From the NCBI RefSeq assembly GCF_003955735.1, contig NZ_CP034464.1:4340001-4404000 (forward strand): 64,000 nucleotides of DNA. Reading direction: 5' to 3'. Under the pieces are notes generated by a model. It was not told the DNA's origin, made no database searches, and saw nothing but the letters and a program-made list of their open reading frames with translations. The DNA is from Undibacterium parvum. Lineage in GTDB: Bacteria; Pseudomonadota; Gammaproteobacteria; Burkholderiales; Burkholderiaceae_D. Shown one piece after another: positions 1-64,000 of this stretch (position 1 is its first letter; the number at the start of each line of letters is the position of its first letter). The translations under genes and the position numbers were made by a program.

Positions 1-487
1 CCAGGTGAACACGTGCAGTCTGGACTGCTGAGACCGCTTGGATAGAACGTGCAAGTTCACCTTCTAGTGCTCTTTGGAAATTCACTTGTTCCAAAAATTG
101 TGAGGTTCCTAATTTTTGGTTTTCCATTAATTCAAAACCGACGTTTCCACCTTTTGGCAAACCCTGCGACGCCAGCTTTAGTCTGGCATCGTGCACTTGA
201 TTGGAGGGTACCAAGATGGCGATACCTCCTTCTGAATATTTGTAAGGAATATTCATCTGCTGCAGCGACGCCACGATGGCACCACCATCTCTATCATTAA
301 AGTTGGAAAAGAGGACTCGGTAATCGGGTTGCTGACCCCACATCCATACACCTACCATAATCGCTAAGGTTACCGCCGCACCGACAGATAATAGGATGGT
401 GCGCATACCTGGTACTTGCGAAAAACCTGCAAATCCAGGTATCACGGGCGTTGGTGTCGCTAATGTTGCATCGTTAGCGGTTGCCAT
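1..487 (-). CDS. fliF: Flagellar MS-ring protein FliF, N-terminal part (cut by window edge)
   Basis: FliF forms the MS ring in the inner membrane, the base on which the flagellar rotor and export gate assemble. An open frame runs on the minus strand from ATG at 487 to the window edge without a stop, giving 162 codons. The N-terminus is polar, followed by one hydrophobic span at about residues 28-50 (starting MRTILLSVGAAVTLAIMVGV). The FliF/YscJ ring-building domain follows, with motifs such as YRVLFSNF, GLPKGG, FQRALEGELARSI and QTARVHL. The start is supported by GAGG a few bases upstream. It is divergent from fliE, as in many beta-proteobacteria. The C-terminal two thirds lie outside the window. 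Confidence 0.95.
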   Translation of the reverse strand, partial: MATANDATLATPTPVIPGFAGFSQVPGMRTILLSVGAAVTLAIMVGVWMWGQQPDYRVLFSNFNDRDGGAIVASLQQMNIPYKYSEGGIAILVPSNQVHDARLKLASQGLPKGGNVGFELMENQKLGTSQFLEQVNFQRALEGELARSIQAVSAVQTARVHL

Positions 488-685
488 GGTGCGCCTCTAG
501 TTCGGTGTCGGTGTAAATAGTTCGCTGCATTTCTAATTCCATTTGGGGTTTTTTCCTTGATACTAATTTTGACCCTATTTAGCGAAATCAAATGCAAGAA
601 AAACGCCTTATTTCCCTTTCTAATCCTTGCAAGCTAATCATTACCTGGTGTTAAGGTGTTGAAGTGACAAAAATTGGAGGTGAAA

Positions 686-1033
686 ATGAAAGTAGGTGGA
701 ATCGATACTAGTCGCATCGAGGCAATGGTCGCGCAATTAAAAGCGGCTGGCGCGCGCATGGAGGCAAATGGACTCGATGGCGTCAGTCCAGGCACTCAGG
801 CTACTGGGAGGTTAGATTTTGCGGACGCCTTGAAAGCTTCTTTGGATCAAGTGAATCGCGTACAAAGTTCGTCTCAGCAGTTAGGTGAAAAATTTGCGCT
901 CGGTGATGATAAGGTGAGTCTGTCTGATGTGATGATTTCCATGCAAAAGGCAAACATCTCGTTTCAAACCACGATACAAGTTAGAAATAAATTGATCTCT
1001 GCATACCATGACATCATGAATATGCAAATATAG
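686..1033 (+). CDS. fliE: Flagellar hook-basal body protein FliE
   Basis: FliE is the small adaptor joining the MS ring to the proximal rod and is exported early. The product is 115 residues, the usual FliE size. The C-terminal half carries the family signature (DALKASLDQVN, then VSLSDVMISMQKANISFQ and VRNKLISAYHDIMNMQI). I chose ATG 686 because GGAGG at 676-680 sits five bases upstream; an in-frame TTG at 674 would overlap that ribosome site. It is a single gene pointing away from fliF and convergent with ycgR. I saw no clear sigma-54 or sigma-28 motif in the fliF-fliE gap. Confidence 0.95.
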   Translation: MKVGGIDTSRIEAMVAQLKAAGARMEANGLDGVSPGTQATGRLDFADALKASLDQVNRVQSSSQQLGEKFALGDDKVSLSDVMISMQKANISFQTTIQVRNKLISAYHDIMNMQI

Positions 1034-1113
1034 AATTTGAGACTAGGCAAAAAGGGCGGGGCGCAGCCGGAGTAGATTTTCTTGGTCTTTGAATCTATGC
1101 AAAATGATGCGAG

Positions 1114-1875
1114 CTATATGCGTCCAGCTAATTTCGCGTTGCGCTCTCTCTCTAGTTTCATGATGTAGCGTTGTATGCTCGCCAAGACTGCGCTTGAGAG
1201 ATTAATAAACTGACATCCAAGTCGGCGGTTGCTTTTTCCATTTAGAAGTATCAAATCCTGAGTGCTTCTAATTTGCAAGCTCACGTTAATCATGCCAGTA
1301 GCCGGTAGATCTATCTTGCAATTTTCATAAATCGTCCCAATTTCGTTGCCGAGTATTTTGCGGTCATCTAATAAAGCGATGCCACCACAACTAATGTCGA
1401 CCAGCGAAATTTGTACGCTTTCAATACCTGTATCTTCGTCTAATGGGATAGTGCAGCGTATAGGATTAGATAGCGGTGTGTTGATGCGGTAATACTCACG
1501 CCTTTGTAAGCGTATCAAACTGGTTGGTATGGCTAATTGCAATGCCGGGCGCCCATCGATGCTAGTGTTTTGTATGCTACTCGACGAGAACTGTATGCTT
1601 ATTTTATCTAGTAGACCTTCAAAATACACTCTTGGTGCTTCTATCATGCGCTGATTGGCTAATTGACCTGGGGCGCAATCTATAACGAGCAAATTGTTGG
1701 TATCGTCGACATCGATGACGGTAGTGATAAAAATTTCTGCTCCGCCCGAGATCATCATGCTGATGAACTGGTTGCTCTCCTTTAGGCCGCGCATCAAGGC
1801 GATTATTTCACGTCGGGAATCGACTTGAAATGGGTGTTGATTTTCTGTACCAAGGGATGGGGGCGACGATTGCAT
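1114..1875 (-). CDS. ycgR: Flagellar brake protein YcgR (PilZ domain)
   Basis: YcgR binds cyclic-di-GMP and then contacts the flagellar motor to slow swimming. The product is 253 residues. Residues about 15-115 are the N-terminal YcgR domain. The C-terminal PilZ domain has both c-di-GMP motifs intact: RxxxR (R126-E-Y-Y-R130) and DxSxxG (D160-I-S-C-G-G165), so ligand binding is expected. It lies last in the fliD-S-T-K-fhlB direction, 75 bases after the FlhB-like gene, and converges with fliE. Several c-di-GMP enzymes are encoded nearby (9.0-10.6 kb and 23.8-25.9 kb). Confidence 0.9.
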   Translation of the reverse strand: MQSSPPSLGTENQHPFQVDSRREIIALMRGLKESNQFISMMISGGAEIFITTVIDVDDTNNLLVIDCAPGQLANQRMIEAPRVYFEGLLDKISIQFSSSSIQNTSIDGRPALQLAIPTSLIRLQRREYYRINTPLSNPIRCTIPLDEDTGIESVQISLVDISCGGIALLDDRKILGNEIGTIYENCKIDLPATGMINVSLQIRSTQDLILLNGKSNRRLGCQFINLSSAVLASIQRYIMKLERERNAKLAGRI

Positions 1876-1950
1876 AGGTGAGGGCTAATGTTGGTAAGGT
1901 TTTATATGGACATGCATCAAAAAAACGAAGCTTTGCACATCCCGGCTAGG

Positions 1951-2247
1951 CTATTTGGGCGGTGTCGATAGCCCAGAGTTTTTTTCAGTCTCGATATGGT
2001 ATAGCCAAGCTAATAGTTCTGCAACAACCCGATAGAGATTTGGTGGAATATCCTGGTCCAGATCGACCTTCATGAGTAACGAGACCAATTCTTTCGACTG
2101 GTGGATAAAGACGCCATGTTCTTTTGCCCTGGAAATGATCTCTTCAGCGATGAGGCCCTTGCCCTTTGCGACGACCTTAGGTGCATTATCTCCAGCCTGG
2201 TAGGCAATCGCTACTGCAGTTTGAATTGGTTTAGACTTGTTCGTCAT
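1951..2247 (-). CDS. FlhB C-terminal-domain-like protein (FhlB/FlhX type)
   Basis: A 98-residue protein matching only the cytoplasmic C-terminal domain of the flagellar export switch FlhB. It begins almost where autocleaved FlhB begins: PIQTAVAIAY replaces the PTHYAVAL-type start of the cleaved fragment. It continues with the conserved run VVAKGKGLIAEEIISRAKEHGV, split here as VVAKGKG and LIAEEIISRA, and ends with IPPNLYRVVAELLAWLY. No membrane segment is present. In the family such free-standing copies can partly replace the FlhB C-domain in substrate switching. Its start overlaps the fliK end by 17 bases, so the two are translationally linked; FliK is the partner of FlhB in hook-length control. 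Confidence 0.85.
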   Translation of the reverse strand: MTNKSKPIQTAVAIAYQAGDNAPKVVAKGKGLIAEEIISRAKEHGVFIHQSKELVSLLMKVDLDQDIPPNLYRVVAELLAWLYHIETEKNSGLSTPPK

Positions 2248-3424
2248 GTTTCACACTGATCGCTTGCAAAGTAGAGCCCGCATTGTTGAGTGCCTCAATC
2301 AATTCGGGAGCATGCTCTTGCAGGGTGTGAACTGTGTTGACGGTATCTGAGCGTAATGAAAGCTGCAATTGTCCAGCATGCATATTAATGGTGGCCGCCA
2401 CTACGCCTAACAAGGGTAATTCAAATCGAACTACGCTTTGCCATTGTCCATCGGCATCAGCTTCGTTCTGACTAGTGCCGGCGTGGTTTTGATCGCGTGT
2501 AATTTTCCATTCAAACGGGAGATTTGGGATTAAACGCCCTTGCATGGACAGTCTTTGCTCCTCCAAGCTATCAAGCTGCAGGTGAATCAGTTGAGAGAGT
2601 TGTGCTTGAGTGTCATCGCTATGTGTGGCATTCGCAAAATTGACCGATGCCGCATTATTCATTTGTGCTTGTGGCTCTTGCATTAAATTACTTTTGATGA
2701 ATTTTCCTTCGGCCCAACTTGCAACATGAGACTCGTAGAACAAACCACTGCCAGATACAAATTGCTGTAAGCGGCTAGCTAGCTTCTCTGGGTTGGTAAG
2801 TTCTTCACTATTTTGCAATATCATTGTCTTCGACACCAGAGTGGCGTTTGGCCCCTGCAACTCGGCCTCTTTCAATATGCTATTGATGAGCTTTGCGGCA
2901 TTGCTGAGTGATGTTGTTGCACTAGCACTCGCTTGTTGGTCGAGTTGAACTAAGGTTTTTGAATTTGCAATCGTGCTTGTTGTATCGGTTGCTATGTCGA
3001 GGATATATGAACCCGAATTGTCAGTATTCGTTTTTGAGAGAAGTGTAGCGGCCTTATTTGCTTTGCTATCGGGCAAAAAATTCTTAATCAGATCTTGCTG
3101 GGCGAAGGTCGCCACAGAAGTGCGATCGCCGTGCCCTCCAAGTAAAAAGGTCGGACGCGGGCTAACTGCAAGCAAGGTGAGGGGAATAGCGTCGCCTACT
3201 TTTGACTCCTGTGGCAAGGCCATGCGTGCGGTCGCACCGGCTATTTTGACAAAGAACGTACCATCATTGCGGCGAGAGAGTATTTCTCCCTGAATTTGCT
3301 TACCAATGACGAGTTGGCTTAATTTTGATGCGACTTCTTGTTTGGTCGCAGTAATGACAGCCGAAGCGGAAGGCGCTTCGATGGTGACGCCAGGCCTACT
3401 ATTAATGTCGACCCTTGGCAGCAT
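2231..3424 (-). CDS. fliK: Flagellar hook-length control protein FliK
   Basis: FliK measures hook length and triggers the export switch from rod/hook to filament subunits. The product is 397 residues. The middle is low-complexity and rich in Ser, Gln, Asn and Thr, as usual for FliK. The C-terminal Flg_hook domain occupies about residues 300-385 (FELPLLGVVAATINMHAGQ, LQLSLRSDTVNTVHTLQEH, PELIEALNNAG). Family identity rests mainly on that domain and on position, since FliK N-termini diverge quickly. It lies after fliT and overlaps the FlhB-like gene at its 3' end. Confidence 0.88.
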   Translation of the reverse strand: MLPRVDINSRPGVTIEAPSASAVITATKQEVASKLSQLVIGKQIQGEILSRRNDGTFFVKIAGATARMALPQESKVGDAIPLTLLAVSPRPTFLLGGHGDRTSVATFAQQDLIKNFLPDSKANKAATLLSKTNTDNSGSYILDIATDTTSTIANSKTLVQLDQQASASATTSLSNAAKLINSILKEAELQGPNATLVSKTMILQNSEELTNPEKLASRLQQFVSGSGLFYESHVASWAEGKFIKSNLMQEPQAQMNNAASVNFANATHSDDTQAQLSQLIHLQLDSLEEQRLSMQGRLIPNLPFEWKITRDQNHAGTSQNEADADGQWQSVVRFELPLLGVVAATINMHAGQLQLSLRSDTVNTVHTLQEHAPELIEALNNAGSTLQAISVKHDEQV

Positions 3425-3459
3425 GGTGTAGACTCAATCGTAGCGAATAGTCAAAAGAT

Positions 3460-3789
3460 TTAATCGTTGCCGTAACTCTGAGATAGTTTGCGATTCGACT
3501 CTGAATTTTTCATTAACTTGGATAATTGCAACATCCAAGGTTCAGTAATGTCGCGTATTTCTTTATCATCAGCCAGTATTTTTTTGATGATGGCAATTTT
3601 TTTATTCTTTATTTCTAAAGGCAACTCAAGATTGGTATCCTTGTTTTGAATTTCTTGTACGCTGTTGTAGCACGTGCGCTCCAACTCTGTCAGTAGATCC
3701 CAGTCAGCAGATTTCGCAGCATTGAGCATGCGGTCGGTAATTTCAGCGACATTTTCGTAGATAGAAATCATTTCCATACTATTCAACAT
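3460..3789 (-). CDS. fliT: Flagellar export chaperone FliT
   Basis: FliT is the export chaperone for the filament cap FliD and, in enterics, an anti-activator of FlhDC. The product is 109 residues, all helical and charged, typical for FliT (EITDRMLNAAKSADWDLLTELE near the N-terminus, split as EITDRMLNAAKSADW and DLLTELE). ATG 3789 is favoured because GGAGG lies eight bases upstream. The start is three bases after the fliS stop, so fliS-fliT are almost certainly one transcript. FliT sequences are weakly conserved; order fliD-fliS-fliT gives much of the confidence. Confidence 0.85.
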   Translation of the reverse strand: MLNSMEMISIYENVAEITDRMLNAAKSADWDLLTELERTCYNSVQEIQNKDTNLELPLEIKNKKIAIIKKILADDKEIRDITEPWMLQLSKLMKNSESNRKLSQSYGND

Positions 3790-3792
3790 GAA

Positions 3793-4263
3793 TCAAGCCT
3801 CCAGATGGTTGGTTGGACGAGGTGCCAATGCATCATAGCTCTGCTTTGGTAACTCGGTGACTGCAGCGGGAATGGGAGCAATTGTTTCCCATGTAATTTT
3901 TAAATCTCTCAATAACTCCCGAATTTCTGTGAGTTTAGATGGGTCATTATGTAAATTGGCGAACAGCAGTTGTTGACTCATATATTCATATAGCGCATCC
4001 AGAGTGATGGCAATTTCTCCGCCAACTTTTTTGTCTAGGCTGGCGCGTAGTCCGTTTTCTATGATCGCTATTGCTTTCGAAATCGAAAGCCCTTTCGCAG
4101 GAATATTCCCAGCCTCTAAATAGCTTAAGGCATTTGAAATTGCCGTAATTGCGCCATCAAACAACATGACTATCAACTTATGAGGGGTGGCGGAAATCAC
4201 ACCTGTCTCTATGCCTACTTTGGCATAGGCGCTTGCCCCGCGTGTCTTAGTTGATCCAAACAT
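3793..4263 (-). CDS. fliS: Flagellin export chaperone FliS
   Basis: FliS binds the C-terminal helix of flagellin and keeps it unpolymerised until export. The product is 156 residues, slightly longer than the 130-140 usual. Hallmarks are the N-terminal AYAKVGIETGVISATPHKL, the MLFDGAI motif, and LYEYMSQQLLFANLHND. The extra length is a proline-rich C-terminal tail. It sits between fliD (36 bases upstream) and fliT. Confidence 0.94.
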   Translation of the reverse strand: MFGSTKTRGASAYAKVGIETGVISATPHKLIVMLFDGAITAISNALSYLEAGNIPAKGLSISKAIAIIENGLRASLDKKVGGEIAITLDALYEYMSQQLLFANLHNDPSKLTEIRELLRDLKITWETIAPIPAAVTELPKQSYDALAPRPTNHLEA

Positions 4264-4299
4264 AATATTCCTAACACTAATCGATATTTTAACGAACTG

Positions 4300-6321
4300 C
4301 TATTTAGAAAGTGAGGCGAGTTGCTGAGTTAGAAAATTAGAGGTACTCGTCATTTTGCTGAGCATTGTATCTAATGATCCAAATTGGATGCGGTAGCGTT
4401 TCTCAATTTGAACTAGATTGGCGTTGGCTAATTCCCGGCTCTTTGTCAGGGATTTTAAAGACGCATTTAAACCATTGGTGCGTGCTGAAATGAGACCGTC
4501 AGAAGCGAGAAAAGTGGTGGTTAATTTATTAAATTGAGCGGCATATCCTTGGGAATAATTAACTGTGCCTCTATCGCCTAAACTGCCACCAGTGACCGTA
4601 AGTTTTATTCCTTCTGCGGCATTGTTCTTGGCTCCAGTCAGGACTTGTCCAAGCCCGACGGCTGCAGTGCCGTTAATGGTACCTGCGACATCCAACCCAG
4701 CAACGCCTGTGCCAAGGTTTAAGTTTGCAGCACCATTGCCAGCTGTAATATTCGCGGTAGAAACCGAGCCGTATTTGTTTGAGGTTATACTTAAAATGCC
4801 ACCTGTAGAGGTGACCGCAACACTAGAGCCCTCAGAGGCAAACGCAGCAACACCATTGATTTTCGTTTGAATTTCAGCAGCTAAAGTGGCCGCACTCGCA
4901 TACGTAGCTTGTCCAAGCTTAATCGTGGCAGTTTTGCCGTCTATCTGTACGTCCAGCGTGTCATTGCTGGCATCGATCAGCAAGCTCGTTGGTGCGCCGG
5001 AGGCTGTGGTGCTACCCTTGGTGGCGAGTTGAGTGACGTTGACGGCATAAGCGCCAGGGGATGTTTTATCAGTTACGCCAGAATAGGCGACCAAGCTATC
5101 GCTACTTTTTCCAGCGACCGCAAAGAGTCCTGCGAAATCTCCGAAATTACTATCAATAGCGCTTTGCAATTTTGCGCTATTGAGTGTCATGGTGCCGTCT
5201 TTTTCCAGAGTAATGCCGATTTTAGATAGATTGGTGAATGAATTGGTGCCGCCCACAACCGGTGCATTTAAGACGCCGCGGATTTGCGTTTCTATTGAAC
5301 GTAAACTCGACTCTCCATTTAATATTGCACTGGCTTTTGTTTCTGAGTTAAACGCAACTGCATCTTTAAGGGTCTTACTAATTTCGTTGTAAGACTTCAC
5401 AAAGGCATTTACCGCGGTAGAAATTGAGGCTGTATCACGTGCTACCGTCACCGTAGTGGCGCTCGCCACATTGGTTTTTAGTAGTGTGAGCGTTACGCCA
5501 GAAATGGCATCGCTGACCGTGTTGCTCGCTTTCGATATGGCGATACCATCGATCTTAAATTCGGCATTTTGCGCAGTTTGGGTTTCAGCCAGCGCTTGCG
5601 CATTGGCTGGATCGTGATTTAGCAAGGTCGATAAGGCAGTACTGGTGCCGGGCGCGTCGTCCACCACAGACATCTTTAAACTATTATTTTTACCTGTGCC
5701 GGTGCTCGATAAGGCTAAGCGATAGGGCGAAGTGCCGCCATCATTGACGATCGTGGCAGTGACTCCGACATTGGCCTTATTGATGGCATCGCGAATGCCA
5801 GAGAGTGAATTGTTGGTGGCGTCTATCGTGACAGTTTTAATACCCGCACCATTGCTAGTGAATGTTCTACCCGCACCGCTATACTTGCCTGTCACAGGAT
5901 CGAAACTTCCGGTAGGGCCAAGATCGACCGTGCCAAAATCAAAAGTAATGACGCCATTACTGATAGCGCTAGTCGCACTAGCTTGGCCGACTGCCGCCAA
6001 TTTTTGGGATTGGGCTAATTTACTCACCTCTAAAGAGTAACTACCTGCTGCAGCCGACGTTGATGCGCTCACTGATGCGACGCTAGCGTCGGCAGTGGAT
6101 CCGCGTACCGCTTGAAATTTACTGATGTCAGAAAGTGCGCTGACGGAAGTCTGGAATTGAGAAATTGCACCTTTAAGAGTGCCAAAGCCAGTGAGCTTGG
6201 CTTGGTAGCTAGCCTCTTTGCGATTCAGTGCCACGATAGGTTGCTGTTCGGCCGCCATCAATTTGCTGATGAGGCCATTGACATCGAGGTTGGAACCTAT
6301 ACCTGGTGATGAGATGCTCAC
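4300..6321 (-). CDS. fliD: Flagellar filament capping protein FliD
   Basis: FliD (HAP2) forms the filament cap that folds incoming flagellin. At 673 residues it is much longer than the E. coli protein (about 470). The N-terminal FliD_N domain (SPGIGSNLDVNGLISKLMAAEQQPI) is followed by a long Ala/Ser/Thr-rich central region with flagellin_IN-like segments. The C-terminal FliD_C coiled coil closes it (LTKSRELANANLVQIEKRYR, then FGSLDTMLSKMTSTSNFLTQQLASL). Translation starts with GTG, supported by AGGAG upstream. The extra central domains are probably surface-exposed cap domains matching the long flagellin next door. Confidence 0.95.
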   Translation of the reverse strand: MSISSPGIGSNLDVNGLISKLMAAEQQPIVALNRKEASYQAKLTGFGTLKGAISQFQTSVSALSDISKFQAVRGSTADASVASVSASTSAAAGSYSLEVSKLAQSQKLAAVGQASATSAISNGVITFDFGTVDLGPTGSFDPVTGKYSGAGRTFTSNGAGIKTVTIDATNNSLSGIRDAINKANVGVTATIVNDGGTSPYRLALSSTGTGKNNSLKMSVVDDAPGTSTALSTLLNHDPANAQALAETQTAQNAEFKIDGIAISKASNTVSDAISGVTLTLLKTNVASATTVTVARDTASISTAVNAFVKSYNEISKTLKDAVAFNSETKASAILNGESSLRSIETQIRGVLNAPVVGGTNSFTNLSKIGITLEKDGTMTLNSAKLQSAIDSNFGDFAGLFAVAGKSSDSLVAYSGVTDKTSPGAYAVNVTQLATKGSTTASGAPTSLLIDASNDTLDVQIDGKTATIKLGQATYASAATLAAEIQTKINGVAAFASEGSSVAVTSTGGILSITSNKYGSVSTANITAGNGAANLNLGTGVAGLDVAGTINGTAAVGLGQVLTGAKNNAAEGIKLTVTGGSLGDRGTVNYSQGYAAQFNKLTTTFLASDGLISARTNGLNASLKSLTKSRELANANLVQIEKRYRIQFGSLDTMLSKMTSTSNFLTQQLASLSK

Positions 6322-6458
6322 AGTAAACTCCTGACGAAAACCAAATTATAAATGCCTATTGCCATTGCTAAATTAAATGTTAGAAGCGGAATTCTGGGTC
6401 TATTCTAAGCTTGCCAATGAGCGCATGCTAAAACGCATATTGCTTTGTAGCGAACAAC

Positions 6459-6830
6459 TTATGCTTTTTCTTTGATCAATTTACCTATCATTTGATCCAG
6501 CGCCTTGGCGATTTCTAGTGCCTCTTGGGTGGGCATCTGACGTAAGACTTCTTTGGTTTGCGGATCGATGACTTTGACGATATTTTGTTTGCTGTCTGTA
6601 TCGATAGAAAACTCTATGCCTTGGGATAGAGATTGCATCGATTTATTGATGTCGCTCACCGCCTGTTTTACCTGTTCTGCTGTGGGTGTCGGCGCTGCCC
6701 TCACGACCGCCTCTGCAGTTTGCACTGGTGCCGCTTTGGTGTTGGTAATCGCAGGTGTCGTGCCCGGTTGCCTAGCATCAACCGCCCGTGGTGTGGGTGT
6801 GGCGAGATTGCCCACTGCTCCGATTTCCAT
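6459..6830 (-). CDS. flaG: FlaG family protein
   Basis: FlaG proteins influence filament length in polar flagellates. The product is 123 residues when started at ATG 6830, which has GGAG at 6839-6842 eight bases upstream. An upstream in-frame start would run through the fliC terminator hairpin and is unlikely. The N-terminal half is Ala/Pro/Thr-rich and disordered. The conserved C-terminal FlaG domain follows (LSQGIEFSIDTDSKQNIVKV, IDPQTKEVLRQMPTQEAL, ending in a helix). It sits between fliC and fliD, the common location for flaG. Confidence 0.9.
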   Translation of the reverse strand: MEIGAVGNLATPTPRAVDARQPGTTPAITNTKAAPVQTAEAVVRAAPTPTAEQVKQAVSDINKSMQSLSQGIEFSIDTDSKQNIVKVIDPQTKEVLRQMPTQEALEIAKALDQMIGKLIKEKA

Positions 6831-6852
6831 GATAAATTCTCCATTGTATAAA

Positions 6853-6876
6853 CCCGGCTGAATGAGCTCAGCCGGG
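6853..6876 (-). terminator. Stem-loop after fliC
   Basis: Perfect 9-bp inverted repeat, CCCGGCTGA and TCAGCCGGG, around a six-base loop in the fliC-flaG gap. On the minus strand it is followed by TTTATACAAT, a weak U-rich tail. It probably terminates most fliC transcripts while allowing some read-through into flaG. Confidence 0.7.
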
Positions 6877-6920
6877 TCGCACATCTACATCTTAGTTACA
6901 TATTACTGCTGTTTTAGATC

Positions 6921-8465
6921 TTAACCACGTAATAGTGTCAATACACCATTTGGCAGGGCGTTAGCCTGTGCCAACATTGCTGTACCTGCTTGTTGCAACA
7001 CTTGATTACGGGCTAAGCTGGCTGTTTCACCGGCATAGTCAGTATCCAAGATGCGGCTACGTGCAGCGCTGAGGTTCTCAGAAGTTGATTGCAGGCTGCT
7101 GATCGTGGTACTGAAACGATTTTGCAAAGCACCCAAAGAAGCGCGCGAGGAACTGATGTTGGCAATCGCTGAATCAATCACTTGTAAAGCGTTATTTGCA
7201 CCAGTTGGTATGCCGTTAGTGAGAGTCGTTACATCAATCGATGCTACTGCGCTCAAAGTACTACCAACTGCACCATTGGCAACATCGAAAATACCTGAGG
7301 TATTTACACTGGTAGACACCGTAAATGCAGAGGCTGAATTAAATTTCACTGTGCCACCAACTGTTGCTGTATCAGTTGCAGTTCCTGATGCTGTTAAAGT
7401 TACCGGGGTTCCAGCTGCGCCCGCACTAGTCGTGCCCGTGACTGTAATGGCCGTTTGTGCAGTTCCGTTGAAGACACCGATGTCATAACCCTTGTCTTGG
7501 GCTAAGTCGATTGCCCCAGTGGTCAAGTTGGCGATCGCAGTGATGCCGGTTTGTCCGCTTTGTGCATTAATGGCATTGGCGAGACCCGCTACGTCAGTCG
7601 CTGTAGCTAATGTGGCTGAAACGGTGACTGGATTGGCATTGCCATTGGCTTTTGGTGCGCCTTGTAAGGTCAAGCTAACATTGCCTGCTACGAAGCCCGC
7701 TAAAGTTGCTGAAGTAGTTGCAGTTGCTGAAACACCCGTGGTTCCTGCCGCACTTGTGACCGCTGCTGCAACTTTTTGAGCGGACGAGCCGATTGTTAAA
7801 GTAGTATTTGGAATGGTTGCAGATGTGCCATTACCTTGAACCGTAATTGCTTGCGCTAAAAAGACGTTGGCGGCAATTACTCCAGTAGCGGCACCCAAAT
7901 GCGCTTGAGATAATGTCGTTGCGGCTGTTGCTGCGTTGGGGCCTACAGCATTGTTACCAATAGCATTTGCCTGAGCGCTACCGATGGAGAAGTTAATTGT
8001 TTGGTTGGCATTAGCGCCAACCTGGAACTGGGCATTATTCAATGATCCATCGAGTACGTTTTGGCCGTTAAACTGAGTGGTGCCGGCAACGCGGTTGATC
8101 TCTTGCTGGATTTGGCCTACCTCTTGTTGTATAGAAGCACGATCCGATGCAGAGTTCGTACCATTCGCAGCCTGTACTGACAAAGTACGCATGCGTTGCA
8201 ACAGATCTGTAGTGGTCGACAAGCCGCCTTCAGCAGTTTGCGTCATCGAGATACCGTCGTTGGCATTACGTGCTGCCTGATTGAGACCATTGACTTGACC
8301 TGTCATCCGATCAGAAATTGCCAAACCTGCTGCATCGTCTTTGGCGCTATTGATGCGCAGACCGGAGGAGAGGCGTTGAATCGACGTCGTCAGGGCATTT
8401 TGCGATGAAGTAAGATTGCGCTGAGCATTGAGCGACGGGACATTGGTGTTGATTACTGAGGACAT
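6921..8465 (-). CDS. fliC: Flagellin FliC
   Basis: Structural subunit of the flagellar filament, exported by the flagellar type III system. The product is 514 residues. D0/D1 N-terminal regions are canonical ([38 protein letters not shown], and the TLR5-type motif [14 protein letters not shown]). The C-terminal D1/D0 region is also canonical ([15 protein letters not shown], ending [14 protein letters not shown]). The central 150-400 region is an Ala/Thr/Val-rich variable domain exposed on the filament surface. AGGAG lies eight bases before the ATG. The leader is about 170 bases from the predicted sigma-28 start. Only one flagellin gene is visible in the window. Confidence 0.97.
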
Positions 8466-8641
8466 TTTAATACTCCTTGACTAAGTTATTCAAATTTGGC
8501 GATACGCCTTAAACTTTGGTCTGTCTTACTTTTACTTTCGGACCGCCGTTGAATTTGGTAACGGACGATGTTCTGAAATATTTAATTACTTATCGGAAAT
8601 AAATATGTTTTTTTTGCCTTAAGTTTTTTCTCTTATACCGT

Positions 8642-8668
8642 TCATCGACAAGAATTAGAAATACTTTA
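8642..8668 (-). promoter_or_regulatory. Sigma-28 (FliA) promoter of fliC
   Basis: On the minus strand TAAAGTAT (8668-8661) and GTCGATGA (8649-8642) are separated by exactly 11 bases. This matches the FliA consensus TAAAGTTT-N11-GCCGATAA at 13 of 16 positions. It lies about 175 bases upstream of the fliC start codon, so the leader is long. Confidence 0.8.
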
Positions 8669-8894
8669 GGGTTAAAAAAGCTTTATTTTTAGCTGGTTTT
8701 TCTATGAAAACCCGGTGGAGGGGCAGCACGAGAGCGATTTTAGAGCCCTTTGCACAGCTACTTTAATCTACAGTGCCGGCTAAGCATTGGCGGTAAGCGG
8801 CGACCTGACGCTGGTGGGTGGATGCGCGGGGCATTGTGCTCGGCGTTTTTACCCTTTGCGGCAGCGAACGGCTTAGGTGTCGTAAAAATAAATA
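8669..8894. other. Intergenic stretch between fliC promoter and palindromic repeat
   Basis: No gene is supported. The first part is AT-rich. From about 8765 to 8880 the DNA becomes GC-rich and coding-like in composition on both strands, but no frame has a recognisable domain or a good start. It could be gene debris or part of the neighbouring repeat region. Confidence 0.4.
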
Positions 8895-8982
8895 GGGCAT
8901 GCCCGCTTGCGCATATTCCATGCGGGTTTGCGGGCATGCTGGCCTGGAGGCCGCATGGACTATGCGCCTTGGCGGCATGCCT
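8895..8982 (-). repeat. Dispersed palindromic repeat, copy A
   Basis: Imperfect hairpin of about 88 bases just 3' of the diguanylate cyclase gene. The left arm contains the exact core GCGCATATTCCATGCG (8909-8924). The right arm carries the near-complement CCGCATGGACTATGCGC. Outer arms GGGCATGCC and GGCATGCC also pair. Read on the minus strand it aligns with copies B, D and E, so it is inserted in the opposite orientation. Confidence 0.85.
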
Positions 8983-8994
8983 TATAAAAAATGC

Positions 8995-10635
8995 TCAGGC
9001 GGCCTTGACTACGCGGTTTTTGCCGGTCTTTTTGGCTTCGTACATGGCGGCATCGGCGCGCTTGATGGTAGCGTCTTGGGTTTCGCGTGGTGCACGTAGG
9101 GCAACACCGGCACTAAAGGTGATAAACAGGCGCTGATCATTGGCTGAGAAAAAATGGGTGGTGAGCTCGCGTTGTACCCTGGTCATTGCCATGGCTGCTT
9201 CGTCCAGCGTGGTTTCTGGCATCACGATTAAAAATTCTTCGCCGCCGTAACGCGCGATCACGTCGATAGAGCGCAGCGTCTGTTTGACGATGCGTACCAG
9301 ATGCACCAGCGCCTCATCGCCAGCCGAATGGCCATAGGTATCATTTAGTTTTTTGAAGTTATCTAGGTCGAGCATGGCTGCGCATAGTGGCGTGCCACGA
9401 CGATCGGCGCGATCCGCTTCGCGCTCGAACACATCGTCCAGTCCACGCCGATTTAAGCTGCCGGTGAGTTGGTCTTCTCTGACCAGTTCGCTCATGTGAG
9501 CGAGTTTATCTTCTAGTTCTTTGATTCTGACTTCGGATTCTTTGACTTCTTTTTGCGCCGCAACCATGATGTCGTGCGAGCGCATGGTCTCTATCTGCAC
9601 GGTCTGGGTTTCGTCCAGTATTGCACCGATTAATTGATTAACCTCTCCGGTGTCTCTGGTATTACTGATCTGTTTGGAGTAGTTGGCGATTTTTTCGTGG
9701 TAGGTGCTGGTGCTATTGGTCATTACATCGAGCCTGTCGATGAAGGTCGCCATCATATTCTTGACCGAAGTCTTAGACTCATCGATGCTATGTTTTAAAA
9801 CACCTTGCTTGTAGATAACGTCTTTCAGACTACGCGTTGCCTCTTGCAGCGCTCTATGGTCGATAGGGCCGGCAATGAGGCTTTGTATCACTGCGATTTG
9901 ACCGCTTAGCCAATTATCATCGTCCAGCAGTTCTTTGACGTTTTCTAGTAATAAACCAAAGAGGCGTAGCAAGAGTTCTTGCTGCTCGGCGGTATCGCCA
10001 CTCTTGAGTTCTATCTGAAAACACAGTTGTTTGAGGCGATTGCCGATTTGATTCAGGCTGCCTTCATTTTCTGCCGCTTTGACTGCGCGCCCCAGTGCCT
10101 CGGCTTCTTCTGCCAATTCTGGGTTTGGTTTCAAGAGTGAGGTAAGAGCCAGGCTTAAAGTTCGAAACAGCAAATCCTTGAGTATCTGTGGGCGTTGATC
10201 TGGAAGCGCACCCTCGTCGACCAAGGAGATGCGCGGGGCTGCGACCGGCAAGGGGTCAACTAAGCTGATTCCTGCACTAGCTGGTTTTACATTTACTTTT
10301 TCCGCCAGTTGATTCAAGCCTTTGCTGTAATCTTCCCAGTCGCCGCTATTGATGGCACGGCTAAAACGATGGCCGAAATTGGCGAGTTCGCCTTGCGACT
10401 GTTGCAAACTCTGTGCAAAACCGCTGAGCAGTTTCTCTGCCTCGCTAGGGGCTAAGTCTGTGGCAGTAATGGCGCTGATCGCCTCAGCTTCATCTGGAAC
10501 CCCGGAGATTTCGGTATATAACTTGCGATAGGCTTCAGGGGTAGGGGCGATGCGCTCTATGGCCAAGCGGCGAAACGTTTCTCTGGCGATGTCGGTCGGC
10601 GTTTTAAACGAGGTTTCACTTGGTTTCTTTGACAT
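8995..10635 (-). CDS. Diguanylate cyclase (GGDEF)
   Basis: Makes cyclic-di-GMP from two GTP. The product is 546 residues from ATG 10635, chosen over an upstream TTG because a GGGAAG site precedes it. Residues about 1-330 form a helical N-terminal region with no membrane span, opening PTDIARETFRRLAIERIAP. A coiled-coil linker leads into the C-terminal GGDEF domain. The active site is intact (GGEEF at about 464-468, metal-binding DLDNFK before it). The inhibitory I-site RxxD is present five residues upstream (RSID), so product feedback is likely. It lies 72 bases after the response-regulator gene on the same strand and may share its transcript. The cytoplasmic N-terminal region is the probable sensor; its ligand is unknown. 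Confidence 0.92.
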   Translation of the reverse strand: MSKKPSETSFKTPTDIARETFRRLAIERIAPTPEAYRKLYTEISGVPDEAEAISAITATDLAPSEAEKLLSGFAQSLQQSQGELANFGHRFSRAINSGDWEDYSKGLNQLAEKVNVKPASAGISLVDPLPVAAPRISLVDEGALPDQRPQILKDLLFRTLSLALTSLLKPNPELAEEAEALGRAVKAAENEGSLNQIGNRLKQLCFQIELKSGDTAEQQELLLRLFGLLLENVKELLDDDNWLSGQIAVIQSLIAGPIDHRALQEATRSLKDVIYKQGVLKHSIDESKTSVKNMMATFIDRLDVMTNSTSTYHEKIANYSKQISNTRDTGEVNQLIGAILDETQTVQIETMRSHDIMVAAQKEVKESEVRIKELEDKLAHMSELVREDQLTGSLNRRGLDDVFEREADRADRRGTPLCAAMLDLDNFKKLNDTYGHSAGDEALVHLVRIVKQTLRSIDVIARYGGEEFLIVMPETTLDEAAMAMTRVQRELTTHFFSANDQRLFITFSAGVALRAPRETQDATIKRADAAMYEAKKTGKNRVVKAA

Positions 10636-10707
10636 GGCTGCTTCCCGTCTGATATGGATGCTATTTGATCTCAATGCACTTGAGCAATTCTTGAACGGCT
10701 AACCTGA

Positions 10708-11355
10708 TTATTCAACCAGTTGGCGCTTGATTGCATAGTGGGTCAGTTCTGCATTATGACGTAATTTCATCTTGAGTAATATTCTTGATCGGTACTCGCT
10801 GATGGTCTTGACTGACAAGGACAGTTCTTTGGCAATATCGCTGACAGATTTGCCGGAGGCAATCATGCGTAAAGTTTGGAACTCTCTATCCGACAAAGTC
10901 TTATGGAGTTCGCCCTCGTACTCTTGGGTCAGATTATTCGCCAACTCTTGCGCCAGTGCAGGGCTAATATATTTTAAGCCCGCCGCTACTTGCCGAATCG
11001 CATTGATGATTTCAAGTGCGCTACTTAGTTTGTGCAGATAGCCAGAAGCGCCTGCTTTATGGACGCGCACTGCAAACTGATCTTCTTTGTGTGCGGAGAA
11101 AATAATCACGGCGGTCTGAGGCAATTCGTTCTTAATCTGCTTAAGTACTTCTATGCCACTCTTATCTGCCAGGGATATTTCCAGTATCAGTACTTGATGC
11201 GCCATTTGGCGCGACAAGCGTATTGCTTCCAGCCCTGAGTTGGTCTCGCCAACCACGCGGATGTCGTCGGTACTCGCGAGTATACTTTTTAAACCTTCGC
11301 GTACCACGGCGTGTTCATCGGCGATAAGTACTTTGATTGCTGCATTGTCTGTCAT
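10708..11355 (-). CDS. NarL/FixJ-type response regulator with Glu at the phosphorylation site
   Basis: A 215-residue two-domain regulator: receiver at 1-120 and LuxR-type helix-turn-helix at about 150-210 (LSDREFQTLRMIASGKSVSD, then IAKELSLSVKTISEYRSRIL). The acidic pair (D13, E14) and the conserved Lys (GYLHK) are present. The phospho-acceptor Asp is replaced by Glu59, codon GAA at 11179-11181, in LILEISLADKSG. Glu at this site cannot be phosphorylated normally and often mimics the active state. No histidine kinase is adjacent. It lies directly upstream of the diguanylate cyclase and may control it. Function beyond DNA binding is not assignable. Confidence 0.88.
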   Translation of the reverse strand: MTDNAAIKVLIADEHAVVREGLKSILASTDDIRVVGETNSGLEAIRLSRQMAHQVLILEISLADKSGIEVLKQIKNELPQTAVIIFSAHKEDQFAVRVHKAGASGYLHKLSSALEIINAIRQVAAGLKYISPALAQELANNLTQEYEGELHKTLSDREFQTLRMIASGKSVSDIAKELSLSVKTISEYRSRILLKMKLRHNAELTHYAIKRQLVE

Positions 11356-11478
11356 GCGTATGCCTAAGGTCGAATGCGATAGGAATCGCTAAGAATGTGA
11401 GTTGCTATTTTATAAGGGATGCCGCAGTTGTGGTGTGTAGATAACAAAAAAAATGCCGTACTCCGCTACAATGGGCTA

Positions 11479-12033
11479 ATGAATAAAGCATTTACAAAAG
11501 AAAACGAGCAGTCTGAGGACGACGAGCAAGAAAACGCCGCCCCTGCCATTCCAGCTGGAGCGAAAAATTACATGACGCCCGCTGGACATCTGGCGATGAA
11601 AACCGAGTTTTTGCGACTGATCGATGTGGATAGGCCGGAAGTGGTCAGTATCGTCTCGTGGGCGGCATCGAATGGCGATCGTTCTGAAAATGGTGATTAC
11701 ATTTATGGCAAACGCCGCCTCCGAGAAATTGACAGGCGCTTGCGTTTCCTCAGCAAACGTTTGGATATTGCTGAAGTAGTCGATCCGCGCGTCCATCATG
11801 GTTCGGATCAAGTATTTTTTGGTGCCACCGTGGTCTATGAAAATGGTCTCGGTGAAGAAATTACCGTGACCATCGTCGGTGTCGATGAATTTGATCCGCT
11901 GCGCGGAAAGATCAGCTGGATATCGCCAGTCGCGCGCGCGCTTACCAAAGCTAGAATTGGCGACAGCGTCAGCCTGCATACGCCCTTAGGCATGGATGAA
12001 TTGACCATACTTGATGTGCGCTATCCCGCCTGA
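11479..12033 (+). CDS. greB: Transcription elongation factor GreB
   Basis: GreB enters the RNA polymerase secondary channel and stimulates cleavage of backtracked RNA. The product is 184 residues from ATG 11479. The N-terminal coiled coil carries the acidic tip (ASNGDRSENGDYIYGKRRLR). The C-terminal FKBP-like domain follows (DPRVHHGSDQVFFGATVVYE). A Lys/Glu-rich 25-residue extension precedes the usual GreB start. No Shine-Dalgarno is visible. A -10-like TACAAT at 11467-11472 sits only six bases before the ATG, so the message could be leaderless. The gene is divergent from the response regulator. Confidence 0.93.
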   Translation: MNKAFTKENEQSEDDEQENAAPAIPAGAKNYMTPAGHLAMKTEFLRLIDVDRPEVVSIVSWAASNGDRSENGDYIYGKRRLREIDRRLRFLSKRLDIAEVVDPRVHHGSDQVFFGATVVYENGLGEEITVTIVGVDEFDPLRGKISWISPVARALTKARIGDSVSLHTPLGMDELTILDVRYPA

Positions 12034-12081
12034 TTATTTTGCTTTAGCCCAATAGAATTCGTATTAAATTTTCGGAAAATT

Positions 12082-13440
12082 ATGAGTCTCGTTTATTCGC
12101 AATTAAATCATTCACTACGTATCCCGCTTGCAGCAGAAATCCACTCCCGCCCATCATTGCGTTTGCGTGCCCCCGAGGCGATCACCCATTTGGCCGTGTA
12201 TTCCAAAGATGATGACAAATTTGGACAGGATAATCTAGGTCGGCAATTGGCGATCCTGGGGGCATTTTGTGGCTATTTCGGAGTCGCCAGTCCCGCTGGC
12301 GAGGCGAAGTATTTTTTTCACGACTTCGGACGTTTTCGTCTGAAGTGGGAATGTCACACCGAGTTTGCTACTTTCACCTTTGTCGAGAATGAGAATGGTG
12401 AGGATGTCACTGAGCATGGTGTTAGCGAGGCCTTTCTAAGGGTGCCAGTGAAGCATCTGCCGCAACAATGGTTGCTTGATTTAAAGGGCACCATCATGGT
12501 GGCCGCCCACGTGGTATTGATACCGGCACAGGGCGGGCACGCGAACACAATAGAGAGCATCAACGCGACTTTCCCAGGTAGCGTTTTGGTCGGTAGCGGT
12601 GTCTTGCAGCGCGGTGAGGTTTGGACTGATTTCTTGATACACCCTGATGGTTTTAGCCGATTTGTCGTCAAAGATCTGGATTTCCTGGATCAGCAGGCAG
12701 GGCGCATAGTTCAGCGTTTACTGGAGATCGAAACCTATCGAATGATGGCCTTGTTAGGCCTGCCATACGCGCAAAAATCTGCGCCTATTTTGTCTGTCAT
12801 CGAAGATGAGTTAGTCAGCTTGACTGCGGACATGACAATGGGCGCGCCGTCGTCGGCGCATGTTGCAGCCAGCGATGAAGCCGATACTGAGCAAGTGCTG
12901 TTGCGCCAAATCATCGATCTGGCAGCGCGCACCGAGCGGCTTTCTACTGAAAACAGTTATCGTTTCTCTGCCTCTAAGGCTTATTTTCGGCTGGTGCAAT
13001 CGCGTATCGAGGAATTAAGGGAAAGTCGCATTGAGGGCATTCCCACCATAGAAGAATTTATGGATAGGCGACTGGCTCCGGCGATGAATACCTGTGAGGC
13101 GATTTTACGACGTCAAGTCACTTTGGCCGATAGGATTGCGCACACCAATGATTTATTGCGTACCAGGGTAGGAATAGTGCAAGAGCAGCAGAATAGACGG
13201 ATTTTGCAATCGATGAACGCGCGTGCTGCACAACAACTGCGGCTACAGCAAGCGGTTGAGGGTTTGTCGGTCGCTGCCATTACTTACTATGTCGCCGGCT
13301 TATTTAGTTATTTAGGTAAAGCGGTCAAGGCGATAGGTGTGCAAATTAACCCTGATCTGGTGACGGGTTTATTAATACCTGTCATTGCGACTGCGGTTTG
13401 GCTGGGATTGCGGCGCATGCATCGTAGCTTAAGTCATTGA
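12082..13440 (+). CDS. DUF3422 family membrane-anchored protein
   Basis: A 452-residue protein of the DUF3422 family, common in alpha- and beta-proteobacteria and of unknown function. The N-terminal signature LAAEIHSRPSLRLRAPEAI is present. The middle is mixed alpha/beta, and residues about 270-400 are helical. Two hydrophobic segments lie at the C-terminus (about 395-417 and 428-444: VAAITYYVAGLFSYLGKAV and VTGLLIPVIATAVWLGLRR). Most of the chain is therefore soluble and tethered by a C-terminal hairpin, a layout that recalls CorA-like channels but without their signature GMN. It follows greB by 48 bases and may be co-transcribed. Confidence 0.85.
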   Translation: MSLVYSQLNHSLRIPLAAEIHSRPSLRLRAPEAITHLAVYSKDDDKFGQDNLGRQLAILGAFCGYFGVASPAGEAKYFFHDFGRFRLKWECHTEFATFTFVENENGEDVTEHGVSEAFLRVPVKHLPQQWLLDLKGTIMVAAHVVLIPAQGGHANTIESINATFPGSVLVGSGVLQRGEVWTDFLIHPDGFSRFVVKDLDFLDQQAGRIVQRLLEIETYRMMALLGLPYAQKSAPILSVIEDELVSLTADMTMGAPSSAHVAASDEADTEQVLLRQIIDLAARTERLSTENSYRFSASKAYFRLVQSRIEELRESRIEGIPTIEEFMDRRLAPAMNTCEAILRRQVTLADRIAHTNDLLRTRVGIVQEQQNRRILQSMNARAAQQLRLQQAVEGLSVAAITYYVAGLFSYLGKAVKAIGVQINPDLVTGLLIPVIATAVWLGLRRMHRSLSH

Positions 13441-13453
13441 GGGTGTGAGTTTG

Positions 13454-13488
13454 CCAGAGTTTCAGCGTAGTGTTTGGTGAAGCTCTGG
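13454..13488. terminator. Stem-loop between convergent DUF3422 and spoT genes
   Basis: CCAGAGTTTCA and TGAAGCTCTGG can pair with one bulge around a 13-base loop. It lies between two convergent genes. No U-run follows on either strand, so it is only a possible bidirectional terminator. Confidence 0.4.
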
Positions 13489-13518
13489 GGCATCTAATCT
13501 GTCGAGAATAATCGTTGG

Positions 13519-15801
13519 CTAACCGTGTTCGCGCCAAATTTTACTTACGCCACTTAAATGTTTGACGTTACGCATGAGTCGCGCCAGATGCGTGCGGTCT
13601 TCTATCTGTATCGTGAAATGGATATTCGTGATGTCATTGGCTTGCCCATCTTCTATGCTGACATGACTGATGTTGGCATCGGACTCACCAATTTCTGCGG
13701 CGATGCGGGCTAAGGCACCGCGTTCATTGTTGGTCATCGCGGTGATGCGGCAATCAAAACGGCGGTTTAAATCGTCACCCCAATTGACGTCTATCCAACG
13801 GTCCGGTTCTTTCACTTGAAGGCGCTTGGCGTTGTCACAATAATCGGTGTGCACCACCAAACCTTGATCGCGCTTGAGTTGGCCGACGATGCCGTCTCCA
13901 GGTATCGGCAAGCAGCAACTGGCTAGTTGCACCGAGACGCCTTCGCTACCATAGATAATGACGGGCTCAGGCTTGCTTGATTTTTCACCTTCAAATTCCT
14001 GGAAGGGGATAGAGGGTGAATCATCTTCGACTAAATCGAGGATGTGACGTGCCACCAGTGCCGCCATGCGTTTGCCGATACCGATGTCGGTATGAATCTC
14101 TTCCAGCGTCTTGGCGCTCGATTCATTGAGCAACTTATCCACGAGCGAAGCGGGAAGCTCAGGATTAAGATGCACCGCCATCAAGGCTTGCGCCAATAAT
14201 TGCTTACCTAATTCTGTCGATTCGTTGAGGCTAATTGTGCGTAAATAATGTCGAATCGCGGAGCGCGCCTTGCCGGTTCTGACATAGGTCAGCCAATTTG
14301 GCGTTGGATGCGAATTGGGCGAGGTAATAATCTCAATAATGTCGCCATTTTTTAGTTCGGAACGCAGCGGAACTGGGTCGTTGTTGATACGGGTAGCGAT
14401 GGCCTGATCACCGATATCGGTATGAATATTATAAGCAAAGTCGAGCGCGGTGGCGCCACGGGGTAAAGCAATAATTTTTGATTTTGGCGTAAACACGTAA
14501 ACCGAATCGGGGAATAGATCGATTTTTACATGTTCTAAAAATTCTGCAGAGTCGCCGGTTTGCTTTTGGATATCGAGTAAAGACTGTAGCCAGGCATGCG
14601 TGCGTTGTTGCAAATCCGTTAAACTATCATCTTCATTTTTATACAACCAATGCGCTGCCACGCCCGATTCTGCCACATGATGCATGTCTTGCGTGCGGAT
14701 CTGAAACTCTACCGGCGTGCCATAAGGGCCAATTAAGGTGGTATGCAGCGACTGGTAACCATTGCTCTTAGGGATAGCGATGTAATCTTTGAACTTGCCT
14801 GGCATGGGCTTATACAACGCATGCAAAGTGCCAAGGGCAAAATAACTGTTGGGAAAACTGCTAACAACCACACGGAAACCATATACGTCGAGAACTTGTG
14901 AAAAACTCAGGCGCTTGTCGGCCATTTTCCTATAAATGCCGTATAGGGTTTTTTCGCGACCATACACTTCGGCAGTTAAACCAGCGCTACTCAAAGCGGC
15001 TTTGACCGCATCCATGATCTTATTCACCACTTCGCGCCGGTTGCCGCGCGCTGCTTTTACCGCTTTGGCTAAGGTTTTGTAGCGTAGAGGGTAAATGTGG
15101 GCAAAAGCTAAATCTTGCAATTCGCGATAAATATTATTCAGACCCAGGCGGTGTGCAATGGGCACATACACTTCCATGGTTTCGCGCGAGATACGTCTTT
15201 GCTTTTCTGCTGACATCACACCCAAGGTGCGCATATTGTGCAGGCGATCAGCCAGCTTAACCAGAATAACGCGCACATCGCGCGCCATGGCCAGCAGCAT
15301 TTTCCTGAAATTTTCAGCCTGTGCTTCTATCTGGCTTTGAAATTCTATCTTTTCAAGTTTTGATAATCCATCCACCAGCGCTGCCACTGGCGCGCCAAAA
15401 CGCTCGATCAATTCTTCTTTTTTGACATCCTGATCTTCCATGACGTCGTGCAAGAGGGCTGCCATGATGGCTTGTACATCCAATTTCCATTCGGCGCATA
15501 TTTCTGCGACTGCGATAGGGTGAGAGATGTAGGGTTCGCCAGATCGGCGTACTTGACCAAGATGCATTTCATCAGAAAAGCGATAAGCTTCCTTGACTAA
15601 TTTTAAGTCGGCAGCACTGAGGTATTCGGAAAGTTGCTTGGTGAGGTCGGTGATGGAGGCTGAGCCTGTCACTGCAGGGCGTGAAGATGTATCAACGACG
15701 GTATGACTTGTAACGGCTAGTTTTTTTTTCGGTGTGAGCAGATGCGCTGCCGATTTATCGGAAGCGGCCGGAATAGAGGAAGAGTTGTCTGTAAGATTCA
15801 T
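13519..15801 (-). CDS. spoT: Bifunctional (p)ppGpp synthetase/hydrolase (SpoT/Rel)
   Basis: Makes and degrades the stringent-response alarmones. The product is 760 residues from ATG 15801. Domains in order: HD hydrolase at about 65-215 with the catalytic pair H118-D119 in ALLHDVMED; synthetase at about 270-400 with YGREKTLYGIYRKM and the KFKDY segment of the hydrolase-competent type; TGS at about 425-490 (VFTPKSKIIALPRGATALDF); zinc-finger-like and ACT domains at the C-terminus. An intact HD site plus intact synthetase motifs mean both activities are likely. It is the third gene of gmk-rpoZ-spoT, the standard order in proteobacteria. Confidence 0.96.
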   Translation of the reverse strand: MNLTDNSSSIPAASDKSAAHLLTPKKKLAVTSHTVVDTSSRPAVTGSASITDLTKQLSEYLSAADLKLVKEAYRFSDEMHLGQVRRSGEPYISHPIAVAEICAEWKLDVQAIMAALLHDVMEDQDVKKEELIERFGAPVAALVDGLSKLEKIEFQSQIEAQAENFRKMLLAMARDVRVILVKLADRLHNMRTLGVMSAEKQRRISRETMEVYVPIAHRLGLNNIYRELQDLAFAHIYPLRYKTLAKAVKAARGNRREVVNKIMDAVKAALSSAGLTAEVYGREKTLYGIYRKMADKRLSFSQVLDVYGFRVVVSSFPNSYFALGTLHALYKPMPGKFKDYIAIPKSNGYQSLHTTLIGPYGTPVEFQIRTQDMHHVAESGVAAHWLYKNEDDSLTDLQQRTHAWLQSLLDIQKQTGDSAEFLEHVKIDLFPDSVYVFTPKSKIIALPRGATALDFAYNIHTDIGDQAIATRINNDPVPLRSELKNGDIIEIITSPNSHPTPNWLTYVRTGKARSAIRHYLRTISLNESTELGKQLLAQALMAVHLNPELPASLVDKLLNESSAKTLEEIHTDIGIGKRMAALVARHILDLVEDDSPSIPFQEFEGEKSSKPEPVIIYGSEGVSVQLASCCLPIPGDGIVGQLKRDQGLVVHTDYCDNAKRLQVKEPDRWIDVNWGDDLNRRFDCRITAMTNNERGALARIAAEIGESDANISHVSIEDGQANDITNIHFTIQIEDRTHLARLMRNVKHLSGVSKIWREHG

Positions 15802-15845
15802 TCTGTCTAATCCCAAGCCGATTCACGATCGTGATGCTAAATAGC

Positions 15846-16049
15846 TTAAAACGGCACTTTTTTCAGCATCTCGATACCAACTTTGCCTTCAGCGATTTCA
15901 CGCAGGGCAACAACTGTCGGTTTATCTTTAGATTCGATTTTAGGTGTGTGACCTTGCAATAACTGGCGCGCGCGATAAGTTGCGCACAAAGTCAGTTGAA
16001 AGCGATTAGGGATGTTTTTCAGAGCATCTTCAATTGTGATACGTGCCAT
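15846..16049 (-). CDS. rpoZ: RNA polymerase omega subunit
   Basis: Omega helps assembly of the beta' subunit and forms part of a ppGpp site on the polymerase. The product is 67 residues, normal length for beta-proteobacteria, with the family start [19 protein letters not shown], then [13 protein letters not shown] and [14 protein letters not shown]. It lies nine bases after gmk and 44 before spoT, so the ppGpp target and ppGpp enzyme are co-transcribed. Confidence 0.97.
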
Positions 16050-16058
16050 AGTGGCTCC

Positions 16059-16706
16059 TTAAATGATGGGGTTGGCATGGATGCCCAGTTGGGCAAACAG
16101 CGCTGTATTGCGCGACGCTTGCTGCGCGAAGCGGCAGCGGGTGGCCTTAACAATTGCATTTAATTCTGACAATGCAAGCGCAAATTCTTGGTTGATAATA
16201 ACATATTCGAACTCAGACGCGTGCGCGATTTCGCCTCCAGCAGCTAAAATTCGTCGGGTAATCACGTTTGGTTCGTCTTGTCCACGCTTTTTTAAGCGGT
16301 CTTCCAAGGCAGCAATCGATGGTGGTAATATAAAAATACCAACTGCACCAGGGAAGCGTTTTTTTACTTGTTGCGAGCCTTGCCAGTCGATTTCCAAAAG
16401 GATGTCGGTGCCAGCGGCCATTTGTTGCTCAATTAAAATTCTGGAAGTTCCGTAGTAATTGCCGTGCACTTCCGCTGATTCTAAAAATTCGCCCTGCGCT
16501 CTACGCTCTAAAAAGTTTTCGACCGTGGTGAAATGATATTCGCGTCCATTCACTTCGCCCGGGCGCGGATCTCTGGTTGTGAAGGAAATCGATAATTTGA
16601 TCGCCGGCTCTTGCTGCAGCAGGGCGTTGACTAGCGTCGATTTTCCTGCGCCAGAAGGTGCGGCAACTAAAAATAGGCTGCCGGCTGTGGTGGGGTTTGC
16701 TTGCAT
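16059..16706 (-). CDS. gmk: Guanylate kinase
   Basis: Phosphorylates GMP to GDP with ATP. The product is 215 residues. P-loop APSGAGKST lies at 16-24. The GMP-binding segment includes [20 protein letters not shown] and [30 protein letters not shown] and the lid RLKKRGQDE follow. It heads gmk-rpoZ-spoT, and a gap of 130 bases separates it from yicC upstream. Confidence 0.97.
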
Positions 16707-16798
16707 AGTGGCCTCAGCTTAAAAATGTAAACGTTTTATCGATTAATGGGGGGTATCCTAATAAACCACCCCGTTTGCGCAATCATTTCGTGCGGTGT

Positions 16799-16821
16799 AA
16801 AAATATACTGGCGGCAGTATA
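16799..16821 (-). terminator. Intrinsic terminator after yicC
   Basis: Perfect 7-bp stem TATACTG/CAGTATA with a four-base loop. On the minus strand it is followed by TTTTT. It lies 15 bases beyond the yicC stop. Confidence 0.8.
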
Positions 16822-16836
16822 AAGAAAGACCCGGGC

Positions 16837-17754
16837 TTATTCAAGATTCTGTACTTGCTCACGCATTTGTTCTATCAGCAACTTTAACTCCATAGAGGCA
16901 TCAGCTAACTCTTTAATGGAGGCTTTTGCTCCCAGAGTATTGGCTTCTCGATTTAATTCTTGCATCATAAAATCGAGTCGCTTGCCGACTTGTCCGCCCG
17001 TTTTAAGAATATGCCGGGTTTCTGTTAAGTGCGCAGAAAGGCGTGCTAATTCTTCGGTGACGTCGATACGTATCCCATACATAGTGACTTCTTGGCGTAT
17101 CCGGTCTAGTGCCTCGTCGCGGGTAACTACCTGCGCCGCATTGGTCGGTGCGCTTTTTAAGGCAAAACCTAGCGCTTCTTCTAAGCGGGCAGTGGCTTTC
17201 TCTTGAAATTGTTGGACTATTTTTGGCATTAAGGGGCTAATGCGCGCAACAATTTTTTCCATGCCATCGACGCGGCTAAGCAGCGCCAATTCTAATGCCG
17301 CGCCTTCGCGTTCGCGACTAAGGATAAACGCTGTCAGTGTCGATTCTATGGTCGCGATAATTGCCGCTTGCAGTGTGTCAACATTAACTTCAGCTTCCTC
17401 GATCAAGCCGGGCCAGCGTAAAATTTCGTAACTGCTCAGCGGTGCAGCATCCGGAAAGCGCGCATTGATGGCGGCCTGAAAATCAGCAATTTGATTGATT
17501 ACTAAGGAATTGAGTGCTTTACCGGCCGCAGTATTGATATTTTTTCCAAAACTGAAGCGACATTCTACTTTTCCACGTTGCAGCTTGCGGGCAATCGCGT
17601 CCCTGAACATCGGTTCCACGGCGCGGAAATCGTCGTTAATCCGGAATTGCAAGTCGAGAAAACGCGAGTTGACACTCTTGATTTCTATCGTAATGGTGCC
17701 CGCATCATTCTCTTTGGTGCTGGTTGCATAACCAGTCATGCTATAAATGCTCAA
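16837..17754 (-). CDS. yicC: YicC family endoribonuclease
   Basis: YicC-family proteins are small-RNA-associated endoribonucleases; in E. coli YicC affects RyhB stability. The product is 305 residues, close to the usual 290. The N-terminal YicC_N signature is MTGYATSTKENDAGTITIEI, followed by IKSVNSRFLDLQFRI. The C-terminal DUF1732 domain ends with GKRLDFMMQELNREANTLG and KASIKELADASMELK. It is separated from gmk by its own terminator and divergent from the kinase gene. Confidence 0.93.
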   Translation of the reverse strand: MSIYSMTGYATSTKENDAGTITIEIKSVNSRFLDLQFRINDDFRAVEPMFRDAIARKLQRGKVECRFSFGKNINTAAGKALNSLVINQIADFQAAINARFPDAAPLSSYEILRWPGLIEEAEVNVDTLQAAIIATIESTLTAFILSREREGAALELALLSRVDGMEKIVARISPLMPKIVQQFQEKATARLEEALGFALKSAPTNAAQVVTRDEALDRIRQEVTMYGIRIDVTEELARLSAHLTETRHILKTGGQVGKRLDFMMQELNREANTLGAKASIKELADASMELKLLIEQMREQVQNLE

Positions 17755-17833
17755 TTGTTTTCCTTGGTATGCTGTTACGATAGGGGAAATTATTTGTGAT
17801 TTAACGAAATAATTGAATAAACCCCGGTTTTGG

Positions 17834-17889
17834 TGAGGATTGGTCTTAGCGAGACTTTACAAAAACAAGAATAATCAACACAATCCTCA
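17834..17889. promoter_or_regulatory. Inverted repeat upstream of kinase gene
   Basis: Perfect 9-bp arms TGAGGATTG (17834-17842) and CAATCCTCA (17881-17889), separated by 38 bases, ending 24 bases before the kinase start. This could be a two-site operator or a weak leader stem. No protein is assigned to it. Confidence 0.35.
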
Positions 17890-17913
17890 TAAATTTGATG
17901 GATATAGGAAGAT

Positions 17914-18927
17914 ATGGCTGCACAGAATAATGCCCCCTTGCCAGATGGCTTGGAAATCGCTGGATATCGCATTGTAAAGAAAATTGCCTCTGGCGGGTTC
18001 AGTATTGTTTATCTTGCTTCAGATGAAGATGGCAATGCGGTCGCGATCAAGGAGTATTTACCTAGCTCGCTGGCTTTGCGTCAGCAGGGCGAGCTGGTGC
18101 CGTCGATATCCTCAGAAAACTTACCAGTCTATCGGATAGGCTTGAAGTGCTTTTTTGAAGAAGGGCGCGCCTTAGCAAGAATCGCGCACCCGAATGTCGT
18201 AAGCGTGCTTAATTTTTTTCGTGCCAATGAAACCGTCTACATGGTGATGGCCTATGAGTCTGGCCGCTCTTTGCAAGAACATATACTGCGTCGTCGCGAC
18301 AAGGGTGAAAAGCCTTTAGTTTCCGAGCGCTTTATCCGGCGTATGTTTAATTTAGTGATGAACGGTTTGCGCGAAGTGCATACCAATAAGTTGCTGCATT
18401 TAGACTTGAAGCCGGCAAATATTTATCTGCGGCTCGACGGCACCCCAATTTTGCTCGATTTTGGCGCTGCGCGTCAAACGCTGAAAACCGATCTGCCTAA
18501 ACTCTATCCTATGTACACGCCAGGTTTTGCTGCGCCTGAGTTGTATTCGAAAAACGGCAACCTGGGCCCGTGGACCGATATTTACAGCATAGGAGCATCC
18601 ATTTTTGCCTGCATGGTCGGAGCACCACCGCAACCGGCGGACCAGCGCAAGACCATGGATAAAATGGAAAACCACTATCGTAAATTAGAAGGCTTATACT
18701 CGCCTGAATTGATAGAAGTGGTACGTATGTGCTTAAAAATGGACGCACTGGATAGACCGCAAAGCGTGTTTGCGCTTCAAAAAGCTTTGTCTGCGGTTTC
18801 TGTGCCGAAAAAAGAGCTCAGTTTAATGGAAAAAACCAAACACAAAATTTCTACTATGCTTCAGTTTGGGCGTGGCGCAGGCAGTAGTAGGGATGACACC
18901 ACCATACATGACAGTTCGCAGATGTAA
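17914..18927 (+). CDS. Serine/threonine protein kinase (Hanks type, cytosolic)
   Basis: A 337-residue eukaryotic-like kinase. Seen in sequence: glycine-rich loop IASGGFSIVYLA, ATP-anchoring Lys46 in VAIKEYLPSSL, catalytic loop HLDLKPAN (H162-L-D164), DFG at D182, and APE-like AAPEL. The catalytic loop has Leu where RD kinases have Arg, so it is a non-RD kinase and may not need activation-loop phosphorylation. No membrane span or extracellular sensor domain exists; the C-terminal 60 residues are polar. It is 53 bases upstream of a PP2C phosphatase, which probably reverses it. Substrates are not predictable here. Confidence 0.9.
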   Translation: MAAQNNAPLPDGLEIAGYRIVKKIASGGFSIVYLASDEDGNAVAIKEYLPSSLALRQQGELVPSISSENLPVYRIGLKCFFEEGRALARIAHPNVVSVLNFFRANETVYMVMAYESGRSLQEHILRRRDKGEKPLVSERFIRRMFNLVMNGLREVHTNKLLHLDLKPANIYLRLDGTPILLDFGAARQTLKTDLPKLYPMYTPGFAAPELYSKNGNLGPWTDIYSIGASIFACMVGAPPQPADQRKTMDKMENHYRKLEGLYSPELIEVVRMCLKMDALDRPQSVFALQKALSAVSVPKKELSLMEKTKHKISTMLQFGRGAGSSRDDTTIHDSSQM

Positions 18928-18980
18928 TCATGCGTTCATGTCTTATTTAACTAAGCGTAGTAACTTAATAAATTAATTTC

Positions 18981-19916
18981 ATGCGATTCTCCGTCTATCA
19001 AGCAAGCAATATCGGTGGCCGTAAGGTCAATCAAGACCGTATGGGCTATAGCTTTACCCGCGACACTATTTTGCTGTTATTGGCTGATGGTATGGGTGGA
19101 CATATCCTTGGAGAGGTGGCTGCGACGGTTGCCATGCAAACCATAGGAAATTTGTTTCAGCAGCATGCGCATCCTATGATAGTGCGTCCTGAACGATTTT
19201 TAGAGGATAGTTTTCTAGCGGCACATAATGAAATTCATCGTTACCGCAACGAGAACAATCTGCCAGAAACGCCGCGTACGACTATCGTCGCATGTTTGAT
19301 CCAAAACGGTCACGCGTATTGGGCGCACTGCGGTGACTCACGCTTGTATTGGATGCGCAATGGGCAAATTTTATTGCGTACCAAGGATCATTCGCGACTC
19401 GAAACCTTGATTGCACAAGGCAAAGTTGACCCTTCGGAGAGGCATACCCACCCGGATAGAAATAAACTGTTTAATTGCCTGGGGGCGCCGAATGCACCTA
19501 TCGTTGAATTATCACGTCGTGCCGCCTTGCAGGCAGGCGATTTGATACTATTGTGCTCCGATGGTCTATGGTCGGTGCTGCCGGATCACGTGTTGGCGCA
19601 GCGATTAAATGAGCATACGATAGTGCGCGCCATTCCTGAGTTAATCCATTCCGCGACCGACATCGCAGGCAAGCAAAGCGATAACGTGACGGCTTTGGCC
19701 ATGATGTGGGAAGGCACCGGCAATCTCGATGACGCCTCAATTATTTCAACCAATACTCTCCCCGTAGGGTCCATGACGACCACAATTCAAGCCACCTCTG
19801 CTGAAGACATGGAGGCGGCGGAAGTTGATATTTTCAACGATGCTGAGATAGAAAAAGCCATTGCTGAAATCCGTAACGCAATTCATAAATCATCCCGTAT
19901 TACTACAAAGAATTAA
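18981..19916 (+). CDS. PP2C-type serine/threonine phosphatase
   Basis: Metal-dependent protein phosphatase of 311 residues, partner of the upstream kinase. PPM motifs are complete: KVNQDR (D19), LADGMGGH (D36), [23 protein letters not shown] and DNVTALAM, giving the Asp set that binds two metal ions. A C-terminal extension of about 60 residues after the catalytic domain is acidic and polar. Its stop is four bases before rph, so rph translation probably depends on the same message. Confidence 0.93.
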
Positions 19917-19920
19917 ATCT

Positions 19921-20658
19921 ATGTCGCAAACTTTTCGCCCTAGCGGGCGCACCCCGGACGCATTACGCCCGGTGGTCATTAATCGTCATTTTACTAAGCA
20001 TGCCGAGGGATCTGTCCTGATCGAATTTGGCGATACGCGTGTGATCTGTACTGCCAGTATTGAAGATAAAGTGCCCGGCTTTTTAAAGGGTAAGGGTAAA
20101 GGCTGGATGACGGCCGAATATGGCATGCTGCCACGCTCCACCCATACACGTATGGACCGAGAATCTGCCAAAGGCAAGCAGTCTGGACGCACCCAGGAAA
20201 TTCAGCGACTTATAGGCCGCTCTTTGCGTGCCGCCTTTGATCTGGATTGTTTTGGTGAGCGTACCTTGCATATTGATTGCGATGTGATACAGGCCGATGG
20301 CGGCACCCGTACTGCTGCGATTACTGGTGCGATGGTGGCCGCACACGACGCTTTTTCCAAACTGCTAGGGCGGGGCGTGATTAGTCAAATACCACTTAAG
20401 CATTTTGTGGCGGCTATTTCTGTTGGTGTGTATCACGGTGTCCCGGTGCTCGATTTAGATTATCTGGAAGATTCTACTTGTGACACCGACATGAATGTGG
20501 TGATGACCGAGGCTGGGGATTTCATCGAGGTGCAGGGTACTGCCGAAGGGGCAGCTTTTGATCGTGCGGCACTTAATGGCTTACTCGATTTGGCAGGGGA
20601 GGGGATTGCCGACTTGATCGCTTTACAAAAACAGGTATTGGGTTTGTCTTTATCATGA
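19921..20658 (+). CDS. rph: Ribonuclease PH
   Basis: Phosphorolytic 3'-to-5' exoribonuclease that trims tRNA 3' ends. The product is 245 residues from ATG 19921, four bases after the phosphatase stop; this is the normal RNase PH start ([13 protein letters not shown]). Conserved segments: [52 protein letters not shown] and [19 protein letters not shown]. The C-terminus overlaps rdgB by four bases (ATGA). Confidence 0.97.
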
Positions 20659-21239
20659 CACGCAAGATCGTATTAGCTTCAAATAATCAGGGCAAGCTGA
20701 AGGAGTTTTTCCAGATTCTTGCGCCTATTGGTATCAGTTTGCATGCGCAAGGCGAGTTTGGCGTTAGTGAGGCCGAAGAGCCTCATCTGACTTTTGTTGA
20801 AAATGCCTTGCTAAAAGCACGCCATGCAGCTGCCGCTACTGGCTTGCCGGCCTTGGCAGATGATTCTGGATTGTGCGTGAATGCCTTGTCTGGTGCGCCT
20901 GGCGTGCGGTCGGCGCGGTTTGCCGGTGAACCTAAATCAGATCAGGCAAATAATCAGCATTTGGTCAGCCAACTGACGCTACATGCAGATAAATCTGCAT
21001 ATTACTACTGTGTTTTGGTCTATGTGCGCTCAGAGTTTGATCCGCAGCCTGTGATCGCCGATGGTGTCTGGCAAGGTGAGATTGTGGCAGAGGCGCGTGG
21101 AGAATTTGGTTTTGGCTATGATCCGCATTTTTTTATACCGGCTCTGGGTAAGACCGTTGCTGAATTATCTCCAGCCGAAAAAAACAGCCTATCTCATCGA
21201 GGTCAGGCATTGCGCGCCTTGCTTGAGAAATTAAAATGA
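20655..21239 (+). CDS. rdgB: dITP/XTP pyrophosphatase (RdgB/HAM1)
   Basis: Hydrolyses non-canonical purine nucleotides (dITP, XTP) to keep them out of DNA and RNA. The product is 194 residues. Family signatures: [18 protein letters not shown] at the N-terminus, [33 protein letters not shown] and [12 protein letters not shown]. Start and stop overlap the neighbouring genes by four bases each, giving a tight rph-rdgB-hemW operon. Confidence 0.96.
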
Positions 21240-22486
21240 TACCGATAAAACCAGTTGCCAGCTTAAAGAGCTGCAATCTGACCCTGTCTGCAATCCCAGC
21301 GCAGGTTGCTGAGCATTACCTGGGGCCTGGCAGCCTTAATCTGACTGTGCTGCCACCCTTGTCCTTGTACATACATTTTCCGTGGTGCGTTAAGAAGTGC
21401 CCGTATTGCGATTTTAATTCGCATGATGTGAACTCAAACTTTGACGAGGACCGTTATCTATTGGCTGTACGTGCAGACTTAGAGGCGGCTTTGCCTTTAG
21501 TTTGGGGGCGCAAAATTTATACCATTTTCATCGGTGGTGGTACGCCCAGCCTGATGTCTGCGGCGGGGCTAGATAGATTGATGTCTGATGTTAGAACCTT
21601 ACTGCCTATAGATAGCGCAGCCGAGGTGACGATGGAAGCCAATCCAGGGACCTTTGAAACCGAAAAATTTAAATCGTATCGCGCCAGCGGGATTAATCGT
21701 TTGTCGGTAGGGATACAGAGTTTTAATTCACAGCACTTGCATGCACTGGGACGCATCCATAATGGCAATGAGGCGCTACGTGCGGTGGAAATTGCCCATA
21801 CCCATTTTGATAATTTCAATCTTGATTTGATGTTTGCTTTGCCTGGGCAGACTTTGACGGAGTCGCTGCAAGACGTCGATATGGCGATACGCTTGGCACC
21901 TCCACATCTGTCGCTTTATCATCTGACGCTGGAACCAAATACCTATTTCGCCAAGTTCCCGCCAGTAATACCTGACGATGATCTGAGTGCAGAGATGCAA
22001 GATGAGATCCAGCTGCGCATGGAAGCTGCCGGCTATACAAATTACGAAGTCTCAGCCTATGCAAAGCCCGGGCGCGAATCCCGGCACAACCTTAATTACT
22101 GGAATTTCGGTGATTATCTGGGCATAGGCGCTGGTGCGCATTCCAAACTCTCTTTTCCACATCGCATTATTCGGCAGGCTCGCTATAAACAACCGAAAAA
22201 CTATATGGATGAAAGCCTACGCGGTGCTGCGGTACAAGAGTCGCAGGAAATCGCGCGCCATGATTTGGGCTTCGAATTTATGCTCAATGCATTAAGACTT
22301 AATCAAGGTTTTGCGGTCAATCAATTTAGTGAGCGCACTGGAACTCCGCTCAATTCTATCGAGAAAGCGCTAGCACTTGCTGAGCAAAAACATATGATAG
22401 ACAGAGATCATCTGAGTATACGACCTACCGTTTTAGGCCGTCGATTTCTGAATGACTTACAGCAGATCTTTCTCGATCTCGACTAA
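21236..22486 (+). CDS. hemW: HemW, heme chaperone-type radical SAM protein
   Basis: HemW binds heme and a 4Fe-4S cluster and was long annotated as anaerobic coproporphyrinogen oxidase. The product is 416 residues. The CxxxCxxC cluster motif is intact (C51, C55, C58 in WCVKKCPYCDF). SAM-binding IFIGGGTPSLM and EANPGTFE are present. It lacks the extra Cys seen just after the motif in true HemN enzymes, which supports HemW. The C-terminal HemN_C domain is complete. About 40 residues precede the core, a long N-terminus, but the ATGA overlap with rdgB supports this start. Confidence 0.93.
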   Translation: MIPIKPVASLKSCNLTLSAIPAQVAEHYLGPGSLNLTVLPPLSLYIHFPWCVKKCPYCDFNSHDVNSNFDEDRYLLAVRADLEAALPLVWGRKIYTIFIGGGTPSLMSAAGLDRLMSDVRTLLPIDSAAEVTMEANPGTFETEKFKSYRASGINRLSVGIQSFNSQHLHALGRIHNGNEALRAVEIAHTHFDNFNLDLMFALPGQTLTESLQDVDMAIRLAPPHLSLYHLTLEPNTYFAKFPPVIPDDDLSAEMQDEIQLRMEAAGYTNYEVSAYAKPGRESRHNLNYWNFGDYLGIGAGAHSKLSFPHRIIRQARYKQPKNYMDESLRGAAVQESQEIARHDLGFEFMLNALRLNQGFAVNQFSERTGTPLNSIEKALALAEQKHMIDRDHLSIRPTVLGRRFLNDLQQIFLDLD

Positions 22487-22631
22487 ACATTTTGATCTGT
22501 ATGTAAAAGTTGAGCGTAGATTATGTTTTCTAAGTGCGAACCTGGAAAACAAACTTATACTTTATTGCAATTGATTACTTTCCAATTTACCATTTAATTC
22601 ACAAATTAGTCGCGCCATTACCATTTATTTT

Positions 22632-23834
22632 ATGAATTCCAGCTTCAACTCAGCTATTCCGCTGGCGTCTTTGATGCCGGTAGTCAACGGCAAGCAACAA
22701 TTACACGCGATTATTCCTGGTTTTCTCAGCGATGATGGGAGCCAGATCGTCCCATTTTTACAGTCACTCAAAGACGCTGGTTTTTTTGATTTACTGCCGT
22801 CTTTGCTAGTTTTTGCACCGGTTACGGAACTGGCTAATTTACCGGTTAATTTGGACGAGAGATTTCCGCCCGCGAAAATAGTTCTTTGCGTTGAAGAGGC
22901 GAGTTGCATCGATCCTGAAAATCAAATAAAACTCAGACATTTCGCGGCTAAGGGATTTACTATTTTTGTCGATAATTTTTCGTCTGAAGCTCCATTGGTA
23001 TGGGATCAAACAAAAAATGTCAGCATTAATTGCAGGGCAGGATTGGCGGCTTCAGTCGCTCTTAGTTTGCGAAATTTTCCACATGGCCAGCATCTGGCAA
23101 AAAACATAGCCACACGCAGACAACTTTTTGAGGCGGCAGACGCGGGCTTTAAGTTGTTCTCGGGCGAATATGCTTTCGCAACTGACGGACAGAATAAATC
23201 TAACGATGGAAGTGCGCGCACACGCTTACTCAAATTGCTGGGACTAGTGACGCGAGATGCAGAATCACATGATCTGGAAATTTTATTTAAACAAGACGCG
23301 GCTTTGTCTTTTATGCTGTTTAAACTTGTCAGTTCTGCCGCCTTTGCTCAGACTGTGAAGGTTACCAGTTTTGGGCAAGCAATCACGCTATTGGGACGGC
23401 GACAATTACAGCGCTGGTTGCAATTATTATTGTATGCACGTCAGGATGATACTGGCGTCAGCCTCAATCCTCTGATGCTCAGAGCCGCATTTCGCGCTAG
23501 TTTGATGGAGATCATTTGTCAACGCCGTGGCGGAAATCGGGATGAGCAAGACAGCGCCTTCATGGTGGGGATGTTTTCACTATTAGATGCCTTGTTTGAG
23601 AGTGCCATGGATGACATTCTACGACCTTTAAACTTATGCGAAGAAGTACTGGGCGCCTTGTTGCAAAGAGCGGGCACCATGGGTGCTGAGCTGCGTTTGG
23701 TCGAATTGGCTGACCGGGAGCAAGCCGAGATGCTGGTGCCCAGTCTGAATGCGCTTGCCTTAGATGCTACCGATTACTATCAATGCATGAGCCAAGCTTA
23801 TGTGTGGGTAAATCAGGTTTGCCAGGATATGTGA
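22632..23834 (+). CDS. HDOD-domain protein with degenerate EAL region (YuxH-like)
   Basis: A 400-residue signalling protein. The N-terminal 190 residues have the layout of an EAL domain but lack the EAL, DDFGTG and other catalytic motifs, so no phosphodiesterase activity is expected. Residues about 200-380 form an HDOD domain (LLKLLGLVTRDAESHDLEI, SFMLFKLVSSAAF, FGQAITLLGRRQLQRWLQLL). HDOD proteins are regulatory HD-fold scaffolds. It precedes the GGDEF-EAL gene by two bases and both are surely co-transcribed, which suggests it modulates c-di-GMP signalling. No Shine-Dalgarno is obvious before ATG 22632. Confidence 0.82.
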   Translation: MNSSFNSAIPLASLMPVVNGKQQLHAIIPGFLSDDGSQIVPFLQSLKDAGFFDLLPSLLVFAPVTELANLPVNLDERFPPAKIVLCVEEASCIDPENQIKLRHFAAKGFTIFVDNFSSEAPLVWDQTKNVSINCRAGLAASVALSLRNFPHGQHLAKNIATRRQLFEAADAGFKLFSGEYAFATDGQNKSNDGSARTRLLKLLGLVTRDAESHDLEILFKQDAALSFMLFKLVSSAAFAQTVKVTSFGQAITLLGRRQLQRWLQLLLYARQDDTGVSLNPLMLRAAFRASLMEIICQRRGGNRDEQDSAFMVGMFSLLDALFESAMDDILRPLNLCEEVLGALLQRAGTMGAELRLVELADREQAEMLVPSLNALALDATDYYQCMSQAYVWVNQVCQDM

Positions 23835-23836
23835 AC

Positions 23837-25864
23837 ATGATCTTATCATCTGATATGCCCAATATCAGCTTGGGTGTGGCGCTAAGTGAAGCCATATTTG
23901 GCTTACAAACTCCAGAATTAGAATTGGAGTTGGATCGAATTGTTAAGCTGATATTCGGTCATTCTTATGTTTCTTTTGTTCCTCAAGAAATAGACAAGCA
24001 GCAATCACTGAGAAATTCCAGCGTTTGCGCCTCTGCTGAAAATTACTATGTTCTATCGGGTAAAAAAGGCGCTTACAGTGAGGCTGACATCGCGACTCTA
24101 GGGGTGTTAACCCAATTGACCGCGCGTCTTTTTGCCGCCAAATTACAACTCGATGATCGTTACCATCGATCGTCACAAGCACAATTGATGCAGGCGCAAA
24201 TACTCGATCAGATCCACGAGTCGGTGATCACGATGGATCTGGCAGGTTTCGTACTTAGCTGGAATAAGGGCGCCGAACGTCTATTTGGTTACACTGCGGC
24301 CGAGGCGACCGGGCAAAATATTCTATTCCTGTATGACGATGAAGATGATGAGTGCGAAAGGTTTCCAGCCTCGGATGTTTTTTTAGAGTCCGGTGGGCGC
24401 GAGATGGAGGTGCGCCGTCGCAAAAAGAATGGAGACATTTTTTGGGCGAGTTTAAGTCTATCCACCTTGCGAGGCCAGGACGGCGCAGCGATAGGCATGA
24501 TAGGCTACTTGCGTGACATTACCGGTCGCAAGCAGGCCGAGGATAAAATAAATTATCTGGCCTATTACGACTTGCTGACGGCGTTGCCAAATCGTACCCA
24601 TTTCAAAAAATTAGTCGATAAGGCTTTGCAGCAGAGTCAGCGCAAAGGCGCACATAGTTCTATCTTATTCGTAGACCTGAATCGGTTTAAACTCATCAAT
24701 GACACGCTAGGACATCAAATCGGGGACTTGTTGTTGACGCAAGTGGCGCAAAGATTCATAGGGGTACTGCGCGAGAATGATGTGGTTGCGCGCCTTGGCA
24801 GTGATGAATTTGGCATCGCGCTAATTGATGTCAGCCAGGATTTTCATGCGGCTTTAGTTTCACAAAAAATACTGTCCTGCTTAGATTTGCCATTTCATGT
24901 CAGTGGCCATGAGCTTCGTGTCGCTGCCAGTATCGGTATTAGCGTTTATCCGCAAGATGGTGTGGATGCTACGCAATTATTGCAAAAAGCCGATATCGCG
25001 ATGTTTAAAGCCAAGCGCATTGATAGTAATGCCAGCGGCAGTTATGTCTTTTACGATAATGAGATGGATCAGCATATTGCTGGGCGCTTGTATCTTGAAT
25101 CTGGCATGCTGCGCGCTTTGCACTTAAATGAGTTTTTTTTGCTGTATCAACCCAAGATAGAGATCGCGTCCGGACGGATAATCGCTGCTGAGGCTTTAAT
25201 TCGCTGGGCACATCCGACTAAGGGAACGATTTCCCCCTTAGAATTTATCCCTATCGCAGAAGAAACTGGTTTGATATTGCAAATCGATAGCTGGGTCTTA
25301 GATACGGCATGCGCTCAGGCGCGGCTTTGGCAAGATGCAGGCATAACGCCTTTTCGGATTGCAGTAAATGTCTCGGCCAGGGAATTTTCAGCTGACTTGC
25401 CTGACCGTATTACGCAAGCCTTGCAGGCGCACGAAATTTCTGCGGCATGGTTAGAGTTGGAAATTACAGAGAGCATGCTCATGCGCAATACTGAGAGCGT
25501 GATAAAAATCATGGGCCAAATCACTGCATTAGGGGTTTCCTTATCGCTGGATGATTTTGGAACAGGGTATTCTAGTTTGTCTTACCTCAAGCGTTTTCCT
25601 ATAGAGACGCTTAAGATTGATCGTTCTTTTATTCGGGGAATTCCAGAAGATCAAGACGATTGCGCGATCGCCGGCGCGATTATTAGCATGGCAAAACAGC
25701 TAAAACATAAAGTGATTGCGGAGGGTGTAGAAAATCATCAGCAACTCAATTTTTTAAAAAAAGTAGGATGTGACGAGATTCAAGGTTATTTATTTTCACA
25801 CCCTGTGGATGCCGATGAATTCAAACAATTATTGAGTCGAGATTTTCGAGTTAGGTTTGAATGA
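23837..25864 (+). CDS. PAS-GGDEF-EAL c-di-GMP signalling protein
   Basis: A 675-residue protein started at ATG 23837, two bases after the HDOD stop, with AGGA nine bases upstream. Order: about 110 residues of unassigned N-terminus; PAS at about 125-240 (ITMDLAGFVLSWNKGAERLF); GGDEF at about 255-410; EAL at about 425-670. The GGDEF motif reads GSDEF (321-325), a substitution that often weakens cyclase activity. EAL residues look complete (E452-A-L, NVSAREF, LEITESMLM, DDFGTGYSS at 572-580, KIDRSFI), so the main activity is probably c-di-GMP hydrolysis. No membrane span is present. A tRNA gene follows on the same strand. Confidence 0.92.
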   Translation: MILSSDMPNISLGVALSEAIFGLQTPELELELDRIVKLIFGHSYVSFVPQEIDKQQSLRNSSVCASAENYYVLSGKKGAYSEADIATLGVLTQLTARLFAAKLQLDDRYHRSSQAQLMQAQILDQIHESVITMDLAGFVLSWNKGAERLFGYTAAEATGQNILFLYDDEDDECERFPASDVFLESGGREMEVRRRKKNGDIFWASLSLSTLRGQDGAAIGMIGYLRDITGRKQAEDKINYLAYYDLLTALPNRTHFKKLVDKALQQSQRKGAHSSILFVDLNRFKLINDTLGHQIGDLLLTQVAQRFIGVLRENDVVARLGSDEFGIALIDVSQDFHAALVSQKILSCLDLPFHVSGHELRVAASIGISVYPQDGVDATQLLQKADIAMFKAKRIDSNASGSYVFYDNEMDQHIAGRLYLESGMLRALHLNEFFLLYQPKIEIASGRIIAAEALIRWAHPTKGTISPLEFIPIAEETGLILQIDSWVLDTACAQARLWQDAGITPFRIAVNVSAREFSADLPDRITQALQAHEISAAWLELEITESMLMRNTESVIKIMGQITALGVSLSLDDFGTGYSSLSYLKRFPIETLKIDRSFIRGIPEDQDDCAIAGAIISMAKQLKHKVIAEGVENHQQLNFLKKVGCDEIQGYLFSHPVDADEFKQLLSRDFRVRFE

Positions 25865-25927
25865 ACCAATTAATCAATAGATGCGATATTTTTTCTTGAA
25901 AAGTCGCCTAAACGAAGAATTTTTTGA

Positions 25928-25933
25928 TAGAAT
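25928..25933 (+). promoter_or_regulatory. -10 element of tRNA-Ser gene
   Basis: TAGAAT ends ten bases before the mature tRNA start, as expected for a stable-RNA promoter. GACGGGC follows and resembles a GC-rich discriminator. No convincing -35 was found at 16-18 bases. Confidence 0.45.
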
Positions 25934-25942
25934 GACGGGCTC

Positions 25943-26032
25943 GGAAGGTTGGCAGAGCGGTTGAATGCACCAGTCTTGAAAACTGGCGAGGTGTTAAAGC
26001 CTTCGTGAGTTCGAATCTCACACCTTCCGCCA
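25943..26032 (+). tRNA. tRNA-Ser (UGA)
   Basis: Cloverleaf read by eye: acceptor GGAAGGT (25943-25949) pairs with ACCTTCC (26022-26028). The anticodon stem CCAGT/ACTGG encloses loop CTTGAAA with anticodon TGA at 25977-25979. A long variable arm typical of class II tRNA-Ser and the T-loop TTCGAATC are present. The CCA end is encoded (26030-26032). Discriminator base is G. Confidence 0.97.
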
Positions 26033-26045
26033 CAGAATTGGCAAA

Positions 26046-26079
26046 AAGCTCTAAGTATGAAAATACTTAGAGCTTTTTT
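26046..26079 (+). terminator. Intrinsic terminator after tRNA-Ser
   Basis: Twelve-base perfect stem AAGCTCTAAGTA/TACTTAGAGCTT with a six-base loop and a run of six T, 14 bases after the tRNA. It is nearly symmetrical, with an A-run before the stem, so it could also stop minus-strand transcripts leaving the polyamine cluster. Confidence 0.9.
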
Positions 26080-26136
26080 GTTTTCGTATATAAATTTGCT
26101 AAACCCATTCTTTGTACGCTCGGTATTGTCTTGAGC

Positions 26137-27432
26137 TTAGAAGTAATCACGCAAGCGATAGTAAGACATGCCCAGTACCTGAAATAGCCCGGCCAGCCGT
26201 TCACCGCCAGGAAATGCTGGATTTTTTAAGGCGCTAAATAGTTTCAGATGGCTGTCGTCGCCACATATGGCTTCGCCCAATACCCGTCCGGCGACACAGG
26301 TGGGAATAATGCCGTGGCCGGAAAATCCCTGGGCCCAATACACATTGCCGCAATGGCCAAAATCGGGAGTGCGCGGCATGCTGATGTCTAGGTGACCGCC
26401 CCAGGTGAAATCGATTTTTGTGTTTGCAAGTTGTGGGAAAACTTTCAGCATGTCTTGCCGCATGCCTTGCGTCAGATTGTGTGGAGTACGCCCTGTGTAC
26501 GAGCATTTCCCACCAAAGAGCAGGCGTTGATCTTGTGAGAGTCGGAAATAATCCAAGACAAATTGATTGTCCGATACCGCGTGGCCGCTAGGCAGTAGTT
26601 GGCGCGCTAGCGTAGGCGTGAGCGCTTCGGTGGCGATCATATAACTGCCTACCGGGATGATTTTCTTTTGTAGGCAAGGATCGAGGTTGTCTATGTAGGC
26701 ATTACAGGCCAGTACCAGTTGATTAGCCAGTATCTGACCCTGAGCGGTCTGCACCATGAGCCTATCACAGCCGGCTTGAGTGGTATAGCTGAGTGCTTTG
26801 GAGTTCTCGTAGATGCACACGCCCAAGGCTTCGGCGGCGCGCGCTAAGCCCAGCACATACTTGAGCGGGTGCAGATGTCCGCCTTGTGTATCTAGCAGTG
26901 CCGCCTGATATCGTTGCGAGCCTATATGTTCGCCGACCTGGTTTTTCGGTATAAATTGCAGATGCTCGTAAGCCCATTTCTGGGATGCTTCTTGCTGCCA
27001 GTCTGTGAGTATCTTGACGCGATGCGGTAACACCGCAGTCCATAGATGACCAGGCATCAGTTCACAATCGATCTGATGTTCAGCGACCCGTTCTCGGATT
27101 TCTTGCGCGGCTTGCTGTACCAGCTGCCAGACTTGTTTGGCCCCCTCGCGTCCTAAGGCGGCCTCGAAGGGCGGCATGTCGCAAGAAAATCCCGGAATAA
27201 TTTGGCCGCCATTGCGGCCAGAGGCGCCCCAGCCGACCCGGCTCGCTTCTATGATCGCTACTGATTTCCCGGCTGCGGCTAATCTTAGTGCGGTATATAA
27301 ACCAGTAAAGCCAGCACCGACGATGAGTACATCAACGCTGAGATTCTCTTGCAAAGACGGACGCTTAATTTGCAAGTCCAGACTGCTGGCGGCGTAATAA
27401 CTGGCGATGTGTTCGGGGCTGGATTCAAACAT
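26137..27432 (-). CDS. puuB: Gamma-glutamylputrescine oxidase-like FAD enzyme, paralog 2
   Basis: FAD-dependent oxidoreductase of 431 residues. PuuB oxidises gamma-glutamylputrescine to the aldehyde with release of ammonia and hydrogen peroxide. The dinucleotide motif VLIVGAGFTGLYTALRLAAA lies near residue 35, followed by WGASGRNGGQIIPGF, a PuuB-type signature. The DAO-family C-terminus has YWAQGFSGHGIIPT. It is the last gene of the minus-strand polyamine block. A second PuuB relative lies at 29.1-30.4 kb, so the two probably differ in substrate (putrescine, cadaverine or spermidine conjugates). Confidence 0.85.
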   Translation of the reverse strand: MFESSPEHIASYYAASSLDLQIKRPSLQENLSVDVLIVGAGFTGLYTALRLAAAGKSVAIIEASRVGWGASGRNGGQIIPGFSCDMPPFEAALGREGAKQVWQLVQQAAQEIRERVAEHQIDCELMPGHLWTAVLPHRVKILTDWQQEASQKWAYEHLQFIPKNQVGEHIGSQRYQAALLDTQGGHLHPLKYVLGLARAAEALGVCIYENSKALSYTTQAGCDRLMVQTAQGQILANQLVLACNAYIDNLDPCLQKKIIPVGSYMIATEALTPTLARQLLPSGHAVSDNQFVLDYFRLSQDQRLLFGGKCSYTGRTPHNLTQGMRQDMLKVFPQLANTKIDFTWGGHLDISMPRTPDFGHCGNVYWAQGFSGHGIIPTCVAGRVLGEAICGDDSHLKLFSALKNPAFPGGERLAGLFQVLGMSYYRLRDYF

Positions 27433-27487
27433 GGCGGCTATTGCTTCATATTGAAAATGGTGAATTCAAAGCTACTAATTGAAAAAT

Positions 27488-27572
27488 GCACCGGCCGCTC
27501 ACGCATATCCCATGCGCCTTGCAGGCCAGATAGACTGGAAACCCGCATGGAATATGCGCAGTGGGCCGGTGC
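27488..27572 (+). repeat. Dispersed palindromic repeat, copy B
   Basis: 85-base hairpin with perfect outer arms GCACCGGCC (27488-27496) and GGCCGGTGC (27564-27572). The right arm has the exact core complement CGCATGGAATATGCGC (27544-27559); the left arm has one change, CGCATATCCCATGCG. The centre matches the CCTTGCAGGCCAG block of copy E. It sits inside the polyamine operon between puuA and the second puuB. Confidence 0.9.
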
Positions 27573-27585
27573 TTATTTAATTTTA

Positions 27586-27612
27586 CGGAAGACCGGGCTA
27601 GCCGGGTTTCCG
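27586..27612. repeat. Second stem-loop in the puuA-puuB gap
   Basis: CGGAAGACCGG and CCGGGTTTCCG pair around GCTAG with two mismatches. It lies 13 bases from copy B, so the intercistronic message carries two adjacent strong hairpins. Confidence 0.6.
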
Positions 27613-27652
27613 CATAGCTGTTTCGCTAAATCAACGGTAGTAGCCGCTGCGA

Positions 27653-28990
27653 TCAGGTTTGCGCTGCCAGGAAACGTCTTTCCCAGGCGCCGATTTCGTA
27701 CAGATAGCTTTTATATTCTAGTTGTTTAACCGAGCAATAGGCCGTAACGAAAGCCTCGCCTAAGATACGGCGTGCCGTAGTGCTGTTTTGCATTTGCGCT
27801 AGGGCTGCCATGAAGCTAGGCGCCAGATCGTGACTGCAATCATAGGCGCTACCTTCGACTGCTGCGCTTGGACTGATTTTTTCTTTGATACCGGCCAAGC
27901 CCGCTGCCAGCGAGGCGGCGATGGCCAGATAAGGATTCGCGTCGGCGCCAGCAATCCGGTTTTCCACTCGTCGGGCAGCAGGACCAGCTAGAGGAATACG
28001 CAAGCCAGCAGTACGATTGTCGACACCCCATTGCAGATTAATCGGCGCTTGGCTACCAGGTATAAAGCGGCGGAAAGAATTTACTGAAGGCGCAAACATC
28101 AACATCATGTCCGGCAGATATTTTTGCAAACCCCCGATGAAATGCATAAAGCGTTCGCTATCGCTGCCATCGGCATTACTGAAAATATTTTTGCCGCTGG
28201 CATCGACCACGCTTTGGTGTAGATGCATGGAACTGCCTGGTTGGCCCGCGATAGGTTTGGCCATAAAAACCGCGTTCATGCCATGCTTGATGGCGATTTC
28301 CTTGGCGGCGTATTTAAATAAGAAGGCTTGATCGGCCAAGGCCAAAGGATCGCCATGCACTAAGTTGATCTCGTATTGCGACAGGCCGACTTCATGGATC
28401 CAGGTGTCGGCCTTGATTCCCAGGGCATCAATCGCGGCATTGAACTCATCCCAGAAGGGCGCTAGTTCATTGAGCATATTCATGCTGAAGGCCGATTGGC
28501 CATTCTCGGCGCGGCCATTTCTAGCCACGGGCGCGGCCAGTGGCAGATCAGGATTGGAATTGGGCGCGGTGAGATAAAACTCTATCTCCGGCGCGACTAC
28601 CGGCGTCAAACCGAGTGCGGCATATTCTGCCAGTACGCTTTTTAAGATAGAGCGTGGCGCGAATTGGCACAGATCCCCACTCAGTTCTACGCAATCATGA
28701 ATCGCAAAGGCACGTGGCAGACTGCTCCACGGGCATAATTTGAGCGTGCTGTAATCTGGCACCAAACGAATATCAGGATCGGCATCAGGGAAGATAGGAT
28801 CATAGGAATAATCACCAGTGATCGCTTGCATAGGGATGGCTTGAGCGATACGCAGCTCGTCACCGCGTGCGAAGCTAGCCGCTGGCATCAACTTGCCACG
28901 CGGATAGCCAGAGACATCGGGGAACATACATTCGACATCACGAACCGCATGTTGCTGGAAAAATTCTTGTATTTGGTTGGGCGTGTTCAT
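27653..28990 (-). CDS. puuA: Gamma-glutamylpolyamine synthetase (PuuA/PauA type), paralog 1
   Basis: Glutamine-synthetase-fold ligase of 445 residues joining glutamate to a polyamine amino group with ATP, first step of the Puu/Pau pathway. The N-terminal part VECMFPDVSGYPRGKLMP and the catalytic domain are typical: APEIEFYLTA, HEVGLSQYEINLVHGD, PGSSMHLHQSV, NRTAGLRIPLAGPAARRVEN and IAGADANPYLAIAA. The PuuA subfamily keeps the DNRTAGLR/GADANPYLA motifs seen here. About 40% of the sequence visibly parallels the synthetase at 41.1 kb. Gene order puuA then puuB' suggests a dedicated synthetase-oxidase pair. Confidence 0.88.
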   Translation of the reverse strand: MNTPNQIQEFFQQHAVRDVECMFPDVSGYPRGKLMPAASFARGDELRIAQAIPMQAITGDYSYDPIFPDADPDIRLVPDYSTLKLCPWSSLPRAFAIHDCVELSGDLCQFAPRSILKSVLAEYAALGLTPVVAPEIEFYLTAPNSNPDLPLAAPVARNGRAENGQSAFSMNMLNELAPFWDEFNAAIDALGIKADTWIHEVGLSQYEINLVHGDPLALADQAFLFKYAAKEIAIKHGMNAVFMAKPIAGQPGSSMHLHQSVVDASGKNIFSNADGSDSERFMHFIGGLQKYLPDMMLMFAPSVNSFRRFIPGSQAPINLQWGVDNRTAGLRIPLAGPAARRVENRIAGADANPYLAIAASLAAGLAGIKEKISPSAAVEGSAYDCSHDLAPSFMAALAQMQNSTTARRILGEAFVTAYCSVKQLEYKSYLYEIGAWERRFLAAQT

Positions 28991-29066
28991 AATTCTTTTT
29001 TTAAGTTTGTTGCTCGCGCGTGGCGCGCAAGATGGTCGCTAATGCCTCTACTTTCGCTATGGCGGG

Positions 29067-30365
29067 TTACAGTAGATCTTTGATTTGGTAGTACAGCATC
29101 CCCAACACCAGTGCAGGTGTGCGCATTAATTTGCCACCAGGGAAGGGGTGATGTTTGATCTTGGCCAATAAATCAAAGCGACTAGCTTGACCAGCGATGC
29201 TTTCCGCCACCAGTTTGCCAGCCATGCCTGTGAGCGCTAAGCCGTGACCAGAAAAGCCCTGCAAATAATAGATGTTGTCGCTAACACGGCCAAAGTCGGG
29301 GCCACGATTCATCGTGATATCGACAAAGCCGCCCCAGGAATACGGCACATTGAGATCCGATAACTGCGGAAAAACGGCTAGCATACGCTTGCGCATACTC
29401 GCGACCAGATTGACCGGCGTGGCTGAACTATAGCTGACACGGCCACCGAACAGCATGCGGTGATCTGCCGTGGTACGGAAATAGTCGAGTACAAAATTGG
29501 TGTCGCATACTGCTGAGCGCTGCCGTATCAAGGCGTCCGCACGTTCTTTGCCCATAGAGTCGGTGGCGACAATATAGGTGCCGACTGGCATGATGCGTTT
29601 ATCCAGTTCAGGCGCCACGGTCTTACCGTAAGCACCCAGATACACATTGCCTGCCAAGACCACAAAATCACAGCTCACTTCGCCTTGTGCAGTTTTTACC
29701 AAAGGCTTACTACCGCGCACGATGTCCACGACTGCTGAGTTTTCGTAAATTTGCACACCTGCTGCGCGGGCTGCGGCAGCCAAGCCCAGGCAGTACTTGA
29801 GTGGGTGCAAATGACCAGATAGGGGATCAAACAGGCCAGAATGAAAGCGCTCGCTGGCAATCCAGTTGCGGATGTCGGCGGGGGCGATAGGCTGCATTTG
29901 ATAGCCGTAGCGCTTTTGCAGATCGTTGCTCCATTCAGCTAGTTGACGACCCTTTTTTTCATTCACCGCCACGCTCATGTAGCCAGGTACGAAGTCACAA
30001 TCTATCGCATGCTCGGCAATCCGGCTGCGTATCAATTGCATGGCTTCGACCGTGATATTCCAGGCGCGACGTGCCTCATCGGCACCAAACTGCGATTCGA
30101 TCGCATCGTCGCTGGCATAGCCAACGATGGCTTGGCCGCCATTTCTACCAGAGGCTCCCCAACCCACAGTTTTGGCTTCTAAAACCGTCACGCTGTAACC
30201 TTTGGCGCGCAACTCCAGTGCGGCTGATAGACCTGCGAAACCAGCGCCGACTATGCAGACATCGGCGCTGATCTTGCCGCCTAATGCGGCCGACGTTGTC
30301 GGGCGCGTGACACTGGCCTCGTAATAAGAGTTTTCGGTTAATTGCGCTTCTTTGTTCAGTAACAT
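29067..30365 (-). CDS. puuB: Gamma-glutamylputrescine oxidase-like FAD enzyme, paralog 1
   Basis: A 432-residue FAD oxidoreductase closely resembling the gene at 26.1-27.4 kb: VCIVGAGFAGLSAALELRAK, WGASGRNGGQAIVGYASDD, and C-terminal YYLQGFSGHGLALTGMAGK. Predicted to oxidise gamma-glutamylpolyamine to the aldehyde. It lies between the GS-III-like gene and puuA on the minus strand. Having two copies alternating with synthetase genes suggests duplication of a synthetase-oxidase unit followed by divergence in specificity. Confidence 0.86.
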   Translation of the reverse strand: MLLNKEAQLTENSYYEASVTRPTTSAALGGKISADVCIVGAGFAGLSAALELRAKGYSVTVLEAKTVGWGASGRNGGQAIVGYASDDAIESQFGADEARRAWNITVEAMQLIRSRIAEHAIDCDFVPGYMSVAVNEKKGRQLAEWSNDLQKRYGYQMQPIAPADIRNWIASERFHSGLFDPLSGHLHPLKYCLGLAAAARAAGVQIYENSAVVDIVRGSKPLVKTAQGEVSCDFVVLAGNVYLGAYGKTVAPELDKRIMPVGTYIVATDSMGKERADALIRQRSAVCDTNFVLDYFRTTADHRMLFGGRVSYSSATPVNLVASMRKRMLAVFPQLSDLNVPYSWGGFVDITMNRGPDFGRVSDNIYYLQGFSGHGLALTGMAGKLVAESIAGQASRFDLLAKIKHHPFPGGKLMRTPALVLGMLYYQIKDLL

Positions 30366-30401
30366 AGATAAAACCTGACCATTCTTTGTTGGTTATTTAT
30401 C

Positions 30402-30498
30402 AGAACTTTCGCAAAAGCCGCCCCAATGCCTTGTATCTGCCTTACCGTATGAAGTACTGTCTTCGGCGGCCTAGCTGGGACAATTTTGCGTAAGTTCT
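30402..30498. repeat. 97-bp element with 15-bp terminal inverted repeats
   Basis: AGAACTTTCGCAAAA (30402-30416) and TTTTGCGTAAGTTCT (30484-30498) are inverted copies with 14 of 15 positions matching. Inner arms GCCGCC and GGCGGC also pair. It fills the gap between the GS-III-like gene and puuB. No target-site duplication is clear. It resembles a very short MITE or a large intercistronic hairpin and is unrelated in sequence to the A-E repeat family. Confidence 0.7.
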
Positions 30499-30547
30499 AA
30501 TGATGCGACAATACGTGTCTGAAAGATTTAATTCATTTTAGACTTGA

Positions 30548-31933
30548 TCAGAACTTAGTCATGTAGCGGCTGCTTTCCCAGTTGCTGACGTGCTGACTGT
30601 ATTCCATCCACTCGGCGCTTTTTAAGCTGACGAATTCATGCACAAAGTTTTTGCCTAAGGCGCTGGTAAGTATCTGGTCTTGTTTTAAGGCGTCTGCTGC
30701 AATTCCTAAATTTTGCGGCAAAATTTTCAAACCTAATTCATCACGCTCGCTCGCCGTCATTTCATAAATATCACGATTGATAGGCTGACCTGGATCGAGC
30801 TCCCGCTCTATGCCGTCCAAGCCAGCGGCGATCACGCCTGCCAGTGCGAGATAAGGATTGGCAGAACTATCTGGCAAGCGCCACTCTATGCGCTGATACA
30901 CCACGCGTGCCACGGTGGTGCGGTTATTATCACCAAAGCCGATAAAGGCGGGCGCCCAGCTCGTGCCGGAGAGCGATTCGCCGCACATCAGTCGCTTATA
31001 AGAGTTGACAGTAGGTGCGCACAGGGCGGTGAGTGCGGGCGCGTGCTGCAATAAACCTGCCATGAATTGGTAGGCGATAGTCGATAAACCTAAGCCGCGT
31101 TGATCATCGGTTTTATCCTTGGCAGAACCAAAAATCAGATTGCCATCGGCGTCAGCAATGGATAGATGGAAATGCAAACCACTACCTGGCCTATCGGCGA
31201 AGGGCTTAGGCATCATGGAGAAAATCATGCCTTCTTCTTCGGCGATATGGTGCGCCGCCATCTTAAAGAGCATAAAGTTATCGGCAGCCTTGAGCGCATC
31301 GGCATACTTGTAATTGACCTCAAACTGACCGCTAGCGTCTTCATGATCAATCTGGAATACACCCAGACCACAGGCGTCTAACGAGGCGGTTAATTTCTCT
31401 AAAAACCGAGTGCGGCGCAATAAGCTCTTGGTGTCGTAAGATGGTTTCTCTAAAGTGTCACCGGCTTCTGAATCTATCTTGCCATCTTTGTCTTGCAGTA
31501 GAAAAAACTCGGGTTCTAGTCCCGCATTCAAGGTCCAGCCACGTGCCGTCAGGCGCTCTACCTGTTTTCTTAAAATTTGGCGTGGACATACTTCAAAGGG
31601 CTGACCTGCAACGTGTCCGTCCAGTACTACCCGCGCATATCCGGGCAACCAAGGCATGCTTTGCAATGTGCTTAGATCGGCGCGACCATAATATTCTGAA
31701 CGTGGACCTGTACGAGGTAAGCCTGTGCCCCAGATCGAGGGACCAGAAAAACCAGCGCCCGGATAGACGATGTCGTCAAGGTGCTTCAAGGGAATGAGCT
31801 TGCCCTTTGCGGCACCATGAATGTCGGTGAATTGCGCAAACACGAATTTAACATCTTGTTTTGCCAGTTTGGCTTGATGCTCTTCTATTGTCGCTGTACT
31901 CGTAGCATTATTGTTTGTGTTCAGTGTAGTCAT
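30548..31933 (-). CDS. Type III glutamine synthetase-like ligase (GlnT/GmaS type)
   Basis: A 461-residue member of the glutamine synthetase superfamily, distinct from the two PuuA-like copies. N-terminus VKFVFAQFTDIHGAAKGKLI, then GLEPEFFLLQ, QIDHEDASGQFEVNYKYADA, RPGSGLHFHLSI, SWAPAFIGFGDNNRTTVARV and RLPDSSANPYLALAG. Relatives include the type III GlnT enzymes and gamma-glutamylmethylamide synthetase. In a polyamine cluster a role in glutamylating another amine is likely, but ammonia cannot be excluded as substrate. The active-site segments look intact. It lies between puuC and puuB. Confidence 0.8.
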   Translation of the reverse strand: MTTLNTNNNATSTATIEEHQAKLAKQDVKFVFAQFTDIHGAAKGKLIPLKHLDDIVYPGAGFSGPSIWGTGLPRTGPRSEYYGRADLSTLQSMPWLPGYARVVLDGHVAGQPFEVCPRQILRKQVERLTARGWTLNAGLEPEFFLLQDKDGKIDSEAGDTLEKPSYDTKSLLRRTRFLEKLTASLDACGLGVFQIDHEDASGQFEVNYKYADALKAADNFMLFKMAAHHIAEEEGMIFSMMPKPFADRPGSGLHFHLSIADADGNLIFGSAKDKTDDQRGLGLSTIAYQFMAGLLQHAPALTALCAPTVNSYKRLMCGESLSGTSWAPAFIGFGDNNRTTVARVVYQRIEWRLPDSSANPYLALAGVIAAGLDGIERELDPGQPINRDIYEMTASERDELGLKILPQNLGIAADALKQDQILTSALGKNFVHEFVSLKSAEWMEYSQHVSNWESSRYMTKF

Positions 31934-31985
31934 GGTGTTTATATTTTTATGCGATTCAAATAAACCAAATGTTCGTGCTGGTAGG

Positions 31986-32011
31986 ACGTGCTTAGCGAAC
32001 GTGCCTAGCGA
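31986..32011. repeat. 13-bp direct repeat after puuC
   Basis: ACGTGCTTAGCGA and ACGTGCCTAGCGA are adjacent and differ at one base; a third, weaker unit (GCGTACTTACCA) follows. They lie in the 91-base gap 3' of puuC. Meaning unknown. Confidence 0.5.
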
Positions 32012-32024
32012 GCGTACTTACCAA

Positions 32025-33512
32025 TTAACGTATCCGTATCCAGGTCGTCTTGAGTTCAGTATATTTATCAAAGGCGTGTAAAGATTTGTCGCGCCCATTA
32101 CCGGATTGTTTGTAACCGCCAAATGGCACGGTGATATCGTCACCATCGTATTGATTCACATGTACCGTACCGGCCCGCAAGGCACGCGCAGTCTTGATTG
32201 CGGTACTCAGGTCGGCCGTCCAAATTGCCGCTTGCAAGCCAAATGGGGTGTCGTTAGCCTGCCTGATTGCGTCTTGAATATCGGTAAAAGTGATGACGGA
32301 AAGCACAGGGCCAAAGATCTCTTCCTTAGCAATTTTCATACTACTGTTGACTTGATCAAAGATGGTCGGAGCCACATAGTAACCGCCGCTCTCTAGCTTG
32401 ACTTGCTGGCCGCCATGCAAAAGTTTGGCGCCTTCTGCATTGCCCGCATCGATATAGCCCATCACTGATTTAAGCTGAGTCGCATCCACGATAGCGCCCA
32501 TGATAGTGGCTTCATCAAGCGGATCACCCGGTTGGAAGTCGGGCATCATGGCCAAAGCTTTTTCTAAAAACTTGTCCTTGATAGAGGCTTCTACAAACAA
32601 GCGGGAAGGGGCATTGCAGCTCTCGCCCTGATTGAAATAAATAGAGCCTATCGCTGCCTCGACCGCTTCATCCAGATCGGGGCAGTCAGCGCAGACGATA
32701 TTGGCCGATTTTCCGCCTAACTCTGTCCATGCACGTTTTAGATTCGACTGGCCTGCCATCTGTAAAATTTGTTTGCCTATCTTGGTGGAGCCGGTAAAAC
32801 CTATGCAATCGACATCCATGTGCAGCGCTAATGCTGCGCCCGCTTCGTGACCGTATCCCGGCACTACATTGAAAACGCCGGCTGGGATACCCGCTTCGAT
32901 GGCAATCTCGGCTAATCGCAGTGCAGTTAACGGTGATTTTTCGGAAGGTTTGAGTATGACGCTATTGCCTGCTGCTAATGCGGGAGCAATCTTCCATGAG
33001 GCCATTAACATAGGATAATTCCAGGGCACGATGGCGGCCACCACGCCGACAGGTTCACGGGTAATTAAAGCCAGACTGTCAGAGGCAGTAGGCGCGATTT
33101 CATCATAGATTTTGTCGATAGCTTCGCCATACCAACGCAGGCAATTTGACGCGGAGTTGACGTCAACACTTTGGCTATATTTAATTGGCTTACCCATGTC
33201 CAGGGTTTCGAGCAAGGCTAATTCGTCACTGTGTTTTAACACCAAATCAGCAAATTTAATCAAAACACGTTTGCGTGCAGCTGGTGCTTGCCCGGACCAG
33301 CGACCATCTTCAAAAGCGGTCCGCGCGGCGGCTACCGCCAGATCAACATCGGCTGTCTCGCAACGTGCTACTGAGCCCAGACTGCGTCCATCAATTGGTG
33401 AAATATTGTCGAATTGTTTTTCAGAGACAGCCCAAGTACGGCTGCCGTTAATAAAAGCACGGCCGTCGATGTTGAGTGCGGCAGCGCGCTCATGCCAGAG
33501 TCTGTTCGTCAT
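32025..33512 (-). CDS. puuC: Gamma-glutamyl-aminobutyraldehyde dehydrogenase
   Basis: NAD(P)-dependent aldehyde dehydrogenase of 495 residues, third step of the Puu pathway (gamma-glutamyl-aminobutyraldehyde to gamma-glutamyl-GABA). ATG 33512 is chosen because AGGAAA precedes it; a longer frame upstream has no ribosome site. Motifs: IVPWNYPMLMASWKIAPALA, LKPSEKSPLTALRLAEIA, GFTGSTKIGKQI, the general-base Glu in WTELGGKSANIV, and catalytic Cys in NQGESCNAPSRLF. The C-terminal PFGGYKQSGNGRDKSLHAFD matches PuuC/AldH enzymes. It follows the porin terminator and may have its own promoter. Confidence 0.88.
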   Translation of the reverse strand: MTNRLWHERAAALNIDGRAFINGSRTWAVSEKQFDNISPIDGRSLGSVARCETADVDLAVAAARTAFEDGRWSGQAPAARKRVLIKFADLVLKHSDELALLETLDMGKPIKYSQSVDVNSASNCLRWYGEAIDKIYDEIAPTASDSLALITREPVGVVAAIVPWNYPMLMASWKIAPALAAGNSVILKPSEKSPLTALRLAEIAIEAGIPAGVFNVVPGYGHEAGAALALHMDVDCIGFTGSTKIGKQILQMAGQSNLKRAWTELGGKSANIVCADCPDLDEAVEAAIGSIYFNQGESCNAPSRLFVEASIKDKFLEKALAMMPDFQPGDPLDEATIMGAIVDATQLKSVMGYIDAGNAEGAKLLHGGQQVKLESGGYYVAPTIFDQVNSSMKIAKEEIFGPVLSVITFTDIQDAIRQANDTPFGLQAAIWTADLSTAIKTARALRAGTVHVNQYDGDDITVPFGGYKQSGNGRDKSLHAFDKYTELKTTWIRIR

Positions 33513-33627
33513 AATATTTCCTTTTTCTGTCGATCTAGTTCGGCCTCCTGATTTGCCAGGACTGCACGAGGTAATAAATTTTTTGTAAAAAAATAGCAAA
33601 TAAAGCGCTAACAATCAAAATCAGCGT

Positions 33628-33662
33628 AAAAGTGGAGACCAACTCTATGATCCCCACTTTTT
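33628..33662 (-). terminator. Terminator-like hairpin after porin gene
   Basis: On the minus strand AAAAGTGG and CCACTTTT pair, extended by GA/TC, around a loop of about 15 bases and ending in TTTT. It lies 36 bases beyond the porin stop, separating the porin from puuC. Confidence 0.6.
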
Positions 33663-33697
33663 AGGCTTGCTTACGGATGTCAGCAATGTCGATGGAT

Positions 33698-35119
33698 TTA
33701 AAAACTGACGACTGTTGATGCCCCAAACATTAAATTATCTTTTTTGTAGGTCTTCGACGGTACATCGTAGAAGGTATTTTCTGAGGAGCCATCGCGACGT
33801 AATTCAAATTTCAAGATTGCGTTCGGCGTCAAAGAGTAATTCATACCTAAGGTCAGTGCATAGCGATTCGCGCCTTTGTTTGGATCGCTGATCAGACCTG
33901 TTACATTGTCGATTCCAGGCCCAAAGCCATTGCGATAATCACCGCATGTGGCCTCTATCGTAGTTGCCCCGCTAGGATCTGTTGCGAAGTCGGGGAGACT
34001 ACATTTACCAAATACTACCGTCGGCACACCACCGCCATTGGCACTATTCTTGACGTAATCCATGCGTACCAAAGCTTCTAGGCGGGGCGTGATTTTGTAG
34101 GCAGCCAAACCGGATAAACCTATCCATTTTGCATCACCACCGTTATAGGCCCCATTACTGGTTTGGCCCACTTCAACTTGACCTAGTAGCGACAAGTTGC
34201 CACGGGTGAAAAACGTATCTAGTTCGACGGAGTTTACTGTGGTGTTCGCAGATGACTTACCATGCAGACCAGAGGCCCCGAAACCACCAAATTCGCCAGT
34301 AGAATAATCAACGCGCCAGTGTAGAGATGGCGATTTACGGTCGGTAATGCGGCCATTATTGGCGTTGCCGACGATCAGCTTAATATCTAATGGTCCATCG
34401 ATATGTTCGTAGCCGAAACCGGTCATAAAGGTTGGGTCAACGAAGTCAAATAATAGATTGTTGGTGATTGTTTTCTTTGATTGCGCGCCGGCAGCGCCCG
34501 GGTAATCGTAGCCAGCCCATGAACCAAATTGTCCAGCCAAAAAGCGATTATTCAAACCGATGAAGGGTATCGAAACCGTTGCCTGATGGACTATTGAACC
34601 AATATTGTAACCACCACCGTCACCATAACTCTTATGCGGCATTAGTTCCAACAACCATTTTGTGCCGCCTTCCATCTCTTTTTCGAAACGCAGTAAAGCA
34701 GTGCCGAAGAATGCATTGTCATAGGCGTAGGAAGTTTTTTGACCAGCAAGAGTGCCATCACCATTCTGATCTGCGAAGTTTTTCATGAACACCACACTGC
34801 TGGTGTCCTGGCGTTGGTTGTAGATGTACGTTGGATCTATGTATCCAGATACTTTTAAACCTTTAAAACCGCCAGCTTCCAACTGATCTTCCATTGCTTC
34901 TGTCTTAATCTTCATGCGATTAAATTCAGCTTGATTCTCGACCGATGTGGCGGCCACCGCGACTGATTTAGTGTTGATGGATTCGACCATGGCTTCGAGT
35001 TGCTTAATTCTCGCCTTCATCGCATCGAGTTCAAGTTTTAAGTCTTGCGCACTTTGCGCCATCGCAGCTACTGGAAATGCCAAAGTGATTGCGATCACAG
35101 CTTTTTTCAAAATATGCAT
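33698..35119 (-). CDS. DUF3138 family outer-membrane porin
   Basis: A 473-residue predicted beta-barrel. The N-terminus is a signal peptide (KKAVIAITLAFPVAAMA, cleavage after AMA). Residues about 25-80 form a short coiled coil (DLKLELDAMKARIKQLEAMV). The rest alternates aromatic beta strands and ends in Phe (FGASTVVSF), the sorting signal for the outer-membrane assembly machinery. DUF3138 porins are frequent in Burkholderiales. Being between potI and puuC, it probably brings polyamines across the outer membrane, by position only. Four Cys in one loop near residue 370 are unusual for a barrel and could form disulfides. Confidence 0.82.
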   Translation of the reverse strand: MHILKKAVIAITLAFPVAAMAQSAQDLKLELDAMKARIKQLEAMVESINTKSVAVAATSVENQAEFNRMKIKTEAMEDQLEAGGFKGLKVSGYIDPTYIYNQRQDTSSVVFMKNFADQNGDGTLAGQKTSYAYDNAFFGTALLRFEKEMEGGTKWLLELMPHKSYGDGGGYNIGSIVHQATVSIPFIGLNNRFLAGQFGSWAGYDYPGAAGAQSKKTITNNLLFDFVDPTFMTGFGYEHIDGPLDIKLIVGNANNGRITDRKSPSLHWRVDYSTGEFGGFGASGLHGKSSANTTVNSVELDTFFTRGNLSLLGQVEVGQTSNGAYNGGDAKWIGLSGLAAYKITPRLEALVRMDYVKNSANGGGVPTVVFGKCSLPDFATDPSGATTIEATCGDYRNGFGPGIDNVTGLISDPNKGANRYALTLGMNYSLTPNAILKFELRRDGSSENTFYDVPSKTYKKDNLMFGASTVVSF

Positions 35120-35174
35120 GTTTGCTCCTAAGGATTATTTGTGAATTTTTGGTCGTTCTAAAAGTTCATATTTT

Positions 35175-36017
35175 TTAATGCAGTGCTTCAGCTTGAAAAG
35201 CAGCAGAAATTTGTTTTTGACGCAAACGCTCCGCTCTGACTATGTACCAACTTGATAAAATCACGCCTATCGTTACGACTAAAATTGTTAAGGCGGCGAC
35301 CACATTGACCCGTGGATCCAGACCCAACCTGGCGCGGGAAAAAATCACTATAGGCATAGTGGAGTAGCCTGGGCCAGTCAAAAATGCAGATAGAACTACG
35401 TCATCTAAGGATAAGGTGAAAGTAAGTAACCATGCAGATGCCAGGGCCTGGGTAATATTTGGAAACGTCACCAAGGTAAATACTTGGAAAGGTTTGCAAC
35501 CAAGATCCATTGCCGCTTCTGATAAAGATTTGCTCATTTCGGCCAAGCGTGATTCGATGACGACGGTTGCGTAAGCCATCCCAAGTACCGTATGGCCAAA
35601 CAAAATTGTCATCAAGCCGCGCTGCGGGAATCCAAACATCTTTTCAAACGAGACAAACATCAGCAGCAAAGACAAACCTATGATGACCTCAGGCATTACT
35701 AGCGGTGAACTGACCATTCCTTTGAATAATGCACGCCCTGGAAACCGACGGTAATTATTCAAACTGAAGGCAGCAAAGGTGCCAAGTATTACCGATGCAG
35801 TGGCAGCCATCAGGGCAATTTTTAGCGACAATAGAAAACCAGAAATAATTTCCTGATCGTCAGCTAATGCGGAATACCAGTGCAAGGTAAAACCACTCCA
35901 GACCATGTCCTGGCGTGAGTTATTGAAAGAAAAAACGATCAGCATCAATATGGGAATATACAAAAATAGATAGCCCAGCGACAGCCAGCCACGGCCAAAC
36001 CAACGATATGCGTTCAT
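35175..36017 (-). CDS. potI: Polyamine ABC transporter permease PotI
   Basis: Inner-membrane permease of 280 residues with about six hydrophobic segments. The conserved cytoplasmic EAA loop is present (LSEAAMDLGCKPFQVFTLV), contacting the ATPase. N-terminal WLSLGYLFLYIPILMLIVFS resembles the PotI/PotC branch. It starts on ATGA overlapping the potH stop. Last gene of potF-potG-potH-potI, the E. coli putrescine transporter order. Confidence 0.93.
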   Translation of the reverse strand: MNAYRWFGRGWLSLGYLFLYIPILMLIVFSFNNSRQDMVWSGFTLHWYSALADDQEIISGFLLSLKIALMAATASVILGTFAAFSLNNYRRFPGRALFKGMVSSPLVMPEVIIGLSLLLMFVSFEKMFGFPQRGLMTILFGHTVLGMAYATVVIESRLAEMSKSLSEAAMDLGCKPFQVFTLVTFPNITQALASAWLLTFTLSLDDVVLSAFLTGPGYSTMPIVIFSRARLGLDPRVNVVAALTILVVTIGVILSSWYIVRAERLRQKQISAAFQAEALH

Positions 36018-36928
36018 GTTTTCTCCGGCGTTTGATTATTTTGATATTTATTGAAAATGCCCATAGGTACCAGTATCAATAAAATGACGACCACGGTAAC
36101 GGCAGAAGCCATAGGCCAATCGTTATTGCTAAAGAATTCATCCCACAGTACGTGGCCTATCATCAGCGTTTCTGGGCCACCCAAGAGTTCAGGGATAACG
36201 TATTCACCGACGCAGGGAATGAAGACCAGCATGGCGCCGGCGATGATGCCTGATTTCGATAAAGGTACGGTAACGCGCCAGAAGGTGTTCCATGGATTAG
36301 ATCCGAGATCAGCGGCTGCTTCAATAAAACGTACGTCCATTTTGGATAGATTGGTGTAAAGCGGCAAAATCATAAACGGCAGGTAGGTGTACACCATGCC
36401 GACCATTAATGAAAATGGCGTATTCATCATATGTATCGGGGCATCGATCACTCCGATGGAAAGCAGAAAATGATTCACTACACCGTTATTGGCCAACATC
36501 CCTTTCCAGGCATAGATGCGCAGTAAAAACGAAGTCCAGAAAGGCAGCATGACCATCATCATCAGAGTTGGTCTGATAGAAGCTTTGGCGCGCGCCATAA
36601 AATACGCAAACGGGTAGCCTATCAATAAGCAAAACAGCGTAGTGATCGCAGCAAATTTAATCGAGCTCAAATAAGTCAGCACATATAAATTATCTTCTGC
36701 GATGAACAGATAGTTGCTGATCTTGATTTTTAACGATATCACACCATCAACATACGAAAAGATGCTGCCAAACGGATTACTGATCTCCATCTCTACCATG
36801 CTGATCTTCAAGATGATGAAGAAGGGCACTAAAGAGCAGATAAATAGCCAAAGATAGGGAATGCCAACCACAGCGGTTTTGCCACTGAACCACTTAAACA
36901 GGATAAGGTCTTTCAGAAATTTTTTCAC
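36014..36928 (-). CDS. potH: Polyamine ABC transporter permease PotH
   Basis: Inner-membrane permease of 304 residues when started at GTG 36928, which has AAGGG nine bases upstream. An ATG at 36976 would overlap potG and lacks such a site. About six membrane segments; the EAA loop reads FIEAAADLGSNPWNTFWRV. Position between potG and potI and the FVGEYVIPELLGG-type segment (seen as CVGEYVIPELLGGPETLMIG) fit PotH. Confidence 0.92.
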   Translation of the reverse strand: MKKFLKDLILFKWFSGKTAVVGIPYLWLFICSLVPFFIILKISMVEMEISNPFGSIFSYVDGVISLKIKISNYLFIAEDNLYVLTYLSSIKFAAITTLFCLLIGYPFAYFMARAKASIRPTLMMMVMLPFWTSFLLRIYAWKGMLANNGVVNHFLLSIGVIDAPIHMMNTPFSLMVGMVYTYLPFMILPLYTNLSKMDVRFIEAAADLGSNPWNTFWRVTVPLSKSGIIAGAMLVFIPCVGEYVIPELLGGPETLMIGHVLWDEFFSNNDWPMASAVTVVVILLILVPMGIFNKYQNNQTPEKT

Positions 36929-36939
36929 GATGGTTGCCC

Positions 36940-38088
36940 TTATTGGGTTAATACCACCATAGAAATGTCGGACCAACTGGCGTAGACCTTGTCACCCCAT
37001 TTCGGATGAAAGGCGCCATGTCTTACCGTATTGCTGACGGTCGCCTTGACCTGCATACCAGTGGCTAATTTCAAGTGATACACGGTATAGCTGCCTAGGT
37101 AGGCCAGTTCTACTATTTCGCCATACACCACGTTATGTGTTTGCTCAGGGGCTTCGGCACTGATAGTGAGCTTTTCTGGACGCACCGCCACCGAGACTGG
37201 CATGCCTATGGTGCCAGTAATGCCGTGACCTACATAGTGTTTGCATTCTGGGCTGTCGACAACAACGTGATCAGGTTCGTCTTCAACCACTTTGCCGTTA
37301 AACATATTGACGCTGCCGATAAAATCAGCGACGAAGCGACAATTAGGCGTTTCGTAGATGTCTTCTGGCTTACCAATTTGCTTAATTTTCCCTTCGCTCA
37401 TGACTGCCACGCGCGATGCCATCGTCATCGCTTCTTCCTGATCATGCGTCACCATGACGCAGGTTACGCCGACTTGCTCAATGATATTAACCAGTTCGAG
37501 TTGGGTACGTTCACGCAGTTTTTTGTCTAGTGCTGCAAGTGGTTCATCAAGTAACAGCAACTGAGGGCGTTTGGCCAAGCTTCGCGCTAAAGCAACGCGT
37601 TGCTGTTGTCCGCCGGATAGTTGATGAGGCTTGCGCTTGCCAAATGTCGATAGCTGAACCAATGCCAGCATTTTTTCTACCTGTGCTGCCACTTCGTCTT
37701 TCGGCATACCATCTCTGCGTAGACCGAAGGCGATGTTATCCCAGACCGATAAATGAGGAAATAGCGCATAAGACTGGAACATCATGTTAATCGGCCTATG
37801 GTAGGGGGCGACTCCTACGATATCTTTGCCGTCGAGTAAAATCTGGCCGGATGTGGGTGATTCAAAGCCAGCAAGCATGCGCAGCAGCGTTGATTTTCCA
37901 CAGCCTGAACTGCCGAGCAAGGCAAAAATTTCGCCTTTATTGATGCCAACAGACACATTGTCGACTGCGCGCACATCACCAAATTCCTTGATCAGATTAT
38001 TGATTAACAAAAATGGTTTTCCTGCGCCATTACCTGTCGCTGTTGTGGCTGAAGAGCTTGCTATATCGCCATGAGATGGTAACGCCAT
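36940..38088 (-). CDS. potG: Polyamine ABC transporter ATPase PotG
   Basis: ATP-hydrolysing subunit of 382 residues. Walker A LLGSSGCGKST, Q-loop FQSYALFPHLSVWDNIAFG, signature LSGGQQQRVALARSLA, Walker B LLLLDEPLAALD and switch His (MVTHDQEEAM) are all intact. The C-terminal TOBE-like regulatory domain is complete (VAVRPEKLTIS). About 25 residues precede the ABC domain. Translation of potH starts 11 bases after its stop. Confidence 0.95.
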   Translation of the reverse strand: MALPSHGDIASSSATTATGNGAGKPFLLINNLIKEFGDVRAVDNVSVGINKGEIFALLGSSGCGKSTLLRMLAGFESPTSGQILLDGKDIVGVAPYHRPINMMFQSYALFPHLSVWDNIAFGLRRDGMPKDEVAAQVEKMLALVQLSTFGKRKPHQLSGGQQQRVALARSLAKRPQLLLLDEPLAALDKKLRERTQLELVNIIEQVGVTCVMVTHDQEEAMTMASRVAVMSEGKIKQIGKPEDIYETPNCRFVADFIGSVNMFNGKVVEDEPDHVVVDSPECKHYVGHGITGTIGMPVSVAVRPEKLTISAEAPEQTHNVVYGEIVELAYLGSYTVYHLKLATGMQVKATVSNTVRHGAFHPKWGDKVYASWSDISMVVLTQ

Positions 38089-38120
38089 GAGATGCCTTGA
38101 TAAAAAAATGGTTGAGCTTC

Positions 38121-38151
38121 GCCAAGGTCATTGGGTAAATGACCATTCGGC
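38121..38151. promoter_or_regulatory. Stem-loop between potF and potG
   Basis: GGTCATT and AATGACC pair perfectly around GGGTA, with GCC/GGC pairing outside small bulges. Such hairpins after binding-protein genes often protect the upstream message and lower downstream expression, giving excess binding protein over transporter. Confidence 0.55.
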
Positions 38152-38194
38152 ACTTTCATTGATTATTGCGTCCGACGAATCGGACTCGTGGGAA

Positions 38195-39340
38195 TTACAT
38201 ACCAGTTTTAAACTGGGTATAGATGCGTGTCATTAAGCGTCGGATATCAGAATTAACTGCTTCAGGAGACGTCATTTTTTTCTTATCTGCGTCGCTCAGA
38301 TAGACAGTTTTATTTTCTGAAATTTCTTTTTTCACGAATTTGGTTGCCGCCGCATTCGGGTTTGCGTAAAAAACCTTATTCGAGATAGAAGCATGAACTT
38401 CTGGGCGCATGATGTAATTCATCCAAATATGGGCGTTGTTCGGATGTGGTGCGTCGGTAGGAATCGCCATGACATCGAAAAACATAGTGGCCGATGTACT
38501 AGGGATTAGAGCCTGGATCTCGATACCATTTTTGGCGTCAATGGCACGTTGACGGGCGATGTTAATGTCGCCTGACCAACCCAAAGCGACACAGACCGAA
38601 CCATTAGCCATGTCGTTAATGTAGCCAGAGGAACTAAACAGGGTGACGTATGGGCGGATTTTTTGTAAAAGGCGGCCAGCTTCTTGGTAATCTGCAGAAG
38701 ATTTCGAGAATGGATTTTTACCTAGGTATTGCATAGCCGGCGGCAGTATTTCAGACGGTGCATCGAGGAAGGATACGCCACAGGATTTGAGCTTGGAGAT
38801 GTATTTAGGATCAAACACCAAATCCCATGAATTTGCTGGCATAGGGAGATCGCCCAGCGCTGCCTTAACTTTAGCAACGTTGATGCCGACGGTGGTGTAA
38901 CCCCATAACCAATCGATTACGTGATCGTTATTTGGGTCTAGTTTAGATAAAGCCAATTGAATTGCCGGATCCAGATTGGCTATATTTGGCAGTTTGGTTT
39001 TATCTAATTTCATTAATAGACCACCCTGAATTTGCAGGTTGGCCCAATTGGAAGACGGTACCACGATGTCGTAGCCGGTTTTTCCTGCAACCAGCTTGGC
39101 GTGCAAAATCTCATTGGTATCGAATAAATCGTAACGCACCTTGATTCCGGTCTCTTTCTCGAAATTCTTGATGGTGTCTTCTGCGATATAGTCTGACCAA
39201 TTGTAAATATTCAGTACTTTTTCTTCTTGCGCCTGGGCTGGTGTGAATGCCATTGCGCTCAATACGCTGGCTGCGAGCAGCGTTGAAACGCCACGTTTGA
39301 ATTGCTTCTTTAAGCGTAATGCCTTGGTTGAAACCATCAT
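38195..39340 (-). CDS. potF: Polyamine periplasmic binding protein PotF/SpuD type
   Basis: Periplasmic receptor of 381 residues. A long basic signal sequence ends in AFTPAQA. The mature start VLNIYNWSDYIAEDTIKNFE is the hallmark of PotD/PotF/SpuD proteins. Further family segments: YDIVVPSSNWANLQIQGG, GVSFLDAPSEILPPAMQYLG and WSGDINIARQRA. Which polyamine it binds cannot be read from this. AGGGGA precedes the start. A stem-loop separates it from potG. Confidence 0.93.
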   Translation of the reverse strand: MMVSTKALRLKKQFKRGVSTLLAASVLSAMAFTPAQAQEEKVLNIYNWSDYIAEDTIKNFEKETGIKVRYDLFDTNEILHAKLVAGKTGYDIVVPSSNWANLQIQGGLLMKLDKTKLPNIANLDPAIQLALSKLDPNNDHVIDWLWGYTTVGINVAKVKAALGDLPMPANSWDLVFDPKYISKLKSCGVSFLDAPSEILPPAMQYLGKNPFSKSSADYQEAGRLLQKIRPYVTLFSSSGYINDMANGSVCVALGWSGDINIARQRAIDAKNGIEIQALIPSTSATMFFDVMAIPTDAPHPNNAHIWMNYIMRPEVHASISNKVFYANPNAAATKFVKKEISENKTVYLSDADKKKMTSPEAVNSDIRRLMTRIYTQFKTGM

Positions 39341-39492
39341 GTTTATCCCCTGTCGTATTAGATTGAATTGCGACTACGTTTCGTTTTACAGCGCTTCTTA
39401 TTCGGCGACTTGTTTTACTTTATTGCACTACATTTTTTATCTTACTTTTTTTGTCTAACTTTGTCATTGCCTTGTCTGATACTAAGCAATTT

Positions 39493-40947
39493 CTATACCC
39501 AGCCACGCCCCTGTAAATCTGCCAGTGTTTTATCCAGGCAGGAGCGAATCAGGCCTATCATTTCATCGATTTGCTGCACACTAATACACAGCGGTGGTGC
39601 GATGATCATCCTATCACCGACAGCACGCATGATCATGCCGTTACCGAACATATATCCACGACAAATCATGCCTACATTTTGCTCTGCATCGAACAAGACA
39701 CAGTTATGCACCAATTCGGCTTTTTCTTTCACCAAATTGAGGCCGGCGACTAGGCCGCAACTATCTGCAAAGCCTACCAGAGGGTGAGTCGCGAGTGTGG
39801 CAAATTGTTGTTTTAGATAAGGACCAGTTTCTGTCGCGACTTTTTCGACTATTTTCTCATCCTGAAGAATACGTATATTTTCCAATGCAGCAGCGCACGC
39901 AACTGGATGGCCGGAGTAGGTGAAGCCGTGATTGAAGTCGCCGCCTTTTTCTATCAGAACATTCGCTACGCGGTCGCCCACCATTACACCACCCAAAGGG
40001 ATGTAGCCCGAGGTAACGCCCTTGGCGAAAGTCATGAGATCTGGCTTGATACCCATTAACTCGGAACCGAACCACGTGCCGAGTCGACCGAAGCCGCAAA
40101 TGACTTCATCGGCGATCAGTAAAATGCCGTATTTATCGCAAATTCTTTGAATTTCTGGCCAGTAAGTAGCCGGGGGAATAATCACACCGCCTGCGCCTTG
40201 TACTGGTTCACCTATGAAGGCCGCAACTTTTTCCGGACCGACTTCAAGAATTTTTTGTTCTAGCCAAGACGCTGCTTCAATTCCAAATTCGGCTTCAGTT
40301 TTGCCGCGTCCCGCCTCGAAATAATTTGGCTGACCTATGTGTTCTATGCCAGGGATGGGCAAACCACCTTGTGCATGCATGCCGCCCATGCCACCCAATG
40401 AAGCACCAGCGACGGTGCTGCCATGATAGGCATTGTGGCGACTGATAATGACATGCCTATCGGTGTAACCGAGTAGATCCCAGTAGCGACGTACCATGCG
40501 TAGATTGGTATCATTGCCTTCTGAACCTGAGCCAGTAAAGAACACATGATTAAATTGTGGCGGCGAAATTTCTACCAGTTTGGCTGCCAGTTGTACCGCT
40601 GGCACATTGGTGGTGTTGAAAAAGCTATTGTAAAACGGCAGCACTTCCATTTGTTGATACACGGCTTCCGAGATGCTGCTGCGGCCATAGCCAACGTTGA
40701 CGCACCAGAGACCAGACATGCCGTCCAAGACTTTTTTTCCCTCAGAGTCCCACAAATAGATGCCGTCGCCTTTGACCATAACGCGCGCCCCTTTTTCATT
40801 GAGATCTTTAAAATCCGTGAAAGGGTGCAGGTAATGCGCGGAATCGAGTTTTTGTATCGCTTTGGTATCGAAAGTCTGAGCCGCTTGCTTGGCCTCGTTA
40901 GCGCTGGCGACCAAAGTAATGCTGGGCTTTAAGGAATGAGAGTGCAT
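39493..40947 (-). CDS. spuC: Putrescine/polyamine:pyruvate aminotransferase (SpuC-like)
   Basis: Class III PLP aminotransferase of 484 residues. Transfers an amino group from putrescine, cadaverine or a related amine to pyruvate. Motifs: FTGSGSEGNDTNLRMVRRYW, ISRHNAYHGSTVAGASLGG, FIGEPVQGAGGVIIPP, LLIADEVICGFGRLG, and PLP-binding Lys in MTFAKGVTSGYIPLGG. The length and the Trp-containing GMSGLWCVNVGYGR match SpuC/PauC-neighbour enzymes of Pseudomonas. It lies between a PuuA-like synthetase and potF, offering a transamination route beside gamma-glutamylation. Confidence 0.88.
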   Translation of the reverse strand: MHSHSLKPSITLVASANEAKQAAQTFDTKAIQKLDSAHYLHPFTDFKDLNEKGARVMVKGDGIYLWDSEGKKVLDGMSGLWCVNVGYGRSSISEAVYQQMEVLPFYNSFFNTTNVPAVQLAAKLVEISPPQFNHVFFTGSGSEGNDTNLRMVRRYWDLLGYTDRHVIISRHNAYHGSTVAGASLGGMGGMHAQGGLPIPGIEHIGQPNYFEAGRGKTEAEFGIEAASWLEQKILEVGPEKVAAFIGEPVQGAGGVIIPPATYWPEIQRICDKYGILLIADEVICGFGRLGTWFGSELMGIKPDLMTFAKGVTSGYIPLGGVMVGDRVANVLIEKGGDFNHGFTYSGHPVACAAALENIRILQDEKIVEKVATETGPYLKQQFATLATHPLVGFADSCGLVAGLNLVKEKAELVHNCVLFDAEQNVGMICRGYMFGNGMIMRAVGDRMIIAPPLCISVQQIDEMIGLIRSCLDKTLADLQGRGWV

Positions 40948-41012
40948 GGCTATCCTAAATTCGAGAATGAGGTATTCGTGTTTAATACGATTGTGCAGCG
41001 TTTTTGACTATG

Positions 41013-41042
41013 AGCTAAGTGGCCTAGATCCGCCACTTAGCT
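41013..41042. promoter_or_regulatory. Strong stem-loop between synthetase and aminotransferase genes
   Basis: Perfect 11-bp stem AGCTAAGTGGC/GCCACTTAGCT with an eight-base loop, 20 bases past the synthetase stop on the minus strand. There is no U-run on the minus side, so it is more likely an mRNA-stabilising or attenuating structure than a full terminator. Confidence 0.6.
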
Positions 41043-41061
41043 AAAAAGTTGTCAGCGAATA

Positions 41062-42432
41062 TTAAACGTGCAGCAGTAAATGTTCGCGTTCCCAAGGACT
41101 GATAACGGTCATGAATTCCTGATGTTCCAGATCCTTGATCGCTGCATACACATCGATGAACCGGTCGCCCAATACGCTACGCAATTTGTCCTCGGCACGC
41201 AGTAATTGCAAAGCTTCTGGCAAACCTTGTGGCAGTTCAAATTTCAGATCATAAGCGCTACTAACAGTCATAGGTGTAGGCTCTAATTGCTCTACCATGC
41301 CTAGGTAGCCGCAAGCCAGTGTCACAGCTAAAGCCAGATAGGGATTGGCATCTGCACCGATAATACGATTTTCAACGCGTCTATCTTGCGAGCCTGATTC
41401 TGGCACGCGGAAACCCACGGTGCGGTTGTCCATGCCCCATTGAATATTGATAGGCGCTGCGGTGTGGCGCACGATGCGACGATAAGAATTCACATAAGGC
41501 GCAACGATGGCCATCGCTGCCGGCATATATTTTTGCAAGCCACCGATATAGTGTTTAAAGATAGGGGCAGCCGAACCGTCTGCATTACTGAAAATATTCA
41601 AGCCAGTTTTGCAGTCGACTACACTTTGGTGCACATGCATCGCCGAACCTGGCTCGCCCGCCATAGGTTTTGCCATGAAGGTCGCATACATATCATGTTT
41701 TAGCGCGGCTTCACGCAAGGTGCGTTTAAAGAAAAATACTTTATCTGCCAGGCTTAAAGGATCGCCGTGCAAGAAGTTAATTTCCATCTGACCAGCGCCG
41801 ATTTCATGAATCAAGGTGTCGACGTCCAGGTTCATCAACTCGCAATAGTCATAGATGTCTTCAAACAGTGGATCAAATTCATTCACCGCATCGATGCTAT
41901 ACACCTGGCGACTGGTTTCGGCTCTGCCACTACGGCCAATAGGCGGTTTCAAGGGTAAATCTGGATCGATGTTTTTTGCAGTCAGGTAAAACTCAAGTTC
42001 TGGCGCAACCACTGGTTTCCAGCCTTTGTCTGCATACAATTTAAGTACCCGGCGCAATACTGAGCGTGGTGCGAAGTCAACCAATTTTCCATCGGCGAAG
42101 TAGCAATCGTGGATGACTTGTGCGGTTGGATCGGTGGCCCAGGGAACCATGGTGATGGTACCCGGATCAGCTTTCAAAATCATGTCGCGGTCGGTGGATG
42201 AAATTGCTCTATCGTAAGCGTCATCATCGGTAGGGTAGTTGCCGGTCACCGTCATGCCTAAAACTGCTTCAGGGATGCGCATGCCGCGCTCTTGCGTAAA
42301 TTTTCCGCGAGGTAGGATTTTGCCACGTGCTACGCCAGTCAAATCGGGGACCAGACATTCTATTTCAGTGACCCGGTTTTCATTGAGCCATACATCCATG
42401 TCGGTGTAGCTAAAATTTTCGCGAATTGCCAT
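41062..42432 (-). CDS. puuA: Gamma-glutamylpolyamine synthetase (PuuA/PauA type), paralog 2
   Basis: A 456-residue glutamine-synthetase-fold ligase similar to the gene at 27.7 kb. Segments: VTEIECLVPDLTGVARGKIL, APELEFYLTAKNIDPDLPLK, LIHEIGAGQMEINFLHGDPL, PGSAMHVHQSVVDCKTG, MDNRTVGFRVPESGSQDRRV and IIGADANPYLALAV. Expected to glutamylate putrescine or a related amine. Its neighbour upstream is puuD, so the first and last enzymes of the Puu route are adjacent, while oxidase and dehydrogenase lie further downstream. Confidence 0.88.
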   Translation of the reverse strand: MAIRENFSYTDMDVWLNENRVTEIECLVPDLTGVARGKILPRGKFTQERGMRIPEAVLGMTVTGNYPTDDDAYDRAISSTDRDMILKADPGTITMVPWATDPTAQVIHDCYFADGKLVDFAPRSVLRRVLKLYADKGWKPVVAPELEFYLTAKNIDPDLPLKPPIGRSGRAETSRQVYSIDAVNEFDPLFEDIYDYCELMNLDVDTLIHEIGAGQMEINFLHGDPLSLADKVFFFKRTLREAALKHDMYATFMAKPMAGEPGSAMHVHQSVVDCKTGLNIFSNADGSAAPIFKHYIGGLQKYMPAAMAIVAPYVNSYRRIVRHTAAPINIQWGMDNRTVGFRVPESGSQDRRVENRIIGADANPYLALAVTLACGYLGMVEQLEPTPMTVSSAYDLKFELPQGLPEALQLLRAEDKLRSVLGDRFIDVYAAIKDLEHQEFMTVISPWEREHLLLHV

Positions 42433-42566
42433 ATTTATCTCTCTATTGTCTTACTCGTTGCGTCTTTACTCTTGTCTATGCTTAGTCAGGAATCTCAGAC
42501 GCGCTCTATTTCTATACTCGGCAGCAGGGCACTACGGCACCCGTCTAGCCCATAATTCGTAAGTCC

Positions 42567-43331
42567 TCATTCTGATTTACCTCGCTTGCTTTGATAGTCG
42601 CGACAAGCCTGACCAAAGGCATTAAAAATCTTGATGGAGGCGGGGTTATTCATCAAATCCCATTCCGGATGCCATTGCACTGCGAGTGCAAAGGAACCCG
42701 ACTGACCAAAACTATAAGCCTCAATCAGGCCATCATCAGCACGCGCTTCTACTTGCAGGCCGGGCGCTAGTTCGGCGATACCTTGTCCATGTAGTGAATT
42801 GACTTTTAGTTGTAAAACACCATCGAGTATCTGGGCCATCTCACCATTCGGCGTCAGACTGATCTGATGCACGGGTGCGTATTGCTGTTCTTGCGGGAGA
42901 GACTTATCTTCACGATGATCGAACTTGCCCTCGACCTCTTGCACAGCCTGATGCAAGCTGCCACCGAGGGCAACGTTGACTTCCTGGAAGCCACGACACA
43001 CCGCAAAAATTGGTATGCCACGCTTAAGGGCTGCGCGTATCAAGGGCAGGGTGGTGGCGTCGCGCGCTGCATCTTGTGGCAATGCCGGGTTATGCACCTC
43101 TTGCTGGTAATGACTAGGATGAACATTGGAATAGGCGCCAGTCAACATCAGGCCATCAGCGGTCGCCAGCACGGTGTTGAAATCGGTCTCGGCCCCGAAA
43201 GCCGGTAAGACTAGGGGCAAACAAGTTGCGCCGCGCACCACCGCATCGAGGTATTTCATTTGCGCCACATGAAAGGCGTGGTTGCCAATTTGAGCGGTAC
43301 AGGCCGGAACGATAACGATAGGGCTAGGCAT
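42567..43331 (-). CDS. puuD: Gamma-glutamyl-GABA hydrolase
   Basis: Class I glutamine-amidotransferase-fold hydrolase that splits gamma-glutamyl-GABA to GABA and glutamate, the last Puu step. The product is 254 residues from ATG 43331. Nucleophile Cys lies in IFAVCRGFQEVNVALGG, the catalytic His/Glu in LAVQWHPEWD, and the oxyanion region in DGLMLTGAYSNVHPSHY. No good Shine-Dalgarno precedes either ATG 43331 or the TTG six codons earlier. It is the first gene of the minus-strand polyamine block, and its promoter should lie in the 250-base divergent gap. Confidence 0.9.
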   Translation of the reverse strand: MPSPIVIVPACTAQIGNHAFHVAQMKYLDAVVRGATCLPLVLPAFGAETDFNTVLATADGLMLTGAYSNVHPSHYQQEVHNPALPQDAARDATTLPLIRAALKRGIPIFAVCRGFQEVNVALGGSLHQAVQEVEGKFDHREDKSLPQEQQYAPVHQISLTPNGEMAQILDGVLQLKVNSLHGQGIAELAPGLQVEARADDGLIEAYSFGQSGSFALAVQWHPEWDLMNNPASIKIFNAFGQACRDYQSKRGKSE

Positions 43332-43504
43332 GGTATTTTTTAAAATCAATGTAAATAAAATTGTGAGCTAAAAACTGCATTGGAGTAAAAACATAAGTCA
43401 AATACTAATCTAGGTGGGTCCACTTGAACAGTGCTAAATGTTTTGCATTGCACCAAATTTACCCTTAAAAACCACACTTATTGCCTTGGGTTAAGTTTGA
43501 ATAA

Positions 43505-43536
43505 ATACCGAACACAGAATATTCTGAGTTTGGTAT
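43505..43536. promoter_or_regulatory. 32-bp palindromic operator in the polyamine divergent region
   Basis: Arms ATACCGAACACAGAAT (43505-43520) and ATTCTGAGTTTGGTAT (43521-43536) abut and match at 14 of 16 positions when one is inverted. It overlaps the predicted -10 of the divergent MocR-type gene, as expected for an autorepressor site. The outer ATACC/GGTAT resembles half-sites known for the MocR protein GabR. Confidence 0.75.
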
Positions 43537-43539
43537 GAT
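43531..43539 (+). promoter_or_regulatory. Extended -10 promoter of the MocR-type regulator gene
   Basis: TGGTATGAT is an extended -10 (TGn plus TATGAT), 44 bases before ATG 43584. No good -35 at 17 bases, which extended -10 promoters can lack. It overlaps the palindrome's right arm. Confidence 0.55.
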
Positions 43540-43583
43540 GGAAAGCGCCACTTTGTTCAATTCGATGGAACCACTTTATTTTT

Positions 43584-45089
43584 ATGTCAATCGCGTCAGA
43601 TTTACTCGCCAATTTGCTGGCTAAGGAAGATTTTTTTTCTGGCTTGTCGCAGCAGCGTAGGCTCTATGAGGCGGCCAAGACGGCTATTCATCAACAGCAT
43701 TTGGGGGCAGGGACAAAATTGCCTTCAAGCCGCGATCTTGCCCGTGATTTGTGTCTTGCTCGCAACACTGTGGTGGCCGCGTTTGAACAATTGTCGAATG
43801 AAGGTTATGTCAGTAGCAGTTTGGGGAGTGGCACCTATGTGGCTGATTTGGCGGAGATGAAACCCATAGCTGATCAGAATAATCACCTGGATGCGCTTGC
43901 CCTGACGTCGGCGACCGCCCAGGTGGCAGCATTGTCACGGCGTGGCGCGCACATTACTGCATTTGCCGCCGGGCCTCGTTTCGAGATTCAGCCCTTCGTG
44001 CCTGGCGATGCTGACTTTAGTAATTTCCCGTTTAAGCTGTGGCAGCGCCTACAGAATCGGGTATGGCGGGAAGCTCGTTCTGAATTACTGGACTACGCTG
44101 ATGCCGGTGGCTTTTTGCCCTTGCGACTGGCGATCGCCGAATATTTGCGGGTTTCGCGTTCGGTTAAAGTCGCAGTAGAAAACATCGTCATTACTTCGGG
44201 TACCCATCAATCTTTAGACTTATGCGCGCAACTACTGGCCGACGTAGGCGACACTGCGTGGGTGGAGGATCCCTGCTATTGGGCTGCCCGACGGGTGTTT
44301 GAGGCCTGCGATCTGCGCTTGCACCCGATTAAGGTCGATGCTGAGGGAATAGCGCTGGGGCCGGAAGATTTGGCGACTGATCCACGTTTAATTTACGTCA
44401 CGCCCTCACATCAATACCCTACCGGCGCAGTGATGAGCCTGGCCAGGCGGCGTGAGTTACTCGATGTGGCAGTGCGTAAAAATGCCTGGATACTGGAAGA
44501 TGATTACGATAGCGAGTTTAGGTACACCGGTCGGCCGCTGGCTTCTTTGCAGGGCTTGGATAGCGCCGATAGAGTGGTCTACATGGGGACCTTCTCAAAA
44601 ATCCTGTATCCCGGCATTAAGATAGGCTATATGGTGGTGCCTAGTGCCCTGGCAGACCCCTTCAAGATTGCGCTCTATGATTTACAGAGACCCGGTCAAT
44701 TAATGGTGCAGGCGGCCTTGGCTGACTTTATTTCGCAAGGACACTTCAGCACCCATATTCGTAAAATAAGACAGATCTACGGCGCCCGTCGGGAGTTGTT
44801 ACGTAAGACTTTGGTCGCGCAGTTTGGCACTCAACTCAATCAGCGTGTGAGTATCTCCAGCGAGGAGTCGGGCTTGCATCTGGTGGTAGAGTTGCCAGAT
44901 CAAGTCGATGATGTGGCACTAGAAAAATTAGCGGCGGAGTCGGGCATCTCAGTGAAGGCCTTGTCGACCTATTACCTGAAAGCACCGGTGCGGCGTGGTC
45001 TATTGGTTGGTTATGCCTATGTGACACCGGATAAGATCGTCTACTACGGGAAATTGCTGGCAGCAGTGATCTTGTCTGGGGTGCGCTAG
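43584..45089 (+). CDS. MocR/PdxR-type regulator (GntR HTH fused to aminotransferase fold)
   Basis: A 501-residue fusion: GntR winged helix at about 20-90 (GTKLPSSRDLARDLCLARNT, VVAAFEQLSNEGYVSSSLGS) and a class I aminotransferase-like domain at about 130-500. PLP-binding Lys is present (YMGTFSKILYPGIKIGYMV), with YVTPSHQYPTGAVMSLARR and LEDDYDSEFRYTG. Such regulators use PLP to sense amines or GABA-type compounds. It is divergent from puuD and the probable controller of the polyamine block through the 43505 palindrome. It converges with the CoA-transferase gene, 14 bases apart. Confidence 0.88.
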   Translation: MSIASDLLANLLAKEDFFSGLSQQRRLYEAAKTAIHQQHLGAGTKLPSSRDLARDLCLARNTVVAAFEQLSNEGYVSSSLGSGTYVADLAEMKPIADQNNHLDALALTSATAQVAALSRRGAHITAFAAGPRFEIQPFVPGDADFSNFPFKLWQRLQNRVWREARSELLDYADAGGFLPLRLAIAEYLRVSRSVKVAVENIVITSGTHQSLDLCAQLLADVGDTAWVEDPCYWAARRVFEACDLRLHPIKVDAEGIALGPEDLATDPRLIYVTPSHQYPTGAVMSLARRRELLDVAVRKNAWILEDDYDSEFRYTGRPLASLQGLDSADRVVYMGTFSKILYPGIKIGYMVVPSALADPFKIALYDLQRPGQLMVQAALADFISQGHFSTHIRKIRQIYGARRELLRKTLVAQFGTQLNQRVSISSEESGLHLVVELPDQVDDVALEKLAAESGISVKALSTYYLKAPVRRGLLVGYAYVTPDKIVYYGKLLAAVILSGVR

Positions 45090-45103
45090 TGCCGTCTACT
45101 CAA

Positions 45104-46324
45104 TCAGATCAATCCTTGTGCGCGCAAGTGCGCTATCTGCTCTATATCCAATCCCAGCATTCGCTGTAAGACCTGTTCGGTATGTTGTCCTAACAAAGGC
45201 GGTGCTCGCATGGGCGCGATGGCGTCACCGGAAAACTGTACCGGATGCCGAACCTGAGGCACACTGCCTGCACTAGGATGCGGCACGTCAACCCGCATAG
45301 CGCGCGCCTGTACCTGTGGATCGACAAATACCTGCGCTAGATTATTGATCGGGCCACAAGGCACACCAAGGGCTTCCAAGGCTGCCGCCAAGGCAAATTT
45401 ATCCCAATGTGCCAATTGCTCAGTGATCATGGGTATCAGAATCTCTCTATGTTGAACGCGTGCTGGGTTGTTGCAAAAACGCGTATCCGCACTCCATTCA
45501 GCTTTGCCCAATACTTTGCAGAAATTCCTAAATTGGCTGTCGTTACCGATCGCAATCACGATTTCACCGTCGGCAGTTGGGAAAGTTTGGTAAGGCACGA
45601 TATTCGGATGGGCGTTGCCCCAGCGTTTAGGGAGTGTCTCGCTAACCAGATAATTCATGCCTACGTTGGCCAGCATTGCCACCTGCACATCGAGTAGGGC
45701 GACGTCGATATAACGACCAAGGCCACTACTGGCACGGTTTGTTAGTGCTGCAAGAATTGCACTGCTGGCGTACATGCCTGTCATTACGTCCACCACCGCT
45801 ACGCCCACTTTTTGCGGGCCGCCGCCAGGCAGATCAGCGCGCTCACCGGTGATGCTCATGAGCCCGCCTATGCCTTGAATAGCAAAGTCGTAGCCGGCTC
45901 GCTCGGCATACGGACCAGTCTGGCCGAAACCAGTGATGGAGCAATAAATCAAGCGCGGATTAAGACTCTTTAAACTCTCGTAATCGAGACCATATTTTTG
46001 CAAACTACCGACCTTGTAATTCTCTATCAATACGTCAGCTTGCAGTATCAATTGACGTAGCAGGGCGGCGCCTGCTGGCTTGGAAAAATCCAGGGTCACC
46101 GACTGCTTGCCGCGATTAGCCGATAAATAATAGGCAGCTTCGCTACTTAAATTTCCGTCCGCATCTTTGGCGTACGGCGGCCCCCAATGGCGGGTGTCGT
46201 CACCGACACCCGGCTTCTCTATCTTGATCACGGTGGCACCGTAGTCCGCCAGAATTTGTGTGCACCATGGACCGGCCAATACGCGGGTCAGATCCAATAC
46301 CTTGATGTCAGGAAGTAAGCTCAT
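45104..46324 (-). CDS. CaiB/BaiF family CoA-transferase (probable succinyl-CoA:glutarate type)
   Basis: Family III CoA-transferase of 406 residues. Moves CoA between carboxylic acids through an aspartyl-CoA intermediate. N-terminal KVLDLTRVLAGPWCTQILAD, then VTLDFSKPAGAALLRQLI and GYDFAIQGIGGLMSITG; the candidate catalytic Asp is D179 in VAVVDVMTGMYAS. It follows gcdH by 19 bases, so glutarate is the natural acceptor and glutaryl-CoA the product, as in the human C7orf10 (SUGCT) pairing. Substrate assignment is from context. Confidence 0.85.
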   Translation of the reverse strand: MSLLPDIKVLDLTRVLAGPWCTQILADYGATVIKIEKPGVGDDTRHWGPPYAKDADGNLSSEAAYYLSANRGKQSVTLDFSKPAGAALLRQLILQADVLIENYKVGSLQKYGLDYESLKSLNPRLIYCSITGFGQTGPYAERAGYDFAIQGIGGLMSITGERADLPGGGPQKVGVAVVDVMTGMYASSAILAALTNRASSGLGRYIDVALLDVQVAMLANVGMNYLVSETLPKRWGNAHPNIVPYQTFPTADGEIVIAIGNDSQFRNFCKVLGKAEWSADTRFCNNPARVQHREILIPMITEQLAHWDKFALAAALEALGVPCGPINNLAQVFVDPQVQARAMRVDVPHPSAGSVPQVRHPVQFSGDAIAPMRAPPLLGQHTEQVLQRMLGLDIEQIAHLRAQGLI

Positions 46325-46343
46325 GGAGGTGGTGTACGCAATC

Positions 46344-47534
46344 TCAGCAGAAAGCTTGTATGCCAGTGATGGCGCGACCCAAGATCAAAGCATGAATATC
46401 ATGCGTGCCCTCGTAGGTATTGACCACTTCCAGATTGACCATGTGGCGGACGATGCCGAACTCATCCGAAATGCCATTACCACCCAGCATATCGCGCGCG
46501 ACTCTGGCAATCTCTAGTGATTTTCCGCAAGAATTGCGCTTCATGATGGAAGTGATTTCTACACTATCGGTACCTGCGTCTTTCATGCGGCCCAATTGCA
46601 GGCAGCCTTGTAAGCCCAGCGTGATCTCAGTCAGCATGTCGGCCAATTTCTTTTGTATCAGTTGATTCGCAGCCAGTGGACGGCCAAATTGCTGCCTGTC
46701 CATGACATAGCTTCGTGCGCGTTGGAAGCAATCTTCTGCCGCACCTAAAGCGCCCCAGGCGATGCCGTAGCGAGCCGAGTTGAGGCAAGTAAATGGACCT
46801 TTTAGACCGCGCACCTCAGGGAAGGCGTTCTCTTCAGGGCAAAAGACTTCATCCATCACGATCTCGCCGGTAATCGAGGCACGTAGGCCGAATTTGCCGT
46901 GTATCGCCGGGGCGCTCAAGCCCTTCATACCTTTTTCTAGAATGAAGCCGCGTATCTTGCCTTCGTCATCCTTGGCCCAGACCACAAAGACATCGGCGAT
47001 CGGCGAATTAGAGATCCACATCTTGCTACCAGAAATGCTATAGCCACCCGGCACTTTTTTGGCGCGGCTAATCATAGAGCCTGGATCGGAACCGTGATTT
47101 GGCTCTGTTAGACCGAAACAACCTATCCAGACACCGCTAGCGAGCTTAGGTAAGAATTTTTGTCTTTGCGCTTCAGTGCCAAATTCGTAAATTGGTACGA
47201 TGACCAGGGATGACTGCACACTCATCATGGAACGATAGCCAGAATCGACCCGTTCTACTTCACGCGCAATTAAGCCGTAGCTGACGTAATTGAGACCAGG
47301 CCCACCGTATTGTTCAGGAATGGTCGGGCCAAGCAGGCCAAGTTCACCCATTTCGCGGAAGATCGCGGGGTCGGTTTTCTCGTGGCGGAAGGATTCTAGT
47401 ATCCGTGGCTGTAGTTTGTCCTGGCAGTAAGCCTGTGCCGCATCGCGCACCATGCGCTCTTCGTCTGTCAATTGTTGTGATAAGAGCAGGGCGTCGTCCC
47501 ATTGAAATTCTGTTTTTGCGCTAATTGATTTCAT
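46344..47534 (-). CDS. gcdH: Glutaryl-CoA dehydrogenase
   Basis: FAD-dependent acyl-CoA dehydrogenase of 396 residues that oxidises and decarboxylates glutaryl-CoA to crotonyl-CoA. Glutaryl-type signatures: [55 protein letters not shown] and [17 protein letters not shown]. The catalytic base is Glu375 in [21 protein letters not shown] precedes ATG 47534. Upstream is an intergenic region with 12-bp repeats and two LysR-type sites. It is divergent from its probable regulator. Confidence 0.94.
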
Positions 47535-47553
47535 TTTTTCTTCCTATTGAGCT

Positions 47554-47606
47554 GCTGATGGTGTTGCTGATGGGGCACTGATGAATGTGCTGATGAATGT
47601 GCTGAA
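47554..47606 (-). repeat. 12-bp tandem repeats in the gcdH leader
   Basis: Units GCTGATGGTGTT, GCTGATGGGGCA, CTGATGAATGT and GCTGATGAATGT follow each other, with a partial GCTGAA at the end. On the minus strand this gives CATCAG four times at 11-12 base spacing directly before the gcdH ribosome site. Confidence 0.7.
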
Positions 47607-47607
47607 T

Positions 47608-47620
47608 TTCGCATAACGCA
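47608..47620. promoter_or_regulatory. Second LysR-type half/activation site near gcdH
   Basis: TTCGCATAACGCA is a T-N11-A sequence sharing the ACGCA arm with the palindrome at 47746. It lies 74-86 bases upstream of gcdH. A further half-site TGCGTAA is at 47657-47663. Confidence 0.5.
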
Positions 47621-47745
47621 TTCTATTTCTGCATAGATCTTAAGCTGGAGTCAGTGTGCGTAATCAGTGAAAATTTGTCTGTGCTAGCAATATAAAGAAA
47701 AGCTTAGCGCAATTCAAACGAATATTTTGCACGCTAGCAGCTCTA

Positions 47746-47766
47746 CTTGTGCGTAAAACGCACAAG
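47746..47766. promoter_or_regulatory. LysR-type operator (recognition site) of gcdH/gcdR
   Basis: Perfect 9-bp dyad CTTGTGCGT-AAA-ACGCACAAG. It contains the LysR box T-N11-A (T47750 to A47762) and lies 60 bases upstream of the regulator gene, where autoregulation is usual. Confidence 0.75.
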
Positions 47767-47825
47767 GTGGTACATTGTGAGAATAATTAAATTTTCTAAT
47801 CCTCAGCTACTTAGGCTCATTCCGT

Positions 47826-48740
47826 ATGCGCAGAAAAATTCCCAATACCTGGACCCTGATGGCGTTTGAGGCGGCCGCGCGGCATCAGAGTTTTACCAAG
47901 GCGGCCAGCGAATTGGCTTTGACCCAGAGTGCGGTTTGTCGGCAAGTGGCAGGTTTAGAAGAGTTTCTGGGCGTGCAATTGTTTTTGCGCAGTAAGCGCG
48001 GGGTGGTGCTGACCGAGGCTGGTTTGACGTATAGCCGACAGGTGGCGGTAAGGCTCAATTCGGTAGAACGCGACACCTTGGAGATGATGGCGCGGCGCGG
48101 TCAGGGCGGCAGTTTAGAAATCGCCGTGGTGCCTAGCTTTGCGACGCGTTGGTTGCTGCCGCGCCTGGCCTCGTTTCAGCGCGATTATCCCGATATTACG
48201 GTCAATCTGGCGACACGTACGCGGGCTTTTTTATTCAATGACACTGAGTTTGATGCCGCGATCCATTGTGGCAAGAGCGCTTGGCCAGGCGTGAGTGCGC
48301 ATGACTTATTGCCAGAAAATCTGGTGGCGGTCTGTAGCCCGGCATTGATCGCCCCGTCCACCTACTTGAGGCCCGAGCAAGTGCAAAAATATCCTCTATT
48401 ACAACAAAGTACCCGGCCGTATGCCTGGCGCGAATGGTTTGGCTCACTCGGTTTGAGTGTGGAGCACGACATGACGGGGTGCCGTTACGAGTTGTTTTCT
48501 ATGCTCAGTCAGGCCGCGATTCACGGCATGGGGATAGCTTTGATACCGCCTTTTCTGATTGAGGATGAGCTTAAGGCGGGCCTATTAACTGTGGCAGTGC
48601 CGCACGCATTCTTAAGCGGAAATAGCTATCAATTACTGTGTCCAGAAGCGCGTTCCGAGAGCGCAGCCTTAAAGCAATTTCGGGAGTGGCTGTTATTGCA
48701 AGCTGCGAGCTATCGTGAATCGCATCTAATTTCTACATAG
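47826..48740 (+). CDS. gcdR: LysR family regulator of glutarate degradation (GcdR-like)
   Basis: A 304-residue LysR-type regulator. Winged helix at about 5-65 (LMAFEAAARHQSFTKAASEL, ALTQSAVCRQVAGLEEFLG, FLRSKRGVVLTEAG). Effector-binding domain at about 90-300 of the GcvA-like class (VVPSFATRWLLPRLASFQRD). Divergent from gcdH with a perfect dyad between them, so control of gcdH by glutarate or glutaryl-CoA is the simplest reading. A decayed copy of the palindromic repeat follows its stop. Confidence 0.87.
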   Translation: MRRKIPNTWTLMAFEAAARHQSFTKAASELALTQSAVCRQVAGLEEFLGVQLFLRSKRGVVLTEAGLTYSRQVAVRLNSVERDTLEMMARRGQGGSLEIAVVPSFATRWLLPRLASFQRDYPDITVNLATRTRAFLFNDTEFDAAIHCGKSAWPGVSAHDLLPENLVAVCSPALIAPSTYLRPEQVQKYPLLQQSTRPYAWREWFGSLGLSVEHDMTGCRYELFSMLSQAAIHGMGIALIPPFLIEDELKAGLLTVAVPHAFLSGNSYQLLCPEARSESAALKQFREWLLLQAASYRESHLIST

Positions 48741-48752
48741 TTGGGGGAGTAT

Positions 48753-48804
48753 CCACCTATGTCAGGTATTTGCGCACATGGAATATGCGCAAACGCATGG
48801 GTGG
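48753..48804 (+). repeat. Dispersed palindromic repeat, decayed copy C
   Basis: Contains CATGGAATATGCGC (48777-48790), 14 bases of the 16-base core, within a shorter hairpin with inner arms TTTGCGCA/TGCGCAAA and outer CCACC/GGTGG. It lies 13 bases after the LysR gene stop. Probably a shortened or rearranged relative of copies A, B, D and E. Confidence 0.6.
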
Positions 48805-48880
48805 GGTCGATACAGGAGGGGAGTATATGATCTTTGTCGAGCTCGGTTAAAGCTAGCCTGCCTATGCAGGCGCTCGCCAG

Positions 48881-48913
48881 ATTTCTCCAAAAACTATTAG
48901 TTTCTGGAGAAAT
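48881..48913. terminator. Long hairpin, possible bidirectional terminator
   Basis: ATTTCTCCA and TGGAGAAAT pair, continued inward by AAAACTA/TTAGTTT with one unpaired C. The stem spans nearly all of 33 bases. TTTTC follows on the plus strand. Confidence 0.5.
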
Positions 48914-49088
48914 TTTCTGAGGACTTCCGCCAAATTGTTACAGCTGGGTGTAAGGCCGAAGACGGTGCTTTTGTACGGCAAGGCCAGTACAAGGCCGCTT
49001 GGGTGATTTTTCGTAAGTCCTATTTCTATTAAATCGCCAAATTTGAAATGATTCATATCGCCTAGCGTAGCAAAATATGGCAGTATCA

Positions 49089-49136
49089 AATGAGTTTGCA
49101 AACGAGTTTGCAAATGGGCTTGTAAAGGGGTTGCTA
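49089..49136 (+). repeat. Four 12-bp tandem units upstream of the sensor kinase
   Basis: AATGAGTTTGCA, AACGAGTTTGCA, AATGGGCTTGTA and AAGGGGTTGCTA are consecutive, the first two differing at one base. If translation began at 49077 they would encode NEFA-NEFA-NGLV-KGLL, but a signal peptide beginning at 49206 makes a regulatory or neutral role more likely. Confidence 0.65.
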
Positions 49137-49205
49137 ACACCGCCAGTAGTTGTGGTTGGAATTGCATTAAATAATGAATACTCCTCTTTCGACGAAATAA
49201 AAAGC

Positions 49206-52200
49206 ATGATGGCATTTTCATTCTTGTTTTTCCGGCGCAGCGCAAAATGCCTCCTATGCATATTGCCGTTTTTGTTATTTTCTTCCGCATTAGCCGCCCG
49301 CAATCCTCGATTTGAACAACTCGGTGTCGCCAACGGCTTGCCACAAGAATCGATCAATACCTTCCTGCAGGACCAACAGGGCTTTATGTGGATAGGCACA
49401 CAAGCAGGTCTGGCGCGCTTTGATGGCTACCGTTTCGTGGTCTATAAAAACAATCCGCAAGATCCAGCTAGTTTGATCGATAACTACATTTTGTCGTCTT
49501 ACCAGGATGCGCAGGGTGGCTTATGGTTTGGCACCAAGGGCGGCTTAAATCATTTTGATACGCGAAGTAAAAAATTTACCCGCTACATTCCGCAGCAAGA
49601 GATTCCCGGCACACTGACTAATCGTTCCGTGGTGGCGATTGCCAGGGATGGCGAACGCGGTATCTGGCTGGCCAGCGAAGATGGTCTTAAACACTTCGCT
49701 TTCGCCACCAAAGAATTCACCATCTATCGACATGACGCCAGTAAATTAGATAGCCTAAGTGCGAATAAAATTAATGCCCTTTACAGTGATCCGGAGGGGC
49801 GACTCTGGATAGGAACGGCGAACGGTTTAGATTTGTTTCAGCCTCAGCAATCGAACTTTAAACATATTGATATTGAAATTAAGAATCGTCCGGCTAACAC
49901 CCAGAATAATATTTTGGCGCTCACTGTTGGGCCTGATCAAAAATTATGGATAGGGAGTAGTGCGGGTTTGGCGAGTATCCAATTGGGAAAAGATACGGCC
50001 AAACAAGAACCGATTTCTGAGCTTGCCGGTTTCGGTGCTATTGCGGTACAGGCGCTGATGCACGACAAACAAGCTAATCTCTGGATAGGAACTATCAATC
50101 ATGGCCTGATATTGCTAGACGCGAAAACCGGGCAGGCGAGTAATTACCAGGCACAACCGCTGGACAGAAATAGTTTGGCAAATAATGAAGTAAAGACCTT
50201 GTTGCAAGACCGCTCCGGCACTCTATGGGTGGGTACCTGGTTTGGTGCGATCAGTCGGCTCGATTTGCACAGTGGCGGATTTGAGCGCTTGATACAGTTA
50301 AATGGCGCGCCCAATAGCTTGAGCGAAAACAAGGTCAGAGCGATAGTCGATGATGAACAAGGTGCGTATTGGCTAGGGACGCTAGGTGGCGGCCTGAATC
50401 GGTTTGATCCACAAACCGGGAAAATTGAGGTCTGGCGCCACCGGGAAGGCGACAAACAGAGTCTAGTCGATGATAGGGTCTCTGTGCTTGCCTATGATCA
50501 GAACCGCCGTTTATTGGTCGGAACCCGCAATGGCCTCAGTTGCTTTGATCCCAAAACCAATGTTTTTAAAAGTATACTTTTGGGCGCCAGTCTTGATGAA
50601 AATTATATACAAAAAATTCTCACTGACGGTGATGGCAATACCTGGATAGGTAGCAGGGGTGGCTTGTTTAAACTGGAGGCTGGCAGTCATACGCTAAAAA
50701 GCTATCGGCATGATGTGAGTGACGCCACTAGTCTGGGTGAAAACTCTGTCTTGTCTCTGGCTGCGGATGCCCAGGGAGGTCTCTGGGTAGGGACAGAAAA
50801 CGGTTTGGACTATTTAGACAAAAATAGCAGTAAATTTAGGCACTATCAAAACGATGCCAAACAGAGCACTAGCTTGCTGCATAATCGTGTGAATAATTTA
50901 CTGCTGGACAGTAAAGGACGTCTCTGGATAGGAACTGCGGGCGGTCTAAATCAGCTGCTCAAAACTGCGAATGGAGAATTACAATTCCAATCCTATCTGC
51001 ATTTGCAGCATGGCGCGAATGAATCTATAGGCACTATCCTGGAAGACGAGCAGCAGCAAATTTGGTTTAGCTCTATTGTTGGTATTTCCAGACTCAATCC
51101 CTTGAGTGAGCGGATACAGTTGTATACCGCAAACGACGGCTTAACCGAAGGGGCGTTTCTTATAGGCTCCGGGCATAAGGCCAGGGATGGCACACTCATT
51201 TTCGGTGGTTTAAATGGCATTAGTTATTTTCAAGCCAAGGCAATTCGCGATAATCTTCAGCCCCCGCCCGTGGTCATCACTGATTTCCTGATTTTTAATC
51301 AATCGATCAATGCGCTCGCTACGCGCAAGCAGCAGGAGCTTGGCGCCCTCGATGGCATTGAGAACGCCAAGCGCATACACTTAAATGATAAAGAATCCGT
51401 GTTTTCTATCGAGTTTGCGGCACTGCATTTTGCCAACGCGCAGGCCAATCGTTATGCTTATCAATTACAAGGTTTTGATCAGGATTGGGTCGAGGTCGGT
51501 GCCAGTAAACGTTTTGCTACCTATACCAATCTCGATCCCGGCGAATACTTATTCAAGGTAAAGGCGAGTAATTCGGATGGCGTCTGGAACGAAACAGGCG
51601 CCAGTGTAAGCATCACAATTGCGCCGCCGTATTGGAAAACCTGGTGGTTTCGCGTGCTGGCCTTAAGCGCACTCATTGCCATGGCTTATCTGGCTTTTCA
51701 GTTGCGCATACGTGCGTTTAAAAAACAAAGGCAAGTACTCGAACAGGAAGTTGGTTTGAGAACCATGCAATTGCAAATGAAGAACGACGAAGTCTTGCAT
51801 CAAAAAGAAAATCTGGAGCTGGCGCATAGAAATATGTCCTTGCTCAGTGACATAGGGCGTGAGATCACTGCCAAATTGGATAGTGAAGCCATCATCATGT
51901 TGGTCTACCGGTATGTGCATGAGTTAATGGATGCCAGTGTTTTTGGAATTGGTTTCTATCGTCCGGATCGGCAGTTGATCGATTACCCGTTTGCGATAGA
52001 AAATGGCAAACGCTACAGCGCGTATAGTCGCGATATGCGTGAGCCGAATCAGTTTGCAGTGTGGTGTATCACGCACGAAAAAGAGATTTTCATTAATGAT
52101 TTGGAGCGCGAATATACAAATTTTTTTGATGATCTAGATCTCACGGTCGGCACCGTGCGTTTACCGATGCTGGCGGATGGCAGTATGCCCTGTACTGCCC

Positions 52201-53165
52201 AGTCTATGTTGTACGTGCCTATCTCGGTCGCCGGGAAAATACGCGGGGTCATCAGTGTGCATAGTCATCAAAAAAATGTCTATCAAGGCATGCATCTGGA
52301 TATGCTGCGTACCCTCGCTTCGTATGTCGGTGTGGCTTTCGATAATGCTGATGCGTATGCGCATCTGAAAGAAACCCAGGAGCAACTAGTCGAGCAAGGT
52401 AAGCTCGCTGCCTTGGGCTCGTTGGTGGCGGGGGTGGCGCACGAGCTCAATACGCCGATAGGCAATAGTTTGATGATCGCCAGTACCATGCAGGATAAGA
52501 CCGAGGTGATGGGTAATTTAATCGCCAGCGCGAGTGCGCGGCGCTCTGATCTGACGAATTTTATCGATGCGGCCAAAGAAGCGTCGGTACTCATCATGCG
52601 CAGCTTAACCAGTGCAGCCGATCTGATTAATAGTTTTAAACAAGTGGCGGTAGACCAAACCAGCGCCAAGCGCCGTCAATTTGACTTACAGCAGTGCACC
52701 CACGAGATCGCTGCCACCATGATGAATCAGGTGCGCACCGCTGGCCATACTCTGGATTTACAGGTGCCAGCGAATATACCCATGGATAGCTATCCGGGCT
52801 CGTATGGTCAAGTGATCATCAATTTTATCGGCAATGTCTTGATGCATGCTTTTGAGGGGCGACGTGATGGCCAGATCAAACTGGTGGCGCGGCGCATGGG
52901 TGAGGATAGGGTAGAGATTATTTTTAGTGACAATGGCAATGGCATCAAAGCGGAAGATATCGCGTATATCTTCAATCCCTTCTTTACTACCAAGTTCGGA
53001 CAGGGCGGCTCGGGACTGGGCCTCAATATCAGTTACAACATTGTGGTTTCTTTGCTGGAAGGGCAAATCCGCGTCGAGAGCGTAGTCGGACAAGGCACTT
53101 CCTTCATTTTGGAATTACCCTTGACGGTAGGTAAACTCAGCGCAGCAAACGACTGGGTGGTGTAA
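49206..53165 (+). CDS. Two-propeller hybrid-type sensor histidine kinase (no receiver domain)
   Basis: About 1319 residues from ATG 49206, chosen because a signal peptide follows directly (FLFFRRSAKCLLCILPFLL, ending SSALAA); ATG 49077 in frame is the alternative. The periplasmic part has 14 propeller repeats of the type LWIGT-x-GL-x-FD, enough for two seven-bladed propellers. A Y_Y_Y domain follows (YAYQLQGFDQDWVEVGASKR). One membrane span lies near residue 815 (VLALSALIAMAYLAFQL). Then come a coiled coil, a GAF domain, and a kinase core with His1079 (GVAHELNTPIGN), SDNGNGIKAEDI and GGSGLGLNISYNIV. No receiver or DNA-binding domain and no adjacent response regulator, so it is an orphan. Ligand unknown; propeller sensors often detect sugars or polymers. 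Confidence 0.88.
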   Translation: MMAFSFLFFRRSAKCLLCILPFLLFSSALAARNPRFEQLGVANGLPQESINTFLQDQQGFMWIGTQAGLARFDGYRFVVYKNNPQDPASLIDNYILSSYQDAQGGLWFGTKGGLNHFDTRSKKFTRYIPQQEIPGTLTNRSVVAIARDGERGIWLASEDGLKHFAFATKEFTIYRHDASKLDSLSANKINALYSDPEGRLWIGTANGLDLFQPQQSNFKHIDIEIKNRPANTQNNILALTVGPDQKLWIGSSAGLASIQLGKDTAKQEPISELAGFGAIAVQALMHDKQANLWIGTINHGLILLDAKTGQASNYQAQPLDRNSLANNEVKTLLQDRSGTLWVGTWFGAISRLDLHSGGFERLIQLNGAPNSLSENKVRAIVDDEQGAYWLGTLGGGLNRFDPQTGKIEVWRHREGDKQSLVDDRVSVLAYDQNRRLLVGTRNGLSCFDPKTNVFKSILLGASLDENYIQKILTDGDGNTWIGSRGGLFKLEAGSHTLKSYRHDVSDATSLGENSVLSLAADAQGGLWVGTENGLDYLDKNSSKFRHYQNDAKQSTSLLHNRVNNLLLDSKGRLWIGTAGGLNQLLKTANGELQFQSYLHLQHGANESIGTILEDEQQQIWFSSIVGISRLNPLSERIQLYTANDGLTEGAFLIGSGHKARDGTLIFGGLNGISYFQAKAIRDNLQPPPVVITDFLIFNQSINALATRKQQELGALDGIENAKRIHLNDKESVFSIEFAALHFANAQANRYAYQLQGFDQDWVEVGASKRFATYTNLDPGEYLFKVKASNSDGVWNETGASVSITIAPPYWKTWWFRVLALSALIAMAYLAFQLRIRAFKKQRQVLEQEVGLRTMQLQMKNDEVLHQKENLELAHRNMSLLSDIGREITAKLDSEAIIMLVYRYVHELMDASVFGIGFYRPDRQLIDYPFAIENGKRYSAYSRDMREPNQFAVWCITHEKEIFINDLEREYTNFFDDLDLTVGTVRLPMLADGSMPCTAQSMLYVPISVAGKIRGVISVHSHQKNVYQGMHLDMLRTLASYVGVAFDNADAYAHLKETQEQLVEQGKLAALGSLVAGVAHELNTPIGNSLMIASTMQDKTEVMGNLIASASARRSDLTNFIDAAKEASVLIMRSLTSAADLINSFKQVAVDQTSAKRRQFDLQQCTHEIAATMMNQVRTAGHTLDLQVPANIPMDSYPGSYGQVIINFIGNVLMHAFEGRRDGQIKLVARRMGEDRVEIIFSDNGNGIKAEDIAYIFNPFFTTKFGQGGSGLGLNISYNIVVSLLEGQIRVESVVGQGTSFILELPLTVGKLSAANDWVV

Positions 53166-53192
53166 ATCTGCTTGCATTAGCGTTTTTTTGCT

Positions 53193-53231
53193 ACTAGGTC
53201 AGACTAGTTTTTTCAGCGCATTAGACCTAGT
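53193..53231. terminator. Inverted repeat after sensor kinase
   Basis: ACTAGGTC (53193-53200) and GACCTAGT (53224-53231) pair over a 23-base loop. No U-run follows. The rest of the 292-base gap to the next gene shows nothing I can name. Confidence 0.35.
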
Positions 53232-53457
53232 CCTCAGTATATATTTCGCCTGCCCACAGGTAGAATAGCCGCAATAATTTGCCTCAACCAGATCCCCTAA
53301 GTATTGAGTTTTAAGGGGAGTATGCTACTCCGCCAGCCGATCGCGCAATAACGATGCGCGTAAATCACTTGCTTGCTCCGATACAGGGTGGGGTATCCGA
53401 GTCATTGCGGTTTTATCTAACACCATATTTAGTCTGAACTACGCCGAGAATACCGAC

Positions 53458-53937
53458 ATGCCTGAGAATACCTATATCACCCCGGTGCTGAAATTATGGA
53501 ATCAGTTTTCCGCCTATCCGGGTGGCAAATATCTTTTTTCAAAATTCGTGCAGTACAAAGCCCCGTATTTTAAAACCGTCAATGCGCAGGTCCTTGAGTT
53601 AAAACCCAACTACGCCCGCCTGACCATTAAAAAACGCAAGGCAGTGCAAAACCACATCGGTACCGTGCATGTGATCGCGATTTGCAATCTGCTTGAAATG
53701 GCGATGGGCGCATGCGCCGAGGCATCCATACCCAAACATTTACGCTGGATCCCCAAGGGCATGAGCGTCGAGTACACCGCCAAGGCTGGCAGTGACATTA
53801 CCGGTATTGCGCAAATCAATCCGGAGCAATGGCGCGCCGGCGATCTGGACGTGGTGATCACCGCGCTCGATGATCAAGGCGTGGTGGTGCTTAAAGGCGT
53901 GATCAAGCTGTGGATTAGCGAAAAGAAATCAGCCTAG
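53458..53937 (+). CDS. DUF4442 hotdog-fold protein (thioesterase-like)
   Basis: A 159-residue protein with the DUF4442/YiiD_C hotdog layout: VLKLWNQFSAYPGGKYLFSK, YKAPYFKTVNAQVLELKPNY, NHIGTVHVIAICNLLEMAMG and ac terminal strand pair. HIGTVHV-type segments at the central helix are where acyl-CoA thioesterases carry their catalytic residues. Substrate unknown. Its stop codon overlaps that of the convergent regulator gene in the shared bases CTAG (53934-53937). Confidence 0.8.
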   Translation: MPENTYITPVLKLWNQFSAYPGGKYLFSKFVQYKAPYFKTVNAQVLELKPNYARLTIKKRKAVQNHIGTVHVIAICNLLEMAMGACAEASIPKHLRWIPKGMSVEYTAKAGSDITGIAQINPEQWRAGDLDVVITALDDQGVVVLKGVIKLWISEKKSA

Positions 53938-55412
53938 CGCGGCCTGACACCTTGCAAAAATTTATACAGCATAGGGGTATCGGCGTAGGCGACGTTGAAG
54001 CGGAACCAGACGCTGCCTGGCTTACTGAGCATAAAGAACTCATTCGGCGAGAGCAGGATGCCCGCTTTCAGGGCCAGATCGGCCACTTGTTTGCCGTTCC
54101 AGTTCTCGCTCTGAGGTCCTGCCCAGCCGGCGCTGACAAACATGCCACCGCGTGGCTTGGCGATCGGTGCCATCCCCACTTCTGCCAGTTTCTCTATCAA
54201 CCTCTCGCGTCCGGCCGCCAATTGCACCAGTAGTCGCTCTAGCATATGACGGTAGTGGCGCGCCGAAATGGCGTGATACACGGCGCGTTCATTGATCTCC
54301 GAAGTGGTCAGGCCGGCCAACATCTTGACACGCGCCAGTTCCGGCAAAAGTGCGTTACTGGCCGAGATAGATCCCACTCTAAACACCGGCGACAAGGTCT
54401 TGGAGAAGCTACCTACCCGTATCACCCGGCGCAGCCCATCCATGGCAGCCAGTGAGGCTTCGCCGCGCAGTGCTAGTTCGCGGTAAATATCATCTTCCAC
54501 CAACCAAAAATCGTATTGTTCGGCCAAGGCCAGCAAGCGATGTGACTGTGCCAAACTGAGCGAGGTACCCAACGGATTTTGCAACACGGTATTGACTATC
54601 ATTAGCTTGGGCGGTCGCAGCGCAAGTTGCTGCGCTAGAAACTCCATGTCCAAGCCCGCTTCGTTGCGCGGTATGCCGACCGGTATGCAGCCGTGATAGC
54701 GTATCAGCGTTAATAAATTACTGTAGCTGGGGTCTTCCACGAACACCGTGTCGCCCGCTTGGGTCAGCGTGCGTAAGATCAGATCAAAGGCATGGGTAGC
54801 GCCGTGCGTGAGTAAGATTTGATCCGGCTCGACCGCATACAAAGTGTCGCTTAGACTGGCGGCCATATGCTGGCGCAAACTAGGAAAACCCAAGGGATGA
54901 CCGTAACCACGTAGCCGATTGGCCGGTATTTTCATGGCGTGCCGCACCGCCTCTAGAATGGTGGTCTCGCCGTACCAGTCGGGCGGGAGCCAGCCAGCAC
55001 CAACCGGCAAGGCGCCGGACACGCCAGTGTAGAGGTCGGGCGTGAGGGTATCGATCGCGGTTGGGGTGGCCTGAAATACCAGTGCAGACTGGCTCGCCGC
55101 CACTTCAGCGCGTGCCACAAAGTAGCCAGAACCGCGTCGCGATGCCAGTAAACCTGAGCTTACCAGCCTATCGTAAGCCTCAACAACTGTGAAGGTGCTG
55201 ATGCCATTACACTTGGCAAACTGCCTGACGGAAGGCATTTTATTGCCTATTGGCAGCAGACGTTGCGCGATCATTTGGCTAATAATCACAACAATTTGCT
55301 CTACCAAACTAGTATCCTTGGCACGCTTAAGCGCCAGGCAAGGCCATGCTAGCTCATTGGTCTGCGGTAATGCGGCCGAGGACGAGGGGGCGGTGTTTTG
55401 CAGGCTGCTCAT
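53934..55412 (-). CDS. MocR-type regulator of the beta-alanine module
   Basis: A 492-residue GntR-aminotransferase fusion from ATG 55412; a longer frame to 55535 lacks a ribosome site. Winged helix at about 30-100 (LLPIGNKMPSVRQFAKCNGI, STFTVVEAYDRLVSSGLLAS). Aminotransferase-like domain with PLP Lys in VGSFSKTLSPVFRVGSI and VNTVLQNPLGTSLSLAQ. Divergent from the beta-alanine aminotransferase gene by 246 bases, so it likely regulates it, with beta-alanine or its semialdehyde as a plausible signal. It differs clearly from the MocR at 43.6 kb. Confidence 0.87.
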   Translation of the reverse strand: MSSLQNTAPSSSAALPQTNELAWPCLALKRAKDTSLVEQIVVIISQMIAQRLLPIGNKMPSVRQFAKCNGISTFTVVEAYDRLVSSGLLASRRGSGYFVARAEVAASQSALVFQATPTAIDTLTPDLYTGVSGALPVGAGWLPPDWYGETTILEAVRHAMKIPANRLRGYGHPLGFPSLRQHMAASLSDTLYAVEPDQILLTHGATHAFDLILRTLTQAGDTVFVEDPSYSNLLTLIRYHGCIPVGIPRNEAGLDMEFLAQQLALRPPKLMIVNTVLQNPLGTSLSLAQSHRLLALAEQYDFWLVEDDIYRELALRGEASLAAMDGLRRVIRVGSFSKTLSPVFRVGSISASNALLPELARVKMLAGLTTSEINERAVYHAISARHYRHMLERLLVQLAAGRERLIEKLAEVGMAPIAKPRGGMFVSAGWAGPQSENWNGKQVADLALKAGILLSPNEFFMLSKPGSVWFRFNVAYADTPMLYKFLQGVRPR

Positions 55413-55587
55413 GAGGATTTCCAAAGATCTAGGTTGGTATACAACTGTTATGTTATCACGACCAATACGGTTGTTGGCTTCTGCTCTTTGTGTATCTGTG
55501 CCGGGCATGTGGGTCTGCCTATGATTTGCTATCACTTTGCTAAACGCTGGGTTCTGATGTAGTTGCTTTCACTTTGAGCGGCACACA

Positions 55588-55607
55588 GCAACACTGAGCA
55601 ACACTGA
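55588..55607. promoter_or_regulatory. Direct-repeat candidate operator upstream of the aminotransferase gene
   Basis: GCAACACTGA occurs twice head to tail, with a partial third GCAGCA after it, about 50 bases before ATG 55659. MocR-type regulators commonly bind direct repeats, so this is a candidate site. Another motif, TTGGTATACAAC near 55433, carries an ATACCA-type half-site. Confidence 0.5.
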
Positions 55608-55658
55608 GCAGCATAAAAACGCATACACAAATTAAAACCACGAAAGAGGAGACACCGC

Positions 55659-56975
55659 ATGAACCTAGAAAAACCTGCATCCATGAACGCATTCTGGATG
55701 CCATTTACCGCCAACCGCGACTTCAAGGAAAATCCTCGCTTGCTGGTCTCTGCCGAAGGCATGTATTACCGCGATGTTGATGGAAATCAGGTGCTCGATG
55801 GTACGGCTGGTTTATGGTGTGTGCCTTGCGGCCACGCCCAGCCTAAGATAGTCAGCGCGGTGCGCGAGATGGTCGGGCAGCTCGATTTTGCGCCGACCTT
55901 CCAAATGGGACATCCTGCTGCCTTTGATCTGGCAGAAAAATTGATGGACTACACCAATCATCGCTTCGGCCAGGTGTTTTACACCAACTCAGGCTCGGAA
56001 GCAGTTGATACGGCTTTAAAAATGGCGCTGGCCTATCACAAGGCACGCGGTGAAGGTTCACGCACCCGTCTGATCGGTCGCGAACGTGGCTATCATGGCG
56101 TGGGCTTTGGTGGTATGTCGGTAGGTGGTATCGGTGGCAATCGTAAGAACTTCGGGCCCTTGCTGGGAGGTGTAGATCATTTGCCACACACGCATAATCT
56201 AGAGAAAAATGCGTTTACCCGTGGTGAGCCCGAGCATGGGATGAATCTGGCTGATGAATTAGAACGTATCGTGGCGCTGCACGATGCCTCCACCATCGCG
56301 GCCGTTATCGTCGAGCCAGTGGCTGGTTCTACTGGCGTGTTGATACCGCCTAAAGGTTATCTGAAGCGTTTGCGCGAACTGTGTACCAAGCACGGCATCT
56401 TGCTGATTTTTGATGAAGTGATTACCGGTTTCGGCCGTCTGACCACTCCATTTGCTTGCGACTATTTTGATGTGGAACCGGACATGATGACCACCGCCAA
56501 GGGCTTGACCAATGGCGTAATCCCTATGGGCGCGGTATTTAGCAAGCAATTTATTTACGATACTTTCATGTCCGGGCCGACTGGCATAGAGCTGTTCCAT
56601 GGCTACACTTACTCTGGTCATCCTATCGCTTGCGCGGCGGCCTTGGCGACTCTGGAAGTATTCCAGGAGCAGAAAATACTAGCACACGCTGCCAGCATGC
56701 AGAGTTATTGGGAAGATGCCGTGCATTCGCTCAAAGGTTTACCGCACGTAATTGATATACGCAGCATAGGTATGATTGCTGGCATAGAGCTGGCCAGCAT
56801 CCCCGGCAAACCCGGTGCGCGCGCCTTTAGCGCCTTCAAACAAGCCTTTGCCGACGGCATCCTGATACGCACCACGGGCGATATTATCGCCATGTCACCA
56901 CCGCTGGTGATAGAGAAAAAACATATAGACGAGTTGTTTGGCAAGCTGCGCACCGTCTTAAAAAACCTCGCCTAA
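55659..56975 (+). CDS. bauA: Beta-alanine:pyruvate aminotransferase
   Basis: Class III PLP aminotransferase of 438 residues converting beta-alanine and pyruvate to malonate semialdehyde and alanine. Omega-amino-acid signatures: MNAFWMPFTANRDFKENPRL, DGTAGLWCVPCGHAQPKIV, YTNSGSEAVDTALKMALAYH, RERGYHGVGFGGMSVGGIGG, IFDEVITGFGRLTTPFACDY, and PLP Lys in MTTAKGLTNGVIPMG. AGGAG precedes the start. It is followed by mmsA after 30 bases. Confidence 0.92.
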   Translation: MNLEKPASMNAFWMPFTANRDFKENPRLLVSAEGMYYRDVDGNQVLDGTAGLWCVPCGHAQPKIVSAVREMVGQLDFAPTFQMGHPAAFDLAEKLMDYTNHRFGQVFYTNSGSEAVDTALKMALAYHKARGEGSRTRLIGRERGYHGVGFGGMSVGGIGGNRKNFGPLLGGVDHLPHTHNLEKNAFTRGEPEHGMNLADELERIVALHDASTIAAVIVEPVAGSTGVLIPPKGYLKRLRELCTKHGILLIFDEVITGFGRLTTPFACDYFDVEPDMMTTAKGLTNGVIPMGAVFSKQFIYDTFMSGPTGIELFHGYTYSGHPIACAAALATLEVFQEQKILAHAASMQSYWEDAVHSLKGLPHVIDIRSIGMIAGIELASIPGKPGARAFSAFKQAFADGILIRTTGDIIAMSPPLVIEKKHIDELFGKLRTVLKNLA

Positions 56976-57005
56976 TCCGCCTAGCAAACCTATCGAAAGA
57001 ATTGA

Positions 57006-58511
57006 ATGATTACAGATTTGAACACTATTCCCCATTTCATTAACGGTGAGTTGGTACAGACCGCCAGTGAGCGCCATGCTGACGTGTATAACCCAGCGCT
57101 GGGTGTGCCGGTGTCGCGCGTGGTGCTCGGTACTGCCGACGACGTAAATACTGCCGTCGCCGCCGCCGCAGCCGCCTTTCCATCCTGGTCGGCGACGCCA
57201 CCTTTGACACGCGCCCGTGTGTTGTTCAAGTATCTGCAATTATGCCAACAGCATACCGATGAGTTTGCTGCCATGATTACGCGTGAACATGGTAAGACTT
57301 TTGCCGATGCCCAGGGCGAAGTGGCACGCGGTATAGAAATGGTCGAATTCGCGGTCGGCATTCCGCAATTACTCAAGGGCGAATTTACCGATCAGATCGC
57401 ACGCGGCATTGATGCCTGGTCTATGCGCCAGTCACTTGGTGTGGTGGCGGGGATTACGCCTTTTAACTTTCCGGTGATGGTGCCGATGTGGATGTTTCCG
57501 GTGGCGATCGCCTGCGGTAACACCTTTATCCTGAAACCGTCCGAGCGCGATCCTTCGGCATCCTTGTTGCACGCAAAACTATTGACAGAAGCGGGCTTGC
57601 CTAAGGGCGTATTCAACGTGATACAGGGCGATAAAGTCACGGTTGACGCCTTGCTCGATCATCCGGAAGTGCAAGCCATCAGCTTCGTCGGCTCGACTCC
57701 GATCGCCGAATACATCTATGCACGCGGCTGTGCCAAGGGCAAACGGGTACAAGCTTTAGGTGGTGCCAAAAACCACATGGTAGTGATGCCGGACGCTGAT
57801 ATGGAGATGACAGTAGACGCGCTGATCGGTGCCGCTTATGGTTCTGCTGGTGAGCGCTGCATGGCGATCTCGGTGGTGGTGGCAGTCGGTGATGCGGGCG
57901 ATAAACTGATGGGCGCTTTGGCCGAACGTACTGCCGCCTTAAAGATTCGCGATGGTATGGCGCCGGAGGCCGAGATGGGCCCGGTGGTATCGATACAGGC
58001 CAAGCAGCGCATAGAAAAATTGATAGGCGAAGGGGTGGAGCAGGGCGCCACTTTAGTTGTGGATGGTCGTAATTGTGTGGTGGCAAGTCGTGAAAATGGC
58101 TTCTTTGTCGGTGGCACCTTGTTTGATCATGTGACAGCTGAGATGAGTATCTACCAAGAAGAAATTTTCGGACCGGTATTGTGTGTGATGCGTGCGCCTG
58201 ATGTCGCCACCGCAGTTAAATTGATCAACTCGAATGAATACGGCAATGGCGTCGCCATCTACACCCGCGACGGTGGTGTGGCACGAGAGTTCGTGCGTCA
58301 GATTCAGGTCGGCATGGTCGGCGTGAATGTGCCTTTACCAGTGCCTATGGCTTTCAATAGTTTTGGCGGCTGGAAGCGCAGCATGTTTGGTGATCATCAT
58401 GCCTATGGACCGGAAGGCGTGCGTTTCTATACGCGTCATAAGGCAGTGATGCAGCGTTGGCCAAATACCGCCAGCGCCGGTGTTGAGTTTGCTTTCCCAC
58501 AAATGAAATAA
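57006..58511 (+). CDS. mmsA: CoA-acylating (methyl)malonate-semialdehyde dehydrogenase
   Basis: A 501-residue aldehyde dehydrogenase forming acetyl-CoA from malonate semialdehyde or propionyl-CoA from methylmalonate semialdehyde. It has the MMSDH-specific AKNH segment ([16 protein letters not shown]) in place of the general-base ELGGK, and catalytic Cys285 in [12 protein letters not shown]. Other segments: [20 protein letters not shown] and [20 protein letters not shown]. Directly after the beta-alanine aminotransferase, so malonate semialdehyde is its likely substrate here. Confidence 0.94.
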
Positions 58512-58534
58512 ATAAAGTATTAGGGATAGTGCTC

Positions 58535-58891
58535 ATGAGCGTCATGCAGATACAAAAAATGGAGTTCGCCAACTTGGCGGCTGAAGAGTATTTTTTAGCC
58601 AGCGAGAAACTGATACAGGGTAATCCCAAACAAACCATCTGGCAGCATTACACTGACCCTAGTGCTAAATTTCTCACAGGGATCTGGCAGAGCGAGATCG
58701 GTAAGTGGCGCATCAATTACACAGAAGAGGAGTTCTGTCAGATGCTGCAAGGGGTCAGCATACTCACCGATGCCGACGGTCGTGAGGTAACACTTAAGGC
58801 TGGCGATAACTTTGTGATCCCGCGTGGCTTTCAAGGAACCTGGGAAGTGCTTGAGCTTAGTCGTAAAATTTATGTCATTTACGAAGCTTAG
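58535..58891 (+). CDS. Small cupin-domain protein
   Basis: A 118-residue single-domain cupin from ATG 58535 (AGGGA eight bases upstream). The second cupin motif is clear (LKAGDNFVIPRGFQGTWEVL) and the first is recognisable (YTEEEFCQMLQGVSILTDAD). The metal-binding His residues are largely absent, as in the EutQ/DUF861-type cupins, so it may not be a metal enzyme. It is 23 bases after mmsA and before a terminator, thus the third gene of the beta-alanine operon. Function unknown. Confidence 0.8.
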   Translation: MSVMQIQKMEFANLAAEEYFLASEKLIQGNPKQTIWQHYTDPSAKFLTGIWQSEIGKWRINYTEEEFCQMLQGVSILTDADGREVTLKAGDNFVIPRGFQGTWEVLELSRKIYVIYEA

Positions 58892-58954
58892 GTAATTGCA
58901 AAATTCAGCGCAAACTTAAGCGCAAACTCAGCAGCTTAGCTTTTGTATCATCTT

Positions 58955-58995
58955 GGGCCTTTGCACACACCGGTGTACAAAGGCCCTTCTGTTTT
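58955..58995 (+). terminator. Terminator of the beta-alanine operon
   Basis: Nine-base stem GGGCCTTTG/CAAAGGCCC (58955-58963 and 58978-58986), with further CACAC/GTGT pairing inside, followed by TTCTGTTTT. Confidence 0.88.
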
Positions 58996-59032
58996 ACTTA
59001 AACGTGAAATTTTTGTAAGTTTTTGTAAAAAA

Positions 59033-59118
59033 GACAGCAAGCCCACAGCGCATATTCCATGCGCCTTTCCAGTCCTATCAGGCTGCAGCCCGCATGGATA
59101 CTGCGCTGTGGGCCTGTC
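59033..59118 (+). repeat. Dispersed palindromic repeat, copy D
   Basis: 86-base hairpin. Outer arms GCCCACAGCGCA and TGCGCTGTGGGC pair perfectly, extended by GACAG/CTGTC with a bulge. The exact core GCGCATATTCCATGCG is at 59048-59063; the right side reads CGCATGGATACTGCGC. It lies 37 bases after the terminator hairpin. Confidence 0.9.
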
Positions 59119-59458
59119 TCATTTTTGTAGCGCCAAATTCCAGGCATTTTGCCTCGAAGTCAGCACTTGTGGTTGGGGCGCTGACTCGTCTACACTGTAG
59201 AGCAGGTCTTTATTGGGTTTTCAGTAAAGATAATGTGAGATGCATTATTGTTAATTTTAAAGCCGCTGTTCTTATTCGCAGCGCTTATCGAGATTTTCAT
59301 GATTTCCTCAGCAAGCGTAGTTTTACATTACAGTCCACTCGTCTATTTTCTATCCAGCCTTGAATATCGCGTGCTGCGCGCTAAGCTGATCCAAATAGCT
59401 TTGACAGGACTGATCTCAAGATAGGTAAATTGGGCATAGGCCTGATTAATTGCACAGC
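59119..59458. other. Intergenic leader before the coiled-coil/AsmA gene
   Basis: No gene is supported in these 340 bases. TTGACA at 59401-59406 is a perfect -35, but the -10 region after it (TAGGTA or GGTAAA) is weak. No clear Shine-Dalgarno precedes ATG 59459. Confidence 0.4.
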
Positions 59459-62400
59459 ATGGATCATAAGACTAGATTTACCAAAACCGCGAAAGGCTTA
59501 GCCGAGTCACTGGGAAAAACCAAGGACTTGTCCAGGGACTACCGCCGGGTGATTAAAGAGGTGGATGGGCATGCGTCCTTCCGTGATTTGCAAGATGTTC
59601 TGGGTAATTTGTCGGACAATAAGCTGACGGAAATTTTACAAAAATTAGTCAGTGATGAGTATATCCGCGGTTTTAATTTGCCTGAGGCAGCCGCAGTCGA
59701 TGAGTCAGTAATTCCCGCCGAAGCCGAGATAGAAAATGCGCTGAGCATACTCACGATGGGGGCGTTTTTGCGCGAGGTAGAACACGCAGATAAAGTCCAA
59801 TCCGGGGAGCTCGATAGTCAAGCTGATGCCAATCAAGAGCAAGCCCGTTTGTCTGCCGAAGCACAAGCTAGGCAAGCCGCTGCGGACAAAATACGCCGGG
59901 ATACCGATGTCAGGGCTAAGAAATTAGCCGAAGAAAAGCTGCGTCAAAAAGTTGAAGCGCAGGCCAAGAAGGAGTTGGAGGAGCTTGCAAAAGTTGCCGC
60001 TGCAGCCAAGGCGCAGAAAGCGGCAGATGAAAAGCTAAGGCAGAAACAACAGGCACTGGAAAAAAAAGCCGCAGATGAGCTGGCTAAACAGCAGGCGGCG
60101 CTAGAGCTGGCTCAGCAAAAGGTGCAGGCACAAGCCAAGAAAGAGATCGAAGAGAACAGCAAGCGCGAAGTTGCTGCCAAGGCCAAGCAAGTGGCAGATG
60201 AATTGGCAGCGGAATTGGCAGATAAGTTATTACGCCAGCGCCAGCAAGAACTTGAACAAAAACAGGAACAAGCCAGAAAAGTCGCCGAAGAGATTTTAAA
60301 GCGTGAGATGGACGCCAAAGCGGCGGCCCAAGCTGTAGTTGAAGCCAAGGCTGCGGCCGAAGCCAAGGCAGTGTTAGTAGAGCAGGCGCGTCAGGCCGAG
60401 CAAGCTAGGAAATTAGCGGAAGAAAGCGCGCTGCGGGCTGCCGCTGAGGAAGCCAAAAGAATCGCAGAGCAAATCGCGCAAAAAGAGGCAGAACAAGCTG
60501 CGCTAAAAGCACAGCAAATATTAAAAGCGGCACAGGACGCGGCTAACTTAGCTGCGGAGACCAAGGCCAAAGAGCTAGCAGAAGAGCAGGCTCGCAAACG
60601 CGCGCAAGAACAGAAAGAAGCCGAAGACAAGGCCTGGCAAAAATTTGAAGCCAAGGCAAAGCGCGAAGCCGAGCAATTAGTATTGGAGCAAGCGCTGGCC
60701 TTAGCCTTGCAAGAGGCAGAAGAGAAGGCACGGCAAGAAGCCGCGCTGGCGCTGTTAGCACAGCAGCAGCTGGCAGAACAAGAAGCGCAACAGCGCGCGC
60801 AAGAGCTGGCAATGGTCGCGGCACGGCAGGCAGCGGAAGAACAGGCTAAGGCCGAAGCACATGCACAAGAAGAGGCTGCAGCACTCGCCTTAAGTAAGGC
60901 ATTGGAACAAGAAAGAAAAGTCGCGGCACAAGTTCAGCTAGAAAGACAGGCAAAAAAAAGAGCGGCAAGCCAGGAACAAGCACGTCGCGCAGCCGAACAG
61001 CAGGCTAAACGACAATTAGAAATCCAGAAGCAGCAGGCAGAAGAAAAGCAAAAAGCCCTGGAGCGTGCCAAAGAACTCGCGTTAGAGCAAGAAAAAATAC
61101 AGGCACAGGCACACGCGAAGGCCGAGGAGTTAGCAAAATTGGCAGCACAACAGGCGCAACAAGAATTGGCAGAGCAAGAAAAACAGCAAGCACAAGCTCA
61201 ATTAGAGACTGAATTGGCAGCTAAATTAGCAGCTCAGCTTGCAGCTGAACTAGCAGCGCAAGCGCAGGCACTAGCCGAACAGCAAGCCCTGGAGTTAGAG
61301 CGTCAGCATAGACATGCGGAACAGGCGAAACTGGCTGCGGAAGAAAGAATTAAGCAAGAGGCGGAAAGCTTGGCGTTTGAGTTATCACAGGCGCAGGAGC
61401 AAAGGGAATGGGAGTTGCAAGTGCAAACTGCGGCCGCTGAAAAACTCAGGCAGGAAGCCGAGCGGCAAGCGCAAAAAGAAGTCGACGAGCAAGCGCGCAA
61501 AGCGATACAGCTAGAGTTGGAACAACAAGCGGAACAGCAAGCACTGGCGCGCAAAGTGCGTGAAGAGGCCGAGCAAAGGGCAGCCATAGAAGTGCAGGAA
61601 AGACTGCAGTTAGCGCAGGCACAAGCGCTCGATAGGGCAGAAGAGGAAGCCGCTGCGAACGCCAGAAGGAAGCGCGAGAGAAAGCAAACTCGGGCAGCAG
61701 AAAAGCGCGAGACTGCCAATCGTAAGGAGCGAGAACTCAGTAATGCCAATGCGGATAAGAGTAGCTACCAAAACTCTGGCTCGTGGATACAATTATTTTT
61801 GGGGGCGACGGTCTTGTTGAGCATCGCCCTATTTGCCTGGGCGCAGCTCAGTGATTTCAGCGCGCGGCTGACCCAATTTGAAAAAGTCAGCAGTGCGCAA
61901 TTGCATCAGCCAGTCAAAATTGAGCAATTGCATTTTTCATTTTTACCGCAACCGCATTGGCAATTGCAAAACGTTCGCATAGGGGCGCGTTCGCAGATTA
62001 AAATTGAGCAAGTCAATGCCGACATAAACATCAGTGCCTTGCTGGCGCAGGAGATGCAAATTAAGGGTTTTGAGTTTATTTCGCCTGTGCTCAATGAAGA
62101 GGCGCTGGGCTGGCTATTTTTTGAGAAACTCCAAAGTGCGGGCAATAAAGTACGCTATTTTAGCGCCAGCAATTTGAATCTCGATTGGCCGCAACTGAAC
62201 CTGGGCAGCTTCGATGTGAGCGGCGAATTTGGAAATAATGGTGCCTGGCAAAGTATCAAACTGCTTTCCGCCAAGCAGTCTATGCAGATAGAAATGCAGC
62301 CCAAAGACGGCACTGTGCAAGTGAAAATGAGTGCTAAAAGTTTCGAACTGCCATTGGGCGCTGAGCTAAAATTAGCTGACTTTAGCGCGGAAGGCAGTTT

Positions 62401-63010
62401 GAGTCCAAAGTCCTTGAGTCTGACTAAATTTTATGGCGTGAACTACGATGGCAGTTTGACCGGGAGCGCCAACTTGAGCTGGGATACGCTCTGGAGTTTT
62501 AAGGGTGATATCCACGCCAAGCAGATCAATCTCGCACTCGCTTTGCCGGCCTTATTCGAGAGTGGCAAGGTAGACGGGCATGCAAAGTTCGGCATGCAGG
62601 CAACGCAAGCCAGTAAACTCTTCGCTGGCGCCAAAATGAATGGCAATCTGCAAGTGCATGGCGGTAGTTTGCTAGGGGTTAATTTACTTAATCTGATGCA
62701 GACTGGCGCCAGCGGTGGCAAATCTGCATTCAATGATCTGGTGGCTGGATTTAGCTACGACGGCGCAAAAACATATTTTAGAAGCGTAAAATTATCCGCC
62801 GGTCTGGTGTCGGCTTACGGTAGCGCAGATTTGGGCAAGAATGCGGAACTCTATGGTCGCTTCACGGTCTTGCTGGCCTCGCCGATACGCGAAGCGCGCT
62901 CCGATTTACTCTTGTCTGGGCCACTCACCAAGCCACGCTTTAGCGCTGCCGCCGAAGTCACAAGGTCTATGCCTACACCGCTAGAGGATGTGACGGTAAC
63001 GCTGGAATAA
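59459..63010 (+). CDS. Giant coiled-coil membrane protein with AsmA-like C-terminal domain
   Basis: A 1183-residue protein in four parts. Residues 1-75: a helical, winged-helix-like region (YRRVIKEVDGHASFRDLQDV). About 110-760: one uninterrupted segment almost wholly Ala, Gln, Glu, Lys, Arg and Leu, certain to be coiled coil. About 740-770: very basic (ARRKRERKQTRAAEKRE). About 776-797: a single membrane span (LFLGATVLLSIALFAWAQL). 800-1183: AsmA-like repeats (VKIEQLHFSFLPQPHWQLQN, VKLSAGLVSAYGSADLGKN). The basic flank puts the coil in the cytoplasm and the AsmA part in the periplasm, the reverse of TolA. AsmA relatives shape or move outer-membrane lipids. No family fits the whole protein. 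Confidence 0.8.
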   Translation: MDHKTRFTKTAKGLAESLGKTKDLSRDYRRVIKEVDGHASFRDLQDVLGNLSDNKLTEILQKLVSDEYIRGFNLPEAAAVDESVIPAEAEIENALSILTMGAFLREVEHADKVQSGELDSQADANQEQARLSAEAQARQAAADKIRRDTDVRAKKLAEEKLRQKVEAQAKKELEELAKVAAAAKAQKAADEKLRQKQQALEKKAADELAKQQAALELAQQKVQAQAKKEIEENSKREVAAKAKQVADELAAELADKLLRQRQQELEQKQEQARKVAEEILKREMDAKAAAQAVVEAKAAAEAKAVLVEQARQAEQARKLAEESALRAAAEEAKRIAEQIAQKEAEQAALKAQQILKAAQDAANLAAETKAKELAEEQARKRAQEQKEAEDKAWQKFEAKAKREAEQLVLEQALALALQEAEEKARQEAALALLAQQQLAEQEAQQRAQELAMVAARQAAEEQAKAEAHAQEEAAALALSKALEQERKVAAQVQLERQAKKRAASQEQARRAAEQQAKRQLEIQKQQAEEKQKALERAKELALEQEKIQAQAHAKAEELAKLAAQQAQQELAEQEKQQAQAQLETELAAKLAAQLAAELAAQAQALAEQQALELERQHRHAEQAKLAAEERIKQEAESLAFELSQAQEQREWELQVQTAAAEKLRQEAERQAQKEVDEQARKAIQLELEQQAEQQALARKVREEAEQRAAIEVQERLQLAQAQALDRAEEEAAANARRKRERKQTRAAEKRETANRKERELSNANADKSSYQNSGSWIQLFLGATVLLSIALFAWAQLSDFSARLTQFEKVSSAQLHQPVKIEQLHFSFLPQPHWQLQNVRIGARSQIKIEQVNADINISALLAQEMQIKGFEFISPVLNEEALGWLFFEKLQSAGNKVRYFSASNLNLDWPQLNLGSFDVSGEFGNNGAWQSIKLLSAKQSMQIEMQPKDGTVQVKMSAKSFELPLGAELKLADFSAEGSLSPKSLSLTKFYGVNYDGSLTGSANLSWDTLWSFKGDIHAKQINLALALPALFESGKVDGHAKFGMQATQASKLFAGAKMNGNLQVHGGSLLGVNLLNLMQTGASGGKSAFNDLVAGFSYDGAKTYFRSVKLSAGLVSAYGSADLGKNAELYGRFTVLLASPIREARSDLLLSGPLTKPRFSAAAEVTRSMPTPLEDVTVTLE

Positions 63011-63069
63011 ACGCTAGACTCAGCGCCAAAGTAATCAGCAAAAGCACTTTGTTAAAAAATGAAATGATG

Positions 63070-63144
63070 CCTGGGCTGCGGCGCATATTCCATGCGCCTG
63101 GCAGGCCAGACTATCTGCTAAGCCGCATGGGTGCTGCGTTTGGG
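63070..63144 (+). repeat. Dispersed palindromic repeat, copy E
   Basis: The exact core GCGCATATTCCATGCG is at 63081-63096, followed by CCTGGCAGGCCAG as in copy B. The right arm is more diverged (CCGCATGGGTGCTGCG). It lies 60 bases after the AsmA-like gene and between two convergent genes. Confidence 0.85.
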
Positions 63145-63188
63145 ACGAGTACTCGTTGGAATTTGCGACACAGGCAGAAAGCCTGAAT

Positions 63189-64000
63189 TCAGCGCAAAAA
63201 GCTGCCGTTTTTGCCGATCACCACCATCTCGACAAAACTTGATCCATTGTGCATATTCGGGCCGAAGTTAATTGTATAACCGCCCAGATCTATGTTGCCC
63301 ATGGTTTCTGCGGTCTTGATAAAGCGTTCGCGGTTCAAGTCTTTGCCGACCTTGCTAGCGATTTCTGAAAACGTTTTGGCTGCGATATACCCCTCAAGGC
63401 TGGTGAAGTCATAAACGCTGTGTCCGGCTTTTTGCATGGCTTTTTGGTATTCGGCGACGATAGGACTACGGGTATTCCAGGGCAGTGGCACCACTTGCGA
63501 AATACTGACGCCGATGCCGTCTTTGCCTAAGGCGGCGGCAAATGCACTACTGCCTACCATCGAGGTATTGAAAAATTGTCCGAGATAGCCGGCCTTGCGC
63601 ATCTCTTTGATCAGGTTCGCTGAGGTCAGATAACTACAAAGTTGAATCACCGCATCCGGTTTTTTGGCTAATAGTTTGGCACTAACGCCAGTTGCGCCGA
63701 TGGCAATCGCGTTACGTCCTACCGAGGCAGTTTCAGCCAGTTCCAGACCTAGTTTTTGCGCAGCGCTTGCGACGGCGGTCATCGCCGATTTTCCTTCGGC
63801 ATCGTTTTGATAAAGAATTGCGATGCGTTTTATTCCCATGACTGACAACTGTTCTAAGCTATGGCGAATTTCATCGAGTAAGCTGGCGCGGGTATTAAAT
63901 ACATAGCGATTCGAGGCGTCGCGTAGCGGCGCCGCGCCCGAAAGTGGCGCGAAAAAAGGTAATTTTGCCTTGTTGACGAGCGCCAGTGCAGCGGTGCTGG
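63189..64000 (-). CDS. ABC-type branched-chain amino-acid binding protein, partial
   Basis: Periplasmic binding protein of the Peripl_BP_6 (LivK-like) class. The frame is open from the window edge at 64000 to a stop at 63189, so the N-terminus is missing; an internal ATG at 63848 is not the true start, because the upstream residues continue the domain (LPFFAPLSGAAPLRDASNRY, VFNTRASLLDEIRHSLEQL). Family segments: IKRIAILYQNDAEGKSA, KKPDAVIQLCSYLTSANLIK and YDFTSLEGYIAAKTF. About 270 residues are visible. It is convergent with the AsmA-like gene. Ligand unknown. Confidence 0.88.
   Translation of the reverse strand, partial: STAALALVNKAKLPFFAPLSGAAPLRDASNRYVFNTRASLLDEIRHSLEQLSVMGIKRIAILYQNDAEGKSAMTAVASAAQKLGLELAETASVGRNAIAIGATGVSAKLLAKKPDAVIQLCSYLTSANLIKEMRKAGYLGQFFNTSMVGSSAFAAALGKDGIGVSISQVVPLPWNTRSPIVAEYQKAMQKAGHSVYDFTSLEGYIAAKTFSEIASKVGKDLNRERFIKTAETMGNIDLGGYTINFGPNMHNGSSFVEMVVIGKNGSFLR

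Follow-up and report, generated by a model that had tools for sequence, protein, structure and literature searches.

AsmA-like proteins are candidate carriers of phospholipids to the outer membrane. Members of the AsmA family, which includes AsmA and its TamB, YhdP and YdbH relatives, have a single membrane span followed by a beta-rich domain. TolA contains a long helix that follows its span and is periplasmic. The polar landmarks FimV and HubP are bitopic and combine an envelope-facing domain with a long cytoplasmic part. One published account places the span of the P. aeruginosa AsmA-family members at the N-terminus (PMC10900882), and two others describe single alpha-helix (SAH) segments as a spring or leash between domains (PMC4571873, PMC4183817). 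The protein described here shares the single span and beta-rich domain of the AsmA family; unlike the P. aeruginosa members, it has about 775 residues before the span.

The window, a 64,000-nucleotide stretch of Undibacterium parvum contig NZ_CP034464.1, encodes this protein on its forward strand at 59459..63010, and the coordinates given below for its parts are on that strand. The product has 1183 amino acids, with an ATG start at 59459 and a stop codon ending at 63010. The open reading frame as called mechanically begins with a TTG, nine bases before the ATG; the ATG is the shared start, as homologues begin at the same MDxxTxFTKTAKG. An N-terminal module, a long helix, a basic flank, one span and an AsmA-like end follow one another in the order of the original prediction, which our analysis confirmed, coordinates included. 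Upstream in the window are aminotransferase, aldehyde dehydrogenase and cupin genes, and downstream, on the other strand, is a periplasmic binding protein gene; none has an evident link to the gene studied here. The window also encodes, at 49077-53165, a sensor of 1362 residues that contains two-component regulator propeller, Y_Y_Y, GAF and HATPase domains.

The AsmA-like domain occupies residues 798-1170 (61850..62968) and is predicted to be periplasmic. A Pfam scan of the whole 1183-residue protein misses the similarity. When the C-terminus is scanned alone, AsmA (PF05170) is matched at E=1.6e-6, with 27.7 bits against a curated cut-off of 29.8, and 10 of 12 aligned C-termini match the same family at E <= 0.01 (best 7.8e-10), so that profile searching supports the predicted AsmA similarity. 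The structural model of the C-terminus has a pLDDT of 90 and consists of helices at model residues 3-25 and 29-43 and then mostly strands, in a domain of about 370 residues. As in the AsmA family, the span is directly followed by an elongated beta-rich domain in the model. The span lies at residues 775-797 of 1183 rather than at the extreme N-terminus, which makes the protein a variant and not a canonical family member. The rows listed by VIA-align for the model include TamB, LPD-3, Atg2-N and Vps13-N among generic beta matches, with porin-like rows outranking the lipid-bridge rows. Foldseek with the same model found no solved structure at E <= 0.001, and sequence comparison found no solved relative (best E 0.88). 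This part of the protein probably forms a short groove, predicted to bind lipid. The genome encodes two further AsmA proteins over the cut-off, in frames of 1228 and 1396 amino acids, so the rod-bearing protein is an addition to these.

The transmembrane topology was assessed from the flanks of the span. Hydropathy gives a single peak, at residues 773-799, and the span itself is placed at about residues 775-797 (61781..61849) by hydropathy and by the helix at positions 3-25 of the C-terminal model. It is preceded by a basic juxtamembrane patch at residues 736-759 (61664..61735). Lysine plus arginine is higher before the span than after it in 39 of 44 proteins, and equal in two. With the basic flank next to the rod, the positive-inside rule predicts that the rod is cytoplasmic, which supports the predicted arrangement of a cytoplasmic helix and a periplasmic AsmA-like part. 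We tentatively infer from the sequence a bitopic inner-membrane protein. The inverted topology, with a periplasmic rod as in TolA and a cytoplasmic AsmA-like part, draws on the resemblance in composition between the rod and TolA domain II and on one relative (P0011) that its source names a colicin-uptake membrane protein. We consider it very improbable: in 39 of 44 proteins the basic flank adjoins the rod, the window protein has no further hydrophobic segment ahead of its rod, and PMC10900882 describes the large domain of AsmA-like proteins as periplasmic. The E. coli TolA domain II is a long Ala/Lys/Glu helix that likewise has no heptad, and its K-E pairing is strong (z 6.7) but its E-K pairing reaches only 1.9; its helix lies after the span, whereas the window rod lies before it. 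Pfam and NCBIfam scans of the whole protein and of the C-terminus gave no match to TolA families. The TolA C-terminal domain PF06519 has no match in this genome, and this narrow model matches only one of 14 control genomes.

The rod proper extends over about residues 125-735 (59831..61663). These roughly 610 residues, for the most part Ala, Glu, Gln, Lys, Leu and Arg, would measure about 92 nm if fully helical, at a rise of 0.15 nm per residue. Residues 125-760 are 79% Ala, Glu, Gln, Lys or Arg, with zero Gly or Pro. The window rod has more pairs of opposite charges at a spacing of four residues than expected (E-K z 5.5, K-E z 5.9), and like charges are depleted (z -4.8). A first pass covered eight rods; over the full set of 44 (window plus 43 relatives), the opposite-charge excess has a z of at least 5.1 in every rod. 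Heptad (3.5-residue) hydrophobic periodicity gives a z of -1.2 in the window rod, which has 16% hydrophobic residues, whereas two SMC coils from the same genome give 5.6 and 4.3 with the same script and have 24-25% hydrophobic residues. One of these control coils also has E-K pairing (z 3.1). The rod had originally been described as a very long coiled coil: the long helix stands, but the coiled coil is not supported, as i,i+4 charge pairing is found in place of a heptad. The rod looks like an SAH-type helix, probably monomeric and stabilized by salt bridges. It shares helicity and charge pairing with SAH proteins such as INCENP and differs in its high content of Ala and Gln and in a charged fraction of 38%, SAH segments being richer in Glu, Arg and Lys and more charged. 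Although no ranking was made, it would stand among the longer predicted bacterial single alpha-helices.

If the rod instead dimerized as a true long coiled coil, the protein would be a rigid strut running from the membrane into the cytoplasm. Rod length and helical composition are compatible with such a strut, as are heptad z values of 3.1, 4.2 and 4.5 in three of the 44 rods (L124, L127 and L141) and the periodicity that appears in the window rod once Ala is counted as hydrophobic (z 2.9 for a period of 3.67 and z 6.9 for a period of 4.0). Some rods have a hydrophobic period of 4, with z up to 7.3. The deficit of the window rod in heptad signal and hydrophobic residues relative to the SMC coils, together with a length that is not conserved, makes the strut improbable in our judgement; Ala-based packing or local coiled coil may nevertheless occur within an SAH-like rod. 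Recent microsatellite-like expansion of the rod DNA was considered and rejected, since only weak 12-base repeats (scores 41-50) are present.

We next consider the distribution of the architecture. Among 300 sampled genomes of the order, 115 contain the N-terminal domain (N-domain; E <= 0.01) and 143 the C-terminus (E <= 1e-10). At least 70 of the 300, from 20 of 51 families sampled, encode the two end domains within a single frame; these 70 frames are defined by co-occurrence of the end domains alone. Words from the N-domain retrieved 57 named loci, 45 of which have an AsmA-like domain in the same frame; the other 12 comprise eight that run off the contig, two that stop early and two other proteins. 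The joining of the two end domains recurs among relatives, and recurrence on this scale argues that it is not due to chance. Closer to the window protein, the family was sampled with 195 genomes, of which 14 have a match to the C-terminus at E <= 0.001 (G176 weakly). Presence in the genus is patchy, with three of 11 listed genomes (the window's included) matching strongly and a fourth weakly. Sources leave the relatives unnamed or hypothetical, with the single colicin-uptake name as the exception. Full-text literature searches listed no paper describing AsmA linked to a cytoplasmic rod, in keeping with the original remark that no characterized protein is known to have this domain order. An AsmA-like domain on a long cytoplasmic helical arm, for which we found no prior description, may be carried by many families of one order.

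Short AsmA-like paralogues also occur in the order, in frames of 422-538 amino acids. They match the window protein in the AsmA-like domain by profile, and the 14 examined lack the N-domain and rod. In an unrooted tree of 97 AsmA domains, with the N-domain cut off or unseen in 25 rows, these 14 group together as a clade (SH-aLRT 99, quick method), a topology compatible with N-domain and rod having been gained once. Two metagenome assemblies, titled Lysobacter (L144) and Gammaproteobacteria (L133), both fall among Betaproteobacteria in the tree. Two others titled Bordetella parapertussis (L132 and L137) lie among Betaproteobacteria metagenome assemblies, and their titles look doubtful.

The distance between the end domains ranges from 59 to 1223 residues, with a median of 635, and is at least 297 in 67 of the 70 frames. 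Such variation makes a strut of fixed length unlikely. It is also what would be expected if the rod were a charged helix that is under low constraint, expands easily and does little by itself, with the AsmA-like domain and the N-domain as the working unit. The end domains are a mere 59, 99 and 113 residues apart in three genomes (G261, G406 and G302, respectively), and conservation is somewhat lower in the rod than at the ends. However, charge pairing is kept in 44 of 44 rods and the median distance is 635 residues, so that helicity and considerable length appear to be selected. A rod of little function is therefore an account that we rate as unlikely, though less so than the coiled-coil strut.

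The N-terminal domain comprises residues 1-75 (59459..59683) and carries the signature F-T-K-T-A-K-G in an alignment of 44 sequences. AlphaFold2 models it as a winged helix, with a pLDDT of about 90 over residues 1-70, and VIA-align matches this model to winged helices, the best rows being winged helices in protein complexes. Structure prediction thus bears out the winged-helix-like N-terminus that had been proposed. Foldseek with the model gave zero rows at E <= 0.001, and comparison with solved structures by sequence gave HTH-type regulators at E 0.011-0.016. At the recognition-helix position, the third helix, the net charge averages -0.9 over the 44 sequences (range -5 to +2); this slightly acidic average differs from the basic recognition helix of a winged-helix DNA-binding regulator, and the earlier idea that the N-domain could tether the rod to DNA is weakened. 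The same slight acidity bears on a possible role like that of ToxR and CadC, membrane-tethered one-component regulators, under which the AsmA-like part would sense the periplasm and the winged helix would act on DNA through the arm. The best fold rows come from protein complexes and no adjacent gene is conserved throughout as a target, and we regard a regulator of this type as improbable.

Between the N-domain and the rod, 52 of 66 proteins (near-identical rows kept in) contain [LF]DF[TSP], against a shuffle mean of 0.15. After residue 220 it occurs in three of the 66. The sequence is usually preceded by acidic residues and looks like a candidate docking motif. The window protein and its close kin lack it in the linker and have LTMGAFLRE instead, at residues 98-106 (59750..59776), the site where most relatives carry [LF]DF[TSP]; one relative (P0006) has both. 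LDFTSPE is kept in three proteins of family f12 (L179, L180 and L181) with AsmA and rod, in frames of 1219-1553 amino acids, in which, on visual inspection, the N-domain is too divergent for the profile to match. Mimicry of the FtsZ tail was considered for LTMGAFLRE, which shares AFLR with the tail TYDIPAFLRKQAD of the same genome (L199); at four residues, the match is probably chance.

Gene neighbourhoods were compared at 44 loci. No neighbour is conserved throughout these loci, and the reading of an operon partner was dropped. In 10 of the 44 (L144-L149, L153, L157, L161 and L162), all within one clade, L143-L164, the gene is directly followed, after 29-140 bases, by an ABC exporter gene of the same orientation. 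The best model for the L144 exporter is MsbA_rel (TIGR02204), at 768.9 bits against a cut-off of 780.4, and a related exporter near the corresponding gene of L121 passes this cut-off. Related exporters occur at varying places in the fetched stretches of L021, L023, L027 (= L121) and L113. An MsbA-related exporter is absent from the neighbourhood of the window locus. Adjacency to such an exporter hints at a link with lipid export in that one clade. In 16 loci of the same clade, a divergent FecR/DUF6600 gene lies about 2 kb upstream on the opposite strand. A PilZ-domain gene is close by in seven entries representing five distinct loci (L021, L022, L023 = L125, L114 and L027 = L121); in the first four of these it is convergent and immediately downstream.

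Sequence features favour a leash with a protein-docking tip over the readings as a ruler, as a coiled-coil strut and as a DNA-binding regulator: the charge pattern is kept and the length is not, the ends are somewhat better conserved, the recognition helix is not basic, and the motif is present. We therefore propose, as a plausible account short of an even chance, an AsmA-like lipid-groove protein on a cytoplasmic leash of variable length with a protein-docking tip, the docking partner and the positioning role being guesses. The groove would face the periplasm while the SAH-like helix would extend into the cytoplasm for as much as about 90 nm. The tip of the arm would consist of the winged-helix module and, in most relatives, the short acidic-aromatic motif, docking to a cytoplasmic protein. 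Capture of the tip by a cytoplasmic landmark would then concentrate the AsmA-like part at one site of the envelope, with the arm giving reach and making little demand on exact length. FimV and HubP resemble the window protein in being bitopic, with an envelope-facing domain and a long cytoplasmic part, but have these in the opposite order. One study reports that AsmA-superfamily proteins of E. coli are enriched at the poles (PMC12977461), which makes spatial targeting a reasonable guess. A broader proposal, more speculative and on balance unlikely, is that "AsmA on a leash" is an undescribed class of the AsmA family, with an arm that would reach about 180 nm in the longest relative and a tip formed by the protein-docking winged helix and the acidic-aromatic motif. 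Such a class would place a lipid-transfer module in the envelope and couple a cytoplasmic landmark (pole, divisome or nucleoid) to the lipid supply of the outer membrane, with an apparent operon with the MsbA-related exporter in one clade. A built-in cytoplasmic arm would offer a direct handle on AsmA placement, and the N-terminal module and motif could serve as bait to find the partner in the cytoplasm.

The N-domain also occurs apart from the rod. The same genome encodes a second, stand-alone N-domain protein (G000:C1:4599507-4599698; L167:5502-6086) of about 194-199 amino acids with a small helical C-terminal part. Such proteins form an unnamed family of Beta- and Gammaproteobacteria, mostly of 150-220 amino acids and with a K-T-x-K-G signature; they share the N-domain of the window protein, but a small helical part follows in place of the rod and AsmA-like domain. 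The N-domain is found in 25 of 274 genomes of the class (own included), where frames other than the window protein have 90-402 amino acids, and in 7 of 299 genomes of the phylum, in frames of 172-439 amino acids. As it occurs beyond the order in short frames only, the stand-alone module appears to be the more widespread, and in these samples the rod-bearing protein was seen only in the order. One further protein (L104:5254-6292), which has no Pfam match, appears by eye to join the N-domain to a TonB-C-like tail. Fusions of the N-domain to response-regulator receivers were also observed, one over the Pfam cut-off (L165:6001-6795) and one just under it (L106:512-1528).
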